Assembly: GCF_002223055.1 (NCBI RefSeq) | Contig: NZ_NKFL01000004.1 | Location: 868,001 to 932,000 of the forward strand | Direction of reading: 5' to 3' | DNA length: 64,000 nucleotides | Origin: Burkholderia sp. HI2500 | Lineage (GTDB): Bacteria > Pseudomonadota > Gammaproteobacteria > Burkholderiales > Burkholderiaceae | Shown here: positions 1-64,000 of the stretch, piece after piece | Numbering within the stretch: position 1 is the first letter of the stretch | Layout of the letters: each line of letters opens with the position of its first letter | Program-made: the position numbers and the translations under genes | The notes under the pieces: generated by a model | Seen by the model: only the letters and a program-made list of their open reading frames with translations | Told to the model about the DNA's origin: nothing | Database searches by the model: none

Positions 1-963
1 CTCACCGCGATGCTCGCGATCAAGGGCATCTACGCGCCGTACGGCATCAAGCGCCTGAACCACGGGATCGGCTTCAACACGGCCGCGATCGAGCTGCTGC
101 TGCCGACCTACGGCGAGAAGCTCGGGCTGAAGGGCAAGGTCTGCTCGCACTGGGCGCTCAATCCGCACCCGACGCTGATTCCCGCGATCGAGTCGGGCTG
201 GGTCGAGCAGATCCACTGCTTCGGCTCGGAAGTCGGGATGGACGACTACATCCGCGCGCGTTCCGACATCTGGTTCACGGGCTCAGACGGGTCGCTGCGC
301 TCGAACCGCGCGTTCTGCCAGACCGCCGGCCTCTATGCGTGCGACATGTTCATCGGCTCGACGCTGCAGATCGACCTGTCCGGCCATTCGTCGACGGTCA
401 CGGCCGAGCGTATCGCCGGTTTCGGCGGCGCGCCGAACATGGGCAGCGACGCGCGCGGCCGGCGCCATCCGAGCGAGCCGTGGCTGAAGGCGGGCGCGGA
501 AGCCGACCCCGACACGCCGGCGGCGCTCAGGCGCGGCCGCAAGCTCGTCGTGCAGATCGGCGAGACGTTCGGCGACAAGAACGTGCCGATGTTCGTCGAG
601 AAGCTCGATGCGCTGAAGCTCGCGGACAAGCTGCAGCTCGACCTCGCGCCGATCATGGTCTACGGCGACGACGTCACGCACATCGTCACCGAGGAAGGGA
701 TCGCGAACCTGCTGATGTGCCGCGACAAGGACGAACGCGAGCACGCGATCCGCGGCGTCGCCGGCTATACGGAAATCGGTCGCGGCCGCGACCGGAAGAT
801 GGTCGAGCGGCTGCGCGAGCGCGGCGTGATCCGTCGCCCGGAGGATCTCGGCATCGATCCGCTCGACGCCGACCGCCGCTGGCTCGCCGCGCGTTCGATC
901 AAGGATCTCGTGCACTGGTCGGGCGGCCTGTATGCACCGCCGGCTCGGTTCCGCAACTGGTAA
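1..963 (+). CDS. mdcA: malonate decarboxylase, alpha subunit (acetyl-S-ACP:malonate ACP transferase), 5' truncated by window
   Basis: The reading frame is open from base 1, so the N-terminal part lies outside the window; 320 C-terminal residues remain, and family members are about 550 aa. MdcA transfers the acyl carrier protein from acetyl to malonate in the soluble, biotin-independent malonate decarboxylase. The visible part has the CoA-transferase-like look of the family (for example GSDGSLRSNRAFCQTAGLYA and the GFGGAPNMGSDARGRRH stretch). It heads a tightly packed set mdcC-D-E-G-B-H, which makes the assignment firm. mdcC begins 10 bp downstream. Confidence 0.96.
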   Translation, partial: LTAMLAIKGIYAPYGIKRLNHGIGFNTAAIELLLPTYGEKLGLKGKVCSHWALNPHPTLIPAIESGWVEQIHCFGSEVGMDDYIRARSDIWFTGSDGSLRSNRAFCQTAGLYACDMFIGSTLQIDLSGHSSTVTAERIAGFGGAPNMGSDARGRRHPSEPWLKAGAEADPDTPAALRRGRKLVVQIGETFGDKNVPMFVEKLDALKLADKLQLDLAPIMVYGDDVTHIVTEEGIANLLMCRDKDEREHAIRGVAGYTEIGRGRDRKMVERLRERGVIRRPEDLGIDPLDADRRWLAARSIKDLVHWSGGLYAPPARFRNW

Positions 964-973
964 GGACAAGGGC

Positions 974-1288
974 ATGGAACAGTTGAACTATCGCTTCACC
1001 GCGCGCGAGCGCGCGAAGGGCGAGCAGGCCGCGGCGCTCGTCGGCGTGGTGGCATCCGGCAATCTCGAAGTGCTCGTCGAACGCGTGCTGCCGGGCAACG
1101 AATGCGAGATCGACATCCGCACGGCGGCGGTCGGGTTCGGCGCGGTGTGGCAGGCCGTCGTCGCGGATTTCGTCGAGCGGCGCACGCCGGGCGGCCTGAA
1201 GCTGTCGATCAACGACGGCGGCGCGCGGCCCGACATGGTGTCGCTGCGGCTCGCGCAAGCCGTGCGGGCAATCGAGGGGGACGCATGA
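974..1288 (+). CDS. mdcC: malonate decarboxylase acyl carrier protein (delta subunit)
   Basis: Small 104-aa carrier protein that holds malonate and acetate as thioesters on a 2'-(5''-triphosphoribosyl)-3'-dephospho-CoA prosthetic group. I chose the ATG at 974 (MEQLNYRF), 10 bp after mdcA and behind an AAGGGC-like ribosome site; an upstream in-frame ATG at 932 would overlap mdcA. The N-terminal VVASGNLEVLVE segment (serine near residue 28) fits the region where the cofactor is attached in this family. The stop overlaps the mdcD start (ATGA), which implies translational coupling. The length matches family members of about 100 aa. Confidence 0.95.
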   Translation: MEQLNYRFTARERAKGEQAAALVGVVASGNLEVLVERVLPGNECEIDIRTAAVGFGAVWQAVVADFVERRTPGGLKLSINDGGARPDMVSLRLAQAVRAIEGDA

Positions 1289-2238
1289 TGAACGACGCGA
1301 TCCACGATACGCGCGATACGCCCGATACGCCCGCGTTCGTCGCGAATGCCGCGAGCTGGTACGAAGCATCGGCGCGGCAGCGCATCGACGGGCTGCTGGA
1401 CGCCGGCAGTTTCAGCGAATTCCTCGGCCCGGCCGAGCGCGTGACGAGCCCGCACCTGCCGCTGTTCGACCTGCCGCAGCAGTTCGACGACGGGATGGTG
1501 GTCGGCCACGGCCGGCTCGACGGCCAGCCGGTGTTCGTCGCCGCGCAGGAAGGCCGCTTCATGGGCGGCGCGTTCGGCGAAGTGCACGGCGCGAAGCTCA
1601 CCGGGCTGCTGCGCGCCGCGCGCGACACCGGCAAGCCGGTGCTGATCCTGTTCGATACGGGCGGCGTGCGGCTGCAGGAGGCGAACGCGGGCGAACTCGC
1701 GATCGCCGAGATCATGCGCGCGCTCGTCGAAGCGCGCACGGCCGGCGTGCCGGTGATCGGGCTGATCGGCGGCCGTGCGGGCTGCTACGGCGGCGGCGGG
1801 TTGCTCGCCGCGTGCTGCTCGGCGCTTGCGGTATCGGAGCAGGGCCGCATCAGCGTGTCGGGCCCCGAAGTGATCGAGACCAATCGCGGCGTCGAGGAAT
1901 TCGATGCGAAGGATCGCGCGCTGATCTGGCGCACGATGGGCGGCAAGCACCGACGGCTGATCGGTGGTGCGGATCGCTACGTGGCCGACACGCCCGCTGC
2001 GTTCCGTGCAGCGGCGCTCGCGCTGATCGGCCGTGCACCGAAGTTCGATGCGGCGATGCTGCGCGCGGAGCAGGCCCGCCTCGAAGCGCGGGTCGAACGG
2101 TTCGGCGCATGCAAGGATGCGCTCGACGTGTGGCGTGCGCTGCGCGCATCGGCGCCGGAAGCGATCCCGGGGATGCCGGACGATGCGTTCGCCGCGCTCG
2201 CGGACCAACTGCAGGAGAGCCCGCATGACGCTCGATGA
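1285..2238 (+). CDS. mdcD: malonate decarboxylase, beta subunit (malonyl-S-ACP decarboxylase)
   Basis: 317-aa crotonase-fold carboxyltransferase-type subunit that with MdcE decarboxylates malonyl-ACP. Glycine-rich turns typical of the fold are seen at GGVRLQEANAG (about residues 126-136) and GGRAGCYGGGG (about 162-172). Translation can start at either of two adjacent ATGs (1285 or 1288); the first overlaps the mdcC stop. The N-terminus, with its short DTRDTPDTP repeat, is about 20-30 residues longer than I would expect for the family, so a later start cannot be excluded. The gene overlaps mdcE by 14 bp. Confidence 0.95.
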   Translation: MMNDAIHDTRDTPDTPAFVANAASWYEASARQRIDGLLDAGSFSEFLGPAERVTSPHLPLFDLPQQFDDGMVVGHGRLDGQPVFVAAQEGRFMGGAFGEVHGAKLTGLLRAARDTGKPVLILFDTGGVRLQEANAGELAIAEIMRALVEARTAGVPVIGLIGGRAGCYGGGGLLAACCSALAVSEQGRISVSGPEVIETNRGVEEFDAKDRALIWRTMGGKHRRLIGGADRYVADTPAAFRAAALALIGRAPKFDAAMLRAEQARLEARVERFGACKDALDVWRALRASAPEAIPGMPDDAFAALADQLQESPHDAR

Positions 2239-2932
2239 AGTATTGAGTTCACTGTTCCCGCAAGGCCATTCGATCGCCCGTCACGGCGGGCTGCTGACCG
2301 GCCACGCGGAACTGGCCGGCACACGCGTCGACGTGATCGGCGTCGCCGACCGTTTGCCGTTCGGCATCGACGAGGCGCTGACGCTCGCGTCACACGTGCT
2401 CGACACGATCGCACGCGGCGACGACACGCCGATCCTCGTACTGGTCGACAGCGACAGCCAGCGGATGAGCAAGCGTGACGAACTGCTCGGCCTGAACGAA
2501 GGGCTGTCGCATCTCGCGAAGTGCCTGATGCACGCGGATCTCGCCGGGCACCGGACGATCGGCGTGCTGTATGGCCACACGGCCGCGGGCGCGTTCATCG
2601 CGACCGCGCTCGCGACGCGCACGCTGCTCGCGGTGCCGGGCGCAGAGCCGGAGGTGATGGACCTGCCGTCGATGTCGCGCGTGACCAAGCTGCCGATCGA
2701 CGTGCTGAAGGAGATGTCGCGCTCGACGCCGGTGTTCGCGCCGGGGCTCGACAATCTCGTGAAGATGGGCGCCGTCGACGCCGTGCTCGATCCGGCCCGC
2801 TCGCTCGACGCGCAGGTCGTTGCATGGCTCGGCAAGCCGGCCGACCGCGTCGACCGGCGTGCGTCACGCGGCCGGCCGGTTGCCGCCGACGTCGCCCGGC
2901 GCGTCGAGGCACTCGCGCGTGCCGCACGCTGA
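2225..2932 (+). CDS. mdcE: malonate decarboxylase, gamma subunit
   Basis: 235-aa partner of MdcD in the decarboxylase complex (co-decarboxylase subunit). The YGHTAAGAFIATALA stretch (about residues 115-129) is a glycine/alanine-rich oxyanion-loop type motif of the carboxyltransferase fold. I chose the ATG at 2225 (MTLDEVLSSLFPQGHS); it follows GGAGAG and overlaps the end of mdcD by 14 bp. The 3' end overlaps mdcG by 14 bp as well, so the four central genes form one translationally coupled run. Confidence 0.94.
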   Translation: MTLDEVLSSLFPQGHSIARHGGLLTGHAELAGTRVDVIGVADRLPFGIDEALTLASHVLDTIARGDDTPILVLVDSDSQRMSKRDELLGLNEGLSHLAKCLMHADLAGHRTIGVLYGHTAAGAFIATALATRTLLAVPGAEPEVMDLPSMSRVTKLPIDVLKEMSRSTPVFAPGLDNLVKMGAVDAVLDPARSLDAQVVAWLGKPADRVDRRASRGRPVAADVARRVEALARAAR

Positions 2933-3587
2933 GCTGCCGCTGCGCCGCCACACGCTCGTCACGCTGACGGCGGCGGGGTGGGGCGCGGCATTCGCGCGCG
3001 ATCCCGCGCTCGCAGCCGATCCGCTCGTGCGTGCGTGGGCCGAGCGCGGCTGGCCGCTGATCGTGCGCCGCGCGTCGCCCGACGAGGCCGATGCCGGTCG
3101 CGTGCCGCTTGGCCTGCCGCTGCCGCCTTCCGCGGGCAAGCGGCGCATCGCGCTGAACGCGGCGGCCGACGCGCTCGCGACGGTCGGCCCGCTGCCCGCG
3201 TTGTCCGACGTGCTTGTCGCCGCGCCCGACGCATGGCGCACGGCGTTGCGCGAGCTCGATGCGCTCGGCGTGCGTTACGGTGTGCCGGGCCGCGTGTTCG
3301 GCAGCCTCGCATGGCAGGCGCTGACGGGCGAACCCTACCTGGGGACGTCGTCCGATCTCGACATCGTGTTCCCGCTGCCGGACCCTGCGTCGCTCGCGCC
3401 GCTGCTCGACGGCCTCGCGGCGATCGACGCGCGCGCGCCGATGCGCATCGACGGCGAACTGCTGCGCGACGACGGCGCGGGCGTCAACTGGCGCGAACTG
3501 CACACGCGGCAGCGTGAAGTCGCGGTCAAGACCGCGATCAGCGTCGAACTGATGCCGGCCGACGCATTCATCGGAGGTATGCGATGA
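2919..3587 (+). CDS. mdcG: malonate decarboxylase holo-ACP synthase (phosphoribosyl-dephospho-CoA transferase)
   Basis: 222-aa nucleotidyltransferase that attaches the triphosphoribosyl-dephospho-CoA prosthetic group to MdcC. It shows the nucleotidyltransferase signature: GSLAW at about residues 128-132 and SDLDIVF with acidic residues D146 and D148, where metal ions bind in this fold. A GTG start at 2919 (MPHAELPLRRHTLV) is preferred; it overlaps mdcE by 14 bp. In-frame extension to 2820 would overlap mdcE by over 100 bp. The stop overlaps the mdcB start (ATGA). Confidence 0.92.
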   Translation: MPHAELPLRRHTLVTLTAAGWGAAFARDPALAADPLVRAWAERGWPLIVRRASPDEADAGRVPLGLPLPPSAGKRRIALNAAADALATVGPLPALSDVLVAAPDAWRTALRELDALGVRYGVPGRVFGSLAWQALTGEPYLGTSSDLDIVFPLPDPASLAPLLDGLAAIDARAPMRIDGELLRDDGAGVNWRELHTRQREVAVKTAISVELMPADAFIGGMR

Positions 3588-4450
3588 GTGCATGGGCTGC
3601 CTGCCGCGTACCGGCGCCGTCCGAAGCCGAGCGCATCGCCGAACTGGCCGAGCGCAGCCTCGTGCTCGAGATCGAGACCTATCCGAAGCCGGGGCTTGTC
3701 AGTCACGTCGACACCGGCAGTCACACCGACATGGACGCCGCGACGTTCGCCCGCAGCGCCGCCGTGCTGCGGCCGTACTTCGCCGAATTGGCGGATGCGG
3801 GCGCGCGCGATGCGGACATGGCCGTACTGCGCAAGATCGGCCTGCGTGCCGAGCACGCGATGCTTGCCGCGACCGGTGGCGTCAACACGCATCGCGGCGC
3901 GATATTCGGGCTCGGGCTGCTGTGCGCGGCAGCCGGTCGGCGCGCGATGCCGGGGACGATGCCGGCCGGAATGACGCTCGGTGCGATCGTCTCCCGCCGC
4001 TGGGGTGCCGATATCCTCGGTGGCCCTCGCTTGCCCGACAGCCACGGCGAACGCGCGAGCCGCCGCTACGGCGTCGGCGGTGCACGTCGCGAGGCGGCCG
4101 ACGGTTTCACGACCGTCTATGCGGTCGGGCTGCCCGCGCTGCGTCGCGCGCAGCGTGACCTGCCGGGCGATCCGGAAGCCGCGCGCGTCGATGCATGCTT
4201 CGCGCTGATCGCCGCGCTCGACGATACGAACCTGCTGCACCGGGGCGGGCAGGCCGGCCTCGAGTTCGCGCGGGTAACCGCACGCGCGTTCGTGGCACGT
4301 GGCGGCGTGCGGGCGCGCGACTGGCGGCTGCGCGCGGCCGCCGCGCATCGGGCGTTCGTGGCACGGCGGCTGAGCCCGGGCGGCGCGGCCGACCTGCTCG
4401 CGATGAGCGTCTTCGTCGATGCGCTCGAAATTGACGAGGGCGCGCGATGA
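3584..4450 (+). CDS. mdcB: triphosphoribosyl-dephospho-CoA synthase
   Basis: 288-aa CitG/MdcB-family enzyme that makes the prosthetic-group precursor from ATP and dephospho-CoA; MdcG then loads it on MdcC. Family signatures are visible: EIETYPKPGLVSHVDTGSHTDMD near residue 30-50, the GVNTHRGAIFGLG segment near 100, and an RHGG-like LLHRGGQAGLEF near 215. ATG at 3584 overlaps the mdcG stop and the TGA overlaps the mdcH ATG. Co-location with mdcG shows that cofactor synthesis and attachment are both encoded here. Confidence 0.95.
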   Translation: MSAWAACRVPAPSEAERIAELAERSLVLEIETYPKPGLVSHVDTGSHTDMDAATFARSAAVLRPYFAELADAGARDADMAVLRKIGLRAEHAMLAATGGVNTHRGAIFGLGLLCAAAGRRAMPGTMPAGMTLGAIVSRRWGADILGGPRLPDSHGERASRRYGVGGARREAADGFTTVYAVGLPALRRAQRDLPGDPEAARVDACFALIAALDDTNLLHRGGQAGLEFARVTARAFVARGGVRARDWRLRAAAAHRAFVARRLSPGGAADLLAMSVFVDALEIDEGAR

Positions 4451-5379
4451 CGCTGGCCATCCTCTGTTCGGGGCAGGGCGCGCAGCGCGCCGACATGTTC
4501 GACCTGACCGGCGCCGCGCCGCAGGCCGGCGCGCTGTTCGCGCACGCCGGCCGGCTCCTCGGCGACGATCCGCGCGCGTGGGTCCGGCAGGCCGGGCCGG
4601 ACGCGCTGCGCGAGAACCGTGCCGCGCAGATTCTCTGCACGGTCCAGGCGCTCGCCGCCGCCGCGCTGCTCGACGCGGTGTGGCCGCGCCGGCGCTGCGT
4701 CGCCGGCTACAGCGTCGGCGAAGTCGTATCGTGGAGCGTCGCGGGAATGATCGAGCCGGGCGCCGCGCTCGACCTGGCCGACGCGCGTGCGCGCGCGATG
4801 GATGCCGCGAGCGGCGGCGACGAGCGGATGGTGTTCGTACGCGGCCTGACGCGTGCCCAACTCGCGCGGTTGTGCGACGGCCGCGACGCGGCGATCGCGA
4901 TCGCGAATCCCGGCGACGCGTTCGTGGTCGCGGGGCGGCAGGCCGATGTCGACGCGGTGGCCGACGATGCGTCGCGCGCCGGCGCGCTGCGCGTCGCGCC
5001 CGTCTGCGTGCGGATCGCGTCGCACACGCGTCGGCTCGCCGCGGCCGTGCCGGTGTTTCGCGCGTCGCTCGCCGCGACCGACGTACGGCGGCCGCTGCCC
5101 GGCACGCGGCTGTTTTCGGGGATCGATGGCGCATCGGTGCTGGACGTCGGCGCCGGCCTCGACAAGCTTGCGCGGCAGGTCGCGGAGCCGGTCGAGTGGG
5201 CGGCCTGTCTGGCGGCGTGCGTGGAGGCCGGTGCGACCGCGTTCCTCGAGCTCGGTCCTGGCCGCGCGCTGGCCGAGATGGCCGGTGGTGCCTATCCGGC
5301 GCTGCCGGCGCGCAGCCTCGCGGATTTCCGCTCCGTCGACGGCGTGGCGAGCTGGCTCTCACGCGTCGCGGCGGGCTGA
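4447..5379 (+). CDS. mdcH: malonate decarboxylase epsilon subunit (malonyl-CoA:ACP transacylase)
   Basis: 310-aa FabD-like acyltransferase that charges the acetyl or malonyl group onto MdcC to prime the complex. The N-terminal LCSGQGAQ motif and the nucleophile elbow GYSVGE (serine at about residue 89) are present, and the ELGPGRALAEM near the C-terminus fits the family. Start ATG 4447 overlaps the mdcB stop. It is the last gene of the operon in the window; no MadLM/MdcF-type transporter or LysR regulator follows, so these must lie upstream or elsewhere. Confidence 0.94.
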   Translation: MTLAILCSGQGAQRADMFDLTGAAPQAGALFAHAGRLLGDDPRAWVRQAGPDALRENRAAQILCTVQALAAAALLDAVWPRRRCVAGYSVGEVVSWSVAGMIEPGAALDLADARARAMDAASGGDERMVFVRGLTRAQLARLCDGRDAAIAIANPGDAFVVAGRQADVDAVADDASRAGALRVAPVCVRIASHTRRLAAAVPVFRASLAATDVRRPLPGTRLFSGIDGASVLDVGAGLDKLARQVAEPVEWAACLAACVEAGATAFLELGPGRALAEMAGGAYPALPARSLADFRSVDGVASWLSRVAAG

Positions 5380-5470
5380 TCGGCCGCATGAAAAACGCGC
5401 GCTGGCCCGTTCGCCAGGCACCCGTTTTGCGCTGTGTGTTGCGCCGGCGCAGCAGCCTCTCAGGTGGTGC

Positions 5471-5498
5471 TTGCCACGCGAATTGGCGTCGCTACAAT
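5471..5498 (+). promoter_or_regulatory. candidate sigma70 promoter for the PLD-like gene
   Basis: TTGCCA (5471-5476), a 16-bp spacer and TACAAT (5493-5498). Transcription would start near 5505, leaving almost no leader before the ATG at 5509. This suggests an independent, nearly leaderless transcript separate from the mdc operon. Confidence 0.5.
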
Positions 5499-5508
5499 GG
5501 CGCCCGCC

Positions 5509-6018
5509 ATGAGACCAGCCGCCTTCCTTCTCGCCGCGCTTTGCTGCGCGGCGAGCGCCCACGCCAGCCAGATTCCGTCCGATGCCGCATCGGTCGGCAC
5601 ATACTTTTCGTATGACAATGCAGCGGCCGACGCGACCGTCGACCTGATCGGGCAGGCGCAGCGCCGCGTGCTGCTGGCCGGCTACACGCACGTGCCGCCG
5701 GCGGTCGCGAGCGCGCTGCGTGCGGCCCGCGCGCGCGGGGTCGAGGTGCGTGTCGTGCTCGTGCGTTCGCCGCGCGCGGGCCGGTACAGCGGCGCGGGCT
5801 ATCTGAAATCTTCCGGTATCGACGTGGCGATCGATTCGCGGCACGGCGATCCCGCCCCGCGCTTCGTGATCGTCGACGACAGCGTCGCGCTGACCACGCT
5901 GTCCGAAGGCGCGGCCGCGCATGCGGAAACGGTGAACGTGTTCCAGCGTGCGCCCGAGCTCGCGCAATCCTATGCCCAGTCGTTCTGGCGGCTCTACCGG
6001 CAGGCCGGCGGCCTCTGA
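5509..6018 (+). CDS. exported phospholipase D-like protein with degenerate HKD motif
   Basis: 169-aa protein with a clear signal peptide (MRPAAFLLAALCCAASAHA, cleavage about residue 19/20), so probably periplasmic. The remainder follows the Nuc/bacterial-endonuclease PLD layout: YFSYDNAAADATVDLIGQAQ, VLLAGYTH, RARGVEVRVVL and FVIVDDS. The catalytic HxK(x)4D motif is not intact. The aligned positions read A116, R118 and D123, so histidine and lysine are missing. It may be non-catalytic or substrate-binding. The ATG at 5509 is chosen because the signal peptide starts there; ATG 5497 is an alternative. Confidence 0.78.
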   Translation: MRPAAFLLAALCCAASAHASQIPSDAASVGTYFSYDNAAADATVDLIGQAQRRVLLAGYTHVPPAVASALRAARARGVEVRVVLVRSPRAGRYSGAGYLKSSGIDVAIDSRHGDPAPRFVIVDDSVALTTLSEGAAAHAETVNVFQRAPELAQSYAQSFWRLYRQAGGL

Positions 6019-6143
6019 CCCTTTCCGTCGGCGCCACGCGTGCCGGTGTGACCCTGCTTGCATCGGCGCGGCCGATGAACCATGCTCGTTGACAGGCGCC
6101 GACGCGGGTTTCGCGCATCCGGCGCAACGGCAGGGAGCCGATC

Positions 6144-6788
6144 GTGTTCGAGTGTTTTGCCGATCGCACCGATGCCGGCTGCCAGCTGGCCGGCGCATTG
6201 GGCGATTACGCGGGGCGCGGCGATGTCGTCGTGCTCGCGTTGCCGCGTGGCGGTGTGCCCGTCGCCTATCCGGTCGCGTGTGCGCTGCATGCACCGCTCG
6301 ACGTGCTGGTCGTGCGCAAGCTCGGCGTGCCGTACGATCCCGAGCTCGCGATGGGCGCGATCGCGACGGGCGGGGCGATTCATCTGCAGCGTTCGGTGCT
6401 CCGCTCGATGAACGTGCCCGACGCCGAGCTCGCCGACGTGATCGCGCGCGAGACGGCCGAGCTGCATCGACGCGAAGCGCTGTACCGCGGCGCCGAGCCG
6501 CCGCTGCCGGTCGAAGGGCGCATTGCGATCGTCGTCGACGACGGCGTCGCGACCGGCGCGTCGATGCGTGTCGCGCTGCAGGCGTTACGCGAGCGTCATC
6601 CGGCGCGGATCATCGCGGCTGCACCGGTCGCGCCGGCAGGTACACGGCACGTGTTCGACGATCTGGCCGACGCGTTCGTCACGGTGATGCTGCCGCTGGT
6701 GTTCTTCGGGATCAGCCAGTTCTACGCGCGCTTCGAGCAGACGAGTGACGACGAGGTGCGCGCGTTGCTCGACGCGGCGCGGCGCTGA
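6144..6788 (+). CDS. phosphoribosyltransferase family protein
   Basis: 214-aa type I phosphoribosyltransferase. The PRPP-binding loop is VVDDGVATGAS (about residues 130-140), and the N-terminus has the LPRGGVPVAYPVA loop of the stand-alone PRTase group, often found near hydrolase or erythromycin-esterase genes. The physiological substrate is not known. GTG at 6144 is used as the start because CAGGGAG lies 6-7 nt upstream. It converges with the PHB depolymerase gene, with 7 bp between the two stops. Confidence 0.88.
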   Translation: MFECFADRTDAGCQLAGALGDYAGRGDVVVLALPRGGVPVAYPVACALHAPLDVLVVRKLGVPYDPELAMGAIATGGAIHLQRSVLRSMNVPDAELADVIARETAELHRREALYRGAEPPLPVEGRIAIVVDDGVATGASMRVALQALRERHPARIIAAAPVAPAGTRHVFDDLADAFVTVMLPLVFFGISQFYARFEQTSDDEVRALLDAARR

Positions 6789-6795
6789 TTCGGCA

Positions 6796-8013
6796 TCACG
6801 TCCGCCGGATGCGGCGCGGGCGAGGGCGGCGGGCTTCGGCCCACGCGAACACGCGCTGCAGCATCGGATGCACGTCCCCGTGCCAGCGTGCCCCCGTAAA
6901 CAGCCCGTAGTGATCGCAGTCGTCGATGTCGATGCGAAAGCGCTCGTCGTCGGCGAGGCCGCTGCACAGGTCGAGCGCCGCATGTGTCTGGCCGGCGCCC
7001 GTGACCTTGTCGCATGCGCCTTCGACGGTCAGCAGGACGATGCCGCGCATAGCCGCCGGCTCGACGCGCTGGCCGCCCACGTCCCACGTGCCGAGCGCGA
7101 GGCTCATGCGCTGGAACACGATGTCGACCGTATCCAGGAAATACTCGGCCGGCATGTCGAGCAGCGCCGTGTATTCGAGCAGCGCGCGCCGCGCGCCGGC
7201 GAGTCCGGTCATGTCGAAGCGCGACGCGGCCAGCGCGTACGCTTCGATCAGCGACAGGAAGCGCTGCGGGTACACGAGCGCGATCTCGCCCTGTTGCAGA
7301 TAGGTGGGAAACACGTGGCGGCCGTGCCCCGCGAAACCAGGTGGCACGACGTCGATCAGGTGGCGGCGGCACCAGCCGAGCGAATGGGCGGCAGCGGCGG
7401 TGCCGAGCGCACTCGGATTCCGGCGCGCGTCGAGCGGGCCGCCGATCAGCGTGACGCTCGCGGGCGAGGGGAGACCGCGCGCCGCCCGCAGCGCGAGCGC
7501 GCCGAGCGCCGGCACGGTCGCCTGGCACACGGCGACGACATGCAGCGGCCGGTCGTCGTGCGCGAGCCCGTCGACGAAGCCGTCGAGCGTCGCGACGTAC
7601 TCGTCGAGCCCGAAACGGCCCGACGCGAGCGGCACGTCGCGCGCATTGCGCCAGTCGGTCACGCAGACATCGCCGTCCGCGAGCAGCGTCTCGACGGTTT
7701 CCCGCATCATCACGGCCGCGTGCCCGGCGAGCGGCGCGCACAGCAGCACCGTGCGCTGCGCGTCGGCCCGCGTGAAGCGCCGCAGGTCGCAGAACGGCGT
7801 GCGCGCGACGACGCGCTCGCCGAGCGCCGGCCATCCGATGTCGAAGTGCGGGGGGCCGTCCGGCGGCCCGAGCAGCGGCTCGAACAGGTCGTCGTAGCAC
7901 GACGACGCCGCGTGCGGCAGCGTGGCCGCGGGCCACGCGTCGAACGCGTGCCGCGTCGCCGCGCGCCACGCGCGCATCCATTCCCGCTGCTGCTCGACGA
8001 GGGCATACCACAT
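6796..8013 (-). CDS. phaZ: intracellular polyhydroxybutyrate depolymerase
   Basis: 405-aa depolymerase of the intracellular PhaZ type, which mobilises stored polyhydroxyalkanoate granules. The alpha/beta-hydrolase nucleophile lies in VAVCQATVPAL with a cysteine (C163), as in the intracellular Ralstonia/Burkholderia enzymes, instead of a serine lipase box. I use the ATG at 8013 (MWYALVEQQREW) since it matches the usual family N-terminus and has AAGG upstream; ATG 8049 would add 12 residues. Acid and base residues are probably the late GACDKVTGAGQ and DDCDHYGLF regions. It lacks a signal peptide, consistent with a cytosolic role. Confidence 0.92.
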   Translation of the reverse strand: MWYALVEQQREWMRAWRAATRHAFDAWPAATLPHAASSCYDDLFEPLLGPPDGPPHFDIGWPALGERVVARTPFCDLRRFTRADAQRTVLLCAPLAGHAAVMMRETVETLLADGDVCVTDWRNARDVPLASGRFGLDEYVATLDGFVDGLAHDDRPLHVVAVCQATVPALGALALRAARGLPSPASVTLIGGPLDARRNPSALGTAAAAHSLGWCRRHLIDVVPPGFAGHGRHVFPTYLQQGEIALVYPQRFLSLIEAYALAASRFDMTGLAGARRALLEYTALLDMPAEYFLDTVDIVFQRMSLALGTWDVGGQRVEPAAMRGIVLLTVEGACDKVTGAGQTHAALDLCSGLADDERFRIDIDDCDHYGLFTGARWHGDVHPMLQRVFAWAEARRPRPRRIRRT

Positions 8014-8265
8014 GGCGAACCTTGGGGCGGAAGGGGGGTGAACTTGCATTATGGTCACTGTGGCCGGACATCGTGAGTCCCGCGCGCGGCGGGTTGATGC
8101 GCATCGGGCGCACGGGCGCGAAGGCCGGCCGAGCACGTTCCGCCATTCGGCAAACGCGGTCGCGCAGCCGGCCCCCGCTCGTTGCGGGCGGGAACGGGCC
8201 CTAGGCGATGCCGCGCGACGCTGCTACAGTCGTCGCTCCCATTCCCCTCAAGCGGAGCGTTCGCG

Positions 8266-8895
8266 ATGAAGCTGATCGGCATGCTGGATTCCCCGTTCGT
8301 GCGTCGGGTCGCCATTTCGGCGAAACTGCTCGACCTCCCGTTCGAACACGAGTCGATCTCGGTGTTCCGTCATTTCGAGCAGTTCAGGGCGACCAACCCG
8401 GTCGTCAAGGCGCCGACGCTCGTGACCGACGACGGCGCGACGCTGCTCGATTCGTCATTGATCGTCGACTATCTCGATCATCTGGTCGCGCCCGAGCGGC
8501 GCTTGCTGCCCGATGCCGCCGATGCTCGGCTGCGCGCGCTCGTGCCGGTCGGCTTCGCGCTGGCGGCCGCCGAGAAGACCGTGCAGGTCGTCTACGAGCA
8601 GGCGCTGCGTCCGGCCGACAAGCAGCATGCGCCGTGGCTCGAGCGCGTGCTGAGCCAGATCGAGGGCGCATACGGCGCCCTGGAGCCGCTCGTCGCGGCC
8701 GCGAACGGCTGGTTCGGCGGCGCGCGCCTGCTGCAGTCCGACGTGACGGTCGCGGTCGCATGGCGCTTCACGCAGTTCATGGCGGCCGACTACCCGGTGC
8801 TCGCGCGGATCGATCCGGCCCGTTATCCGGCACTGGCTGCGCATTCGGCGCGGGCGGAAGCGCTGCCGGCGTTCGTCGAAACACCGCTCGTCTAG
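8266..8895 (+). CDS. glutathione S-transferase family protein
   Basis: 209-aa soluble GST. The N-terminal thioredoxin-like domain begins MKLIGMLDSPFVRRVAISAKLL (S9 in the position of the catalytic Ser/Cys), with the glutathione-binding NPVVKAPTLV and DSSLIVDYLD loops at about residues 45-70, followed by an all-helical C-terminal domain. ATG 8266 is preceded by AGCGGAG, and a TACAGT -10-like box lies about 40 bp upstream. It is most like the YibF/plant-type GSTs. The substrate is unknown. Confidence 0.9.
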   Translation: MKLIGMLDSPFVRRVAISAKLLDLPFEHESISVFRHFEQFRATNPVVKAPTLVTDDGATLLDSSLIVDYLDHLVAPERRLLPDAADARLRALVPVGFALAAAEKTVQVVYEQALRPADKQHAPWLERVLSQIEGAYGALEPLVAAANGWFGGARLLQSDVTVAVAWRFTQFMAADYPVLARIDPARYPALAAHSARAEALPAFVETPLV

Positions 8896-9080
8896 GCGTC
8901 GAGGCGACCCGCGGCGGGGCCCCGCGCCGCGGCCCGTTGCCCGCCCAGCCTTGTCAGGCAAGGTGTTGTCGATTGTTCTCGGCGGCTGACAAGTGACTTC
9001 GCATTCGCGCTGTTTATCCGGACGCGGCCGATCCCTAGAATCCACTCCATCGAATGACGCCTTGCCTGATGGAGCCGCAG

Positions 9081-9275
9081 ATGAAAGCCCTGATCGAATC
9101 GAGCCTGTACCACCCGTCCCTCGTGTTGCCGCTTGCCGCGCTGACGCAGTTGATGGTCGAGCGCGATTTCAATCTCGGTCAGGTCGGGCTGATCGTCGCG
9201 GCGCGCGGTGCGCAGGCCGCCGTGTCGCGCTCGCGAGCGCTGATTTTCTGCCGCCACTGCGAAGCGCAGGCATGA
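9081..9275 (+). CDS. small conserved-looking hypothetical protein
   Basis: 64-aa reading frame MKALIESSLYHPSLVLPLAALTQLM... with GGAG 7 nt upstream of the ATG. It has a hydrophobic N-terminal half and a CRHCEAQ end. A TAGAAT -10-like hexamer lies at about 9036 and a good intrinsic terminator follows (9348-9372), so it may be a stand-alone transcript. I do not recognise the family. Confidence 0.5.
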   Translation: MKALIESSLYHPSLVLPLAALTQLMVERDFNLGQVGLIVAARGAQAAVSRSRALIFCRHCEAQA

Positions 9276-9297
9276 GCGCACCGGCGTCGAATGGATG

Positions 9298-9330
9298 AAA
9301 AAAAGCCCGGCCGGCGCAAGCCGGTCGGGC
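9298..9330 (-). terminator. intrinsic terminator for the MHS transporter gene
   Basis: Stem GCCCGGCCGG/CCGGTCGGGC (9305-9314 with 9321-9330). Read on the minus strand it is followed by a run of seven Us (9304-9298). Confidence 0.85.
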
Positions 9331-9347
9331 GGATCGGGTTCGATCGG

Positions 9348-9372
9348 GCCCCGGCTTCGGCCGGGGCTTTTT
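9348..9372 (+). terminator. intrinsic terminator for the small gene upstream
   Basis: Perfect 8-bp stem GCCCCGGC-TTCG-GCCGGGGC followed by TTTTT. Together with the preceding minus-strand hairpin it separates the two convergent transcripts. Confidence 0.82.
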
Positions 9373-9384
9373 CATGGGTGACGC

Positions 9385-10872
9385 TCAGGCGCGTGCCGGC
9401 GACCCGACGCTGTAGATATCCGCTTCGTCGTCCTCGCGCATCTGGCGCACGAGCTGGTGGGCTTCGCGGCGCGACGCGACGGCCGGCGGCGAGCCCTTGA
9501 GCGGCTGGCGCGCGGTTTCGGCGAGCGCGACGACCGACACGATGCCGATCACGGCGGCGCCCATCATGTAGTACGCGGGCATCATCAGGTTGTGCGTGAC
9601 GTCGACCAGCCAGGCGGTCACGAGCGGCGTCGTGCCGCCGAACAGCGACACCGACACGTTGAAGCCGATCGCGAGCGCGCCGTAGCGGATCTCGGTCGGG
9701 AACAGCGCCGGCAGCGCCGACGGCATCACGCCGGTAAAGCACGACAGCAGCACGCCGAGGATCAGCAGGCCGCCGAACACCGACGCCGTGGTGCCCGCAT
9801 GGATCAGCATCATCGACGGGATCGACAGCGCGAGCAGGCCGACGCAGCCGGCGAGCATCACGGGCTTGCGGCCGACCTTGTCCGACAGGCGGCCGGCGGC
9901 GAGCGTCAGCGGCATCATCAGCACCATCACGATCAGCACGAGCACGAGGCTATGCGATTCGTCGAAGTGCAGCGTCGACGACATGAAGCTCGGCAGGTAC
10001 GACAGCACCATGTAGTCGGTCACGTTGAAGATCAGCACGAGGCCGACGCACAGCAGCAGGGCGCGCCAGTTGCGCATCAGCGTTTCGCGGAAGCGCGCCT
10101 TCGGCACGGCCTTGTCCTGCGCTTCGCGCTCTTCGGCCTGGCGCTTGAACGCGGGCGTTTCCTCGAGCCGCATCCGGATGTAGAGGCCGATCAGGCCGAG
10201 CGGGCCGGCGATCAGGAACGGCACGCGCCAGCCCCACGACAGCAGCGCTTCCTGCGACAGCGACGCGGTGAGCAGCGCGACGACGCCCGCGCCCATCACG
10301 TAACCGATCAGCGTGCCGAACTCGAGGAAGCTGCCCATGAAGCCGCGGCGCTTGTCGGTCGAGAATTCGGCGATGAAGGTGGCGGCGCCGCCGTACTCGC
10401 CGCCGGTCGAGAAGCCCTGCACGAGGCGGGCGACGAGCAGCAGCACGGGCGCCATGATGCCGATCGACGCGTAGCTGGGGATCAGGCCGATCGCGAACGT
10501 GCCGACGGCCATCATGATCATCGTGGCGGCGAGCACGCGCTGGCGGCCGATGCGGTCGCCGAGCGGGCCGAACACCATGCCGCCGAGCGGGCGCACGAGG
10601 AACGCGGCCGCGAACGTGCCGAAGGTCGCGAGCAGCTGCGCGGACGGGCTGCTGGACGGGAAGAACACCTTGCCGAGCGTGACGGCGATGTAGCTGTAGA
10701 CGCCGAAGTCGAACCATTCCATCGCGTTGCCGATGGCCATGGCGCTGACGGCGCGCTTGAGGAGGCTCTGGTCGACGACGGTGATGTCGTCCGCGACGAG
10801 CGGGGCTTCGCCGGACGACGAAGCGGTGGAAGAAGCAGCGGTCGGGCTGACGTGTGTTGCGGTCAAGGTCAT
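9385..10872 (-). CDS. MHS-family (ProP-like) proton symporter
   Basis: 495-aa major facilitator protein with about 12 membrane segments. The metabolite:H+ symporter signature is clear: GNAMEWFDFGVYSYIAV in TM1, the loop 2-3 motif GPLGDRIGRQRVL, and LVQGFSTGGEYGGAATFIAE in TM4, which is typical of ProP/KgtP-type carriers for betaine, proline or dicarboxylates. ATG 10872 (MTLTATHVSP) is chosen because AGGAG lies 5 nt upstream; a longer in-frame extension to 11265 has no ribosome site and looks untranslated. The substrate cannot be set from sequence alone. Confidence 0.93.
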   Translation of the reverse strand: MTLTATHVSPTAASSTASSSGEAPLVADDITVVDQSLLKRAVSAMAIGNAMEWFDFGVYSYIAVTLGKVFFPSSSPSAQLLATFGTFAAAFLVRPLGGMVFGPLGDRIGRQRVLAATMIMMAVGTFAIGLIPSYASIGIMAPVLLLVARLVQGFSTGGEYGGAATFIAEFSTDKRRGFMGSFLEFGTLIGYVMGAGVVALLTASLSQEALLSWGWRVPFLIAGPLGLIGLYIRMRLEETPAFKRQAEEREAQDKAVPKARFRETLMRNWRALLLCVGLVLIFNVTDYMVLSYLPSFMSSTLHFDESHSLVLVLIVMVLMMPLTLAAGRLSDKVGRKPVMLAGCVGLLALSIPSMMLIHAGTTASVFGGLLILGVLLSCFTGVMPSALPALFPTEIRYGALAIGFNVSVSLFGGTTPLVTAWLVDVTHNLMMPAYYMMGAAVIGIVSVVALAETARQPLKGSPPAVASRREAHQLVRQMREDDEADIYSVGSPARA

Positions 10873-11744
<872 letters not shown>

Positions 11745-11778
11745 GCGCGGCCGCGGCGCGTGCCGCCGGCCGCCTGCT

Positions 11779-12513
11779 TCAAGCCGCTTCGGCGGCGCCC
11801 GTGTCGGCGGACGTGCGCCACACGCAGGTGCCCTTGACCGACTTGTCGAGTTCGTCGAGCTGCGCCTGGTGCGCGGCGAGTTCGTCGTCGCTCGCGGTCA
11901 CCACGGCCAGGTCGAGCGCGGCGAGCGACACGCGCTGGCCGTTGCCCGCGCCGCCGTCGGCGCCCACGTCGTCGAGCATGTCGATCACGAGGCTGTCCTG
12001 GCCGCGCGTCATCGCCAGATACACCTCGGCGAGCAGCTCCGAGTCGAGCAGTGCGCCGTGCAGCGTACGGTGCGCGTTGCTGATGCCGAAGCGGTCGCAC
12101 AGCGCGTCGAGCGAGTTGCGCTTGCCGGGGAACATCTGCTTGGCCTGCACCAGCGTGTCGATCACGCCGCCGCAATGCTCGGTGAACGGCGGCAGGCCGA
12201 GCCGCGCGAATTCCGCGTCGAGGAAGCCAAGGTCGAACGGCGCGTTGTGGATGATCAGCTCGGCATCCTTCACGAAGTCGAGGATCTGGTGGGCGACTTC
12301 CGCGAATTTCGGCTTGTCGCTCAAGAATTCGGTCGTGAGCCCGTGCACCGCCAGTGCGCCCGGATCGCTGTCGCGCTCCGGGTTCACGTAGAAGTGCAGG
12401 TTGTTGCCGGTGAGCCGCCGGTTCAGCAGCTCGACGCAGCCGATTTCGATGAGGCGGTCGCCCGTGCGGGCGTTCAGGCCGGTGGTTTCGGTATCGAGAA
12501 TGATCTGGCGCAT
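11779..12513 (-). CDS. dnaQ: DNA polymerase III epsilon subunit (3'-5' proofreading exonuclease)
   Basis: 244-aa DEDDh exonuclease that proofreads for the replicative polymerase. Exo I is DTETTGL (D7, E9), Exo II is IIHNAPFDLGFLD with the DLGF core, and Exo III is HRTLHGALLDSELL, with the catalytic His and Asp. The C-terminus carries the usual flexible tail used to bind the alpha subunit. It is next to rnhA on the same strand, 38 bp downstream, an arrangement shared with many proteobacteria. Confidence 0.97.
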   Translation of the reverse strand: MRQIILDTETTGLNARTGDRLIEIGCVELLNRRLTGNNLHFYVNPERDSDPGALAVHGLTTEFLSDKPKFAEVAHQILDFVKDAELIIHNAPFDLGFLDAEFARLGLPPFTEHCGGVIDTLVQAKQMFPGKRNSLDALCDRFGISNAHRTLHGALLDSELLAEVYLAMTRGQDSLVIDMLDDVGADGGAGNGQRVSLAALDLAVVTASDDELAAHQAQLDELDKSVKGTCVWRTSADTGAAEAA

Positions 12514-12551
12514 GTCGGGAAAAACAAAAGAAACAGGGGGGCGGCCCGCGT

Positions 12552-12995
12552 TCAGGCCGTGAGCGATTCGACGCCGCGATTCGCGAGTGCGTCCGCGCGC
12601 TCATTTTCGGGATGACCCGCGTGGCCCTTGACCCAGCGCCACTCGACCTCGTGCTGCGCGACGAGCGCGTCGAGCCGCTTCCACAGGTCGGCGTTCTTCA
12701 CCGGCGTCTTCGCCGCGGTGACCCAGCCTTTCTTCTTCCAGCCGTGGATCCACTCGCTGATGCCTTTCTGCACGTATTGCGAGTCGGTGTGCACGATCAC
12801 CTGGCACGGCCGCTTCAGCGCTTCGAGCGCGGCGATCACGCCCATCAGCTCCATGCGGTTGTTGGTCGTGTTGGGCTCGCCGCCGAACAGCTCCTTCTCC
12901 TTGTCGCCGTAGCGCATCAGTGCGCCCCAGCCGCCGGGGCCGGGGTTGCCCTTGCAGGCACCGTCGGTATAGATGTCGATGGTATCGGTAGTCAT
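12552..12995 (-). CDS. rnhA: ribonuclease HI
   Basis: 147-aa RNase H type 1, removing RNA from RNA:DNA hybrids in the cytoplasm. Catalytic acidic residues are seen in [18 protein letters not shown] (D10), [10 protein letters not shown] (E48), VHTDSQYV (D70) and the C-terminal [10 protein letters not shown] (D134 region). The ATG at 12995 overlaps the stop of the methyltransferase gene (ATGA), so the two are coupled. The length matches the family (about 150 aa). Confidence 0.97.
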
Positions 12996-13804
12996 GAATG
13001 TTCTTGATGGGTGGTCGGGGAGGCCGCCGGCGTCAGGCCCGGTGCGAGCACGGGCTTCTTCATCCGGATCTGGCCGACGAGGCGCATGCCGCGCACGCGC
13101 TTGACGGCCGTCACCATGTAGACGGCGCCGAAGATCGGCCACCAGCGGTCGCCGGCGGCTTCCATGAAGCCGTAGCGGGCCAGCCACTTGTCGGTGACGA
13201 GCGGCGGCCGGTAGCAGCCGAAGCGGCCGCGTTCGAGGTCGAAGCCGAGCAGCTTGATCCAGTCCTTGAGCCGGGTGAACGCGATCTGGTCGCGCGTGGC
13301 CGGCACGAACGGGCGGTTCGCCATGCGACCGAACGATTGCCGCATGCCCCACAGGCTGAGCGAATTGAAGCCGGTGATCACGAGCTGGCCTTCCGGCATC
13401 AGCACGCGCTCGGCCTCGCGCAGCAGCCGGTGCGGATCGGACGTGAATTCGAGCGTGTGCGGCATCACGATCAGGTCGACGCTCTGCGACTCGAACGGCA
13501 GGTCGAGCAGGTCGCACCAGGTCGTGCTGCGGCCGTCGGGCGCGTGCTCGGGCGCATGCGCTTCGCGCGCCCACGGATACTGGTATGGCGCGCTCGCGCC
13601 GCTCGCCGGATCGAGCACGAGGCCGCGATACGGCATGCGGTTCTCGCGCAGCGCGTCGAGCTGCGGCAGGCCGAGTTGCAGCGCGTGGAACCCGAAGACG
13701 TCGGACACGATCCGGTCGAGCTGCGCCTGTTCCCAGCCCAGCACGTAGCGGCCGGGTGGTGAGTCGGTCCAGGCGGGCCAGTCTATAATTTGGCGATCGG
13801 ACAT
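12992..13804 (-). CDS. class I SAM-dependent methyltransferase
   Basis: 270-aa protein of the methyltransferase group encoded beside rnhA and gloB in many beta- and gammaproteobacteria. The SAM-binding strand normally GxGxG is degenerate here ([14 protein letters not shown]). The acidic [23 protein letters not shown] segment and the [15 protein letters not shown] post-motif strand fit the Rossmann methyltransferase fold. The target is unknown. Start ATG 13804 is only 18 bp from the gloB ATG on the other strand, so both share one control region. Confidence 0.86.
13784..13789 (+). promoter_or_regulatory. TATAAT -10 element between the methyltransferase gene and gloB
   Basis: A perfect TATAAT about 34 bp before the gloB ATG. 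The -35 region (GAGTCG at 17-bp spacing) is weak, so activation or an alternative spacing is possible. It lies inside the first codons of the divergent methyltransferase gene. Confidence 0.5.
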
Positions 13805-13822
13805 AACGATGATTGCGCGCCC

Positions 13823-14629
13823 ATGAACGAGCTGGAATACATGCCGGTTCCGGCATTCGATGACAACTATATCTGGCTCGTCTCGGACGGCCGCGATGCG
13901 ATTGCCGTCGATCCGGGGGAAGCCGCGCCGGTGCGCCGGGTTCTAGCCGAACGAGGCTGGCGGTTGACCGCTATTTTACTCACGCACCATCACGCCGACC
14001 ACGTCGGCGGTGTCGCGGCCCTGCGCGATAGCCAACCGGACGATGTTCCGCTCGTCGTTTACGGCCCCGCGGCCGAGGCGATCGGCGTGGTCACGCGGCC
14101 GCTTTCGGGCGGCGCACGCGTGACGCTCGACGCACCCGCCGCCACGTTCGACGTGCTCGACGTGCCGGGCCATACGCGCGGCCACATCGCCTATTTCCAG
14201 GCGGCCGGGCCGGGCAACGCGGCGCCGCACGTGTTCTGCGGCGACACGCTGTTCTCGTGCGGTTGCGGGCGCCTGTTCGAGGGCACGCCCGCGCAGATGC
14301 TCGCGTCGCTCGACGCGCTCGCGGCGTTGCCGGGCGACACCCACGTGCATTGCGCACACGAATACACGCTGTCCAACATCCGCTTCGCGCTCGCGTGCGA
14401 ACCCGGCAACGCGGCGCTCGCCACGTGGCGCGACGACGCCCAGGCGCTGCGCGCGCGCGGCGTGCCGACACTGCCCACTACGATCGCGCATGAGCGTGCC
14501 GTTAACCCGTTCATGCGGGCGGACAGCGAGGCGATCCGCGCGACGCTCGAAGCGGAACTGCATGAAACGGTGCCGGATCGTCTGACGGCGTTCACGCTGA
14601 TGCGCGAGTGGAAAAACCGGTTCCGATGA
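13823..14629 (+). CDS. gloB: hydroxyacylglutathione hydrolase (glyoxalase II)
   Basis: 268-aa metallo-beta-lactamase fold enzyme that hydrolyses S-lactoylglutathione, the last step of methylglyoxal detoxification. The binuclear metal site is intact: [10 protein letters not shown] (about residues 53-62), [10 protein letters not shown] (about 113-122), [13 protein letters not shown] (about 139-151) and HCAHEYT near 175. ATG 13823 gives the standard N-terminus [18 protein letters not shown]; a start at 13790 would add 11 unlikely residues. mltD follows on the same strand after 151 bp and has its own promoter. Confidence 0.97.
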
Positions 14630-14714
14630 TGATTTTCGGAGGACTCCAAAGCTCAAGCGGAGTCTGTAAAAATTGCTCCAAATGTAGGATTTCGCTGAGT
14701 TTTCGGTGTTTTTA

Positions 14715-14743
14715 TTGACGTGAAGCACGCACTTCCGTAGTAT
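14715..14743 (+). promoter_or_regulatory. sigma70-type promoter for mltD
   Basis: TTGACG (14715-14720), a 17-bp spacer and TAGTAT (14738-14743), about 40 bp ahead of the mltD ATG. Confidence 0.7.
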
Positions 14744-14780
14744 CGCCTGCAATTTCCAGCCGTCGGAAGCAGAGATTTTC

Positions 14781-16355
14781 ATGCGACTTATATTGAGTGC
14801 GATGGTGGTTCTGCTGCTCGCCGCTTGTGCGAGCCAGGCCCCTGTCGCCAACAACGCCGCCGATTCGCAGGCGACGTCCACCTACCTCCGCAAATCAGCC
14901 ACCGCCAAAGAAACGGTCGACGTCGACAAGCAATCCGTCGGCGACCTGACCAGTGCGGATTCCGATCTCTGGGGTCGCATCCGCCGCGGTTTCCAGATGC
15001 CCGACCTGCAGACCGACCTCGTCGACATGCAGACTACGTGGTACACGCAGCGCCCGGACTACGTGCAGCGCATGACCGAGCGCTCGCAGAAGTACCTGTA
15101 CCACATCGTCGAGGAACTCGAGGCGCGTCACATGCCGACCGAGCTCGCGCTGCTGCCGTTCATCGAGTCCGCGTACAACCCGCAGGCGCTGTCGGTCGCG
15201 AAGGCGGCCGGCATGTGGCAGTTCATGCCCGGCACGGGCCGCACGTACAACCTGAAGCGCAACATGTGGCAGGACGAGCGCCGTGACGTGCTCGCGTCGA
15301 CGAGCGCCGCGCTCGACTACCTGTCGCGCCTGCATGACATGTTCGGCGACTGGTATCTCGCGCTGGCCGCGTACAACTGGGGCGAGGGCAACGTGCAGCG
15401 CGCGATCGCGCGCAACCAGGCGGCCGGCCTGCCGACCGACTACCTGAACCTGCGGATGCCGAACGAGACGCGCAACTACGTGCCGAAGCTGCAGGCGGTG
15501 AAGAACATCATCGCGAATCCGCAGCAGTACGGCCTTGCGCTGCCGGACATCCCGAACCACCCGTATTTCGTGACGGTCACGACGTCGCGCGACATCGACG
15601 TGGCGGTGGCGGCGAAGCTCGCGAACCTGTCGCTCGACGAATTCCGCTCGCTGAACCCGTCGTTCTCGAAGCCGGTGATCCTCGGCGCGACCGAGCCGCA
15701 GATCCTGCTGCCGTTCGACAACGCGTCGGCGTTCGAGAAGAACCTGAAGGCGTACAACGGCCAGCTGTCGTCGTGGACCACCTATACGGTCAGCGAGCGG
15801 GCGCGGCCGGCCGCGATCGCCGAGAAGATCGGCGTGGACGCCGATACGCTGATGTCGATCAACAAGATTCCGGCCGGCATGCGCCTGAAGCCGGGCTCGA
15901 CGATCGTCGTGCCGCGCGGCGATGACGACGACGAGGACATCAGCGCCGACGTCGCCGAAAACGGCGCGCTCGCGATGGAACCCGACGTACCCGACACGCG
16001 CAAGATGCTGATCCGCGTGCGCCGCAAGCAGTCGATGGCGGCGCTCGCCGGCCGCTACGGCGTGTCGGTCGGCCAGCTCAAGGCGTGGAACCGTACGCAC
16101 CGCGATCTCGTGATGCCGGGCCAGGCGCTCGTGCTGCACGTGCCGGTCGGCCGTTCGGTACCGGCGGAACCCGGTCCGGAGCGGATCGCGACGTCGGCCG
16201 GCGGGGCGCACATCGAGCGTGCGAGCCTGGCGGTGGGCGGCAAGTCGCACGGCGCGAAGCGCGGCGCGGCGAAGCCGGCGGCCAAATCGGCGAAGGCGGC
16301 CCCCGCGAAAGCGGCACCGGCCAAGGCCGCCGCGCACAAGGGCAAGAAGAAGTAA
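14781..16355 (+). CDS. mltD: membrane-bound lytic murein transglycosylase D
   Basis: 524-aa outer-membrane lipoprotein that cleaves peptidoglycan glycan strands with anhydro-muropeptide formation. The lipobox is LLAAC (C16). The SLT domain runs about residues 95-240, with the catalytic glutamate at E129 in LPFIESAYNP, then AAGMWQFMPGTGR and LALAAYNWGEGNV. Two LysM peptidoglycan-binding domains follow (about 335-380 and 405-450). The end is a low-complexity Ala/Lys tail (KAAPAKAAPAKAA) not typical of the E. coli protein. An intrinsic terminator lies about 70 bp beyond the stop. Confidence 0.96.
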   Translation: MRLILSAMVVLLLAACASQAPVANNAADSQATSTYLRKSATAKETVDVDKQSVGDLTSADSDLWGRIRRGFQMPDLQTDLVDMQTTWYTQRPDYVQRMTERSQKYLYHIVEELEARHMPTELALLPFIESAYNPQALSVAKAAGMWQFMPGTGRTYNLKRNMWQDERRDVLASTSAALDYLSRLHDMFGDWYLALAAYNWGEGNVQRAIARNQAAGLPTDYLNLRMPNETRNYVPKLQAVKNIIANPQQYGLALPDIPNHPYFVTVTTSRDIDVAVAAKLANLSLDEFRSLNPSFSKPVILGATEPQILLPFDNASAFEKNLKAYNGQLSSWTTYTVSERARPAAIAEKIGVDADTLMSINKIPAGMRLKPGSTIVVPRGDDDDEDISADVAENGALAMEPDVPDTRKMLIRVRRKQSMAALAGRYGVSVGQLKAWNRTHRDLVMPGQALVLHVPVGRSVPAEPGPERIATSAGGAHIERASLAVGGKSHGAKRGAAKPAAKSAKAAPAKAAPAKAAAHKGKKK

Positions 16356-16426
16356 CGCCGTCGCGCGCGCATCGTGCGGCCGGCCCGGTTCGCGCGGTTG
16401 CGGTATCATCCGACGAAATGCAAGAA

Positions 16427-16455
16427 ACGCCGTCACCGAGGTGACGGCGTTTTTG
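16427..16455 (+). terminator. intrinsic terminator after mltD
   Basis: Stem ACGCCGTCAC-CGAG-GTGACGGCGT followed by TTTTG. Confidence 0.88.
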
Positions 16456-16511
16456 TTTGTGCGCGGCGCGGGGGCGCTGCTTCGCAGGTCTTCATATAAG
16501 AAGGGGAAGAG

Positions 16512-17729
16512 ATGTCGTCGGTGCAGGTGAGGGTACTCGCGCTGTTTTCGGTCGGGTATTTCGTGTCGTACGTGTTTCGCGGCGTCAATCTGGGCTTCGC
16601 GCCGTTCGTCACGCAGGAGCTCGGGTTGTCGGCCGCCGATCTCGGCCTGCTCACCAGTCTCTATTTCCTCGGCTTCGCGGGCGCGCAGATCCCGGCGGGC
16701 GTGATGCTCGACCACTTCGGCCCGCGCCGCGTGACGGCCGGCATGCTGCTGTTCGCGGCCGCCGGCGCGGCCGTGTTCGGCGCCGCGCACAGCCTCGGCA
16801 CGATGATGGTCGGCCGGCTGCTGATCGGCGTTGGCGTCTCGGTGTGTCTCGGCGCGGCGTTCAAGGCGCTCGCGCAGCATTTCCCGGTCGGCCGGCTGCC
16901 GCTCGTCAACGGCCTCGTGATGGCCGTGGGCGGCCTGGGCGGCGTGATGGTCGGCTCGCCGCTGACCTGGCTGCTCGGCTGGACGAGCTGGCGCGCGATC
17001 TGTTTCGGCCTCGCGGTGCTGACGGTGATCGTCGCGGCGTCGATCGGCCTCGGTGCACCGGAAGCGCAGCAGGTGCGCCACCAGGGCGGGCTCGTCAGCC
17101 AGTTCAAGGGCACGTGGCATATCCTGAGCAGCCGCGCGTTCTGGAAGATTTCGTCGTTCTCCGTCGTCACGCAGGGCGTGTTCTACGCGATGCAGTCGCT
17201 GTGGGTCGGGCCGTACCTGCGCGACGTCGCGGGGTTCGATGCGCCGCATGCCGCGCGCCTCGTGTCGGTGCTCGGCTTCGCGATGATGGCCGGCTGCGTC
17301 GGCTTCGGCGCCGCGGCGCGGGTGCTCGAGCGGCGCGGCGTGTCCGTGTACGCATTCTGCGGCGTCGGCATGGCGCTGTTCGTCGCGACGCAGGCCGCGA
17401 TCGTCGCGCGCGTGCCGTTGCCGCCGGCCGTGCTGTGGGCCGCCTACGGGATGTTCGGCGGCGTCGGCATCCTGACCTACGCGGTGATGGCCGGGCATTT
17501 TCCCGCTCACCTGATCGGCCGCGCGAACACGACGCTCACGCTCGTGATTTTCCTGCTGATCTTTGCGTTCCAGATCGGGGTCGGCGCGGTGCTGTCGCAC
17601 TGGCCGGCGGTCGACGGCCGCTATCCGGCCGCCGCGCACTTCGCCGCTTGGGGTGTGCTGCTCGCGCTGCAGCTCGCGAGCGCGGTCTGGTACGTCTGGC
17701 CCGCGCGCGGCGCTGGTCAAGCGCACTGA
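16512..17729 (+). CDS. MFS transporter
   Basis: 405-aa major facilitator protein with about 12 hydrophobic segments. The cytoplasmic loop 2-3 motif is DHFGPRRVTAG, TM4 carries GRLLIGVGVSVCLGAAFKALAQHFP, and the central loop lies around residues 190-210. AAGGGGAAG lies 5 nt before the ATG at 16512. It resembles hexuronate- or nitrate-type and drug-type carriers only at the superfamily level, so I give no substrate. Confidence 0.9.
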   Translation: MSSVQVRVLALFSVGYFVSYVFRGVNLGFAPFVTQELGLSAADLGLLTSLYFLGFAGAQIPAGVMLDHFGPRRVTAGMLLFAAAGAAVFGAAHSLGTMMVGRLLIGVGVSVCLGAAFKALAQHFPVGRLPLVNGLVMAVGGLGGVMVGSPLTWLLGWTSWRAICFGLAVLTVIVAASIGLGAPEAQQVRHQGGLVSQFKGTWHILSSRAFWKISSFSVVTQGVFYAMQSLWVGPYLRDVAGFDAPHAARLVSVLGFAMMAGCVGFGAAARVLERRGVSVYAFCGVGMALFVATQAAIVARVPLPPAVLWAAYGMFGGVGILTYAVMAGHFPAHLIGRANTTLTLVIFLLIFAFQIGVGAVLSHWPAVDGRYPAAAHFAAWGVLLALQLASAVWYVWPARGAGQAH

Positions 17730-18094
17730 TCCGGCGGTACGCTGGCGGGTAGGGCGGCCGCGTAAACGGGGCCGCAGCGCGATGCGCCGCGTCGCCGGAC
17801 GCGGCGCGCGCATGATCGGACGGCCATATCAATTGAAGATAGGGCCATTTTCAGGCTATAATTTGAAAGTTTGTGCTGATCAACCTCGCACCCTAGCGCC
17901 TACCTCATTCATCCCGTTCATCCGCCGCACGCCGCCTGCCGGGCGATGCCGCGAAGCCTCGTGCGCCACGCGCCGGGTTCGCGTCTCGACAACGCAGGTC
18001 GCGTCCAGCAAGCGACCACGCGCGCCCACGCAGCGCGGCGCTCGCGCGGCAGGGTAAACAGGTCGGCAGCAGGGTGTTCCCCAAGGAGCCTCCC
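17730..18094. other. 365-bp non-coding stretch upstream of carA
   Basis: Contains the probable carA promoter at 17833-17862, leaving an untranslated leader of about 225 nt. A leader this long in front of a pyrimidine/arginine gene could hold a control element, but I see no clear terminator/antiterminator pair or known riboswitch fold by eye. Frames running through it look like noise. Confidence 0.55.
17833..17862 (+). promoter_or_regulatory. sigma70 promoter for carA
   Basis: TTGAAG (17833-17838), an 18-bp spacer and TATAAT (17857-17862). The local sequence is markedly AT-richer than the surroundings. Confidence 0.72.
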
Positions 18095-19240
18095 GTGTTG
18101 CCGTCTTTTACTCCCGCCTTGCTTGCACTCGCCGACGGCACGGTCTTTCGTGGTTATTCGATCGGGGCCGAAGGCCACACGATCGGCGAAGTCGTGTTCA
18201 ATACCGCGATCACCGGCTATCAGGAAATCCTGACTGACCCGAGCTACTCGCGCCAGATCGTCACGCTCACCTATCCGCATATCGGCAACGTCGGCGTCAA
18301 CGCCGAAGACGTCGAAGCCACGAAAGTCCATGCCGCCGGCCTGATCATCCGTGATCTGCCGTCGCTCGCATCGAACTTCCGCATGGACCGCACGCTCGGC
18401 GATTACCTGCGCGACGAAGGCGTCGTCGCGATCGCCGGCATCGACACCCGCAAGCTGACCCGTATCCTGCGCGACAAGGGCGCGCAGAACGGCTGCATCC
18501 TGACGGGCTCGGACGACGAAGCGAAGGCGATCGAGCTCGCGCGCTCGTTCCCGGGTCTCGCGGGCATGGATCTCGCGAAGGTCGTGTCGACCACGAAGCC
18601 GTTCGAGTGGAAGCAGACCGAATGGCGCCTCGAAGGCGGCTACGGCATGCAGGAAGCGCCGAAGTACCGCGTCGTCGCGTACGATTTCGGCGTCAAGTAC
18701 AACATCCTGCGCATGCTCGCGGAGCGCGGCTGCCACGTGACGGTGCTGCCGGCACAGGCGAGCGCGGAAGATGCGCTCGCGCTGAATCCGGACGGCGTGT
18801 TCCTGTCGAACGGCCCCGGCGATCCGGAGCCGTGCGACTACGCGATCGCGGCCACGAAGCAGTTCATCGAGCGCGGCGTGCCGACCTTCGGCATCTGCCT
18901 GGGTCACCAGATCATGGGCCTCGCGGTCGGCGCGAAGACGCTGAAGATGAAGACGGGCCACCACGGCGCGAACCACCCGGTGAAGGATCTCGGCGACGGT
19001 CGCGTGGTGATCACGTCGCAGAACCACGGCTTCGCGGTCGATGCGGATTCGCTGCCGGCCAATGCGCGCGTGACGCACGTGTCGCTGTTCGACGGCACGC
19101 TGCAGGGCTTCGAGCTGACCGACAAGCCGGCATTCTGCTTCCAGGGCCACCCGGAAGCGTCGCCCGGCCCGCACGACATCGGCTACCTGTTCGACCGTTT
19201 CACCGCGCTGATGGACGCGGCGAAGCAGCGCAACGCCTGA
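18095..19240 (+). CDS. carA: carbamoyl-phosphate synthase, small (glutaminase) subunit
   Basis: 381-aa glutamine amidotransferase that feeds ammonia to CarB for carbamoyl phosphate, the common precursor of pyrimidines and arginine. The N-terminal CPSase domain is followed by a class I glutaminase with nucleophile C268 in FGICLGHQ and the His/Glu pair in [11 protein letters not shown]. Start: GTG 18095 ([15 protein letters not shown]), 6 nt after AAGGAG; a TTG one codon later is the only close rival. The LysE-type gene follows after 37 bp and then carB. Confidence 0.97.
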
Positions 19241-19277
19241 CGTCAACGACGCAACCGAAGAACGGGAGATTCGCATC

Positions 19278-19937
19278 ATGTTCGGCCACGCACTCGGCAT
19301 CACGGATATCTGGACCTACGTGTTCGGCGTGATCTTCATCATCCTGCTGCCGGGGCCGAACTCGATGTACGTGCTGTCGCTCGCGGCGCAGCGCGGCGTG
19401 AAGGCCGGCTATCGCGCGGCGTGCGGGGTGTTCGTCGGCGACACGGTGCTGATGGTGCTGTCCGCCGCCGGCGTCGCGTCGCTGCTGAAGGCGAACCCGC
19501 TGCTGTTCTCCGTCGTCAAGTACGGCGGCGCCGCGTATCTGCTCTACATCGGCACCGGCATGCTGCGCAGCGCGTGGCAGAAGCTGCGCGCGCCGGCGAA
19601 TGCGCCGGTCGAGGCAGCGCCCGCGGTCGATGGCGAGCGGCCGTTCCGCAAGGCGCTGATCGTGAGCCTGCTGAATCCGAAGGCGATCCTGTTCTTCATC
19701 TCGTTCTTCATCCAGTTCGTCGACCCGGCATTCCCGCATCCCGCGCTGTCGTTCGTCGTGCTCGGGGCGATCGCGCAATGCGCGAGCTTCCTGTACCTGA
19801 GCACGCTGATCTTCGCGGGTGCGCGGCTTGCCGAGCACTTCCGCCGCCGCCGCAAGCTTGCAGCAGGCGCGGCGAGCAGCGTGGGCGGCCTGTTCATCGG
19901 ATTTTCGGTGAAGCTCGCGCTCGCCACGATGAGCTGA
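19278..19937 (+). CDS. LysE/RhtB-family amino-acid exporter (LeuE-like)
   Basis: 219-aa inner-membrane exporter with six predicted membrane segments. The LysE signature [20 protein letters not shown] lies at about residues 20-40, and the second hallmark [19 protein letters not shown] at about 133-151. It is most similar in style to leucine exporter LeuE. It lies between carA and carB in what looks like one transcription unit (37 bp and 49 bp gaps), so it may be co-expressed with carbamoyl phosphate synthesis. The true substrate is unproven. Confidence 0.9.
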
Positions 19938-19986
19938 GCGCAGCCGGCCGACCCACGACAACGATTACTTATTGAATTCACCAGCC

Positions 19987-23241
<3,255 letters not shown>

Positions 23242-23271
23242 GCAGTCAGTTACCTGTCGAAGCAACACGTG

Positions 23272-23333
23272 CCGCGATTAGGCGGTGTTTCCAGTGCATC
23301 GGAAACGCGCTTAATCGCGGTGATTTTTTTTAT
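23272..23333 (+). terminator. intrinsic terminator between carB and greA
   Basis: Outer stem CCGCGATTA (23272-23280) with TAATCGCGG (23312-23320), an inner stem around GTTTCC/GGAAAC, and then eight Us (23324-23331). greA starts only 27 bp beyond, so read-through past this site could also control greA. Confidence 0.82.
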
Positions 23334-23359
23334 AGCCGTTTTTAGCGATTGAGCCGTTT

Positions 23360-23836
23360 ATGAGCACCATTCCGTTGACAAAGCGTGGCGCGGAACTCCT
23401 GCGCGATGAATTGCAGCGCCTCAAGTCCGTCGAGCGGCCGGCCGTGATCAACGCGATCGCGGAGGCCCGCGCACAGGGCGACCTGTCCGAAAACGCCGAA
23501 TACGATGCCGCGAAGGAAAAGCAGGGCTTCATCGAGGGTCGTATCGCGGAACTCGAATCGAAGCTGTCGGCCGCGCAGGTCATCGATCCCACCGTGCTCG
23601 ATGCCGAAGGCCGCGTGGTTTTCGCATCGACCGTCGAACTCGAAGATCTCGAGTCGGGCGACACCGTCAAGTACCAGATCGTCGGTGACGACGAAGCCGA
23701 TATCGACCACGGCCTGATCTCGGTCAGCTCGCCGATCGCGCGCGCACTGATCGGCAAGTCCGAAGGCGACGTCGCGGCCGTGCAGGCGCCGAGCGGCGTG
23801 CGCGAGTACGAAATCATCTCGGTCAGCTACATCTGA
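23360..23836 (+). CDS. greA: transcription elongation factor GreA
   Basis: 158-aa factor that stimulates transcript cleavage in backtracked RNA polymerase. The N-terminal coiled coil carries the acidic tip signature [21 protein letters not shown] (first part, residues about 34-54), with D41/E44 at the tip, and the C-terminal FKBP-like domain ends [10 protein letters not shown]. The length equals the family norm of 158. It lies downstream of the carB terminator. Confidence 0.97.
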
Positions 23837-23850
23837 AGCGGGGCGACGTG

Positions 23851-24309
23851 ATGCCGCATCGCGTGTTCCGTCTGCTGTCGGCCGTGTGGGTCGGCAGCCT
23901 GCTGACGATCGGGTATGCGGTCGCGCCCGTGCTGTTCAAGACGCTGGAGCGGATGACGGCCGGTTCGGTCGCCGCCCAGCTGTTCCGTATCGAGGCGGTC
24001 CTCGGTGTCGTGTGCGGCGTGCTGCTGCTCGCGTTGTCGAACCAGCAGGTGCGGCGCGGCAGCAGCGAATATCGCCGCGTGCGCTGGATCGTCGCCGCGA
24101 TGGTCGTGTGCGTGCTGGTCGGGTATTTCGCGCTGCAGCCGTTCATGAATGCGCTGCGGGTGGCCGCGATGGACGCGGGCACCGATATCGCGAACTCGCC
24201 GTATGCGAGCCGCTTCGGGATGCTGCACGGCGTCTCGAGCGTGTTCTACCTCGTCGAGAGCGTGCTGGGGCTGATGCTGATCTGGCGTCTGCCGGCGCGC
24301 GACGCCTGA
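23851..24309 (+). CDS. DUF4149 family membrane protein
   Basis: 152-aa membrane protein with four hydrophobic segments (WVGSLLTIGYAVAPVLF, VLGVVCGVLLLALS, WIVAAMVVCVLVGYFAL, VFYLVESVLGLMLIW). The N-terminal pattern of a Trp-Val-Gly stretch and AP-LF fits DUF4149. A GTG directly upstream (23848) is an alternative start. It lies 14 bp after greA and is probably co-transcribed. The function is unknown. Confidence 0.82.
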   Translation: MPHRVFRLLSAVWVGSLLTIGYAVAPVLFKTLERMTAGSVAAQLFRIEAVLGVVCGVLLLALSNQQVRRGSSEYRRVRWIVAAMVVCVLVGYFALQPFMNALRVAAMDAGTDIANSPYASRFGMLHGVSSVFYLVESVLGLMLIWRLPARDA

Positions 24310-24316
24310 CGCGAAT

Positions 24317-24352
24317 GCCGCGCGGGCCCGGTCGAGGCCGGGCCCGCGCGGC
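24317..24352. terminator. strong GC hairpin between convergent genes
   Basis: GCCGCGCGGGCCCGG pairs with a near-perfect complement ending at 24352. It has no U-run on either side, so terminator activity is only likely, not certain. Confidence 0.4.
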
Positions 24353-24388
24353 AGGGTGGCGACACGGTGAGCCGTGCCGCCTCGATGC

Positions 24389-24916
24389 TTACTTGTCCTG
24401 GAACGGACGCTTCGTGCTGGCCTGGCGCTTCTTGGCGCGCTTCACGTTGCCGCCTGCCGTCACGCGCTCGTTGCCGCGCACCGTGACCTTGACCGGCCGC
24501 GGGCGACGCACGGGGCTCGCGTTCGGCGATACCTTGACGACCTTGACGGTGCGCGGTGCACGGCCTTTCTTGTCGTCGACGGCTTCGGCCGCGCTGGGCA
24601 CGGTGCCGGCACGACGGCCGCGAGCCGGAGCCGCTGCGGCGCCTTCGGGCTTCCAGATCACCAGCAGCTTGCCGATGTGCTGGATCGGCGCCGCGCTCAG
24701 GCGGTCGCAGATCTCGTCGTAGATCGCGATGCGCTCGTCGCGCTCGTCGCCGAACACGCGGATCTTGATCAGCTGGTGCGCGTCGAGGTGCACCTTGATT
24801 TCCTTCAGCACGGCATCGGTGAGCCCTTCGGCGCCGATCAGCACGACGGGCTTGAGCGCATGGGCCTGGGAGCGCAGCGCGGAGCGCTCGGCGGGAGAAA
24901 GCGAAAGGGCGGGCAT
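24389..24916 (-). CDS. YhbY-type RNA-binding protein (CRM domain)
   Basis: 175-aa protein. The first 95 residues form the CRM/YhbY fold (ALKPVVLIGAEGLTDAVLKEIKVHL then HQLIKIRVFGDERDER), linked in bacteria with pre-50S ribosomes. The remainder is a basic, low-complexity tail rich in Lys/Arg/Ala that E. coli YhbY lacks and that is common in betaproteobacteria. It is divergent from rlmE, another 23S rRNA factor, a conserved pairing. Confidence 0.92.
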   Translation of the reverse strand: MPALSLSPAERSALRSQAHALKPVVLIGAEGLTDAVLKEIKVHLDAHQLIKIRVFGDERDERIAIYDEICDRLSAAPIQHIGKLLVIWKPEGAAAAPARGRRAGTVPSAAEAVDDKKGRAPRTVKVVKVSPNASPVRRPRPVKVTVRGNERVTAGGNVKRAKKRQASTKRPFQDK

Positions 24917-25109
24917 GGAAATGTCGAAATCTAAATAAGGGCGCGCTGACTGAATAGCGATCGCGGGTAGTTACCGCGTCAGTCGTGCGCCGAAACCACG
25001 TAAAATCGCGGCTTGGGCCTGAAAAGGGGCCGCAGCCGCGCGAAGAAGACGCGTATTATCCGCTAAAAGCGCGGCTTCACGAAGCAATTGGCAGCAATCT
25101 CTCTCTCGA

Positions 25110-25772
25110 ATGGCAAAAAACCGCTTCAACCAGCACTGGCTGCACGACCACATCAACGACCCCTACGTCAAAATGGCGCAGCGGGAGGGCTATCGCGCGC
25201 GCGCCGCGTACAAGCTGAAGGAAATCGACGAGCAGGACAAGCTGATCCGTCCGGGCCAGGTGATCGTCGACCTCGGCGCGACGCCGGGCAGCTGGAGCCA
25301 GTATGCCCGCAACAAGCTCGCGCAGGGCAAGAAGCGTGACGCGGAGCGCGAAGGCGGCATCGACGGCACGATCGTGGCGCTCGACATCCTGCCGATGGAG
25401 CCGATCGCCGACGTCCACTTCCTGCAGGGCGACTTCCGCGAGGACGAAGTCCTTCACCAGCTCGAAGAAGTGCTCGAAGGGCGCGCGGTGGACCTTGTTA
25501 TTTCCGACATGGCCCCCAACCTCTCTGGCGTGGCCTCGGCAGACGCGGCGCGCATCGAGCATCTGTGCGATCTGGCGCTCGAATTTGCGCAGAATCATCT
25601 GAAGCCGGATGGTGCGCTGCTCGTGAAATGCTTTCACGGCAGCGGCTACAGCCAGATCGTCGAGAAATTCAAACAGCAGTTTAAGACCGTCGCGCCGCGC
25701 AAGCCGAAGGCGTCCCGCGACAAATCGTCCGAAACGTTCATTTTGGGTCGGCATCTGAAACGTCCGCGCTGA
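25110..25772 (+). CDS. rlmE: 23S rRNA (uridine-2552-2'-O)-methyltransferase
   Basis: 220-aa RrmJ/FtsJ methyltransferase acting late in 50S assembly. The SAM site is [13 protein letters not shown] (about residues 53-65), and the catalytic tetrad K-D-K-E is recognisable: K in AAYKLKEI, D in [10 protein letters not shown] in LLVKCFHG and E in [11 protein letters not shown] 25110 gives [20 protein letters not shown], the usual start. ftsH follows after 166 bp, the arrangement seen across proteobacteria. Confidence 0.97.
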
Positions 25773-25938
25773 CGCGCAGCGAGGTGCCGCAAACGGGCTC
25801 CGGCCCTTGCCAGACAAGCGAAGCGCTATCGCGGCGGTTGTCAATGCTTATGGCGAGGGTGGTCGGACTGGATTAGAATGACCGAGGGGCGCCGCAAGGA
25901 AAATGTAGGCGCTCGTCTACGAGTGAAGGAGTGGTGCT

Positions 25939-27837
25939 TTGAACAACAATATGTTTTCGAAGGCAGCGGTGTGGCTGGTGATCGCACTGGTGCTGTTTAC
26001 GGTGTTCAAGCAGTTCGACAAGCCCCGCGTCCAGGAAGGCGTGTCCTATTCGCAGTTCATGGACGACGCCAAGAACGGCAAGGTCAAGAACGTCATCGTT
26101 CAGGGGCGCAACCTCACCGTCACTCCGGCTGATGGCCAGAAATACCAGATCGTGTCGCCCGGCGACATCTGGATGGTTGGCGATCTGATGAAGTACGGCG
26201 TGCAGGTCAGCGGCAAGGCCGACGACGAGCCGAACGCGCTGATGTCCGCGCTGTACTACCTCGGGCCGACGATCCTGATCATCGTGTTCTGGTTCTACAT
26301 GATGAGGCAGATGCAGGGGGGCGGCAAAGGCGGCGCATTCTCGTTCGGGAAATCGCGCGCGCGGCTGATCGACGAGAACAACAACGCGGTGAACTTCTCC
26401 GACGTCGCGGGCTGCGACGAAGCGAAGGAGGAAGTGTCCGAACTCGTCGACTTCCTGCGCGATCCGCAGAAATTCCAGAAGCTGGGCGGGCGCATTCCGC
26501 GCGGCGTGCTGCTCGTCGGCCCTCCGGGTACCGGCAAGACGCTGCTGGCCCGCGCGATCGCGGGTGAAGCGAAGGTGCCGTTCTTCAGCATCTCGGGTTC
26601 GGACTTCGTCGAAATGTTCGTCGGTGTCGGCGCGGCGCGTGTGCGCGACATGTTCGAGCAGGCGAAGAAGCATGCACCGTGTATCGTGTTCATCGACGAA
26701 ATCGACGCGGTCGGCCGTCATCGCGGCGCCGGCATGGGCGGCGGCAACGACGAGCGCGAACAGACGCTGAACCAGATGCTCGTCGAGATGGACGGCTTCG
26801 AGGCGAACTCGGGCGTGATCGTGATCGCCGCAACCAACCGTTCCGACGTGCTCGACAAGGCGCTGCTGCGTCCGGGCCGTTTCGACCGCCAGGTCTACGT
26901 CGGTCTGCCGGACATCCGCGGCCGCGAACAGATCATGCGCGTGCACCTGCGCAAGGTGCCGATCGCGAACGACGTCGACGCGGCAGTCATCGCACGCGGC
27001 ACGCCGGGCTTCTCGGGCGCCGATCTCGCGAACCTCGTGAACGAGGCTGCGCTGTTCGCCGCACGTCGCGGCAAGCGCATCGTCGAGATGCAGGATTTCG
27101 AAGACGCGAAGGACAAGATCTTCATGGGTCCGGAGCGCAAGTCGGCCGTGATCCGCGAAGAAGCGAAGCGTGCGACCGCTTATCACGAGTCGGGCCACGC
27201 GGTGATCGCGAAGCTGCTGCCGAAGGCGGACCCCGTGCACAAGGTCACGATCATCCCGCGCGGTCGCGCGCTGGGTGTCACGTGGCAGTTGCCGGAGCAT
27301 GACAACGAAACGTACTCGAAGGACTACCTGATGGACCGCCTTGCGATCCTGTTCGGTGGCCGGGTGGCGGAAGAGCTGTTCATGAACCTGGTCAGCACCG
27401 GCGCATCGGACGACTTCAACAAGGCAACGCAGACGGCGCGTGCGATGGTGGCCCGTTTCGGCATGACCGACGCGCTCGGGCCGATGGTCTACGTCGACGA
27501 TGAGAACGATGCATCGCCGTTCGGCCGCGGCTTCACGCGCACGATCTCGGAAGCGACGCAGCAGAAGGTCGATTCGGAAATCCGCCGTGTGCTCGACGAA
27601 CAGTACGGCCTTGCGCGCCGCCTGCTCGAAGAGAACCGCGACAAGGTCGAAGCGATGACCGCCGCGCTGATGGAGTGGGAGACGATCGATGCCGATCAGA
27701 TCAACGACATCATGGAAGGCCGTCCGCCGCGCTCCCCGAAGAGCTCGCCGGCTGTCGGCGGCGATTCGTCGGGCGGTGGCAGCAGCGCCGAGGTGAAGCC
27801 CGCCAACGCGCCGGCGCCTGCTTCGCCGGCGGCATAA
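25939..27837 (+). CDS. ftsH: ATP-dependent zinc metalloprotease FtsH
   Basis: 632-aa membrane-anchored AAA+ protease that degrades misfolded membrane proteins and short-lived regulators. It has two N-terminal membrane segments (about residues 6-22 and 97-115), Walker A GPPGTGKT (194-201), Walker [13 protein letters not shown], the SRH region with [19 protein letters not shown], and zinc site HESGH (H416-H420). Start is TTG 25939 ([12 protein letters not shown]), 7 nt after AAGGAG; the ATG at 25951 would shorten it by four residues. The C-terminal tail is Ser/Gly/Ala/Pro rich. Confidence 0.97.
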
Positions 27838-27913
27838 TCTCCGCTTTAGCGCCGTTCACGGGCTGGTGTGGCTTCACACCGGCCCGTTTTGCATTCATTC
27901 ACGCCAGTTGCTC

Positions 27914-28807
27914 GTGTCCGATTCCGCTGTTTCCCCATTCATTCCCGCGCCACTCCGGTGCGGCCGCTTCGAACTGACGTTCGAACGCCCGCTCGTGATG
28001 GGCATCCTCAACGCCACGCCTGATTCGTTCTCCGACGGCGGCCGCTTCCTCGCGCGCGACGATGCGCTGCGCCAGGCCGAGCGGATGATTGCCGAAGGCG
28101 TCGACCTTCTCGATATCGGCGGCGAATCGACGCGCCCCGGCGCGCCGCCCGTGCCGCTTGACGAGGAGCTTGCACGCGTGATCCCGCTCGTCGAAGCGCT
28201 GCGGCCGCTGAACGTGCCGCTGTCGATCGATACCTACAAGCCGGCCGTGATGCGTGCGGCGCTGGCTGCCGGCGCCGACCTGATCAACGACATCTGGGGG
28301 TTCCGCCAGCCGGGCGCGATCGACGCGGTGCGCGACGGCAACTGCGGGCTGTGTGCGATGCACATGCTTGGTGAGCCACAGACGATGCAGGTCGGCGAAC
28401 CCGATTACGGCGACGTCGTGACCGACGTGCGCGATTTTCTCGCCGAGCGCGCGCAGGCGCTGCGCGATGCGGGGATTGCGCCGGAGCGGATCTGCGTCGA
28501 TCCCGGCTTCGGATTCGGCAAGGCGGTTGTCGACGACAACTATGCGTTGCTGGCCGCGTTGCCGGACACGGCACCCGTGCGGCCCGACGGCCGCGCGTAC
28601 CCGATACTCGCGGGCATGTCGCGCAAGTCGATGCTCGGCGCGGTGATCGGCGGCAAGCCGCCGATGGAGCGCGTCGCGGCGAGCGTGGCGGCCGCGGTGT
28701 GCGCGGTCGAGCGTGGGGCGGCGATCGTGCGCGTGCACGACGTCGCGGCAACGGTCGACGCGCTGAAAATCTGGGTTGCCGTGCGCGAAGCCGCGCGGCA
28801 ACGATAA
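27914..28807 (+). CDS. folP: dihydropteroate synthase
   Basis: 297-aa TIM-barrel enzyme joining p-aminobenzoate to the pterin pyrophosphate in folate synthesis; the target of sulfonamides. Signatures: [27 protein letters not shown], the SIDTYKPAV strand and DPGFGFGK near residue 198. GTG 27914 ([19 protein letters not shown]) is preferred over an in-frame ATG at 27866 that lacks a ribosome site. glmM follows after 28 bp, the same folP-glmM order as E. coli. Confidence 0.95.
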
Positions 28808-28835
28808 GTCAGAAGACGAAGGAGGAAGATTCACC

Positions 28836-30191
28836 ATGGGACGTCGATATTTCGGCACGGACGGCATTCGCGGCACGGTGGGCGAGGCGCCCATCACGCC
28901 GGATTTCGTGTTGCGTCTCGGCTACGCAGCCGGCAAGGTACTGGCCAGCTCGGCCGATGTCGCGGCAGGCTCGCGCCCGACCGTGCTGATCGGCAAGGAC
29001 ACGCGCGTGTCGGGCTACATGCTCGAAGCCGCGCTCGAGGCCGGGTTCTCGGCGGCCGGCGTCGACGTGATGCTGGCCGGCCCGATGCCGACGCCGGGCG
29101 TCGCGTACCTGACGCGCGCGCTGCGCCTGTCGGCGGGCGTCGTGATCAGTGCATCGCACAACCCCTATCACGACAACGGGATCAAGTTCTTCTCCGCCGA
29201 CGGCAACAAGCTGCCGGACGACACCGAAGCCGAGATCGAAGCGTGGCTCGACAAGCCGCTCGAGTGCGCATCGTCCGACGGTCTCGGCAAGGCGCGCCGC
29301 CTTGACGACGCGGCCGGCCGCTACATCGAGTTCTGCAAGAGCACGTTCCCTGCCGCATTCAACCTGCGCGGGCTGAAGCTCGTGATCGACTGCGCGCACG
29401 GCGCCGCGTACCAGATCGCGCCGCACGTGTTCCACGAGCTCGGCGCGGACGTGATCCCGATCGGTGTCGCACCGAACGGCTTCAACATCAACGATGGTGT
29501 CGGTGCGACCGCGCCGGACGCGCTGGTGCGCGCGGTGCGTGCGAACCACGCCGATCTCGGGATTGCGCTCGACGGCGATGCGGACCGCCTGCAAGTGGTC
29601 GACTCGACCGGTCGCCTGTACAACGGCGACGAGCTGCTCTACGTGCTCGTGAAGGACCGGATCGCGACCGACGGCAAGGTCGAAGGCGCGGTCGGCACGC
29701 TGATGACGAACCTCGCGGTCGAAGTCGCGCTGCAGCGTGAGGGCGTGAAGTTCGTCCGCGCGGCGGTCGGCGATCGCTACGTGCTCGAGCAGTTGCGCGA
29801 ACACGGCTGGCAGCTCGGCGCGGAAGGGTCGGGCCACATCCTGTCGCTCGATCGCCACTCGACCGGCGACGGCATCGTGTCGGCGCTGCTCGTGCTGGCC
29901 GCGCTGAAGCGCAGCGGCAAGACCCTCGCGCAGATGCTCGACGGCGTCACGCTGTTCCCGCAGAAGCTGATCAACGTGCGGATGAAGCCGGGTGCCGACT
30001 GGAAGGGCAGCACGTCGATTCGCGCCGCGATCGACGCAGCCGAAGCCGCGCTCGCCGGCAGCGGCCGCGTGCTGATCCGCGCATCGGGCACGGAGCCCGT
30101 GCTGCGCGTGATGGTCGAGGCGCAGCAGGCCGCCGACGCGGTGCGCCATGCGGAGACGATCGCCGACGCGGTGCGCGCGGCGACGACCTGA
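28836..30191 (+). CDS. glmM: phosphoglucosamine mutase
   Basis: 451-aa mutase interconverting glucosamine-6-P and glucosamine-1-P for peptidoglycan and LPS precursors. Phosphoserine S107 lies in [12 protein letters not shown], the metal loop is DGDADR (about residues 247-252), the sugar-binding loop is GEGSGH-like (AEGSGHIL, about 330) and the phosphate loop is [12 protein letters not shown] near the C-terminus. ATG 28836 follows AGGAGGAAG by 7 nt, a very strong ribosome site. Confidence 0.97.
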
Positions 30192-30249
30192 CGCGCGGGC
30201 CCGGCGCGTCAGGTCAAACACCTGCGCGCCGGTGTTCCGGTGAACCCGC

Positions 30250-30278
30250 ACACGGCGCCTTCGGGGCGCCGTGTTTTC
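30250..30278 (+). terminator. intrinsic terminator after glmM
   Basis: 10-bp stem ACACGGCGCC (30250-30259) with GGCGCCGTGT (30265-30274), followed by a short U-run. Confidence 0.85.
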
Positions 30279-30539
30279 GTCAGACGCAAAGGTTTGCGAT
30301 ACCTATAGAGAGAAGGGCGCGTCGCCCCCGCAATCCAGGGTCGAAAAATCGTCAGACCCCTGATATCGGGGCAGCCGCAAGCGGGGGCTTTCCATGGCGC
30401 GGACACCGCGCTACGATCCGCTCGCACCGATGTAAGACGGGAAATCTCCGTCCCTTCCAGGCAGGCAATTCTTGCCGCCGCCACCGTTCCGGCGCCGCCC
30501 GGGCGCCGCGCCCGCCGCACCCGATACTCCCTTTCAACC

Positions 30540-30588
30540 AGTCATGTTACTGTCACGCCAGTTTCATCGATTGTCACATTACCGTCAT
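30540..30588 (+). promoter_or_regulatory. PhoB-binding Pho box array upstream of pstS
   Basis: Two standard 18-bp Pho boxes, CTGTCAC-GCCA-GTTTCAT (30550-30567) and TTGTCAC-ATTA-CCGTCAT (30571-30588), preceded by a further half-site AGTCATG at 30540. TCAT/TCAC cores recur every 10-11 bp (30542, 30553, 30564, 30574, 30585), the helical spacing expected for PhoB dimers. The -10 is probably TAACCT near 30599. This predicts phosphate-starvation control of the pst-pho operon by the PhoB encoded downstream. Confidence 0.85.
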
Positions 30589-30644
30589 GAGGAGCCCCTA
30601 ACCTTCGCGGTGCCGTAGTCATCCGCTCACACACTGGAGGTCTC

Positions 30645-31679
30645 ATGAAATTGATGCAAACCGCGATTGCCGGCCTGGCTGGCGCGCTTTTCGCCGTCGC
30701 CGCCCACGCTGCCGACATCACGGGCGCAGGCAGCACGTTCGCGATGCCGATCTATACGAAATGGGCTGCTGACTACCAGCAGACCGGCGGCGCGAAGGTC
30801 AACTACCAAGGTATCGGCTCGTCGGGCGGCCTGAAGCAGATCGTCGCGAAGACGGTCGATTTTGCCGGTTCGGACGCTCCGCTGAAGGATGACGAGCTCG
30901 CGAAGGAAGGCCTGTTCCAGTTCCCGACGGTGGTCGGCGGCGTGGTGCCGGTCATCAACGTGCCGGGCGTGAAGCCGGGCGAACTGACGCTGTCGGGCCC
31001 GGTGCTCGGCGACATCTACCTCGGCAAGATCAAGAAGTGGAACGACCCGGCGATCGCCGCGCTGAACCCGAAGGTCAAGCTGCCGGACACGGACATCGCC
31101 GTGGTTCGCCGCGCTGACGGCTCGGGCACGAGCTTCATCTGGACGAACTACCTGTCGAAGGTCAACGACGAGTGGAAGTCGAAGGTCGGCGAAGGCACGA
31201 CGGTCAACTGGCCGACGGGCACGGGCGGCAAGGGCAACGACGGCGTCGCAGCGTTCGTGCAGCGCCTGCCGGGCGCAGTCGGCTACGTCGAATGGGCGTA
31301 CGCGAAGAAGAACAACATGGTCTACACGGCCCTGAAGAACTCGACGGGCACGGTGGTCGAGCCGAAGACGGAAACGTTCAAGGCCGCTGCTGCCGGCGCG
31401 AACTGGTCGAAGTCGTTCTACCAGATCCTGACGAACCAGCCGGGCAAGGAAGCATGGCCGGTCGTCGGCGCGACGTTCGTGCTGCTGCACGCGAAGCAAG
31501 ACAAGCCGGAGCAGGGCGTGGAAACGCTGAAGTTCTTCAGCTGGGCGTTCAAGAACGGCGAGAAGGCTGCTGACAGCCTCGACTACATCTCGCTGCCGCC
31601 GGCAGTCGAAGCGGAAATCCGCAAGCAGTGGAAGGTCAAGGTGACGGACGCTTCGGGCAAGCCGGTCGCCGCCGAGTAA
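30645..31679 (+). CDS. pstS: phosphate ABC transporter, periplasmic binding protein
   Basis: 344-aa periplasmic phosphate receptor for the PstSCAB importer. The signal peptide is [22 protein letters not shown] with cleavage before [10 protein letters not shown]. Phosphate ligands are in [16 protein letters not shown], the FAGSDAPL strand and [14 protein letters not shown] lies 8 nt before the ATG. It is the first gene of pstS-pstC-pstA-pstB-phoU-phoB-phoR. Confidence 0.98.
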
Positions 31680-31773
31680 GCATTGCAGCGGTTCGCTGCC
31701 CGGCCGTGCCGGTCGGGCAGTGTGTGCGGTGAAGCCGGGCGTTACGGCGCCCGGCAATCAAAAGCAGGCACCC

Positions 31774-32760
31774 ATGTCTGATATTTCCTATACGTCCTCA
31801 CGGTCCGCCGACGTTGCGCAGCAACGCGCGCCGAGCCGCCTCGGGGATGTCGTATTCGGCGGTCTCGCACGGCTTGCCGCCATCGTGACCCTGCTGCTGC
31901 TCGGCGGGATCATCGTTTCCCTGATCATCGCGTCGATGCCGACCATCCAGAAGTTCGGCATCGGCTTCCTGTGGCAATCCGAGTGGGATCCCAACTCGGA
32001 CATCTACGGCGCGCTCGTGCCGATCTACGGCACGATCGTGACGTCGGTCATCGCGCTCGTCATCGCGGTGCCGGTCAGCTTCGGCATTGCGCTGTTCCTC
32101 ACCGAGCTGTCGCCCGTGTGGCTGCGCCGCCCGCTCGGCATCGCGATCGAGCTGCTCGCCGCGATTCCGTCGATCGTGTACGGCATGTGGGGCCTGCTCG
32201 TGTTCGCGCCGATCTTCGCGGAATATTTCCAGAAGCCGATCGGCCGCCTGTTCAAGGACGTGTGGGTGCTCGGCCCGCTGACCGCCGGCCCGCCGATCGG
32301 TATCGGCATCCTGGCCGCCGGCGTGATCCTCGCGATCATGATCATCCCGTACATCGCATCGGTGATGCGTGACGTGTTCGAGGTCACGCCCGTGCTGCTG
32401 AAGGAGTCGGCGTACGGGATCGGCTGCACGACCTGGGAAGTGATGTGGAAGGTCGTGCTGCCCTACACGAAGACCGGCGTGATCGGCGGCGTGATGCTCG
32501 GCCTCGGCCGCGCGCTCGGCGAGACGATGGCCGTGACCTTCGTGATCGGCAACACGAACCTGCTCGACAGCGTGTCGCTGTTCGCGCCGGGCAACAGCAT
32601 TACGTCGGCACTCGCGAACGAATTCGCGGAAGCGCAGCCGGGCCTGCATACGTCCGCGCTGATGGAGCTGGGCCTGATCCTGTTCGTGATCACGTTCATC
32701 GTGCTGACCATCTCCAAACTGCTGCTGCTTCGTCTCGAGAAGGGAGAGGGCAAGAAATGA
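31774..32760 (+). CDS. pstC: phosphate ABC transporter permease PstC
   Basis: 328-aa inner-membrane permease with about six membrane segments and the EAA-type loop [20 protein letters not shown] that contacts PstB. I use ATG 31774 ([14 protein letters not shown]); an upstream in-frame start at 31720 lacks a ribosome site. The gene starts 94 bp after pstS, and its stop overlaps the pstA start. Confidence 0.97.
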
Positions 32761-33650
32761 GCGAGCCCATCATGAATTTCCCGGGTCCGGACGGCGCCGT
32801 GCTCGACGCGATGCGCAACCGCCTGCAGCGCAAGCGCAAGGCCATCAACGCGATCGCGCTCGCCGCGTCGCTCGGTGCGATGGCATTCGGCCTCTTGTGG
32901 CTCGTGTGGATTCTCTACACGACGGTGCATCTCGGCGTCGGCGGCCTGTCGCTGCAACTGTTCACGGAATCGACGCCGGCCCCGAACACGGAAGGCGGCG
33001 GTCTAGCGAACGCGATCGTCGGCAGCTTGCTGCTGTGCGGTTTCGGCACGCTGGTCGGCACGCCGATCGGCATCCTGGCGGGCGTCTATCTCGCCGAATA
33101 CGGCCAGAAGAACCTGCTGGCGAGCACGATCCGCTTCATCAACGACATCCTGCTGTCCGCGCCGTCGATCGTCATCGGCCTGTTCGTGTACGCGATCGTC
33201 GTTGCAAAGTCGGGGCGCTTCTCAGGCTGGGCCGGCGTGATCGCGCTCGCGCTGCTGCAGATTCCGATCGTGATCCGCACGACCGAGAACATGCTGAAGC
33301 TCGTGCCGAACGCACTGCGCGAAGCGGCCTTCGCACTGGGCACGCCGAAGTGGCGCATGGTGCTGAAGATCACGCTGCGCGCGTCGGTCGGCGGGATCAT
33401 CACGGGCGTGCTGCTCGCCGTCGCGCGGATCGCCGGCGAAACGGCGCCGCTGCTGTTCACCGCGCTGTCGAACCAGTTCTTCTCGGTCGACATGAGCCAG
33501 CCGATGGCGAACCTGCCCGTCACGATCTACAAGTTCGCGATGAGCCCGTTCGCGGAATGGCAGTCGCTCGCATGGGCGGGCGTGTTCCTGATCACGCTCG
33601 GGGTGCTTGGACTCAACATCCTGGCGCGCTCGATCTTCTCGAAAAAGTAA
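32757..33650 (+). CDS. pstA: phosphate ABC transporter permease PstA
   Basis: 297-aa permease partner of PstC with about six membrane segments; the ATPase-contact loop is [23 protein letters not shown] 32757 overlaps the pstC stop (ATGA) and GGAGAGGG lies just upstream, so translation is coupled. The family length is close to 296. Confidence 0.97.
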
Positions 33651-33665
33651 CGGCGGAGCAATCCG

Positions 33666-34514
33666 ATGAATATGGCAGAAAGCCACCTGAATCCCGTCGA
33701 GCGCACCGCTGCGCCCGCCGGCACGCACGACGCGGCGCACGGCCGTCCGCTCGAGCCGCTGAACGCGAAGATCGAGGTCAACAACCTCAACTTCTTCTAC
33801 AACAAGTTCCACGCGCTGAAGAACATCAACCTGAGCATTCCCGAAGGGAAGGTGACGGCGTTCATCGGCCCGTCGGGCTGCGGCAAGTCGACGCTGCTGC
33901 GCACGTTCAACAAGATGTTCGCGCTCTATCCGGAGCAGCGCGCCGAAGGCGAAATCCTGATGGACGGCGAGAACCTGCTGACGACGAAGCGCGACATCTC
34001 GCTGCTGCGCGCGCGGATCGGCATGGTGTTCCAGAAGCCGACCCCGTTCCCGATGTCGATCTACGACAACATCGCGTTCGGCGTGAAGATGTTCGAAAAG
34101 CTCACGCGCTCGGAGATGGACGATCGCGTCGAGTGGGCGCTCACGAAGGCCGCGCTGTGGAACGAAGTGAAGGACAAGCTGAGCCAGAGCGGCTACGGCC
34201 TCTCGGGCGGCCAGCAGCAGCGTCTGTGCATCGCGCGCGGCATCGCGATCCGTCCGGAAGTGCTGCTGCTCGACGAACCGTGCTCGGCGCTCGACCCGAT
34301 CTCGACGGGCCGCATCGAGGAGCTGATCGCGGAGCTCAAGAGCGACTACACGGTCGTGATCGTCACGCACAACATGCAGCAGGCCGCACGCTGCTCGGAT
34401 TTCACGGCCTACATGTACCTGGGCGAGCTGATCGAATTCGGCGAGACCGAAAAGATCTTCATCAAGCCGGTGCGCAAGGAAACGGAAGACTACATCACCG
34501 GCCGCTTCGGCTGA
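33666..34514 (+). CDS. pstB: phosphate ABC transporter ATP-binding protein
   Basis: 282-aa ABC ATPase energising phosphate import. Walker A is GPSGCGKST (about residues 68-76), the signature is [14 protein letters not shown], Walker B is [12 protein letters not shown] and the switch His is in [10 protein letters not shown]. The first ~30 residues form an Ala/Pro/His-rich extension not essential to the fold. It lies 15 bp after pstA. Confidence 0.98.
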
Positions 34515-34532
34515 TGACGGAGAACAACAGCC

Positions 34533-35237
34533 ATGTCGGATAAACATCTGTCGAGCCAGTTCGACGCCGATCTCAACGCGGTGTCGTCGAAAGTGCTGGA
34601 AATGGGCGGGCTCGTCGAGTCGCAGATCGTCGGCGCGATGCACGCGCTGAACGAATTCGATCGCGATGCGGCCGAGAAGGTGATCGCGAACGAAGAAGTC
34701 CTGAACACGATGGAAGTCGACATCGACCAGGAGTGCGGCAACATCATCGCGCGGAGGCAGCCTGCCGCGCGTGACCTGCGCCTTTTGATGTCGATTTCGA
34801 AAACGATTACGAACCTCGAGCGCGCAGGCGACGAGGCCGAGAAGATCGCGAAGCGCGTGCGCCGCCTGGTCGACGAGCCGGCCGCGCGCACGGTCAACAT
34901 CGCCGAGATCAAGGTGTCGGGCGAGATGGCCGTGACGATCCTGCGCCGCGCGCTCGACGCGTTTGCGCGTCTCGACACGGTGGCCGCCGCGCAGATCGTC
35001 AAGGACGACAAGGAAATCGACCAGGAATTCCGCGCGTTCGTGCGCAAGCTCGTGTCGTACATGCAGGAAGATCCGCGCACGATCTCGGTGGGCCTCGAGT
35101 ACCTGTTCATCGCGAAGGCGATCGAGCGGATCGGCGACCACGCGAAGAACATCGCCGAATTCATCATCTACATCGTGAAGGGCACCGACGTGCGGCACCA
35201 GCCGCGCGACACGCTCGATCGCGAAGCCAACAGTTAA
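34533..35237 (+). CDS. phoU: phosphate signalling protein PhoU
   Basis: 234-aa protein of two three-helix bundles that carries the phosphate-replete signal from PstSCAB to PhoR. Both metal-cluster motifs are recognisable (EKVIANEEVLNTMEVDID in the first repeat, DKEIDQEFRAFVRKL in the second). ATG 34533 lies 18 bp after pstB. The length is normal for the family (about 235-240). Confidence 0.97.
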   Translation: MSDKHLSSQFDADLNAVSSKVLEMGGLVESQIVGAMHALNEFDRDAAEKVIANEEVLNTMEVDIDQECGNIIARRQPAARDLRLLMSISKTITNLERAGDEAEKIAKRVRRLVDEPAARTVNIAEIKVSGEMAVTILRRALDAFARLDTVAAAQIVKDDKEIDQEFRAFVRKLVSYMQEDPRTISVGLEYLFIAKAIERIGDHAKNIAEFIIYIVKGTDVRHQPRDTLDREANS

Positions 35238-35267
35238 TCGACTCCGTAAGGAAGAACAGAGGTGCCG

Positions 35268-35969
35268 ATGCCCAGCAACATTCTCGTCGTTGAAGATGAG
35301 CCCGCGATTTCCGAACTGATCTCGGTGAATCTCCAGCACGCCGGTCACTGCCCGATTCGGGCGTACAACGCCGAACAGGCGCAGAACCTGATCAGCGACG
35401 TGCTGCCCGATCTCGTGCTGCTCGACTGGATGCTGCCGGGCAAGTCCGGCATTGCGTTCGCGCGCGACCTGCGCAACAACGAACGGACCAAGCACATCCC
35501 GATCATCATGCTGACTGCACGTGGCGATGAGCAGGACAAGGTGCTCGGCCTCGAAATCGGCGCGGACGACTACGTGACGAAGCCGTTCTCGCCGAAGGAG
35601 CTGATGGCGCGGATCAAGGCCGTGCTGCGCCGTCGCGCGCCGCAGCTGACCGAGGACGTCGTGTCGATCAACGGGCTGCGCCTCGACCCGGCCACGCATC
35701 GCGTCGCCGCGCATGCGGAAGGCAGCGAGATCAAGCTCGATCTCGGCCCGACGGAGTTCCGCCTGCTGCATTTCTTCATGACGCATCCGGAGCGCGTGCA
35801 CAGCCGCACGCAACTGCTCGACCAGGTGTGGGGCGACCATGTATTCGTCGAGGAGCGCACCGTCGACGTGCACATCAAACGATTGCGCGCGGCCTTGAAA
35901 CCGGCCGGCTGCGATGCGATGATCGAGACCGTGCGCGGCAGCGGCTACCGGCTCGCCAAGCACGCGTAA
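35268..35969 (+). CDS. phoB: phosphate regulon response regulator PhoB
   Basis: 233-aa OmpR-family regulator. The receiver domain has ILVVEDEP, phosphorylation site D53 in LVLLDWMLPG and TKPFSPKEL with K105; the C-terminal winged helix ends TVDVHIKRLRAALKPAG then VRGSGYRL. I use ATG 35268 (MPSNILVVEDEP), the family-typical start, with GAGG 7 nt upstream; GTG 35262 is an alternative two codons earlier. It should bind the Pho boxes at 30540-30588 and probably 39605-39622. Confidence 0.97.
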   Translation: MPSNILVVEDEPAISELISVNLQHAGHCPIRAYNAEQAQNLISDVLPDLVLLDWMLPGKSGIAFARDLRNNERTKHIPIIMLTARGDEQDKVLGLEIGADDYVTKPFSPKELMARIKAVLRRRAPQLTEDVVSINGLRLDPATHRVAAHAEGSEIKLDLGPTEFRLLHFFMTHPERVHSRTQLLDQVWGDHVFVEERTVDVHIKRLRAALKPAGCDAMIETVRGSGYRLAKHA

Positions 35970-36026
35970 CGTATCCACGCATGCCGTGTGCCACGGCATG
36001 CCGTTCATTCTTTCGGGCGCTGAATC

Positions 36027-37346
36027 ATGAACATCATCTGGGCGCGCTTTCTGGTGTCGCTCGTGCTGCTCGTGCTGATCGGCGTATTGGTCGGCGTCTT
36101 CGCCGGCCCGACCGCGGGCCTCGTGTTCGTGGTCGTGATGCTGGTCGCGCAGGGCTTTTTCAGCACCTTTCATACGCAGCGTCTGTGGCGACTGCTCGAT
36201 GCACCCGTCTATGGCGAGGTGCCGAGCGCGCCGGGCATCTGGGGCGAGATCTACTATCGTCTGCACAAGCTCGCGAAGCAGTGGCATGCGCAGGTGCGGC
36301 AGGTCGAGCAGCAGCATTCGCGCTTCATCCAGGCGATCCAGGCGTCGCCGAACGGTGTCGCGATGCTCGACGATCACGACCAGATCGAGTGGTGCAACGC
36401 GATCGCCGAGGTCCATTTCGGCCTCGACGCGAAGCGCGACCTGCGCCAGCACATCACCAACCTGGTGCGCCATCCCGAGTTCGTCCGCTATCTGAACGCG
36501 CAGCATTACGAGGAGACGCTCGTGATGCGCGGCATGGGCGATTCGCGGCAGAACGTGCTGGAAGTGCAGGTGTTTCCGTACGGCGAGAATCGCAAGCTGC
36601 TGCTCACGCAGGACATCACCGAGCTCGAGCGGACCGACGCGATGCGGCGCGACTTCGTCGCGAACGTGTCGCACGAGCTGAAGACGCCGCTCACCGTGCT
36701 GTCGGGGTTCCTCGAGACGATGCGCGAGCTGCCGCTGAACGAGGAAGATCGCGCGCGCTATCTCGACATGATGGAGCAGCAGGCCTCGCGGATGCGGCAC
36801 ATCGTGACTGACCTGCTGGTGCTCGCGAAGCTGGAAGGCGAGAGCAAGCCGCCGCTCGATCGCGCGATCGACATGCGGGCCGTGTTCGACCATCTGAAGG
36901 AGGACGCGCAGACGCTGTCGAACGGGCATCACGACATCGCGTTCTCGATCGACGAGACGCTCGGCGTCACCGGCGCGCAGACGGAGCTGTTCAGCGCGTT
37001 CGCGAACCTCGTCACGAACGCGATTCGCTATACGCCGGAAGGCGGCAAGATCGTCGTGACGTGGCGGCGCGAGGGCGCGCAGGGCGTGTTTTCCGTCACG
37101 GACAGCGGCTTCGGGATTCCGGCCGCCGACCTGCCGCGGCTCACCGAGCGCTTCTACCGCGTCGACCGCAGCCGTTCGCGCGACACCGGCGGCACGGGGC
37201 TCGGCCTTGCGATCGTCAAGCACGTGCTGCAGCGGCATGACGCGCACCTGTACGTGCAGAGCGAGGAAGGGCGCGGCAGCACGTTCACCGCGCGCTTCCC
37301 GGGCTCGCGCATCATCGCGATCCGGCCGGCCGCTTACGAGGCATGA
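36027..37346 (+). CDS. phoR: phosphate regulon sensor kinase PhoR
   Basis: 439-aa membrane histidine kinase. Two N-terminal hydrophobic segments (about residues 7-45) lie without a large periplasmic domain, followed by a PAS domain (FIQAIQASPNGVAMLDDHDQIEWCN), the H-box SHELKTPL (H216), N-box NLVTNAIRYTPEGG and G-boxes DSGFGIP and GGTGLGLAI. The lack of a sensor domain outside the membrane fits signalling through PhoU/PstB. It is the last gene of the operon, before the terminator at 37401. Confidence 0.97.
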   Translation: MNIIWARFLVSLVLLVLIGVLVGVFAGPTAGLVFVVVMLVAQGFFSTFHTQRLWRLLDAPVYGEVPSAPGIWGEIYYRLHKLAKQWHAQVRQVEQQHSRFIQAIQASPNGVAMLDDHDQIEWCNAIAEVHFGLDAKRDLRQHITNLVRHPEFVRYLNAQHYEETLVMRGMGDSRQNVLEVQVFPYGENRKLLLTQDITELERTDAMRRDFVANVSHELKTPLTVLSGFLETMRELPLNEEDRARYLDMMEQQASRMRHIVTDLLVLAKLEGESKPPLDRAIDMRAVFDHLKEDAQTLSNGHHDIAFSIDETLGVTGAQTELFSAFANLVTNAIRYTPEGGKIVVTWRREGAQGVFSVTDSGFGIPAADLPRLTERFYRVDRSRSRDTGGTGLGLAIVKHVLQRHDAHLYVQSEEGRGSTFTARFPGSRIIAIRPAAYEA

Positions 37347-37400
37347 TCGCGTAACGGTATCCGTCGCTCGTTCGGTGAGCGGAGGTAGGCCGGCTCCGCA

Positions 37401-37433
37401 ATAAAAAACGCAGCCAGTCGGCTGCGTTTTTTA
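37401..37433. terminator. bidirectional terminator between phoR and ppk
   Basis: Stem ACGCAGCC-AGTC-GGCTGCGT flanked by an A-run on the left and a T-run on the right, so it can stop both the phoR transcript and the convergent ppk transcript. Confidence 0.93.
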
Positions 37434-37477
37434 TTGGGAGCGACGCGGCGCGCGACTTGTGCCGTGCGGCCGATTCT

Positions 37478-39541
37478 TCAGGAGCAGAACTTCGCGAGCA
37501 ACCCGAGTTGCGCGTTGCGGATCGTCTTGCCGGCGCGGCGGCGGCGGTAGTGGCCGTCGCTGTGCATCTGCCACGCCGACTGGTTGTCGCCGAGGCACAC
37601 CGACAGGCCCTCGGCGATCACGCGCCGCTTGAGCTTGCGATCGCGGATCGGGAACGCGACTTCGACGCGGCGGAACAGGTTGCGGTCCATCCAGTCGGCG
37701 CTCGACAGATAGACCTCCTCGGCGCCGTTCGCGTGGAAGTAGTAGATCCGGTGGTGCTCGAGGAAGCGGCCGACGATCGAGCGCACGGTGATGTTTTCCG
37801 ACAGCCCCGGCACGCCGGGCTTCAGCGCGCAGACACCGCGCACGATCAGGTCGACCTTGACGCCGGCCTGCGACGCTTCGTACAGCGCGGCGATCACCGT
37901 CGGCTCCAGCAGCGCGTTCATCTTCGCGACGACGCGTGCGCGCTTGCCGGCGCGCGCATTGTCGATCTCCGCGCGGATCGAATCGATGATGCGCGGATGC
38001 AGCGTGAACGGCGACTGCCACAGCTCGTGCAGCGTGAGTTCGCCGCCGATGCCGGTCAGCTGCTGGAACACGTGATGGACGTCTTCGCAGATCTTCTGGT
38101 CGGCCGTCATCAGGCCGAAGTCGGTGTAGAGGCGTGCCGTGCGCGGATGGTAGTTGCCGGTGCCGAGGTGCACGTAGCGGCGCAGCGACGCCTTGCCGGC
38201 CTGCACGACGCGCCGCACGATCAGCATCATCTTCGCGTGGCACTTGTGGCCGACCACGCCGTACACGACATGCGCGCCGACGGCTTCGAGCTGCGACGCC
38301 CAGTTGATGTTGGTTTCCTCGTCGAAGCGCGCGAGCAGTTCGACGACGACGGTCACTTCCTTGCCGTTGCGCGCAGCTTCCATCAGCGCGTCCATCAGCG
38401 GCGAATCGGTGCCGGTGCGGTAGATCGTCTGCTTGATCGCGACGACGCTCGGATCCTTCGCGGCCTGCTGCAGCAGCTCGAGCACCGGCTGGAAGCTCTC
38501 GTACGGGTGGTGCAGCAGGATGTCGCCGTTGTCGATCGCGTCGAACATCGTCGGCGCGTTCGTGATCGCGGACGGCGTCGACGCGGTGAACGGCGTGAAC
38601 TTCAGGTCGGGACGGTCGACGAGATCGGGAATCTGCATCAGCCGCACGAGGTTCACCGATCCGGCCACGCGATAGCAGTCCTTCTCGCCGAGTTCGCTTT
38701 CCTCGAGCAGGCGGCGCACGATGTGCGGCGGCGTGTCGGCCGACACCTCGAGGCGCACTGCATTGCCGAGGTGGCGCGCGGGCAGTTCGCCCTGCAGCGC
38801 CACGCGCAGGTTCGTGATTTCGTCCTCGTCGACGAACAGCTCGCTGTTGCGCGTGATGCGGAACTGGTTGCAGCTCTTCACGCTCAGCTGCGGGAAGAGT
38901 TCGCCGACGAAGCGCTGCATGAACGAGCTCAGCAGCACGAAGCCGTGCTCGAAGCCCGACAGCGCGTGCGGCATGCGCACGACGCGCGGCAGCGCGCGCG
39001 GCGCCTGCACGATGCCCATCACGGCCTGGCGTCCGAACGCGTCGCGGCCTTCGAGCTCGACGACGAAATTCAGGCTCTTGTTCAGCACGCGCGGGAACGG
39101 ATGGGCGGGATCGAGGCCAATCGGCGTGAGCACGGGCAGCAGCTCGTCGAGGAAGTAGCGCCGCGCCCATTCGAGCTGCTCGTCGTTCCACGTGTCGCTC
39201 GCGTGGAAGTAGATGCCTTCCTGTTCGAGCGCGGGCAGCACGGTTTCGTGCAGCATCGTGTACTGTCGATGGACGAGCCGCTGCGCGCGTTCGACGACGA
39301 GGTCGTAAGCATGTTGTAACGACATGCCGTCGGGCGTCAGTGCGCCGGGGTTGTCGCGGATCTGCTCCTGCAGCCCGGCCATCCGGACTTCGAAGAATTC
39401 GTCGAGGTTGCTGCTGGTGATGCAGATGAAGCGAAGGCGCTCGAGCAACGGGACTTGCGGATCAGCGGCCTGGGCCAGCACGCGCTCGTTGAAACCGAGG
39501 ATGCCGAGTTCACGATTGAGAAGCGGATAACGGACGGACAT
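37478..39541 (-). CDS. ppk: polyphosphate kinase 1
   Basis: 687-aa PPK1 that makes polyphosphate from ATP at the membrane. Domain order N, H, C1, C2: the N domain starts LLNRELGILGFNERVL, the phospho-histidine regions include YGVVGHKCHAKMMLI and YVHLGTGNYHPRTARLYTD, and the C2 domain has SSADWMDRNLFRRVEVAFP. ATG 39541 (MSVRYPLLNRELG) gives the normal length; the frame stays open a further 795 bp into ppx, but this is antisense shadow. A candidate Pho box lies 64-82 bp upstream. Confidence 0.97.
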   Translation of the reverse strand: MSVRYPLLNRELGILGFNERVLAQAADPQVPLLERLRFICITSSNLDEFFEVRMAGLQEQIRDNPGALTPDGMSLQHAYDLVVERAQRLVHRQYTMLHETVLPALEQEGIYFHASDTWNDEQLEWARRYFLDELLPVLTPIGLDPAHPFPRVLNKSLNFVVELEGRDAFGRQAVMGIVQAPRALPRVVRMPHALSGFEHGFVLLSSFMQRFVGELFPQLSVKSCNQFRITRNSELFVDEDEITNLRVALQGELPARHLGNAVRLEVSADTPPHIVRRLLEESELGEKDCYRVAGSVNLVRLMQIPDLVDRPDLKFTPFTASTPSAITNAPTMFDAIDNGDILLHHPYESFQPVLELLQQAAKDPSVVAIKQTIYRTGTDSPLMDALMEAARNGKEVTVVVELLARFDEETNINWASQLEAVGAHVVYGVVGHKCHAKMMLIVRRVVQAGKASLRRYVHLGTGNYHPRTARLYTDFGLMTADQKICEDVHHVFQQLTGIGGELTLHELWQSPFTLHPRIIDSIRAEIDNARAGKRARVVAKMNALLEPTVIAALYEASQAGVKVDLIVRGVCALKPGVPGLSENITVRSIVGRFLEHHRIYYFHANGAEEVYLSSADWMDRNLFRRVEVAFPIRDRKLKRRVIAEGLSVCLGDNQSAWQMHSDGHYRRRRAGKTIRNAQLGLLAKFCS

Positions 39542-39604
39542 CGGCAGAGTAGGGGGTGATTCGGGCGATGATTCGAAAGGACGCTCGGAAACTCTCACGG
39601 TACG

Positions 39605-39622
39605 ATGACGTGCGAATGACAA
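39605..39622 (-). promoter_or_regulatory. candidate Pho box upstream of ppk
   Basis: On the minus strand TTGTCAT-TCGC-ACGTCAT, a 7-4-7 arrangement matching the Pho box pattern with two TCA cores 11 bp apart. The position 64 bp before the ppk ATG suits PhoB activation, linking polyphosphate synthesis to the neighbouring pho genes. Confidence 0.65.
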
Positions 39623-39820
39623 TGATGTATTTATATCGGGAAATTCTACGCTGTAACCGTTTCGTCTCATAAATGTTTCGGCTATATGCAATCGAGCAGT
39701 GTGCATGCCCGTGAAGCGTGGCAATGGCAAGCGTTCCACGCTTAAAATGTCGCCTTTGATTGATCGTCCGCGGTTGCCGCACAGGCCGCCTCGGGTGAAC
39801 GCGCACGGAGCCCCCTTCTG

Positions 39821-41335
39821 ATGGTTACAACCCCCCACTTGCTGGCTGCCGTGGATCTCGGCTCGAACAGCTTCCGGCTGATCGTCGGACGTGTCGAGGA
39901 AACGCCGGCGGGCAGCCAGATCTATCCCGTCGACGCGCTGCGCGAGCCCGTCCGGCTGGCCGCGGGCCTGTCGAGCGACAAGATGCTCGATCGCGCGTCG
40001 CAGGAGCGTGGCTGGGAAGCGCTCAAGCGGTTCGGCGAGCGCCTGCGCGATTTCCATCCCGATCACGTGCGCGCGGTGGCGACCAACACGCTGCGCGTCG
40101 CGAAGAACGCGGGCGAATTTCTCGGCGAAGCCGAAGCGGCACTGGGTTTCCCGATCGAAGTAATCGCGGGCCGCGAAGAAGCCCGGCTGATCTATGCGGG
40201 CGCCGCGCACTCGGTGCCGGCGAGCGCGGGCAAGCGGCTCGTCGTCGACATCGGCGGCGGCTCCACCGAATTCATCATCGGCTCGCACTACACGCCGATC
40301 GTGATGGAGAGCCTCTATATCGGCTGCGTGAGCCATAGCCGCACCTTCTTCCCGGCCGGCAACGTCGACGAATACACGATGCGACAGGCCGAGCTCGCGG
40401 CCAAGCGCGAGATCCAGATCATTTCAAGCGAGTACAAGAAGGCCGGCTGGGACCAGGCGATCGGCTCGTCGGGCACCGCGCGTGCGCTCGCGGAACTCGT
40501 CGAGGCAAACGGCTTCAACGATCCGGGCATCACGCACGGCATTTCGCGCGGCGGCCTCGAGCGGCTCAAGCGTGCGCTGATCAAGTCGGAGAACGTCAAC
40601 CGGCTGAAGCTGATCGCGCTGAAGCCCGATCGCGTGCCGGTGCTCGCGGGCGGCCTCGCGATCATGCTCGCGGTGTTCGAGGAACTCGGTGTCGACTACG
40701 TCGATACGACCGACGGCGCGCTGCGCCTCGGCGTGCTGTACGACCTGCTCGGCCGGACGCAGCACGAGGACATGCGTGCGGTGACCGTCGAGGGCTTCAC
40801 GCGCCGCTACGGTGTCGATCGTGCGCAGGCCGAGCGGATCGGCGCGTTGGCGGGGCGTTTCTACGACGAACTCGAGGAAGCCGACGAAGAGGCACGCGAG
40901 GAAGGGCGGATGTTCCTCGGCTGGGCGGCCGCGTTGCACGAGATCGGCTTGTCGATCTCGCACAGCGCGTATCACAAGCACTCGGCTTATATTGCGAGCA
41001 ACGCGGACATGCCGGGTTTTTCGCGCACCGACCAGGCGCGCCTCGCCGCGCTCGTGCTCGGTCACGCGGGCAAGCTCGGCAAGCTGTCGCAGGCGCGCGA
41101 GGTCGAGTGGCCGCTGCTGTTCTGCCTGCGACTCGCGGCGCTGCTGTGCCGGCGCCGGACCGATGCCGGGCTGCCGGACATTTCCGTTTCGCAGATGAAG
41201 AAAGGCGGGTATGAAGTGCGCCTGCCGAGCGCGTGGGTCGAGCAGAACCCGCTGACCGACTACAGCCTCAGCCAGGAGGCGGCCGAGTGGGAGAAGGTCG
41301 GTATCCCGTATCGCGTGGTGTATACCGGCGCGTAA
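39821..41335 (+). CDS. ppx: exopolyphosphatase (Ppx/GppA family)
   Basis: 504-aa ASKHA-fold phosphatase that releases phosphate from polyphosphate chains or pppGpp. Motifs: AAVDLGSNSFRLIV (residues about 9-22), TNTLRVAKNA, the EVIAGREEARLIYAG loop and LVVDIGGGSTEFIIG; the C-terminal HD-like helical domain carries AAALHEIGLSISHSAYHKHSAY. It is divergent from ppk, and the ppk/ppx spacer (279 bp) holds the Pho box. GppA activity cannot be excluded from sequence. Confidence 0.95.
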   Translation: MVTTPHLLAAVDLGSNSFRLIVGRVEETPAGSQIYPVDALREPVRLAAGLSSDKMLDRASQERGWEALKRFGERLRDFHPDHVRAVATNTLRVAKNAGEFLGEAEAALGFPIEVIAGREEARLIYAGAAHSVPASAGKRLVVDIGGGSTEFIIGSHYTPIVMESLYIGCVSHSRTFFPAGNVDEYTMRQAELAAKREIQIISSEYKKAGWDQAIGSSGTARALAELVEANGFNDPGITHGISRGGLERLKRALIKSENVNRLKLIALKPDRVPVLAGGLAIMLAVFEELGVDYVDTTDGALRLGVLYDLLGRTQHEDMRAVTVEGFTRRYGVDRAQAERIGALAGRFYDELEEADEEAREEGRMFLGWAAALHEIGLSISHSAYHKHSAYIASNADMPGFSRTDQARLAALVLGHAGKLGKLSQAREVEWPLLFCLRLAALLCRRRTDAGLPDISVSQMKKGGYEVRLPSAWVEQNPLTDYSLSQEAAEWEKVGIPYRVVYTGA

Positions 41336-41444
41336 CCGGCCGATAGCGAGGCCGCAGCGAGGTCGATAGCGGGGCTGGGGAGCGGCCGGGCAGCAGGCAG
41401 GCTGGTGCCCCTCAGGCTTGCCGCATCATCGTCCTGACGGCCGC

Positions 41445-41879
41445 TCAGTCCGACGAGCAGACGATCGCCGTCAGGAACGGAAACGCCTGCTTGACGGTCG
41501 CGTCGCTGCCGGCCTTGCGCACGGCTTCTTCCACCGCGCTTTTCGTGCCCCGCACCACGACGCCATAGGCCCAGTCGCCGATCGGCGTGCCGTCGCCCGG
41601 GCGGAAGATCGGGTCGTTCGCCTGGTATCCGAGCACGACATAGACGCCGAAGCCGTACGCCGTCAGCGCGTGGCTCGTGCGGAATGCATTGACCGAGTTC
41701 GATTCGACGTGCATCGGCTCCGACTGGATGTCGCCGGCGGCGAGCAGCGGCGCGACGAATTTGTGGCCGGTCGAGTGGCAGTCGAGTGCGTCGTCGAGCG
41801 CCTTGGCCGACGCGGTGCCGGCAGTCGCGAGCGCGAGCAGCGATGCGCAGAGGGCGGTCTTGAGGATGTTGTTTTTCAT
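41445..41879 (-). CDS. exported hypothetical protein
   Basis: 144-aa protein with a clear signal peptide (MKNNILKTALCASLLALATAGTASA-K) and a mature part of about 119 residues with two cysteines (C34 and C141) near its ends, which could form a disulfide. No catalytic motif is seen. It is encoded convergent to ppx. I do not recognise the family. Confidence 0.75.
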   Translation of the reverse strand: MKNNILKTALCASLLALATAGTASAKALDDALDCHSTGHKFVAPLLAAGDIQSEPMHVESNSVNAFRTSHALTAYGFGVYVVLGYQANDPIFRPGDGTPIGDWAYGVVVRGTKSAVEEAVRKAGSDATVKQAFPFLTAIVCSSD

Positions 41880-42231
41880 GCGCGAAGGCAGGGTTGTCCA
41901 CGCGCATTATCGCGTGTTCCGGCAAGTGCCGTATGCGGGCTGCGGATGGCTCGTTGGCCCGTATGTCGGTGATTCGACGGGCCGGCCAGGTGGACGCTCG
42001 ATCCTTTCCAGTCAGCCTTTCCTGCATTGAAAGCGCAAGGCCTTAAGCCATTTGCTTTGTGCCGACGTTCGAAATATGGCCGCCCAGGGCTGCGTGGATC
42101 GTTGTAGCGTCGATGCCCCAATTGATCCCTACAATGAATCGAGGCGCTGCGAACCGGGAATCCCGGTTGACGCTTGAAGGGCCCAGAAACGGAAAAGGGG
42201 CTACGGTATTAACCGTAACCCCTTGATTCCT
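41880..42231. other. 352-bp stretch without a gene
   Basis: It ends in the tRNA-Pro terminator (42192-42224). A TACAAT -10-like hexamer at 42131 and a small hairpin ACCGGGA-ATC-CCGGT near 42155 are the only features I see. The open frames across it show no ribosome site. Confidence 0.5.
42192..42224 (-). terminator. intrinsic terminator after tRNA-Pro
   Basis: Read on the minus strand: GGGGTTACGGT-TAAT-ACCGTAGCCCC followed by TTTTCC. Confidence 0.9.
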
Positions 42232-42308
42232 TGGTCGGAGCGATAGGATTCGAACCTACGACCCTCTGATCCCAAATCAGATGCGCTACCAGGCTGCGCT
42301 ACGCTCCG
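42232..42308 (-). tRNA. tRNA-Pro (anticodon TGG)
   Basis: 77 nt with encoded CCA. The acceptor stem CGGAGCG/CGCTCCG, D-arm GCGCAGCCTGGTAGCGC, anticodon loop TTTGGGA with TGG, and T-arm GTAGG-TTCGAAT-CCTAT are all standard. It is followed by its own terminator and preceded by a good promoter. Confidence 0.98.
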
Positions 42309-42319
42309 ACGAGCCAAAG

Positions 42320-42349
42320 ATTGTATCGTTGAACATCTGACCCGGTCAA
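42320..42349 (-). promoter_or_regulatory. promoter of tRNA-Pro
   Basis: Minus strand TTGACC (42349-42344), 18-bp spacer, TACAAT (42325-42320), with initiation expected a few bases before the mature 5' end. Confidence 0.75.
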
Positions 42350-42448
42350 TCCCTATATGCGGGTAAATGCCGCGGCGGCAAACGCCCGCAATTTGCGACA
42401 ATTCGCCCGGTCATCGGCGGGCCCGCTCGCCGCAGCAAGGAGAACATC

Positions 42449-42910
42449 ATGATGAACCTGATCCTGTGGCGCCATGCCGAAGCCGAAGACTACGCGACGA
42501 GCGATCTCGCGCGGCAGTTGACCGTCCGGGGCCGCAAGGACGCGCAGGCGATGGCCAAATGGCTGCGTGGCCGGCTCGAGACGAACGCCGTGATCCTCGT
42601 GAGCCCAGCGGCCCGCACCGTGCAGACGGTCGAGGCGCTGACCGACCAGTACCGGACGGTCGACGCGCTCGCGCCGGGCGGCAGCGTCGACGACGTGCTG
42701 GCGGCGGCCGGCTGGCCGGAAGGCATCGCGCCGACGGTCGTGATCGTCGGGCACCAGCCGACGCTCGGCAGCGTTGCCGCGCAATTGATCGCCGGCGGCG
42801 ACGACAGCTGGAGCGTCAAGAAGGGCGGAATCGTGTGGCTGGCGAGCCGCACGCGTGACGGCAGCCGGCAGGCCGTATTGCGCGCGGTATTGACGCCCGA
42901 TCTGCTGTGA
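42449..42910 (+). CDS. sixA: phosphohistidine phosphatase SixA
   Basis: 153-aa histidine phosphatase superfamily protein. The catalytic RHAEAE motif lies at residues 8-13 (H9), and the second-half VGHQPTLGSVA (H about 109) completes the site. SixA removes phosphate from phosphohistidine proteins such as phosphorelay or PTS components. AAGGAG lies 6 nt before the first of two tandem ATGs (42449, 42452). Confidence 0.93.
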   Translation: MMNLILWRHAEAEDYATSDLARQLTVRGRKDAQAMAKWLRGRLETNAVILVSPAARTVQTVEALTDQYRTVDALAPGGSVDDVLAAAGWPEGIAPTVVIVGHQPTLGSVAAQLIAGGDDSWSVKKGGIVWLASRTRDGSRQAVLRAVLTPDLL

Positions 42911-43080
42911 GGCCCGCCTGAAGTGCTTTGAAGGGATTCATCGTACGGTTCTGCAAGCTTTCTGCTAAAGTCAATTCGGCGACACGTCATTGAAAGGACA
43001 CGGTCGTGCCACATAACGGTCACGGCCGATTACTACATTGGCGGGCATGTCGCCCTATTCCTTACGACCAGGAAAGCCTA

Positions 43081-43887
43081 ATGCGAGAACTGCCGACGCC
43101 TACGCTCCCTTTTGCCTCGCTGCCCCTCGACACGTCGCGGCGTCACCTGCCGCGCGCTGCTGAAACCGTCACATCGGAGTATCGCCTGCGCGCCGCATGG
43201 GCGCGTACGGAAGACGAATTGCGCGAAGCCCAGCGCCTGCGTTACAGCGTGTTCGCCGAAGAGATGGGCGCGCAGGTCAGCGGCCCGTCCGGTCTCGACG
43301 TCGATCCGTTCGATGCGTACTGCGACCATCTGCTGGTTCGCGATCTCGACACGTTGAAAGTCGTCGGTACGTACCGCGTGCTGCCGCCGCACCAGGCGGC
43401 GCGGGTCGGCCGCCTGTACGCCGAAGGCGAATTCGACCTGTCGCGCCTCACGCACCTGCGCGGCAAGATGGTCGAGGTGGGCCGCTCGTGCGTGCACAGC
43501 GACTACCGCAGCGGCGCCGTCATCATGGCGCTGTGGGGCGGCCTTGGCGCGTACATGATGCAGAACGGCTACGAGACGATGCTCGGCTGCGCGAGCGTGT
43601 CGATGGCCGACGGCGGCCACTATGCGGCGAACCTGTACCAGTCGCTGTCGGCAGGCTCGCTGACGGCGCCGGAATATCGCGCGTTCCCGCACACGGCCCT
43701 GCCGGTCGACGAACTGCAGACGGGCACCGTCGTGGCGCCGCCGCCGCTGATCAAGGGTTACCTGCGTCTCGGCGCGAAGATCTGCGGTGCGCCGGCCTGG
43801 GATCCTGACTTCAACTGCGCGGATTTCCTGACGCTGTTCCGCCTGTCCGACATCAACGCGCGCTACGCCCGCCACTTCCTGGGCTGA
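43081..43887 (+). CDS. olsB: L-ornithine N-alpha-acyltransferase (ornithine lipid synthesis)
   Basis: 268-aa GNAT-like acyltransferase of the OlsB/PlsC-like autoinducer-synthase fold. It makes lyso-ornithine lipid from ornithine and 3-hydroxyacyl-ACP, the first step in phosphate-free membrane lipid synthesis. Family hallmarks: REAQRLRYSVFAEEMGA, the DPFDAYCDHLLVRD strand, VVGTYRVLPP, and VEVGRSCVHSDYRSGAVI. ATG 43081 follows AGGAAAG by 6 nt. Its place near the pho genes agrees with the known role of ornithine lipids under phosphate limitation, though I see no Pho box just upstream. Confidence 0.93.
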   Translation: MRELPTPTLPFASLPLDTSRRHLPRAAETVTSEYRLRAAWARTEDELREAQRLRYSVFAEEMGAQVSGPSGLDVDPFDAYCDHLLVRDLDTLKVVGTYRVLPPHQAARVGRLYAEGEFDLSRLTHLRGKMVEVGRSCVHSDYRSGAVIMALWGGLGAYMMQNGYETMLGCASVSMADGGHYAANLYQSLSAGSLTAPEYRAFPHTALPVDELQTGTVVAPPPLIKGYLRLGAKICGAPAWDPDFNCADFLTLFRLSDINARYARHFLG

Positions 43888-43930
43888 GCCGTCGGAATCG
43901 CGTCGCGCCCGCTCGCCCGGGCGCGCGCAA

Positions 43931-43972
43931 GCGAACGCCGTCGCGTGGCACGAGCCGCGCGACGGCGTTCGT
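43931..43972 (+). terminator. hairpin after olsB, possible terminator
   Basis: GCGAACGCCGTCGCG pairs with CGCGACGGCGTTCGT about 12 nt later. There is no U-run, so Rho-independent function is uncertain. Confidence 0.35.
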
Positions 43973-44092
43973 CCATCTGATCGATGTGTGTGAGTCGGAC
44001 CCTGTTAATTTCGGCGATACGCGATCACCACCGTGCCGCGCGACGGCACGTTCGAGAACGGCCCGGGGAAGGGCCGGACGGCAGCGGCGCGC

Positions 44093-44263
44093 TTAGTGCT
44101 TGCGCCGCCAGTCGAGCAGGTGGTGTTCGGCCATCCAGTGGTGGATCATCCCTTCGCCTTCATGGTTGCGCTTGTATTCGCGCGACTCGAAGAACGACAG
44201 GGCGACGAGCACCATCAGACCGACGAACAGCCCGATCAGGCCGGCAATTTCTTCAGACGACAT
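44093..44263 (-). CDS. small single-span membrane protein
   Basis: 56-aa protein with one membrane helix (about residues 6-25, IAGLIGLFVGLMVLVALSFF) followed by a charged, His-rich tail (EGMIHHWMAEHHLLDWRRKH). ATG 44263 has an excellent AAGGAGG ribosome site; an in-frame start 19 codons upstream is less likely. Function not known. Confidence 0.72.
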   Translation of the reverse strand: MSSEEIAGLIGLFVGLMVLVALSFFESREYKRNHEGEGMIHHWMAEHHLLDWRRKH

Positions 44264-44399
44264 GGCAGCCTCCTTTCCACGGCACAGCGCCATGCGTACA
44301 TAGTAGGACATGCGCGGCACGACTCCGAAGCGAGATTTCCGCTAGACTCGGCGCGGTCCCGGCGTGCGATGGGCGCGCCGATTTCCGGAGCCCTACCTG

Positions 44400-44576
44400 A
44401 TGACCCGTTTCATGCTGGCCGTGCTGGCCGCATCCTTGCTCGCCGGCTGTACCAGCGATCCGCATCAGGCCCGTCGCGGCCATCCGCCGGAAGATCCGGC
44501 CGACTATCACGGCGTGCCGACCGACATGACGCCGCCGTCGATGCTCGACGCGCCGCCGCCGAAACCCACGCAGTAA
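44400..44576 (+). CDS. small lipoprotein
   Basis: 58-aa precursor with a lipobox LLAGC (C17) after MTRFMLAVLAAS, giving a mature lipoprotein of about 42 residues ending in a proline-rich stretch. TAGACT upstream may be a -10. It converges with the MATE gene. Function unknown. Confidence 0.68.
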   Translation: MTRFMLAVLAASLLAGCTSDPHQARRGHPPEDPADYHGVPTDMTPPSMLDAPPPKPTQ

Positions 44577-44595
44577 CGGCTGGTTCGGCTCGCCG

Positions 44596-45960
44596 TCAGG
44601 CGCGGGCCACGGGCGTGTCGGCGCCGATGTGCCGCAACAGCGCCGGCAGGTAGCGCGCCAGCGTCGCGCCGCGCGCGGCCATGAACAGCAGCAGCGCGAA
44701 CCAGAGGCCGTGATTGCCGAACGTGCCGACGGCGGCGAGCGTGGCCACGACGAAGATCGAGAACGACGCGACCATCGCACGCATCAGCGATTGCGTCTGC
44801 GTGGCGCCGATGAACACGCCGTCGAGCAGGAAGCCCCAGACCGACACGATCGGCGAAAGCGCGGCCCACGGCAGGTAGCGCAGCGCCGTTTCGCGGATCT
44901 CGGCCTGGTCGGTCAGGCGCGCGACGATCCAGCCGCCGGCGGCCCAGTACACGAGCGTGAACAGCAGCGCGCCGAGCGCAGACCAGAGCAGCGTGACGCG
45001 TACGGCCTGCCGGAACGCGCGGCGGTCGCGCGCGCCGGCCGCCGCGCCGACGAGCGCCTCGGCCGCATGTGCGAAGCCGTCGAGGCCGTACGCCATGAAC
45101 GTCTGGAAATTCAGCAGCAGCGCGTTCGCCGCGAGCGTCGCATCGCCCTGTTTTGCACCGAGGTGCGCGAACCAGCCGAATGCGCCGAGCAGGCACAGCG
45201 TGCGCAGGAAGATGTCGCGATTGAGCACGATCAGCCGTTTGAGCGCGACGCGGTCGGCGAGTGCGCGCACCGCGATCGGCGCAAGGCCGCGCGGCCGCAG
45301 CCGCCACAGCATCCATGCGCCGAGCGCGAAACCGCATGCGTCCGCGGTGGCCGTCGCGGCGCCGATGCCGGCAATACCCCAGCCGAAGCCATACACGTAG
45401 AGCAGCACGGCGCCGATGTTCACCGCATTGATGAACACCTGTGCGACGAGCGCGAGCCGCACGCGCTGCATGCCGAGCAGGTAGCCGAGCACGACGTAGT
45501 TCGCGAGCGCGAACGGGGCGCTCCAGATTCGCGCGTGGCTGTAGGCGAGCGCCGTGGTGCGGACGGCGTCGCTGCCGCCGAGCGCGGACAGCGCAAATGA
45601 CAGCAGCGGCACCTGCAGCGCCAGTACCGCGGCGCCGAGTGCGAGCGCGACGATCAACGCGCGCAGCAGGTTCAGGCGGATCCCGGCGGCGTCGCCGGCG
45701 CCATGCGCCTGCGCGACGAGGCCCGTCGTCCCCATCCGCAGGAAACCGAACCCCCAGAACACGAAATTGAAGAACAGCCCGCCGAGCGCGACGCCGCCCA
45801 GGTACTGCGTGCCGTCGAGGTGGCCCGCGACGGCCGTGTCGACGGCACCGAGGATCGGCTGGGTCAGGTTCGCGAGGACGATCGGGAACGCGAGCGCGAG
45901 GACGCGCCGATGCGTGACGGCGGCCGTGCCGGCCCCGTGCGGTAACGCGGCTTCGGACAT
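44596..45960 (-). CDS. MATE family efflux transporter (DinF-like)
   Basis: 454-aa multidrug and toxin extrusion protein with 12 hydrophobic segments in two pseudo-repeats. The N-terminal LALAFPIVLANLTQPILGAVDTAVAGHL and GFGFLRMGTTGLVAQAHGAGD fit the DinF branch. It starts at ATG 45960, 10 bp after the DUF2288 gene on the same strand, so they probably share a transcript. The substrate is not predictable. Confidence 0.93.
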   Translation of the reverse strand: MSEAALPHGAGTAAVTHRRVLALAFPIVLANLTQPILGAVDTAVAGHLDGTQYLGGVALGGLFFNFVFWGFGFLRMGTTGLVAQAHGAGDAAGIRLNLLRALIVALALGAAVLALQVPLLSFALSALGGSDAVRTTALAYSHARIWSAPFALANYVVLGYLLGMQRVRLALVAQVFINAVNIGAVLLYVYGFGWGIAGIGAATATADACGFALGAWMLWRLRPRGLAPIAVRALADRVALKRLIVLNRDIFLRTLCLLGAFGWFAHLGAKQGDATLAANALLLNFQTFMAYGLDGFAHAAEALVGAAAGARDRRAFRQAVRVTLLWSALGALLFTLVYWAAGGWIVARLTDQAEIRETALRYLPWAALSPIVSVWGFLLDGVFIGATQTQSLMRAMVASFSIFVVATLAAVGTFGNHGLWFALLLFMAARGATLARYLPALLRHIGADTPVARA

Positions 45961-45970
45961 GGCGGACGCG

Positions 45971-46294
45971 TCAGGCGCGTTCCTGCACGCAGACCCAAGG
46001 CGAGACGACGACCGCCCACAGCTCCGGGTTGCGCGCCGCGTAATCGGCAGCGGTTTCGGCCGGCATGCGTACGACGAGGCCCGCCGACAGCCAGCGCGTG
46101 ACCTGCTCGGCATCGTCGTCGGCAACGGCTTCCGCGACGCTGACGAGATCGAGGTCGCGTGCCACGGACAGCAGCTTGCCCTGCGCGAAGAAGCGTTCGA
46201 GATCGCACCAGTCGATCTTGGCGGTTTCGCCGAGGAGTTTGGCGTAGAGCGGGCTGGGCGACGCGCCCGCGTCGGAGTGGTGATCAGAGGACAT
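45971..46294 (-). CDS. DUF2288 family protein
   Basis: 107-aa soluble protein; the pattern LYAKLLGETAKIDWCDLERFFAQGKLLSVA and the C-terminal LWAVVVSPWVCVQER match DUF2288. Function unknown. First gene of a two-gene unit with the MATE transporter. Confidence 0.82.
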   Translation of the reverse strand: MSSDHHSDAGASPSPLYAKLLGETAKIDWCDLERFFAQGKLLSVARDLDLVSVAEAVADDDAEQVTRWLSAGLVVRMPAETAADYAARNPELWAVVVSPWVCVQERA

Positions 46295-46370
46295 CGTTTT
46301 CTAGGAAAGACTGCGTGGTGGCGCCACTATAAACCATCCGGCCGGGCCGGCGGCACGGGGGGCGGCCGGC

Positions 46371-48008
46371 CTACGCGTCGCGCAGCGCGCGGCGCACGAT
46401 CTTGCCGGTCGCGGTCATCGGCAGGCTGTCGACGAACGCGATCGCGCGCGGATACTCGTGCGCGGCGAGGCGCGTGCGCACATGTGCCTGCAGCGCCTGC
46501 ACGAGCGCCTCGTCGCCGGTGTGGCCGGGATTCAGCACCACGAACGCCTTGACGATCTCGGTGCGCGTCGCGTCGGGCACGCCGACGACGGCGGCCATCC
46601 GCACCGCCGGATGCGTGAGCAGGCAGTCCTCGATCGGGCCCGGGCCAATCCGGTAGCCGGCGCTCGTGATCACGTCGTCGTCGCGGCCGACGAAGCGCAC
46701 GAAACCGTCGGCGTCGATCGTGCCCGTGTCGCCGGTGAGCAGGTAGTCGCCGGCGAACTTGTCGCGCGTCGCGTCGGCGTTGCGCCAGTATTCGAGGAAC
46801 ATCACCGGATCGGGGCGGCGCACCGCGATGCGCCCTTCGACGCCGGGCGGCAGCGGCGTGCCGTCCGCGTCGACGATCGCGACCGCATGGCCGGGCACCG
46901 CCTTGCCGATCGCGCCGGGCTGCGCATCGAACAGCGCCGCGCACGACGACAGCACCATGTTGCACTCGGTCTGCCCGTAGAACTCGTTGATCGTCACGCC
47001 GAGCGCGTCGCGCCCCCAGGCCGTCAGCTCGGTGCCGAGCGATTCCCCGCCGCTCGCGACGGATTTCAGCGACAGCGCGTAGCGTTCGCGCGGTGCCGTG
47101 ACGGTGCGCATCAGCTTCAGCGCGGTGGGCGGCAGGAATGCATGGGTGACACCGTGCCGCGCCATCAGCGCGAACGCCGCGTCGCCGTCGAATTTCTCGA
47201 AGCGGCGCGCAAGCACCGGCACGCCGTGATGCCACGACGGCAGCAGCACGTCGAGCAGGCCGCCGATCCATGCCCAGTCGGCGGGCGTCCAGAACAGGCG
47301 CGCGTCGCGCGGGAAGCACTGCTGCGACATCTCGACGCCCGGCAGGTGGCCCAGCAACACGCGATGCGCGTGCAGCGCGCCTTTGGGTTTGCCCGTCGTG
47401 CCGGACGTATAGATGATGACCGCCGGATCGTCGGCGGCCGTATCGGCCGGCACGAAGTCGGGTGTTTCGGCGGCGAGCGCCGCGTCGTAGCGCAGCACGC
47501 CCGGCTGATCGGGCTCATCGGGCGTATCGGGCGCATCGTCGCCGATGCAGTAGACGGTATGCAGTGCCGGCAGCCGGGCGCGCAGCGGCGCGATTTTCGC
47601 GTAGCCGGCCGCATCGGTGACGAGCGCAGCCGCCTCGCTGTTCGCGAGCCGGTATTCGAGCGCATCGACGCCGAACAACGTGAAGAGCGGCACCGCGATT
47701 GCGCCGAGCTTGTATGCGGCGAGGTGCGCGACGGCCGTTTCGGGGCCCTGCGCGAGAAAGATGCCGATCCGGTCGCCGCGCCGAAGGCCGGCGCGCGCAA
47801 AGCTGTTCGCGAGCCGGTTAGAAGCATTCTTCAAGTCGTCGAACGTGATCCGAAAAACGTCGCCTTGCGCCGTTTCATGGATCAGCGCGAGGCGTCCGCT
47901 GCCGTCCGCCCACTTGTCGCAGACATCCACGCCGATGTTGTAACGTGCCGGAACGTCCCACGCGAAGCGGGAGAGCAGGTCGTCGTAGTGGTCGGCGGCG
48001 GGCAGCAT
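46371..48008 (-). CDS. acyl-CoA synthetase (AMP-binding)
   Basis: 545-aa ANL-superfamily adenylating enzyme of the acetyl/medium-chain acyl-CoA synthetase group. The P-loop IIYTSGTTGKPKG lies at residues 198-210, followed by the FYGQTECN motif, GDTGTIDADGFVRFVGRDDDVI (hinge aspartate) and the C-terminal catalytic lysine in TATGKIVRRALRDA (about K536). AGGAG lies 8 nt before ATG 48008. The acid substrate is unknown. Confidence 0.93.
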   Translation of the reverse strand: MLPAADHYDDLLSRFAWDVPARYNIGVDVCDKWADGSGRLALIHETAQGDVFRITFDDLKNASNRLANSFARAGLRRGDRIGIFLAQGPETAVAHLAAYKLGAIAVPLFTLFGVDALEYRLANSEAAALVTDAAGYAKIAPLRARLPALHTVYCIGDDAPDTPDEPDQPGVLRYDAALAAETPDFVPADTAADDPAVIIYTSGTTGKPKGALHAHRVLLGHLPGVEMSQQCFPRDARLFWTPADWAWIGGLLDVLLPSWHHGVPVLARRFEKFDGDAAFALMARHGVTHAFLPPTALKLMRTVTAPRERYALSLKSVASGGESLGTELTAWGRDALGVTINEFYGQTECNMVLSSCAALFDAQPGAIGKAVPGHAVAIVDADGTPLPPGVEGRIAVRRPDPVMFLEYWRNADATRDKFAGDYLLTGDTGTIDADGFVRFVGRDDDVITSAGYRIGPGPIEDCLLTHPAVRMAAVVGVPDATRTEIVKAFVVLNPGHTGDEALVQALQAHVRTRLAAHEYPRAIAFVDSLPMTATGKIVRRALRDA

Positions 48009-48188
48009 CGAGGTGTCTCCTGGGGGGGGCGAACGTGGCGTCGCGCGAGCGGCTTACATCAGGATTTCACGCAAACGAATCCACAATGGCGTCTGAGGGT
48101 AGGGAATCTTCGTACTCGTCCAATAGCCTCGGCTCAGTGCACGATTCCACAATGACGCATAAGATCACGAAAAAATCAGTGTGTGACC

Positions 48189-48308
48189 ATGGATTTGCTT
48201 CTGATAGCTGCGGGGTTCAGCCTGATCGGAATCGGCGTACTGGTAGCGTTTGCCCGTCACGTCGATCCGTTGTCCGGCCGGTTCACCGGACGTCTGCGCA
48301 AGCGCTGA
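48189..48308 (+). CDS. 39-aa single-span membrane protein
   Basis: Short frame MDLLLIAAGFSLIGIGVLVA... with one N-terminal membrane helix (residues about 2-21) and a basic tail ending GRLRKR. The ribosome site is poor, but the composition is strongly membrane-like and the frame is well placed in an otherwise empty gap. Two near-identical 16-bp elements lie upstream. Confidence 0.5.
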   Translation: MDLLLIAAGFSLIGIGVLVAFARHVDPLSGRFTGRLRKR

Positions 48309-48379
48309 CATCACCTTTCCCGGTTTTCACCGCGACGACACGCGATGCGTGCCGGCATCGCGTGTCGTCCATCGGGTGC

Positions 48380-49081
48380 TCAGCGCGCCGGCAGGTAGCG
48401 TGACGGGTCGATCGATCGGCCGCCGTAGCGCAACTCGAAATGCAGCGCGACGCGATCGCTGTCGCTGTTGCCCATCTCGGCGATCGATTGCCCTTGCGTG
48501 ACCGACTGGCCTTCCTTCACCAGCAGCGCGCGGTTGTGCGCGTAGGCGGTCAGGTAGTCGGCGTTGTGCTTGAGGATGATCAGGTTGCCGTAGCCGCGCA
48601 GCCCGTTACCCGCATAGACCACCACACCGGGCGCAGCCGCGACCACCGGCGTGCCCGGCGAATTCGCGATGTCGATGCCCTTCGATTTCGAGCCGTCGAA
48701 CGTGCGGACCACATTGCCGGCTGCCGGCCAGATCAGCGCGATGCTCGTGGCCGGCTTGACGGCCGATTCGACCGGCGCGGAAGGCGCGGGGCGGGCCCGG
48801 CCGGCACTGCCGGTGCCGGTGGTCGACGGCGTCGATGCCGTGGTCGTGCCGGGCGGCGGCGCGACGCGCAGCACCTGGCCGACTTCGATCGCATCGGGGT
48901 TCGTCATCTGGTTCCAGCGCACGATGCTCGATACCGACGTGCGGTTGTCGCGCGCGATCTTGTAGAGCGTATCGCCGCGTTCGACGCGATAGAACCCGGG
49001 GCCGACGGGCGCGGAGCCGCACGCGACGAGCAGGGCGGCGCAGGCGGCTGCGAAGAGTCGCTTCGTTGTTGTTCCGAACAT
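48380..49081 (-). CDS. NlpD-like LysM/LytM lipoprotein
   Basis: 233-aa lipoprotein (lipobox LLVAC at C21) with one LysM domain (YRVERGDTLYKIARDNR, about residues 31-75), a Ser/Thr/Pro/Ala linker and a C-terminal LytM (M23) domain. The zinc ligands are missing: GIDIAN lacks the first His, and the HxH motif reads AYAHN...LHFEL. This is the NlpD type that activates amidases instead of cutting peptidoglycan. ATG 49081 has GAGG 4 nt upstream. Confidence 0.9.
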   Translation of the reverse strand: MFGTTTKRLFAAACAALLVACGSAPVGPGFYRVERGDTLYKIARDNRTSVSSIVRWNQMTNPDAIEVGQVLRVAPPPGTTTASTPSTTGTGSAGRARPAPSAPVESAVKPATSIALIWPAAGNVVRTFDGSKSKGIDIANSPGTPVVAAAPGVVVYAGNGLRGYGNLIILKHNADYLTAYAHNRALLVKEGQSVTQGQSIAEMGNSDSDRVALHFELRYGGRSIDPSRYLPAR

Positions 49082-49223
49082 TGAACCTCGCAAAACCCTG
49101 CCGCGCGTGACGCGGCAGGCAACACAAAACGTCCGATTTTAACGGGTTCGACCCGCGCACCGCAGTTTGGGCCCTTATCGGGGCTGCGGCGCGCCGGTTC
49201 CACGGGTTGCCTGAGGGCGTTTC

Positions 49224-49264
49224 AGCCTGCGTATCAAGCCTGTGTATCAGCCTGTGTATCAGCC
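49224..49264 (-). repeat. 12-bp tandem repeat at the 3' end of the epimerase gene
   Basis: Three copies of AGCCTG(T/C)GTATC in tandem, of which the last runs into the stop codon of the epimerase gene (TCA at 49259-49261 on the plus strand). Confidence 0.7.
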
Positions 49265-50170
49265 GGCGAGCGGAAGGACGCGAATCCGCAGCGTGGCCGT
49301 TTCGGTCGCGCCCGGCGCGAGCAGGCGCAGCCCGAGGCCGTTGTGGATCGCATCCGGCAGGCCGAGCCACGGCTCGACGCAATAGAAGTCCGAATCCGGC
49401 TTTTCGGTCCAGGTCGTGACCGCGTACCACGGGATCGAGCCCGGCACGTCGAGCGCGATCTCGATCGTGCGGCGGCGGCCCGGCATCACGATGCGCACCG
49501 GTGTGGCCGGCACGCTGTCGAGGCAGTGGACGCGGTCGAGGATGTCCGGGTTGTCGAGGTGATAGCGGGCTTCGCCCGGCTCGGGCGTGCTGATCGAACC
49601 GTCGGCCTGCTGCGCGCAACGATGCGTGGGCGGCAGCTCGAGCGTGGTTTCGGCGCGTTCGCCGTGCGGCAGCGCGAAATAGAAATGGTGGCCGGCGTAG
49701 TAGGGCAGCGGCGTGTCGCCGCGATTGGTCGTCGTCAGCGCGACTTCGAGCGTGTGCGAGTCGGCCAGCCGGTAGGTCGTTTCGAACCGGAAGTCGAACG
49801 GGTAACTGGCGCGCAGCGCGTCGGTCGCGTCGAGCGTCATCGACAGCGCGGCGCCATCGGCCGACGGGTGCGCGGCGAACGGCAGGTCGCGCGCGAACCC
49901 GTGCATCGGCAGGTCGCGCACCACGCCGGCGGCGTCGCGCCAGCGGCCGAGTTCGCCGTCGACGCGGTGTCGGCCGAGGAACGGGAACAGCAGCGGGTTG
50001 CCGCCGCGCACGCGTGCGAGGTTGCTCCAGTCGGCCGTGTCCGGCCAGAAGATCACCGGTTCGCCGTCGACATCCCATGACAGCAGGCGGCCGCCGAATT
50101 GCGGAGCGACCCGGACGAGCGACGGGCCGGCGTGAAGTTCGTGAATGTCGTGTTGCTGGAAGGTCGGCAT
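49259..50170 (-). CDS. aldose 1-epimerase family protein
   Basis: 303-aa galactose-mutarotase fold protein interconverting sugar anomers. Likely catalytic residues are His in LPMHGFARDLPF and YYAGHHFYFAL and the acidic residue in FYCVEPWLG. It belongs to the broad epimerase/D-hexose-6-phosphate mutarotase group; the sugar is unknown. ATG 50170 (MPTFQQHDIHEL) lacks a strong ribosome site but matches the start of the fold. Confidence 0.87.
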   Translation of the reverse strand: MPTFQQHDIHELHAGPSLVRVAPQFGGRLLSWDVDGEPVIFWPDTADWSNLARVRGGNPLLFPFLGRHRVDGELGRWRDAAGVVRDLPMHGFARDLPFAAHPSADGAALSMTLDATDALRASYPFDFRFETTYRLADSHTLEVALTTTNRGDTPLPYYAGHHFYFALPHGERAETTLELPPTHRCAQQADGSISTPEPGEARYHLDNPDILDRVHCLDSVPATPVRIVMPGRRRTIEIALDVPGSIPWYAVTTWTEKPDSDFYCVEPWLGLPDAIHNGLGLRLLAPGATETATLRIRVLPLAG

Positions 50171-50340
50171 GGCGAATCGGGTTGGGCGGGTGGACGGGAA
50201 CGGCGCGCTCCATTATCGGGCCGTGGCGGCTCGGGGAAAACCCTTCTCGGGAAATTGCGAGTTTTTAAGACCGTCATCGGTCGGGATAATGCCTCTAAAC
50301 CGGTGATGTTGCCGGGTCATGACACTTCGTGGAGGGGGCC

Positions 50341-50427
50341 ATGGATCTGGCAATGGCAATGGGTATCGCACTGTTCGGCATGTTCACCGGCAGCACGGTA
50401 TTATTTTTCTATCAGCTCGGCCGCTGA
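50341..50427 (+). CDS. 28-aa membrane microprotein
   Basis: Frame MDLAMAMGIALFGMFTGSTVLFFYQLGR, given in two parts: a hydrophobic span (residues 4-23) and a short basic end. GGAGGGGG lies 6-7 nt before the ATG, a GATAAT -10-like box is about 50 bp upstream, and a perfect intrinsic terminator begins 26 bp after the stop. The strong signals on each side make this a convincing tiny gene despite its size. Confidence 0.72.
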   Translation: MDLAMAMGIALFGMFTGSTVLFFYQLGR

Positions 50428-50452
50428 CGGCAATTCCTGCCGAAGTCGAAAG

Positions 50453-50479
50453 GCCCGCCATGCAAATGGCGGGCTTTTT
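50453..50479 (+). terminator. intrinsic terminator after the 28-aa gene
   Basis: Perfect 8-bp stem GCCCGCCA-TGCAAA-TGGCGGGC followed by TTTTT. Confidence 0.9.
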
Positions 50480-50648
50480 GCTTTCTGAGTGCTTACAAAT
50501 TGCAAGCGTTTGTGTGCATTGCCGCAATATCCAGCCAAATGCCTTGGCGCAGTAATCCTGGCTCGGCATAATCGGGGCGCGTTTTTACGGACGCGCATCG
50601 CGTCGTCCGCTTCTCTTTCCGCTTAATTTTCACTAAAAGGACCGACGC

Positions 50649-51479
50649 GTGAGTCTCTGGTTTCTGGTATTCCTGAGCGTCCTGCAGGGCGTCACCGAAC
50701 TCTTCCCCGTCAGCAGCCTTGGCCATACGCTGCTCGTGCCGGCGCTGTTCGGCATGCACATCGACAAGCACGCCCCGCAACTGCTGCCGTTCCTCGTCGC
50801 GCTGCACCTCGGCACCGCGCTGGCGCTGCTGTGGTATTTCCGCGCGCGCTGGATCGCGTTGATCAGCGGCTTCTTCGCGCAGCTCGGCGGCCGCAAGAAC
50901 GACGACGGGCACCTGATGTGGGCGCTCATCATCGGTACGATCCCGACCGGCATCGTCGGGCTGCTCCTCGAGAAGCGCATCGAACGCGTGTTCCACGACC
51001 TGCGGATCGTCGCGGTCGCGCTGATCGTGAACGGCGTGCTGCTGTGGCTCGGCGATCGCATCCAGCGCAGCCGCGCGCATCAGGCTCCGGAGAAGATGAC
51101 GTTCAAGCAGGCGTTCTTCGTGGGTCTCGCGCAGATCGGTGCGCTGATTCCGGGCTTCTCGCGCAGCGGGCTGACGATGATCGCCGGTAACGCCGCGGGG
51201 CTGACGGCGGAGAAGGCTGCGGAATTCTCGTTCCTGCTCGGTACGCCGATCATTTTCGCGGCGGGGGTGCTCGAGCTGCCGAAGCTGTTCCATGCGCGCG
51301 ACCAGCTCGCCGATGCGCTGCTCGGCGGCGTGCTGACGGCGATCGCCGCGTACCTGAGCGTGCGGTTCCTGATGCGCTACTTCGAAGGGCGTGGCCGGCT
51401 GGCTTCGTTCGGCGTGTATTGCGTGATCGCCGGTGTGTTCTGCCTTGGCTGGTTCATGCTGCATCCGCAGCCGGTTTGA
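50649..51479 (+). CDS. uppP: undecaprenyl-diphosphate phosphatase
   Basis: 276-aa BacA-type integral membrane enzyme that recycles the undecaprenyl carrier lipid for peptidoglycan synthesis and confers bacitracin tolerance. Signature motifs: [18 protein letters not shown] (the E-rich catalytic loop near residue 17) and [15 protein letters not shown] (about residues 166-180, with the catalytic S/R). GTG 50649 is the start, with AAAGGAC 7 nt upstream. Confidence 0.95.
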
Positions 51480-51522
51480 TGCTGCGAAGGTCGATCTCGC
51501 GTGATGTGGCGCGATGATCGGG

Positions 51523-51563
51523 TATAATTTCGGGCTTGGCTTCATGCCGGGCCCGTTTTGTTT
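51523..51563 (+). terminator. TATAAT box followed directly by a terminator-like hairpin
   Basis: TATAAT at 51523-51528, then a 9-bp stem GGGCTTGGC-TTCAT-GCCGGGCCC (51534-51556) and GTTTTGTTT. It probably ends the uppP transcript; the -10-like box just before it could be chance or a start for the tRNA transcript. Confidence 0.55.
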
Positions 51564-51646
51564 CGGGGCTTCGAGTTGGTGGTTTTGCTGCCGCTTGAAG
51601 CCTTGCATCAAATGCAGCCCGCGCCGGCCGTGTCTTTTCTCCCCGA

Positions 51647-51723
51647 CCGCCCTTAGCTCAGTTGGATAGAGCAACGGCCTTCTAAGCCGTAGGTCACACG
51701 TTCGAATCGTGTAGGGCGGGCCA
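51647..51723 (+). tRNA. tRNA-Arg (anticodon TCT), prophage integration target
   Basis: 77 nt with encoded CCA. Acceptor CCGCCCT/AGGGCGG, D-arm GCTCAGTTGGATAGAGC, anticodon stem ACGGC/GCCGT with loop CTTCTAA (TCT at 51681-51683), T-arm ACACG-TTCGAAT-CGTGT. The integrase gene ends 11 bp downstream, which marks this tRNA as the attachment site. Confidence 0.98.
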
Positions 51724-51733
51724 GCTAGAAGCC
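51690..51733. other. predicted prophage attachment region (left end)
   Basis: The 3' half of tRNA-Arg plus the 10-bp gap to the integrase stop. Tyrosine integrases that target tRNAs usually recombine in the T-arm/3' end, so the core should lie here and a copy of the tRNA 3' end should mark the right boundary outside the window. The exact core cannot be seen without the other end. Confidence 0.6.
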
Positions 51734-52828
51734 TTATGCAGCAAGGGATTGCGCCGCTTCCGACAGCGGCGTTTTTTCTTCCTGCTCGACCGACATTGAC
51801 AGAAACTTGACGTTGCCGGCGTGCTGAGCCAGATGGCTCGGCGCGAGGTGCGCGTACTTCTGCACCATGGCAACGGTCTCCCAGCCGCCCAGTTCCTTCA
51901 GCACCATCAACGGCGTCCCGCGCTGCACGTGCCAGCTCGCCCAGGTGTGCCGCAGATCATGCCAGTTGAAGTCGACCATCCCGGCCGCCTCGCATGCCCG
52001 CGCGAAGTCCCGCTTGTCGATCTGCCCGATCAGCTTGGGCGGCCCGTCGCCGCGTGTGTACCCACGCGTGAAAACGAGATCCGTCGCCGTCTGGGCCCGC
52101 CGCGCGAGGACGCTCATCGCGTCCTCGTTGAGCGGCACCGACCGCGCGCGCTTCGACTTCGCACCCTCGTGCGTGATCCACGCGTTGCACTGCGCGAGAT
52201 CAAGCTGCGAGACGCGCAGGCCGAACAGCTCAGACTCGCGCATCCCGGTCGCCACGGCCACGATCGCCGCGTCGCGCATCCATGGCAGGCGCAACGCGTT
52301 GATCATCGCCATGATTACCGCCGGCGGCTCCCATCTCACCCGCACGTCGGGTTCCTCGAACCGCTGGAGCTTCGGCACACGATCGATCCATTCCCACTCG
52401 ACGCACAGGTTCAGCATGCGCCGAATGGTGTTCATGTACCGATTTAGCGTGCCTGGTTCAAGCGGCCGCGCCGGCTTTCCCTTGATCAAGCGATGGGTCG
52501 GCAGCGCATTGAAGATGTCGTCGCCCGTGATGCTCTTGATCGATCGACCGACGAACTGCTCTCCCCAGTAGGTGATGTGCCGGAGCTTCCCAGCGTAGTC
52601 GCGTTGCCCCTCGCAGAGCTTCAGGAATCGCATGGCGGCCTCTTCGAAAATGCGGTCTGGCACTTCGCCGAGCTTGTCCTGCCGCCACAAATCAGCCTTC
52701 AGCCGGTCGTGGTATTCCTGCGCTGCCCGCTTGTCCTTTGTTTCAGCAGAGCGGCGAATTCTTTGGCCGCCTGGCGCGCTGACGTCGAGATACCAGATAC
52801 CGGATTTTTTGTCTTTGCGGATTGGCAT
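51734..52828 (-). CDS. int: phage tyrosine-type integrase
   Basis: 364-aa tyrosine recombinase. The N-terminal DNA-arm domain starts MPIRKDKKSGIWYLDVSAPG, a SAM-like core-binding domain spans about residues 60-150, and the catalytic domain has R197 (ATGMRESELFGLR), H290-x-x-R293 (HDLRHTWASW), W316 and nucleophile Y325 (YAHLA). It reads toward the tRNA and its 5' part overlaps the next upstream gene by 130 bp. Confidence 0.96.
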   Translation of the reverse strand: MPIRKDKKSGIWYLDVSAPGGQRIRRSAETKDKRAAQEYHDRLKADLWRQDKLGEVPDRIFEEAAMRFLKLCEGQRDYAGKLRHITYWGEQFVGRSIKSITGDDIFNALPTHRLIKGKPARPLEPGTLNRYMNTIRRMLNLCVEWEWIDRVPKLQRFEEPDVRVRWEPPAVIMAMINALRLPWMRDAAIVAVATGMRESELFGLRVSQLDLAQCNAWITHEGAKSKRARSVPLNEDAMSVLARRAQTATDLVFTRGYTRGDGPPKLIGQIDKRDFARACEAAGMVDFNWHDLRHTWASWHVQRGTPLMVLKELGGWETVAMVQKYAHLAPSHLAQHAGNVKFLSMSVEQEEKTPLSEAAQSLAA

Positions 52829-53052
52829 TCAGTTTCTCCCCCGACCCGCAGCGATAGCCGGGTCAGATTGTTGCGCCTTTCGGACATGCTGGCAAGCTGG
52901 GATGGCCAGACGCGCCAGACGCGCGATCCCGGCATCCGGAAGCCGATCTGTTTCCGCATTGCGAAAACCGTGCTGTAGGAAAGCTGCAGGCGGTCGGCGA
53001 CCTGCTGCAGCGTGAGAGCGACTTCCGCCTGCTCGATGGGTGTATCTGTCAT
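52699..53052 (-). CDS. HTH protein, probable excisionase/directionality factor
   Basis: 117-aa protein. The N-terminal part is a MerR/excisionase-like helix-turn-helix (ALTLQQVADRLQLSYSTVFAMRKQIGF, about residues 12-38, then MPGSRVWRVWPSQL), with a basic C-terminal tail. It overlaps the first 130 bp of the integrase gene in another frame, as xis overlaps int in lambdoid phages. ATG 53052 overlaps the preceding gene's stop. The role is inferred from fold type and position. Confidence 0.75.
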   Translation of the reverse strand: MTDTPIEQAEVALTLQQVADRLQLSYSTVFAMRKQIGFRMPGSRVWRVWPSQLASMSERRNNLTRLSLRVGGETECQSAKTKNPVSGISTSARQAAKEFAALLKQRTSGQRRNTTTG

Positions 53053-53381
53053 CGTGCCCTCGTGGACATAGCAAGCTCGACACGGCGGCTGATCTCGCGA
53101 TCGTAGCCGGCGAGCGTGGATTTCAGGTTTGGTGCGAGACGCGGCCCGGCGGACGGCGTGTCGAGTGGCGCGCGCGGTGCGGCTACCGGTGTCAGCTCGT
53201 ACGCCGTGTCCGTCGTGACGCGCCGATCGATCCGGATGCGGCCGGCGTAGAACAGCGTGTCGAGGAAGCACTGCACGAACGCCGTCGACGTCTGGAGTTC
53301 GGCCGCTATCTCGCGCGCGGTGTGCGTCCCGGTTGCGAGGACGCCGACCACGGCTGCGCTGTTGATGCGGCGGCTAGACAT
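53049..53381 (-). CDS. phage hypothetical protein with winged-helix look
   Basis: 110-aa protein; MSSRRINSAAVVGVLATGTHTAREIAAELQTSTAFVQCFLDTLFYAGRIRID resembles a winged-helix DNA-binding segment. ATG 53381 is used; its 3' end overlaps the HTH gene by 4 bp. Function unknown. Confidence 0.7.
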   Translation of the reverse strand: MSSRRINSAAVVGVLATGTHTAREIAAELQTSTAFVQCFLDTLFYAGRIRIDRRVTTDTAYELTPVAAPRAPLDTPSAGPRLAPNLKSTLAGYDREISRRVELAMSTRAR

Positions 53382-53706
53382 GGCCTTCCCCTTGTCGTTG
53401 TGCGAGGGCGGCGTCGATAACGTTGTCCAGATTTTCGCCGTATAGCGCGTTGACCCAACTGATCGGATGGCTTGGATGGCAATTGAAAACCATCGGCTCC
53501 CAGGAAAGTGCCGCATTCGAGTCGTCGCGCAGCCACCGATACCGCGCCGCATCCCGCCGATCCGCCTCTCGGGCTTCGAGTTCGGATAGGAGGGTGTCGA
53601 TCAAATCGGCTTCTTCCGTGAAGCCGCCGTGCTTGCAGAGCGTATCCTCGATTCGCAGTCGGTCAGCGAACGCCGCCAGCGCTTTTATCTTCTCGATGTC
53701 GATCAT
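53374..53706 (-). CDS. phage hypothetical protein with RYRWLR module
   Basis: 110-aa protein. A helical N-terminus (IDIEKIKALAAFADRLR) is followed by DRRDAARYRWLRDD and a C-terminal NVIDAALAQR. The same RYRWLR...DAAIDAA module ends the 228-aa protein at 54979-55665. Function unknown. Confidence 0.7.
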   Translation of the reverse strand: MIDIEKIKALAAFADRLRIEDTLCKHGGFTEEADLIDTLLSELEAREADRRDAARYRWLRDDSNAALSWEPMVFNCHPSHPISWVNALYGENLDNVIDAALAQRQGEGHV

Positions 53707-53966
53707 GCTTTCACTCCAATGCGCGTCAAGTTGCGGATGGCGCGCTGAATGTTTTGCTTGCGCCAACCGGGCATCAAGAGGCGCTCCGACCGATAGCCGT
53801 CTTGCCATTCCTCACCGCATCCAGCGCAGGTTACGGTCGCGCCATACCATTCGAAATATCGAATAAACATGCGGCGCGGACGCTCGCAAGTCGGACAGAA
53901 GTCGACTTGGCAGCGCTCCTCAATCGGCTCAGGAGCGTGTATGTGCACGAAGTTTTCAGCGCTCAT
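53703..53966 (-). CDS. phage zinc-ribbon-like protein
   Basis: 87-aa protein with two CxxC pairs, CPTC (about residues 24-27) and CAGC (about 47-50), probably a zinc ribbon, and a basic C-terminus. The ATG at 53966 follows GAGAGAAGG. It overlaps both neighbours by 4 bp. Confidence 0.7.
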   Translation of the reverse strand: MSAENFVHIHAPEPIEERCQVDFCPTCERPRRMFIRYFEWYGATVTCAGCGEEWQDGYRSERLLMPGWRKQNIQRAIRNLTRIGVKA

Positions 53967-54298
53967 CCCTTCTCTCCATTGGGAGCGGTCTTGAAAGCCG
54001 CATCAATGGCGTCGATCAGTTCAGCCGCCAAGCTCAGTGAATTGTTTCTCGACATCGACTGATCAACCACGCATTGCAAATAGTCACGCACATCCTCGAT
54101 GATCGAATCCCTGTCGGGCGTGGCGCGGCTGTTCCATTTGGCGATCGCCGATTCAATGGACGTGTGACCACCGGCGCAAGGCAAGATGCATCCCGGCGTC
54201 TGACAAGCTACGTACCACCAGGCGTCAGGATCTAACTCTTCGGCCACGTATGGCTGTTTGCCGCAGAACGGGCACGGCTTCAGAATCGGTTCAGTCAT
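53963..54298 (-). CDS. Lar-type restriction alleviation protein
   Basis: 111-aa protein with the Lar N-terminal zinc motif LKPCPFCGKQP, a second CxxxxC pair (CQTPGC) and the closing TSIESAIAKWNSRA pattern typical of the Lar/Ral family. The remaining ~45 residues are a helical extension. Such phage proteins modulate host type I restriction. ATG 54298 follows GGAGAAGG. Confidence 0.8.
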   Translation of the reverse strand: MTEPILKPCPFCGKQPYVAEELDPDAWWYVACQTPGCILPCAGGHTSIESAIAKWNSRATPDRDSIIEDVRDYLQCVVDQSMSRNNSLSLAAELIDAIDAAFKTAPNGEKG

Positions 54299-54549
54299 TG
54301 GCCTTCTCCCACACGAACCCATCCCTTTCCGGTCGCTTTGATATGCCCGGCTTTGCGCAGCGCCTGGAGACGACGATCAAGAACGCGCCAGTCGTCGACG
54401 CCGTAGCGCGAGCGCTTCGTGCCTGCTTCCTTGGCGTGTCGGCCGCATTCGTCCATGAGTGCGCGACAGCCGCGCAGTTGAGTGAAAGAGACGGGCGCCT
54501 CGCCGATCTGCGCGAGAATCAGGGAGTCGAGTTTTTCGTATTTGGTCAT
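54295..54549 (-). CDS. phage hypothetical protein
   Basis: 84-aa basic protein; MTKYEKLDSLILAQIGEAPVSFTQLRG and the later DRRLQALRKAGHIKATGKGWVRV suggest a winged-helix fold. AGGAGAAGG lies just before the ATG, the same ribosome site seen before several genes of this operon. Function unknown. Confidence 0.72.
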   Translation of the reverse strand: MTKYEKLDSLILAQIGEAPVSFTQLRGCRALMDECGRHAKEAGTKRSRYGVDDWRVLDRRLQALRKAGHIKATGKGWVRVGEGQ

Positions 54550-54995
54550 TAGCCTTCTCCTGCGCTGGATACTTCGAACAGATCGCCGATCGCCTTCCGC
54601 GCGCGGCGCGTCGCGGCCGCGTTCGTGCGGTGATGCTCGGCGTCATAGGCGAGGTGGCAGCGCTGGCACAGCGCCTTCAGGTTGTCGTCGTCGCAGTGCT
54701 CGGGAACATGGTCGAGATGCGCGATCGTGAGGACGACCTTCGTCCAGTGGCCGTTGCTGCTGTACTCGGACGCCTTGCAAACGCCCAGCATCTTGCCGTC
54801 GATCGCGTCGAATACCTCGCCATCGCCAATGAATCGCTGGAATGTTCCCGCATCCTTTCCGGTCCCGCGAGTGATAACATCGCCGTTCGCGACGTGGCAT
54901 TGCTCGCAGCGGTTGCCGGCCCGCACGAGAATGCGCGCGCGGATATCGGGCCAGTTAGCCGGATAGCGGCCGCGGTTCTCAGGCTTGATCTGCAT
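54549..54995 (-). CDS. HNH endonuclease
   Basis: 148-aa HNH nuclease with CEQC (about residues 31-34), the catalytic HLDHVPEH segment (about 92-99) and CQRCHLAYD (about 109-117). Similar stand-alone proteins are frequent in phage early regions. AGGAGAAGG precedes ATG 54995. It overlaps the upstream gene by 17 bp. Confidence 0.87.
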   Translation of the reverse strand: MQIKPENRGRYPANWPDIRARILVRAGNRCEQCHVANGDVITRGTGKDAGTFQRFIGDGEVFDAIDGKMLGVCKASEYSSNGHWTKVVLTIAHLDHVPEHCDDDNLKALCQRCHLAYDAEHHRTNAAATRRARKAIGDLFEVSSAGEG

Positions 54996-55665
54996 GGCCT
55001 TCTCCTGCGCGGGCGGCGTCGATGGCTGCGTCAAGGCGATCGTCAGCCGGACAATCGGTGCCGAGTTGAATGCGGGACTTGCTGCCAGCCACGACGAACA
55101 GCGACGATTCATGCCAGTACTGCTTCCGCAACCAGCGATAGCGCTCGGCGTCGATCTCGTCATTGTCCGTAGGAGTTTCGCTTGGCACGTTTTCGCGAAG
55201 CAGATCAGCCGCTCGATTAAATGCGCGCTGCATCTGTGGCCGTTGGGATGCCTGCTTCTCGGGATCACCCTCAACGCAGTACTCGACCATCGCCCACGAC
55301 AGCCGGTCGGTAGATACGATGTTGGCAAACGGGCGCAGTGCTCGGCGAAGCGCATCGTTCTCGGCTGCGAGAGCGTGATTTGCCGCGCGCAACATCCGAG
55401 CATCGGCTGTCGTGCACCCTTCGTCGTCCGTCACCTCGACGCGCGGCAACGGCATGCCCTCCTGTCCGCTCGGCTCGACACGCGGCTTGCCGTTCTCGCG
55501 CTCGTAGAACGCGAGTCGCAGATGCTTGTCGAGCGTGTCGAGCGTCGTGTTGTCGCCGAGCCATTCGATGCGCACGCTGCAGCCGTAGTCGCGCTTGTCG
55601 CCCTTGAATTCTTCGACGGGCGTTACCTTCTTGACCTTCACGAGCTTCTGTTCGAGGGAAAGCAT
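54979..55665 (-). CDS. phage hypothetical protein, two-part
   Basis: 228-aa protein. The N-terminal half (MLSLEQKLVKVKKVTPVEEF, then DYGCSVRIEWLG) looks like a beta-rich domain; a coiled segment around residues 90-110 (MLRAANHALAAENDALRRALRPF) leads to the RYRWLRK...DAAIDAARAGEG module shared with the gene at 53374. The ribosome site AGGAG is strong. Unknown function. Confidence 0.75.
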   Translation of the reverse strand: MLSLEQKLVKVKKVTPVEEFKGDKRDYGCSVRIEWLGDNTTLDTLDKHLRLAFYERENGKPRVEPSGQEGMPLPRVEVTDDEGCTTADARMLRAANHALAAENDALRRALRPFANIVSTDRLSWAMVEYCVEGDPEKQASQRPQMQRAFNRAADLLRENVPSETPTDNDEIDAERYRWLRKQYWHESSLFVVAGSKSRIQLGTDCPADDRLDAAIDAARAGEGHADQA

Positions 55666-55691
55666 GGCTTCTCCTGTGGGTGGTGATGTGG

Positions 55692-55883
55692 TTACTGCTT
55701 CTGCGGGGCGACGCGGCCGGCGTAGTGGCGCACGCGCTTCTCGATGGCGGCCGGCACGGTGAGCACTTGGCCGTCGTCGAACGCGGTGAACAGCGGGCGG
55801 AACAGCTCGCGATCGACGGGGCTGATGGTCGTGTCGTGCCGGATGCGCGCGACGAGACGGTGGAGGTCAGAGGACGTGCGCAT
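55692..55883 (-). CDS. small phage hypothetical protein
   Basis: 63-aa protein MRTSSDLHRLVARIRHDTTIS... with a basic C-terminus. ATG 55883 lies one base after the end of the larger gene upstream, so it is probably coupled. Family not recognised. Confidence 0.62.
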   Translation of the reverse strand: MRTSSDLHRLVARIRHDTTISPVDRELFRPLFTAFDDGQVLTVPAAIEKRVRHYAGRVAPQKQ

Positions 55884-55884
55884 A

Positions 55885-56640
55885 TCAGGCGCCGAGCAGC
55901 GCCTCGCGGCGGCGGTTGTACGCTTCGGTAAGGCGCCCGAGGACGTCGGCCGGGTAGTCGCGGAACTCGTCGATGCGCACATCGAGCGTGTCGACGTCTG
56001 TGCATTCTTCGAGGCGCGCGAGCGCGGCCGCTTCATCGTCGCTCGGGCCGTCGGCCGGCTGCTGGTCGGCCGGCTTTCGCGTTGCCGCGGCGCGCAGCTC
56101 GCGCGCGCGCGCGTTGTACGCGTCCTGCGCGGCCTGTGCCTGATCGCCCGGCGGCAGCTTCATCGCGAGCACCTTCGCGGCGTTCATGCCGTTGCGATCG
56201 GTGGCAGCCGCGATCGCCTTCAGCACGTCGTCGAGGCGCACGACCTCGAGCGGCAGCACCGTGTGCAGCGCCTTCTTGCCCTTCGTCGCGGTCAGCGAAA
56301 GCGAGATCTCGCGCTCGATGTCGCTCAGGTGGCTGATGCGGATGCCGCCCACGACCATGCCGCCGAAGCGCACTGCCTGGTCGTTGTAGAGCGTCATCGA
56401 CTTGCCGGTCCAATTGCGGCCGTCCTCGCCCCACGCGAAGATCAACAGCTTGCGCATGGTCTTGCACGGCTTGTACGGCCGGCCCTCGTCGTTCTCGTAA
56501 TGCAGGATCACGGGCTGATCCTCGCTGCCCATGCGCACATCGGTCACGGTGATGGTCATGTCGCCGGCCAGCAGCTGCTCTGCGTTCAGCTGGTCGGATT
56601 TCGGCACGATGGTGCCGCGGAGGTCGGTGATGTCAGACAT
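55885..56640 (-). CDS. unrecognised phage protein, possible ssDNA-binding/annealing partner of the exonuclease
   Basis: 251-aa protein. The first ~150 residues are beta-rich (AGDMTITVTDVRMGSEDQPV, then TGKSMTLYNDQAVRFGG and GIRISHLSDIEREISLSL), and the remainder is an Ala/Arg/Asp-rich flexible region with a helical end (DVLGRLTEAYNRRREALLGA). It is encoded next to a RecE/YqaJ-like exonuclease, with an HNH gene in between, where annealing or ssDNA-binding proteins usually lie. I cannot assign it to a known RecT, Erf or Redbeta family by eye. AAGGAG precedes ATG 56640. Confidence 0.72.
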   Translation of the reverse strand: MSDITDLRGTIVPKSDQLNAEQLLAGDMTITVTDVRMGSEDQPVILHYENDEGRPYKPCKTMRKLLIFAWGEDGRNWTGKSMTLYNDQAVRFGGMVVGGIRISHLSDIEREISLSLTATKGKKALHTVLPLEVVRLDDVLKAIAAATDRNGMNAAKVLAMKLPPGDQAQAAQDAYNARARELRAAATRKPADQQPADGPSDDEAAALARLEECTDVDTLDVRIDEFRDYPADVLGRLTEAYNRRREALLGA

Positions 56641-57124
56641 GGTTTTCTCCTTCGGATTTCTTGAAAGCGGCCCGCGCGGCGACTGCTGACGCCTTATCGG
56701 AATAGCCGCCCAAACTGATTTTTCGGCCGTTTCGGTACGCATATGCGTACCAGCGTGAGCGCTGCTCGAAGACGCCGAACTCACCGCACTTCGAGTCCTT
56801 ACGCACCCTCGTGCGATTTGCGCCGTTGCCCTTCGCATCGACGTCGCGCAGGTTGGAAATGCGGTTATTGAGCCGGTCTCCGTCGATATGATCGATCATC
56901 CCTTTCGGCCATTCGCCATGGATCAGCAGCCAGATCAGCCGGTGCGATGCGTACAGCACGCCATCGACCTTCACATGGCGGTAGCCGTTGGCTTCAACGC
57001 GTCCTGCAGGCTTTCCGATCACGTGCGCCTTGTTCTTGGCGGCCGACTTCCAGATCAATTGCCCGGTGTTGGCGTCGTACGTGAGACGTTCTGCGACGCG
57101 CTCACGAGTGATGGATCTACACAT
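56633..57124 (-). CDS. HNH endonuclease of homing type
   Basis: 163-aa nuclease with an HNH core (SHRLIWLLIHGEWPKGMIDH then IDGDRLNNRISNLRDV, about residues 60-95) and an AP2-like C-terminal DNA-binding part (FGVFEQRSRWYAYAYRNGRK). It is lodged between the exonuclease and the 251-aa gene with 8-bp overlaps on each side, typical of a homing-type HNH insertion that kept the operon frame logic. Confidence 0.87.
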   Translation of the reverse strand: MCRSITRERVAERLTYDANTGQLIWKSAAKNKAHVIGKPAGRVEANGYRHVKVDGVLYASHRLIWLLIHGEWPKGMIDHIDGDRLNNRISNLRDVDAKGNGANRTRVRKDSKCGEFGVFEQRSRWYAYAYRNGRKISLGGYSDKASAVAARAAFKKSEGENHV

Positions 57125-58004
57125 AGGAAATTTCCACCTCTTGCGACGTGAACGCGTAAGGGGGCAGGTCGATCTGCGTGCTCTTGTCCGAGTAGCCGGG
57201 CCAGCGCTTCAGGCGCACGCATTCCTCGTACAGGTCGAGCAGCCGGCGGCACTCCATGAATCCTTCCTCGCGGCTTTCGGGTCCGAGCGTGTACGACGCG
57301 GCCGCGTAGGGCCACTCGGTCTCGACGGCGATGAACGTGAATTTCTCGACGGTGACGCCGGCCGCTGCGCTGTAGCCGGCCGAGTAGAACGCGTCCTGCA
57401 CGTGGTAGCGCTTGCGCGCGATCTGGCGGCGGAACTCGTCGGCGGCCGCGCAGCTGAACGTCTTCAGGTCGAGCAGCTCGACCGACTTGCGCGACAGCGC
57501 ATGCACCCAGTCCGGCCGGCAGCGGCATTCGACGCCGGTCATTTCGTCCGTCCAGAACGCCGACACCTCGGCCCGGCCCTGCGACAGCGCGTCCTGAATC
57601 TCCGGCAGCGCGCGCACGGATTCCGCCTGGCGCATCGCGACGTCGTACTGCTCGACCGTGATCACGCGCTTGTCGCCGCATGCGTCGAGGAATTCGCGCC
57701 ACCATTCCATCGCCGCGACGCTGTCGGGCGACGGCTTCTTTGCGTTCCACTGCGCGTCCGTCGGCTTGCGCGGCGCGCCCTTCGGTGCCCAGACGTAGCG
57801 CGCGTCGAACTGGTCGGGCTCGAACACTGCGCAGTGCGCGAGGTGCCCTTCGAGCTGGCCGGCCTTCTCGACGCGCGGCGGCCGCAGCGGATTGCGATGC
57901 CGGCTGTAGAAGTGGAACGGCGACAGCGCGAGGTCATCGAGTTGCGACTTCGAGACGGACGGCAGCGCGTGATACGCGTCGATCGACAGGTTGTAGTCGA
58001 GCAT
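57117..58004 (-). CDS. RecE/YqaJ-like PD-(D/E)XK exonuclease
   Basis: 295-aa nuclease that should resect double-stranded ends for phage recombination. The pattern is that of the RecE C-terminal/DUF3799 group: YHALPSVSKSQLDDLALSPFHF, GQLEGHLAHCAVFEPDQF (H58), then CRPDWV (D165) and LLDLKT (D179, K181), followed by KRYHVQDAFYSAGY. ATG 58004 (MLDYNLSIDAYHAL) is clear; an upstream extension to 58208 runs antisense to nothing known and lacks signals. Confidence 0.88.
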   Translation of the reverse strand: MLDYNLSIDAYHALPSVSKSQLDDLALSPFHFYSRHRNPLRPPRVEKAGQLEGHLAHCAVFEPDQFDARYVWAPKGAPRKPTDAQWNAKKPSPDSVAAMEWWREFLDACGDKRVITVEQYDVAMRQAESVRALPEIQDALSQGRAEVSAFWTDEMTGVECRCRPDWVHALSRKSVELLDLKTFSCAAADEFRRQIARKRYHVQDAFYSAGYSAAAGVTVEKFTFIAVETEWPYAAASYTLGPESREEGFMECRRLLDLYEECVRLKRWPGYSDKSTQIDLPPYAFTSQEVEISYV

Positions 58005-58141
58005 CACGCCCCCCACACGCCGCGCACAACAGGCGCTTCGAACAGCTGCGGCAACACGAGCCATGCGAACAGGAACAGGATCGCGCCGAGCACAGCCCAA
58101 ATCGACACGATCTCGACCACATTGCGAATCAGGCGCTTCAC
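58004..58141 (-). CDS. 45-aa phage membrane protein
   Basis: Frame starts at GTG 58141, MKRLIRNVVEIVSIWAVL..., with one membrane span (about residues 10-30). GGAGG lies 6 nt upstream; the stop touches the exonuclease ATG (TGATG) and the start overlaps the previous gene's stop (GTGA). Unknown function. Confidence 0.65.
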   Translation of the reverse strand: MKRLIRNVVEIVSIWAVLGAILFLFAWLVLPQLFEAPVVRGVWGA

Positions 58142-58284
58142 ATTGCACCTCCAGCACGCAGCGCGACGGCGAGCCACCAGAAGGCACCGATGCATGCACC
58201 TGCGCCAACGGCCGAGCCGATCTGGATCGACAGGTGCACTCGCTCGCACGCGCGGTAGAGGTCGTTGTCGTTTGCGGTGCGCAT
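58138..58284 (-). CDS. 48-aa phage membrane protein
   Basis: Frame MRTANDNDLYRACERVHL... with a membrane span around residues 20-43 (IGSAVGAGACIGAFWWLAVA). It overlaps the upstream gene's stop and the downstream GTG start, so it sits in an unbroken chain of coupled genes. No function known. Confidence 0.6.
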   Translation of the reverse strand: MRTANDNDLYRACERVHLSIQIGSAVGAGACIGAFWWLAVALRAGGAM

Positions 58285-58610
58285 CACAGACCCTCCCCGC
58301 AGGCGCGGAAGTGCCGCACCGGCTCCGGCGCAGCCTCTGGCGCCTGCGTGGCGAGCGCGATAGCGGCGTCGATGTCATCCATCACCGCGAAAATCGGATC
58401 GTCGCCCGGGATATCGGTCACCATGCCGACGTAGCGGCGTGCCTTGGTGATCAGGTCGAGCAATTTCGGCGCAGCGGCAAACAACCGCGCGTATTCCGTG
58501 CCGTGCGGGTTCATCGAGCAGTCGGCAACCTGATGCGTCGTGTCGCCGCGGCGTTCGCTGACGAAAGGTCCGTAGGCTTCGAGCTCGGGCGTGTGCTTGA
58601 TCTCGTTCAT
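58284..58610 (-). CDS. phage hypothetical protein
   Basis: 108-aa protein MNEIKHTPELEAYGPFVSER... of the type found in many siphophages; LFAAAPKLLDLITKARRYVG and a final DDIDAAIALATQ helix are visible. ATG 58610 overlaps the end of the previous gene. Function unknown. Confidence 0.72.
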   Translation of the reverse strand: MNEIKHTPELEAYGPFVSERRGDTTHQVADCSMNPHGTEYARLFAAAPKLLDLITKARRYVGMVTDIPGDDPIFAVMDDIDAAIALATQAPEAAPEPVRHFRACGEGL

Positions 58611-58891
58611 GCCGCACCTCGCGCGCGGAGCATGGCGTCGGCCAGAAGGTATGCCTCCTTCGCGGCCGACTCGAATTTGCACTCACCATCGAGCACTGCA
58701 TGGTCCGGGTTCGCGCAGAACCCCTGCATCGCCTTCGCTGCGAAGTAGTCGCGGAGCGACATGCCGTTCGCGCCCTGGTGCATCGTGTCGCCGTCATCGG
58801 CGATGTACGTCTTCGTGGTGGACGGAAACGCCGGGCCGCCGTTGCTGATCTGGTGCGCCTCGCGATAGAGGCGGTTTTCGCTCTTGTCCAT
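58607..58891 (-). CDS. phage hypothetical protein
   Basis: 94-aa protein with the widespread phage pattern NGGPAFPSTT...GMSLRDYFAAKAMQG followed by a C-terminal helix AYLLADAMLRARGAA. Such proteins are common in early phage operons, without known role. ATG 58891 has GAGGG upstream. Confidence 0.75.
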   Translation of the reverse strand: MDKSENRLYREAHQISNGGPAFPSTTKTYIADDGDTMHQGANGMSLRDYFAAKAMQGFCANPDHAVLDGECKFESAAKEAYLLADAMLRARGAA

Positions 58892-58916
58892 GTGGTCCCT
58901 CTGGGTGGTACGCGGC

Positions 58917-59027
58917 TCAGCCGCGGTGGTGATCGTCGTCGTTGACGCGTGCGATTGCGCGCACGATCACGACAGCGGCGAGGATCAGCAGCGCAGCGGC
59001 GCCGATCAGGAGGCGGGTGGTGGTCAC
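58917..59027 (-). CDS. 36-aa phage membrane peptide
   Basis: GTG start at 59027, one membrane span (TTTRLLIGAAALLILAAVVI) and a His/Asp-rich end. It starts 2 bp after the upstream stop with an AAGGGG site inside that gene's end. Plausible but short. Confidence 0.45.
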   Translation of the reverse strand: MTTTRLLIGAAALLILAAVVIVRAIARVNDDDHHRG

Positions 59028-59029
59028 GC

Positions 59030-59326
59030 TCAATACCCCTTGCGCCGCGCGATGCCCTCGGCGGCCGCGTTGAACGCGTCTTCGAAGAGGATTTCGAGCA
59101 GGTAGACGAAGTGGGCGTGGTCGCTCTTGTCGAGGAAGGCGTTCATCACCTTCGCGCGGAAGCCAGCCGGCAGCTCGGCCATCGCGTTGATCACGTCGTC
59201 GATCTCTACTTCGGCCGACGCGCGCTCGAACGCTGCTTGTTCGGCGTCGATCGCGTCGTCGTATTCGCGCTTGGCGCGATCCGACCAGAAGTCGGCCGCG
59301 CGTTCGGTGGTGGCGGGATGGAGCAT
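59030..59326 (-). CDS. phage hypothetical protein
   Basis: 98-aa acidic helical protein (EYDDAIDAEQAAFERASAEV...). It begins with MLHP like the gene before it. Unknown function. Confidence 0.7.
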   Translation of the reverse strand: MLHPATTERAADFWSDRAKREYDDAIDAEQAAFERASAEVEIDDVINAMAELPAGFRAKVMNAFLDKSDHAHFVYLLEILFEDAFNAAAEGIARRKGY

Positions 59327-59327
59327 T

Positions 59328-59543
59328 TCAGCCGCCCACGCGCACGAACGAACCGGCGGAGAAAACCTCGCCCGTCGCGTCGAACAGCTCGCGGCACATC
59401 GCGTTCTGCAGGCGCGCGCCGCTGTCGGTGAACGCGACGGCCAGACGCGCGCCGTTCGCGAGGATTCGTTGCTTCAGCTCGAACGCGAATACGTCGGCAG
59501 CCGACGGCAGCGCGCGCGGGGTAATCGGGTGGGGGTGGAGCAT
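59328..59543 (-). CDS. phage hypothetical protein, first gene of the leftward operon
   Basis: 71-aa protein MLHPHPITPRALPSAADVFAFELKQRIL... directly downstream of the leftward promoter at 59577-59605. One base separates it from the next gene. Not recognised. Confidence 0.7.
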   Translation of the reverse strand: MLHPHPITPRALPSAADVFAFELKQRILANGARLAVAFTDSGARLQNAMCRELFDATGEVFSAGSFVRVGG

Positions 59544-59576
59544 GGTTGCCTCGGTGTCGGAGGTGACGTTGAGACC

Positions 59577-59605
59577 AGTTTATTGAACGCTAAACTACAT
59601 GTCAA
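59577..59605 (-). promoter_or_regulatory. leftward early phage promoter (pL-like) with overlapping operator
   Basis: Minus strand TTGACA (59605-59600), a 17-bp spacer and TAAACT (59582-59577). The palindrome AGTTTA-N8-TAAACT (59577-59596) covers the -10 and half of the spacer. Further TTTAG half-sites lie upstream at about 59611-59631. Repressor binding here would shut off the integrase/recombination operon. Confidence 0.78.
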
Positions 59606-59658
59606 GCAAAGACTAAACCTTTTTTGCTAAACCTCCGCTTAACGGGCGTAGTGAGGGC

Positions 59659-59682
59659 AAAAAAAATCCCGCCGGAGCGGGA
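59659..59682 (-). terminator. intrinsic terminator for the repressor operon
   Basis: Stem TCCCGC-TCCG-GCGGGA followed on the minus strand by eight Us. It ends the leftward transcript of the repressor, the 106-aa gene and the repeat protein before it can enter the early operon. Confidence 0.87.
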
Positions 59683-59702
59683 CGATCAGGATGCTTGTCG
59701 CG

Positions 59703-60029
59703 TCAGTTGCAATACGTCTGCGCCCCGATTTGTTGGCAGGTTTTGCCGTTCGAGTAGTAGGTCGAATTGCCTATCTGTTGAGCCGTGACGCCATTGCTGT
59801 AGTAGGTGTTGTTCCCTATCTGCTGCGCAGTCTGACCATTGCTCCAATAGGTCGTATTTCCGATCTGCTGAGCGGTTTGGCCGTTGCTGTAATATGCCTG
59901 GTTGTTGATGACTTGGGCGGTTTCGCCGTTTTGGTAGTAGCGAATGCTGCCGATATCCTGATAGCTCTGCTGGGCGCATGCGATGCTGCTTGTGGCTATA
60001 AGGCTGACTGCAAATAGATGCTTGATCAT
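59703..60029 (-). CDS. exported repeat protein (five 15-residue repeats), lysogenic conversion candidate
   Basis: 108-aa protein. The N-terminus MIKHLFAVSLIATSSIACAQ is a signal peptide, with C18 in a lipobox-like SIAC or cleavage after ACA. Residues 31-105 are five tandem 15-residue units of the form YYSNGQTAQQIGNTT. Cys98 and Cys107 lie in the last unit and end. Such short secreted or surface repeat proteins are probably beta-structured. It is the last gene of the repressor transcript. Confidence 0.78.
   Translation of the reverse strand: MIKHLFAVSLIATSSIACAQQSYQDIGSIRYYQNGETAQVINNQAYYSNGQTAQQIGNTTYWSNGQTAQQIGNNTYYSNGVTAQQIGNSTYYSNGKTCQQIGAQTYCN
59715..59939 (-). repeat. 45-bp tandem coding repeat, five units
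   Basis: Encodes the five 15-residue units of the exported protein. Units differ at several codons, so they are old or selected duplications. The consensus peptide unit is Y-(Y/W)-S-N-G-x-T-A-Q-Q-I-G-N-x-T. Confidence 0.85.
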
Positions 60030-60060
60030 GTCATTCCCCGGTTTGAGTGGTTTTGAGAAG

Positions 60061-60381
60061 TTAATTTGCTGCCTGTGAAACAGCCTTCCGCAATGCCACG
60101 CAGCTTGGGTCAAAGCGGGCGCCGAAGGCCGGCCCGCTGCAGAAGTTCAGCATGTCAGTCAGGGCGTCCACAGCCGCATCATGTGCGACGAGCCTGAAGT
60201 GCTCGTCTTCCGTCAGGCAGTCTCCACTTGCATTTTTGTACTTGCAAGTAATGTTTCGCTCAATCCAAGAACTGATTCCTGCACGAGATTCCAAGGCACT
60301 ACATCCCTTGAATGCTGCGCCGAAGACCACAATCATGACGATCCACATGGCGGCATCACTCATCCCCGATTTTAGAGACAT
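60061..60381 (-). CDS. membrane-anchored phage protein next to the repressor
   Basis: 106-aa protein with an N-terminal membrane span (about residues 10-28) and an outside domain with four cysteines (C46, C55, C81, C94), fit for two disulfides in the periplasm. AGGAG lies 5 nt before ATG 60381, and the gene starts 8 bp after the repressor. Its position equals that of rexA/rexB in lambda. No family recognised. Confidence 0.75.
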   Translation of the reverse strand: MSLKSGMSDAAMWIVMIVVFGAAFKGCSALESRAGISSWIERNITCKYKNASGDCLTEDEHFRLVAHDAAVDALTDMLNFCSGPAFGARFDPSCVALRKAVSQAAN

Positions 60382-60389
60382 GCCATCTC

Positions 60390-61058
60390 CTATAGTCTAT
60401 TGTCGTTCCAAACCGCGCGACCTATGATCGCCGTGCGGTCATCCGGCGGAAGAATCTTGTCGGGATGTGCGGTCTTGTCAGGGTTGTCGCTTCGCATGAT
60501 CCAGACGTGAGCCCCTATGGTCGGATGATAGTCAAACACAAGCCGCTTCAACACCAGCCCGCCATCAGGCGTACAGATTGCATATACCTTTCCGTCTCGC
60601 GGTTCCCGGTCGGCCAAATTGAGGAGCACGACGCATCCGTCCTGAATATTTGGGGACATACTTCCTCCGGACGCGTAGATGATCCGTGCCGACTTTTCTG
60701 GCACACCAAAGTCGCGCAGGCTTGATCTCTTGAAAGCTAGGCCGCCTTTCACAACGACGTGATCAACGAACTTTCCATCTCCACACGCAGCCGAAACATC
60801 GAGCTGCGGAACAAGGGAGAATTCTTCATCAGTCGGCTCGCGGACGCTCTCAGATTCGACTGATTCTTCGATTGGCCGGTCGAGATAAAGGGGTTCCATC
60901 CCGTAGTCGCGCTCCAGCCGGCGCGCGGCTCGCTCTCCAAATGACGCCTTTCCCTTCGTGCTCATCAGCTGCGAAAGGTAGCTCTTTTCCTCCTGCGGGA
61001 GGGTTCGATTGGCAAACCAGAGCCGCAAACGCGCTCGGCGAATATCTGCGATTTCCAT
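60390..61058 (-). CDS. phage repressor, XRE-like HTH with S24 autoprotease domain
   Basis: 222-aa CI-type repressor from ATG 61058 (ATG 61079 adds seven residues). The N-terminal ~60 residues form a DNA-binding region; the C-terminal LexA/S24 domain has nucleophile S133 (YASGGSMSPNIQDG), general base K171 (LVLKRL) and a cleavage-site-like AACGDG at 91-95. RecA-stimulated self-cleavage would induce the prophage. It probably binds the palindromes at 59577 and 61109. Confidence 0.92.
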   Translation of the reverse strand: MEIADIRRARLRLWFANRTLPQEEKSYLSQLMSTKGKASFGERAARRLERDYGMEPLYLDRPIEESVESESVREPTDEEFSLVPQLDVSAACGDGKFVDHVVVKGGLAFKRSSLRDFGVPEKSARIIYASGGSMSPNIQDGCVVLLNLADREPRDGKVYAICTPDGGLVLKRLVFDYHPTIGAHVWIMRSDNPDKTAHPDKILPPDDRTAIIGRAVWNDNRL

Positions 61059-61098
61059 GAGTGAAAGTTTGATTAGCATGGGCTAAACAAGCAAATAC

Positions 61099-61128
61099 TT
61101 GACCTTTGGGTTTAGTATTTATTAAACT
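61099..61128 (+). promoter_or_regulatory. rightward early phage promoter (pR-like) with overlapping operator
   Basis: TTGACC (61099-61104), an 18-bp spacer and TAAACT (61123-61128). The palindrome GGTTTA-N8-TAAACT (61109-61128) has the same arm sequence and spacing as the one at the leftward promoter. It controls the Cro-like gene and the replication genes. Confidence 0.78.
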
Positions 61129-61159
61129 TAGGGCGTACAACCATCCACCCGGGCTATGT

Positions 61160-61408
61160 ATGGACCTGAAGACTTACCTCTCATCGCTCGAGCGAGGCGG
61201 GGCATCAAAGCTCGCAGACGAGATCGGCGTATCTGCTTCATTCCTTTCTCAGATGGCGTCCGGAGCCTCGTCGATCTCGCCCGCGCGTTGCGTTCTGATC
61301 GAGAAAGCGACTGGAGCTGCAGTTTCTCGACGAGACCTGCGCCCCGACGACTGGCAAGACATTTGGCCTGAGCTCGTCGCTAACCAATCCGCCCAGGTGG
61401 CCGCATGA
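61160..61408 (+). CDS. Cro/YdaS-type HTH regulator
   Basis: 82-aa protein MDLKTYLSSLERGGASKLADEIGVSASFLSQMASG... with the YdaS-like helix-turn-helix in the first 45 residues (SKLADEIGVSASFLSQ) and the SPARCVLIEKATGAAVSRRDLRP motif of this group. Divergent from the repressor, it acts as Cro by position. ATG 61160 is preferred over 61106, which lies inside the promoter. Confidence 0.88.
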   Translation: MDLKTYLSSLERGGASKLADEIGVSASFLSQMASGASSISPARCVLIEKATGAAVSRRDLRPDDWQDIWPELVANQSAQVAA

Positions 61409-61695
61409 GCACGCGCCCTGACATCGAGCGCGTGCGGGCGCGCCGTCGTGCGCGCGACGCACGCAAATCTCGACACGTGGCCCCGACGAACGCACTGACG
61501 CGCGCGCTTGCCGGACTGGCAGTCAAAGAATCCGAAGTTCCGCAGCCGACGAGTCCTGCGCTTCCGCGATCCACGCCAGTAGGTGCAACGGAATGGTGGC
61601 CGCAGCAATGGCTGCCGGCGCCGGTGTGGATTCCGGCTCCGGCACGAAGTGAAGAAGCCCAAACGCCGTGGTTTCTACCGACGTACATCGGATAA
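61405..61695 (+). CDS. phage hypothetical protein, basic N-terminus
   Basis: 96-aa protein starting MSTRPDIERVRARRRARDARKSR with a Pro/Trp-rich second half. ATG overlaps the Cro-like stop (ATGA) and AGGTGG lies upstream. Its last 173 bp overlap an antisense frame at 61523-61822, which also has a ribosome site. Unknown function. Confidence 0.6.
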   Translation: MSTRPDIERVRARRRARDARKSRHVAPTNALTRALAGLAVKESEVPQPTSPALPRSTPVGATEWWPQQWLPAPVWIPAPARSEEAQTPWFLPTYIG

Positions 61696-61822
61696 GCAGG
61701 AACTCGTCGTTGCCCGGTTCGCCGATGGGGAGCACGACAGGATTGGTTCGATCGGCGTTGAGCGTTTTTAGCAGTGCGTGGATGGATTGATCGTTCCGCA
61801 CGGCAACGAAGTATTTGGTCAT
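61523..61822 (-). CDS. possible antisense phage gene
   Basis: 99-aa frame MTKYFVAVRNDQSIHALLKTL... with AGGAAG 7 nt before its ATG. The first ~60 residues look like real protein, while the C-terminal part opposite the 61405 gene is less convincing. One of the two overlapping genes, or both, may be real. Confidence 0.42.
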   Translation of the reverse strand: MTKYFVAVRNDQSIHALLKTLNADRTNPVVLPIGEPGNDEFLLIRCTSVETTAFGLLHFVPEPESTPAPAAIAAATIPLHLLAWIAEAQDSSAAELRIL

Positions 61823-61971
61823 AGGGGCTTCCTTTCATGAAATGGATTGATGACGTTGGCGTGGCAGCCGGAATCGATTCTGACATGGCTGGAAGCTCCT
61901 CCCTTTCGCGTGGCGCTTGTCGCCATTTTTCATCGCCGCGATTGATAACCACCGATAGCGATCGATAGAAC

Positions 61972-62349
61972 ATGAAATCAGCCAACATCAATGCCGGCGC
62001 TAGCCAGCTCACGCTGGACTTCGAGCCGGGCCTCATCGAGCGCTATCGCAACGTACGTGAATGTGTGGCGCAAGGTATCTACCAACGCGGATTGAAGCGC
62101 ATCGCTATCGATCTGGACCAGGCGCCGGGCAATCTCAGCGCCCAGCTTGCTGACGACACGCAGCGTCATTTCTCGCTGGACAGCTTCGAGCGATATCTCG
62201 ATGTCAGCGGCGATATGACGCCGCTGTACTACCTCTGCGAGAAATTCCTCGGCGATCGCCGTAATACGAAGCAGGCCGCGCTTGAGCAGATTCAGGCGCT
62301 CGGCCCGGAGTTGCTCGATCTGCTGAAGAAAGCGGGAATCGCAGGGTGA
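61972..62349 (+). CDS. CII-like phage regulatory protein
   Basis: 125-aa protein. The body resembles the phage CII/CP76 regulatory family: DQAPGNLSAQLADDTQRHFSLDSFERYLDVSGDMTPLYYLCEKFLGD, a helix-turn-helix-like stretch, with a helical C-terminus (LGPELLDLLKKAGIAG). Its place between cro and the replication gene fits the lambdoid cII position. The assignment is by pattern and position only. Confidence 0.75.
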   Translation: MKSANINAGASQLTLDFEPGLIERYRNVRECVAQGIYQRGLKRIAIDLDQAPGNLSAQLADDTQRHFSLDSFERYLDVSGDMTPLYYLCEKFLGDRRNTKQAALEQIQALGPELLDLLKKAGIAG

Positions 62350-62360
62350 AGGGAATAACC

Positions 62361-62438
62361 ATGATCGAACTCATCATCGATTTCTGGATGGCAGGCGTCA
62401 TCTCCGTCGCCTTCGGCGCGTGCTGGAGGTGGGCATGA
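62361..62438 (+). CDS. 25-aa hydrophobic phage peptide
   Basis: MIELIIDFWMAGVISVAFGA..., one possible membrane span, ATG 9 nt after GAAGGG; the stop overlaps the ATG of the next frame. Very short, so tentative. Confidence 0.42.
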   Translation: MIELIIDFWMAGVISVAFGACWRWA

Positions 62439-62872
62439 ACGACCTCCCGAATCCTCTCACCCCGGCGGATTGCGAACCCGGTGTGCAGCTGTCGTATGAT
62501 CGACTTTCACGTTGGGCAGCCGGTGGCCACCGGTGCGCCATTTTTGCCTGCCGGATGGCGCGCGCCCAACCCTTTAACCGGGCGGGCGAGAGCGACAGGT
62601 ATGGAACAAGAACATCACCAAGACGATGGAAATGTCGAGCTGGTCATCGAGCATCGGCCTTCGATTCAGGTGTTTCGCAATCGAGCCGGTTCAGTCACCG
62701 TCAGCGTGACCTCGATCAGCGAGAGTCTGGAGCATGTGACTTCGGACAGCGTCGCAATTCCTCTGGAATGCTGCGAGGAAGTCGGCAACGCATTGATCGC
62801 GCTCGCGAACAAGCGGTAGCGCTTTCCTGCCGCCCGTTCGGTGCGGCAGTCTTCGTGCGGATGGGGTGCTGA
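62435..62872 (+). pseudogene. frame beginning with a DUF1376-like N-terminus, probably a remnant
   Basis: The start MNDLPNPLTPADC matches the conserved N-terminus of DUF1376 phage proteins almost exactly, but after the Cys the sequence (EPGVQLSYDRLSRWAAG...) does not continue the family and turns into Arg/Ser-rich shadow-like sequence. A separate gene in another frame (62601-62819) overlaps it. I read this as a truncated leftover or a chimeric start. Confidence 0.4.
62601..62819 (+). CDS. small phage hypothetical protein
   Basis: 72-aa acidic protein MEQEHHQDDGNVELVIEHRP... with alternating beta-like pattern (VELVIEHRPSIQVFRNRAGSVTV). An alternative start at 62496 would add 35 residues. 54 bp separate it from the replication gene. 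Unknown function. Confidence 0.6.
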   Translation: MEQEHHQDDGNVELVIEHRPSIQVFRNRAGSVTVSVTSISESLEHVTSDSVAIPLECCEEVGNALIALANKR

Positions 62873-62873
62873 C

Positions 62874-64000
62874 ATGGCCCGCATCCGCACCATCAAGCCC
62901 GAATTCTGGACCTCCGAGCAGGTTCTCGAGCTGTCGCGCGACGCGCGGCTGCTCTTCATCGGCATGTGGAACTTCTGCGACGACGGCGGCAACCATCCGG
63001 CGAGCGCGAAAACATTGAAGGCCGAAGTGCTGCCCGCCGACGACGTTTCTGCCTCGGTCGTCATGCAGTGGGTTGACGAGCTCATCGAGCAGGGGCTGCT
63101 TTCCGAGTACGAGGCCGACGGAAAGGAGTTCTGGCACGTCACCGGATGGCATCACCAGCGCATCGACCAACCGACTCTGCGTCACCCGCGAGGTGACGCG
63201 GTGACGCAAGGTGACGCAGGTGACGCCGCGTCACCCAAAAGACTGGGTGGAAAACAACGCCAACTGCTCCTGAAGAAATTGCGCGACCGAGACGGTGACA
63301 CGTGTCACCAGTGTGGTGACGCGCAAGGTGACACGCTTCTTCGCGTCACCGACGAAGCGGCCGAAAACCCGCATGATGTAAGGAATTACCGCCTTATCTG
63401 CAAGGCTTGCAAGCGCAAAAACGCGTCAGGTGACGCAAAGGTGACGCAAGGTGACGCGAGGTACGTCGCTGGTGACTCGACTACGGAAGGTAGAGTAGGG
63501 GAAGGGAATGGAGTGGAGTCTATCTCTACTCAAGTAGAGCAGCAGCAAGAATCAACCGTAGAAGGCGCGTCACCTGTCGAAGGTGACGCGGTGACACGCG
63601 GTGACGCGGTGACGCATCCGGCGCCATCAGCGGCAGTGCATGTGCCTGACGGCTCTACCTCGGTTTCGAGAGCGATCGAAATCGCCGTCTACCTTCGGCA
63701 GCGAGGCGTGGCCGGAGCGAACAGCGTGAACCCGAACATCGCTGCATGGGGCGACGACGTCCGCGTGACGAACGAAATCCTCGACGCTGCGATCTCGAAG
63801 GCGCGTGTCAGCCTCAAGGGCAAACCGCTTGGTCCAAACTATCTCGCCACGATCATCCCCGATCTGCTGAATCCGGCGCCGGCTCAGCCGAAGCGCGAGG
63901 ACAACGCGTGGAAGCGCACGCCGGCCGGGATCGAGCGCAAGGCATCCGAACTCGGCATCCTCTGCCCGCCGGGCCGCGATCACGGCTGGTTGCTCGAGAA
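62874..64000 (+). CDS. phage replication initiator (partial, runs off the window)
   Basis: Open from ATG 62874 to the window end, 375 codons so far. The N-terminus MARIRTIKPEFWTSEQVLEL then LLFIGMWNFCDDGGNHP and WHVTGWHHQRIDQP is the replisome-organiser/O-like winged-helix type of many phages. The middle is Gly-Asp-Ala rich because the DNA carries many GGTGACGC iterons, and contains a CxxC-x28-CxxC zinc-type insert (C144, C147, C176, C179). The C-terminal part (from about 265) resembles primosomal or DnaT-like tails. Confidence 0.85.
   Translation, partial: MARIRTIKPEFWTSEQVLELSRDARLLFIGMWNFCDDGGNHPASAKTLKAEVLPADDVSASVVMQWVDELIEQGLLSEYEADGKEFWHVTGWHHQRIDQPTLRHPRGDAVTQGDAGDAASPKRLGGKQRQLLLKKLRDRDGDTCHQCGDAQGDTLLRVTDEAAENPHDVRNYRLICKACKRKNASGDAKVTQGDARYVAGDSTTEGRVGEGNGVESISTQVEQQQESTVEGASPVEGDAVTRGDAVTHPAPSAAVHVPDGSTSVSRAIEIAVYLRQRGVAGANSVNPNIAAWGDDVRVTNEILDAAISKARVSLKGKPLGPNYLATIIPDLLNPAPAQPKREDNAWKRTPAGIERKASELGILCPPGRDHGWLLE
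63179..63615 (+). repeat. iteron cluster, probable phage replication origin inside the initiator gene
   Basis: About 20 copies of the 8-mer GGTGAC(G/A/T)C. Direct copies start at 63192, 63200, 63210, 63219, 63294, 63315, 63327, 63429, 63440, 63450, 63471, 63582, 63590, 63600 and 63608; inverted copies at 63179, 63228, 63302, 63343 and 63567. Many are spaced 8-11 bp. They form four groups; an A/T- and purine-richer stretch at 63480-63560 could be the unwinding element. The arrangement mirrors the origin within lambda gene O. Confidence 0.8.

What the first reader, a model, noticed from the sequence alone, without database searches (positions are those of the whole stretch)
63179..63615. Intragenic iteron origin with about 20 GGTGAC(G/A)C repeats
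One 8-mer recurs about 15 times directly and 5 times inverted in 437 bp, many copies spaced 8-11 bp, all within the reading frame of a phage replication protein. Lambda and related phages keep their origin inside the initiator gene, so this is likely the phage ori and the protein its iteron binder. The repeat count is higher than the four iterons of lambda.
Basis: partly seen in the sequence, partly recalled or inferred. Interest (0 to 1): 0.82.

Follow-up and report, generated by a model that had tools for sequence, protein, structure and literature searches.

The report
Prophage replication origin inside initiator gene
A dormant virus in a bacterium appears to keep its replication start site inside the gene for the protein that fires it, as about twenty short repeats threaded through a worn-out DNA-cutting domain; relatives of the gene suggest that the repeat sequence was swapped in the lineage that carries that domain.

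Summary
In detail: 19 exact GGTGACRC (14 direct, 5 inverted) lie in 63179-63615, at most 1 per 437 bp elsewhere in the window, and the tandem pair GGTGACRCNNGGTGACRC is found in the 8.26-Mb genome only in this gene. The gene (62874-64043) encodes a prophage winged-helix replication initiator (PHROG 1408). The repeats are a DNA-level feature: 21 GGTGAC against 6.4 in synonymous recodings, in two codon frames and both strands, none in the stop-making register. Best reading: the phage origin with its initiator's binding sites, working like lambda O or pSK41 RepA_N. New here: (1) the array runs through a degenerate HNH domain that keeps its four cysteines; (2) 13 of 13 family genes with that domain carry GGTGAC arrays, 89 of 89 classed as without HNH do not, and 52 of these 89 have three or more TCGACGA instead; (3) a period-5 purine tract follows the iterons in over half of the genes; (4) GGTGAC arrays also lie beside P4/D5-type primase-helicases, including the one D5_N gene of this genome. 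Binding and origin activity are inferred, not shown.

The parts
62874..64000 (+). Replication initiator gene, 389 aa, continues to 64043 beyond the window
   Evidence: ORF; PHROG 1408 replication initiation protein, E 1.2e-34
62874..63188 (+). Coding part of the winged-helix domain (residues 1-105)
   Evidence: AlphaFold2 model, confident for most of 11-97; structure comparison
63179..63235 (.). Iteron cluster I: 4 direct, 2 inverted GGTGACGC
63294..63350 (.). Iteron cluster II: 3 direct, 2 inverted, within the degenerate HNH coding part; holds the palindrome 63294-63309
63429..63476 (+). Iteron cluster III: 3 direct GGTGACGC and one GGTGACTC
63567..63615 (.). Iteron cluster IV: 4 direct, 1 inverted
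63240..63428 (+). Coding part of the degenerate HNH (residues 123-185): four cysteines kept, catalytic D-H replaced by L-R
   Evidence: alignments with intact HNH relatives; Pfam HNH in those relatives
63483..63527 (+). Purine-rich tract with period 5, candidate opening region
   Evidence: 0 of 100 synonymous recodings reach its period-5 identity; 63478-63562 has 49% GC against 66% for the window
63524..63539 (.). Inverted repeat CTCTACT-CA-AGTAGAG at the end of the tract
63669..64000 (+). Coding part of the helical C-terminal domain (from about residue 266), candidate helicase-recruiting part
   Evidence: confident helices in the model; in relatives P0026 and P0050 this end holds a DnaT domain

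Best explanation
The segment is the replication origin of a prophage, built into its own initiator gene. The initiator (winged helix, degenerate HNH zinc module, helical C-terminal domain) binds the roughly 20 GGTGAC sites as an assembly of many copies; this strains and opens the neighbouring period-5 purine tract, and the C-terminal domain brings in the host helicase. Transcription through the tract may help to hold it open. Shown by sequence: the array, its uniqueness as a tandem, selection at the DNA level, the domain layout, the co-occurrence of degenerate HNH and GGTGAC, the tract. Inferred: that the encoded protein is the binder, that the segment fires replication, where it opens, and how the helicase arrives.
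For: Array 19 against chance, unique as a tandem in the genome. DNA-level: 21 against 6.4 in recodings; frames 0 and 2 and both strands, 0 of 21 here and 0 of 213 in 13 family genes in the stop-making register. PHROG initiator match. Named relatives are followed by DnaB-like helicase or replication P genes in several phages. Family genes carry another array, TCGACGA, in the same part of the gene, repeated in 17 unseen genes. Period-5 tract behind the iterons. Precedents: lambda O (PMC7466680, passages) and pSK41 Rep (PMC5703833, passages).
Against: No binding or replication data. No helicase or P-like gene was identified directly downstream here: the next ORF has no PHROG match and the one after it is a Holliday resolvase. 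The tract is not AT-rich (49% GC). Only 33 of 74 non-redundant genes without HNH pass the TCGACGA array test and 45 of 74 the period-5 test. Several winged-helix relatives in named phages show neither.
Confidence: 0.85

Rival explanations
1. The array is an origin or control site read mainly by another protein, for example a P4/D5-type primase-helicase of a second element in the cell, and the prophage shares or has borrowed that repeat.
For: GGTGAC arrays lie beside D5/VapE/Prim-Pol type genes in 15 of 20 ORFs tested, 0 of 10 controls. P4 type 1 repeats read GGTGAA on one strand in 14 of 16 annotated copies. The one D5_N gene of this genome has six GGTGAC within 251 bp behind it.
Against: The D5 element lies over 1.1 Mb away on the same contig. 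Within the initiator family the repeat goes with the initiator's own domain layout, which is what a self-read array predicts.
Confidence: 0.07
2. The repeats are an incompatibility, handcuffing or autoregulation array rather than the start site itself.
For: About 20 sites exceed the 4 of lambda and the 6 of Stx phages (PMC7466680, passages); large iteron sets in plasmids can act in copy control (recalled).
Against: The purine tract lies between clusters III and IV, inside the array; no second array of the 8-mer exists in the window.
Confidence: 0.05
3. Low-complexity protein repeats: selection for Gly-Asp units, with the DNA repeat as a by-product.
For: 11 of 21 copies encode Gly-Asp, and GD units are common in the clade's proteins.
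Against: 10 of 21 copies are in another frame or strand; 0 of 200 synonymous recodings reach the count.
Confidence: 0.02

Closest known systems
pSK41-type RepA_N plasmid initiators (Pfam PF06970)
   Different: PF06970 is not matched by the window protein. Four Rep boxes against about 20 sites; no HNH module is described there.
Phage lambda O gene and ori
   Same: Origin inside the initiator gene, iterons right behind the coding part of the N-terminal domain (about nt 349-433 of O; nt 306-742 here), in an early operon behind a CII gene.
   Different: Lambda has four 18-bp iterons in one orientation, an AT-rich tract and a P gene next to O; here 8-bp sites in both orientations, a purine tract with 49% GC, and no P gene was identified next to it.
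Phage P4 ori and crr with the alpha primase-helicase
   Same: 8-bp repeats in both orientations at short spacing, sharing GGTGA.
   Different: P4's repeats lie outside the alpha gene and are, as recalled, read by alpha; the window protein has no primase or helicase domain match.
ICP1 origin-directed nuclease Odn and PLE RepA
   Same: An initiator-type DNA-binding domain joined to a nuclease domain, cutting at iterons; RepA_N domain and origin vary together (PMC8263062, passages).
   Different: Odn has a GIY-YIG type domain and attacks a satellite; here the domain is HNH, degenerate in this clade, and the gene carries its own array.

Membership tests
PHROG 1408 phage replication initiation proteins | Profile match | tested here: met
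   E 1.2e-34, residues 1-144
Intragenic iteron origin (lambda O or RepA_N style) | Non-random repeat array inside the initiator gene | tested here: met
Intragenic iteron origin (lambda O or RepA_N style) | Repeats bound by the encoded initiator | not testable with these tools
   Needs a binding assay
Intragenic iteron origin (lambda O or RepA_N style) | AT-rich opening region beside the repeats | tested here: inconclusive
   63478-63562 has 49% GC against 66% for the window; purine-rich with period 5
RepA_N initiators | PF06970 match | tested here: not met
   Window protein: one weak unrelated family only at E up to 1
RepA_N initiators | RepA_N-type winged-helix fold | tested here: inconclusive
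RepA_N initiators | DnaD-like C-terminal domain | not tested
   C-terminal domain was not modelled alone; DnaT domain seen in relatives P0026 and P0050 only
Lambda O proteins | Pfam match to an O-type family | tested here: not met
   No such match for the window protein
Lambda O/P replication module | Helicase-loader (P) gene next to the initiator | tested here: inconclusive
   Next ORF has no PHROG match, then a resolvase; not all ORFs were scanned
HNH endonucleases | Catalytic D-H and zinc cysteines | tested here: not met
   D-H is L-R; the four cysteines are present
P4/D5-type replicons | Primase-helicase initiator | tested here: not met
   No such domain in the window protein; the only D5_N of the genome is over 1.1 Mb away

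The most novel reading that the evidence does not exclude
GGTGAC is a shared origin code. The WH-HNH initiators descend from an initiator joined to a nuclease that cut competing origins, as Odn does; one lineage lost the nuclease activity, filled the nuclease coding part with GGTGAC sites and so took up the repeat of P4/D5-type elements. Prophage and D5 element in the same cell, as in this genome, would then compete for or cross-use each other's origins.
Probability: 0.12. Interest if true: 0.82.

Novelty: new variant of a known kind. Interest (0 to 1): 0.6.

Why it matters
This family gives about a hundred comparable genes in which initiator domains and origin repeats can be read side by side. 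One clade has another repeat than its relatives and uses a dead nuclease domain as carrier of the sites, so the question how an initiator changes its origin code becomes directly testable. The period-5 purine tract behind the iterons is a candidate opening element that codons cannot explain. The same 6-mer core beside P4/D5-type genes, one of them in the same genome, raises the question of origin sharing or competition between mobile elements.

Tried and rejected
Protein-level explanation: set aside by frames, strands and synonymous nulls. The null uses each gene's own codon usage, which the repeats themselves bias towards more hits.

Reading domain: 138 N-terminal sequences compared by class; a few positions differ (22-23, 64, 103), nothing decisive. 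WH relatives 67-74% identical to the query lack GGTGAC, so either the winged helix changed its specificity or the zinc module reads the repeat; not resolved.

An earlier belief of mine, that the catalytic V-D-H became V-T-D and that an iteron sits exactly there, was wrong: in the alignment D-H stands at L156-R157; the inverted iteron 63343-63350 covers two bases of the R157 codon and then V-T.

Structures: Foldseek gave no match under E 0.001; VIA-align rows cover mainly residues 7-96. The C-terminal domain was not modelled alone.

Other searches: no related DNA in plasmids; in phages by DNA only a C-terminal match in two records; by protein 394 phage records match, none over 80% of the query, 50 rows seen.

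Exceptions: of 54 top homologs with a [GS]GKQR motif, 42 lack D-H and have at least 4 GD units, 9 have D-H and fewer, and 3 (P0064, P0075, P0095) lack a full D-H and have fewer (my first pattern miscalled P0061 and P0065). Degenerate-HNH genes L332 and L369 show no period-5 tract beyond the null. The only gene of the 103 with an intact HNH has 4 GGTGAC (2 of 200 recodings reach that), so whether GGTGAC came before the decay is open. L347 and L423 (identical ORFs with a D-H HNH-like domain) were missed by my gene pattern; they and P27 (L442) show no GGTGAC array. One of 9 non-redundant degenerate genes also passes the TCGACGA test.

GGTGAC arrays elsewhere: both scans stopped at 120 stretches. 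Of 28 loci chosen by rule, 20 ORFs were tested, picked by me as long neighbours; L126, L131, L219, L074 and L248 had no primase-helicase domain; some loci look like copies (L104, L126, L132; L131, L169). Controls were the longest ORFs within 3 kb of chance matches, 10 of them.

Literature: nine searches answered. Passages seen, no whole paper: PMC7157519, PMC7466680, PMC4081077, PMC10201434, PMC5703833, PMC8263062. None of the listings showed this family's repeats; subscription journals are mostly not held.

Full report
Observation. GGTGACRC occurs 25 times in the window against 7.05 expected, and 19 of these lie in 63179-63615, 14 direct and 5 inverted. Elsewhere in the window there is at most one per 437 bp, and the tandem pair GGTGACRCNNGGTGACRC is found in the 8.26-Mb genome only inside this gene.

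Setting. The array lies in an ORF of 389 aa starting at 62874 (full length in L004). Upstream lie a CII-like gene (weak match, E 0.00014), a YdaS/Cro-like gene, a CI-like repressor and an integrase, the last beside a tRNA-Arg. An IMG/VR provirus of 39,189 bp holds the identical gene; laid on the window its first base falls on 51734, the end of the integrase ORF (arithmetic). Downstream come an ORF without a PHROG match and a Holliday resolvase. The host is probably a Burkholderia: G035, marked same genus, holds a gene (L052) whose printed sequence agrees with the Burkholderia aenigmatica protein P0027 and whose place fits contig L331. This is inference.

The protein. PHROGs name it a replication initiation protein (E 1.2e-34, residues 1-144). 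NCBIfam has no match up to E 0.1 and Pfam only a weak zinc-finger match below its cut-off. The AlphaFold2 model (mean pLDDT 77) has a confident winged helix up to about residue 97, a middle module, disordered linkers (105-119, 191-257) and a confident helical C-terminal domain. The middle module aligns without gaps between its cysteines with the HNH domains of relatives such as P0050, P0059 and P0074, which match PF01844. The four cysteines are present in 54 of 55 aligned proteins (P0073 lacks the module); the catalytic D-H is L-R in the window protein, and of the 55 only 9 have D-H. The inverted iteron at 63343-63350 overlaps the codon of that arginine. The C-terminus is modular: DnaT domains in P0026 and P0050, and short ORFs with only this end in L008-L010.

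The repeats are a DNA feature. The 21 GGTGAC copies of the gene lie in + frame 0 (11), + frame 2 (4) and on the - strand (6); none lies in the register that would read TGA, nor do any of 213 copies in 13 related genes. Synonymous recoding gives 6.4 on average; 0 of 200 recodings reach 21.

The family. From the 437 loci held then, 103 distinct initiator genes were classed. All 13 with a degenerate HNH have 10-21 GGTGAC (0 of 200 recodings each); all 89 classed as without HNH have 0-3; the one with an intact HNH has 4. In proteins, 42 of 54 top homologs with the [GS]GKQR motif lack D-H and have at least 4 GD units, all 9 with D-H have fewer, and 3 others have fewer without a full D-H. On a winged-helix tree of 127 rows the degenerate class (41 rows) needs one change (88% of bootstrap trees); the tree has few columns and many open forks. 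The 89 genes without HNH are instead rich in TCGACGA/TCGTCGA: 269 against 61.6 expected, three or more in 52 of 89, with a period of 11 above its neighbours. After removal of similar genes, 33 of 74 without HNH pass the TCGACGA test and none the GGTGAC test; 9 of 9 degenerate ones pass the GGTGAC test. In 17 further genes unlike all earlier ones TCGACGA is again in excess (46 against 15.3; 5 of 17 pass), GGTGAC is not (12 against 9.0). So the repeat differs between lineages while its place in the gene is kept.

The tract. Many genes carry a purine-rich stretch of period 5 (GGAAG, GGAGT, GAGTC and the like) behind the iterons. It beats the synonymous null (at most 1 of 100) in 45 of 74 genes without HNH, 7 of 9 degenerate and 1 of 1 intact, and in 10 of 17 new ones. 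Mean purine share is 0.84; in 34 genes with both features, iterons lie upstream of it 229 times and downstream 19 times. In the window it is 63483-63527 (0 of 100), between clusters III and IV. Among ten named phages (nine with the winged helix, one with only the C-terminal end), Vibrio 1.131 and Arthrobacter Pitbull show such a tract, SOVA965 and Shewanella QDWS a period-6 one; the other six show none, without a null test. Strand-specific reading of short motifs in opened origin DNA has precedents in TrfA (PMC4081077, passages) and DnaD (PMC10201434, passages); that the same happens here is a guess.

GGTGAC elsewhere. Two scans of viral contigs (both stopped at 120 stretches) gave 73 loci with five or more clustered copies. 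Of 28 with seven or more copies, both strands and mixed spacing, leaving out two of the window's own family, 20 were tested by one neighbouring ORF each: 15 carry D5_N, VapE, DUF5906, PriCT or Prim-Pol domains, against 0 of 10 controls (one control has Toprim and DnaB domains). P4's annotated type 1 repeats read GGTGAA on one strand in 14 of 16 copies. This genome has one D5_N match and no VapE match; six GGTGAC copies (5+, 1-) lie within 251 bp behind that D5 ORF. Convergence is the plain reading; sharing or competition is the bold one.

Verdict. A real intragenic array, most likely the phage origin read by its own initiator. The kind is known; the degenerate HNH carrier, the change of repeat between lineages and the period-5 tract make it a new variant.

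Noticed in passing
L524:2424-4877 (G000:C4:2054923-2057376): The one D5_N primase-helicase ORF of the genome, behind an ORF that looks like an integrase and before one that looks like a capsid protein (both by eye), has six GGTGAC copies within 251 bp behind it.
   Followed up: partly
window 51647-52828: tRNA-Arg(tct) directly beside the prophage integrase, likely the attachment site.
   Followed up: partly
L039, L337, L011 and other initiator genes without HNH: TCGACGA repeats about 11 bp apart, then CCCCGGA and a run of five-base purine units, all inside the coding sequence.
   Followed up: yes
L347:3644-5023 and L423:3644-5023: Distant initiator with a D-H HNH-like domain and short CAACGA-type repeats behind it.
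   Followed up: no
L065, L135, L137, L155: Apparently non-coding GGTGAC arrays in both orientations in unrelated viral contigs.
   Followed up: partly
L438:1492-2376 (Mycobacterium phage Phrann gp60): CTCGCGA repeated 12 times in the initiator gene, a further repeat type in this wider family.
   Followed up: no
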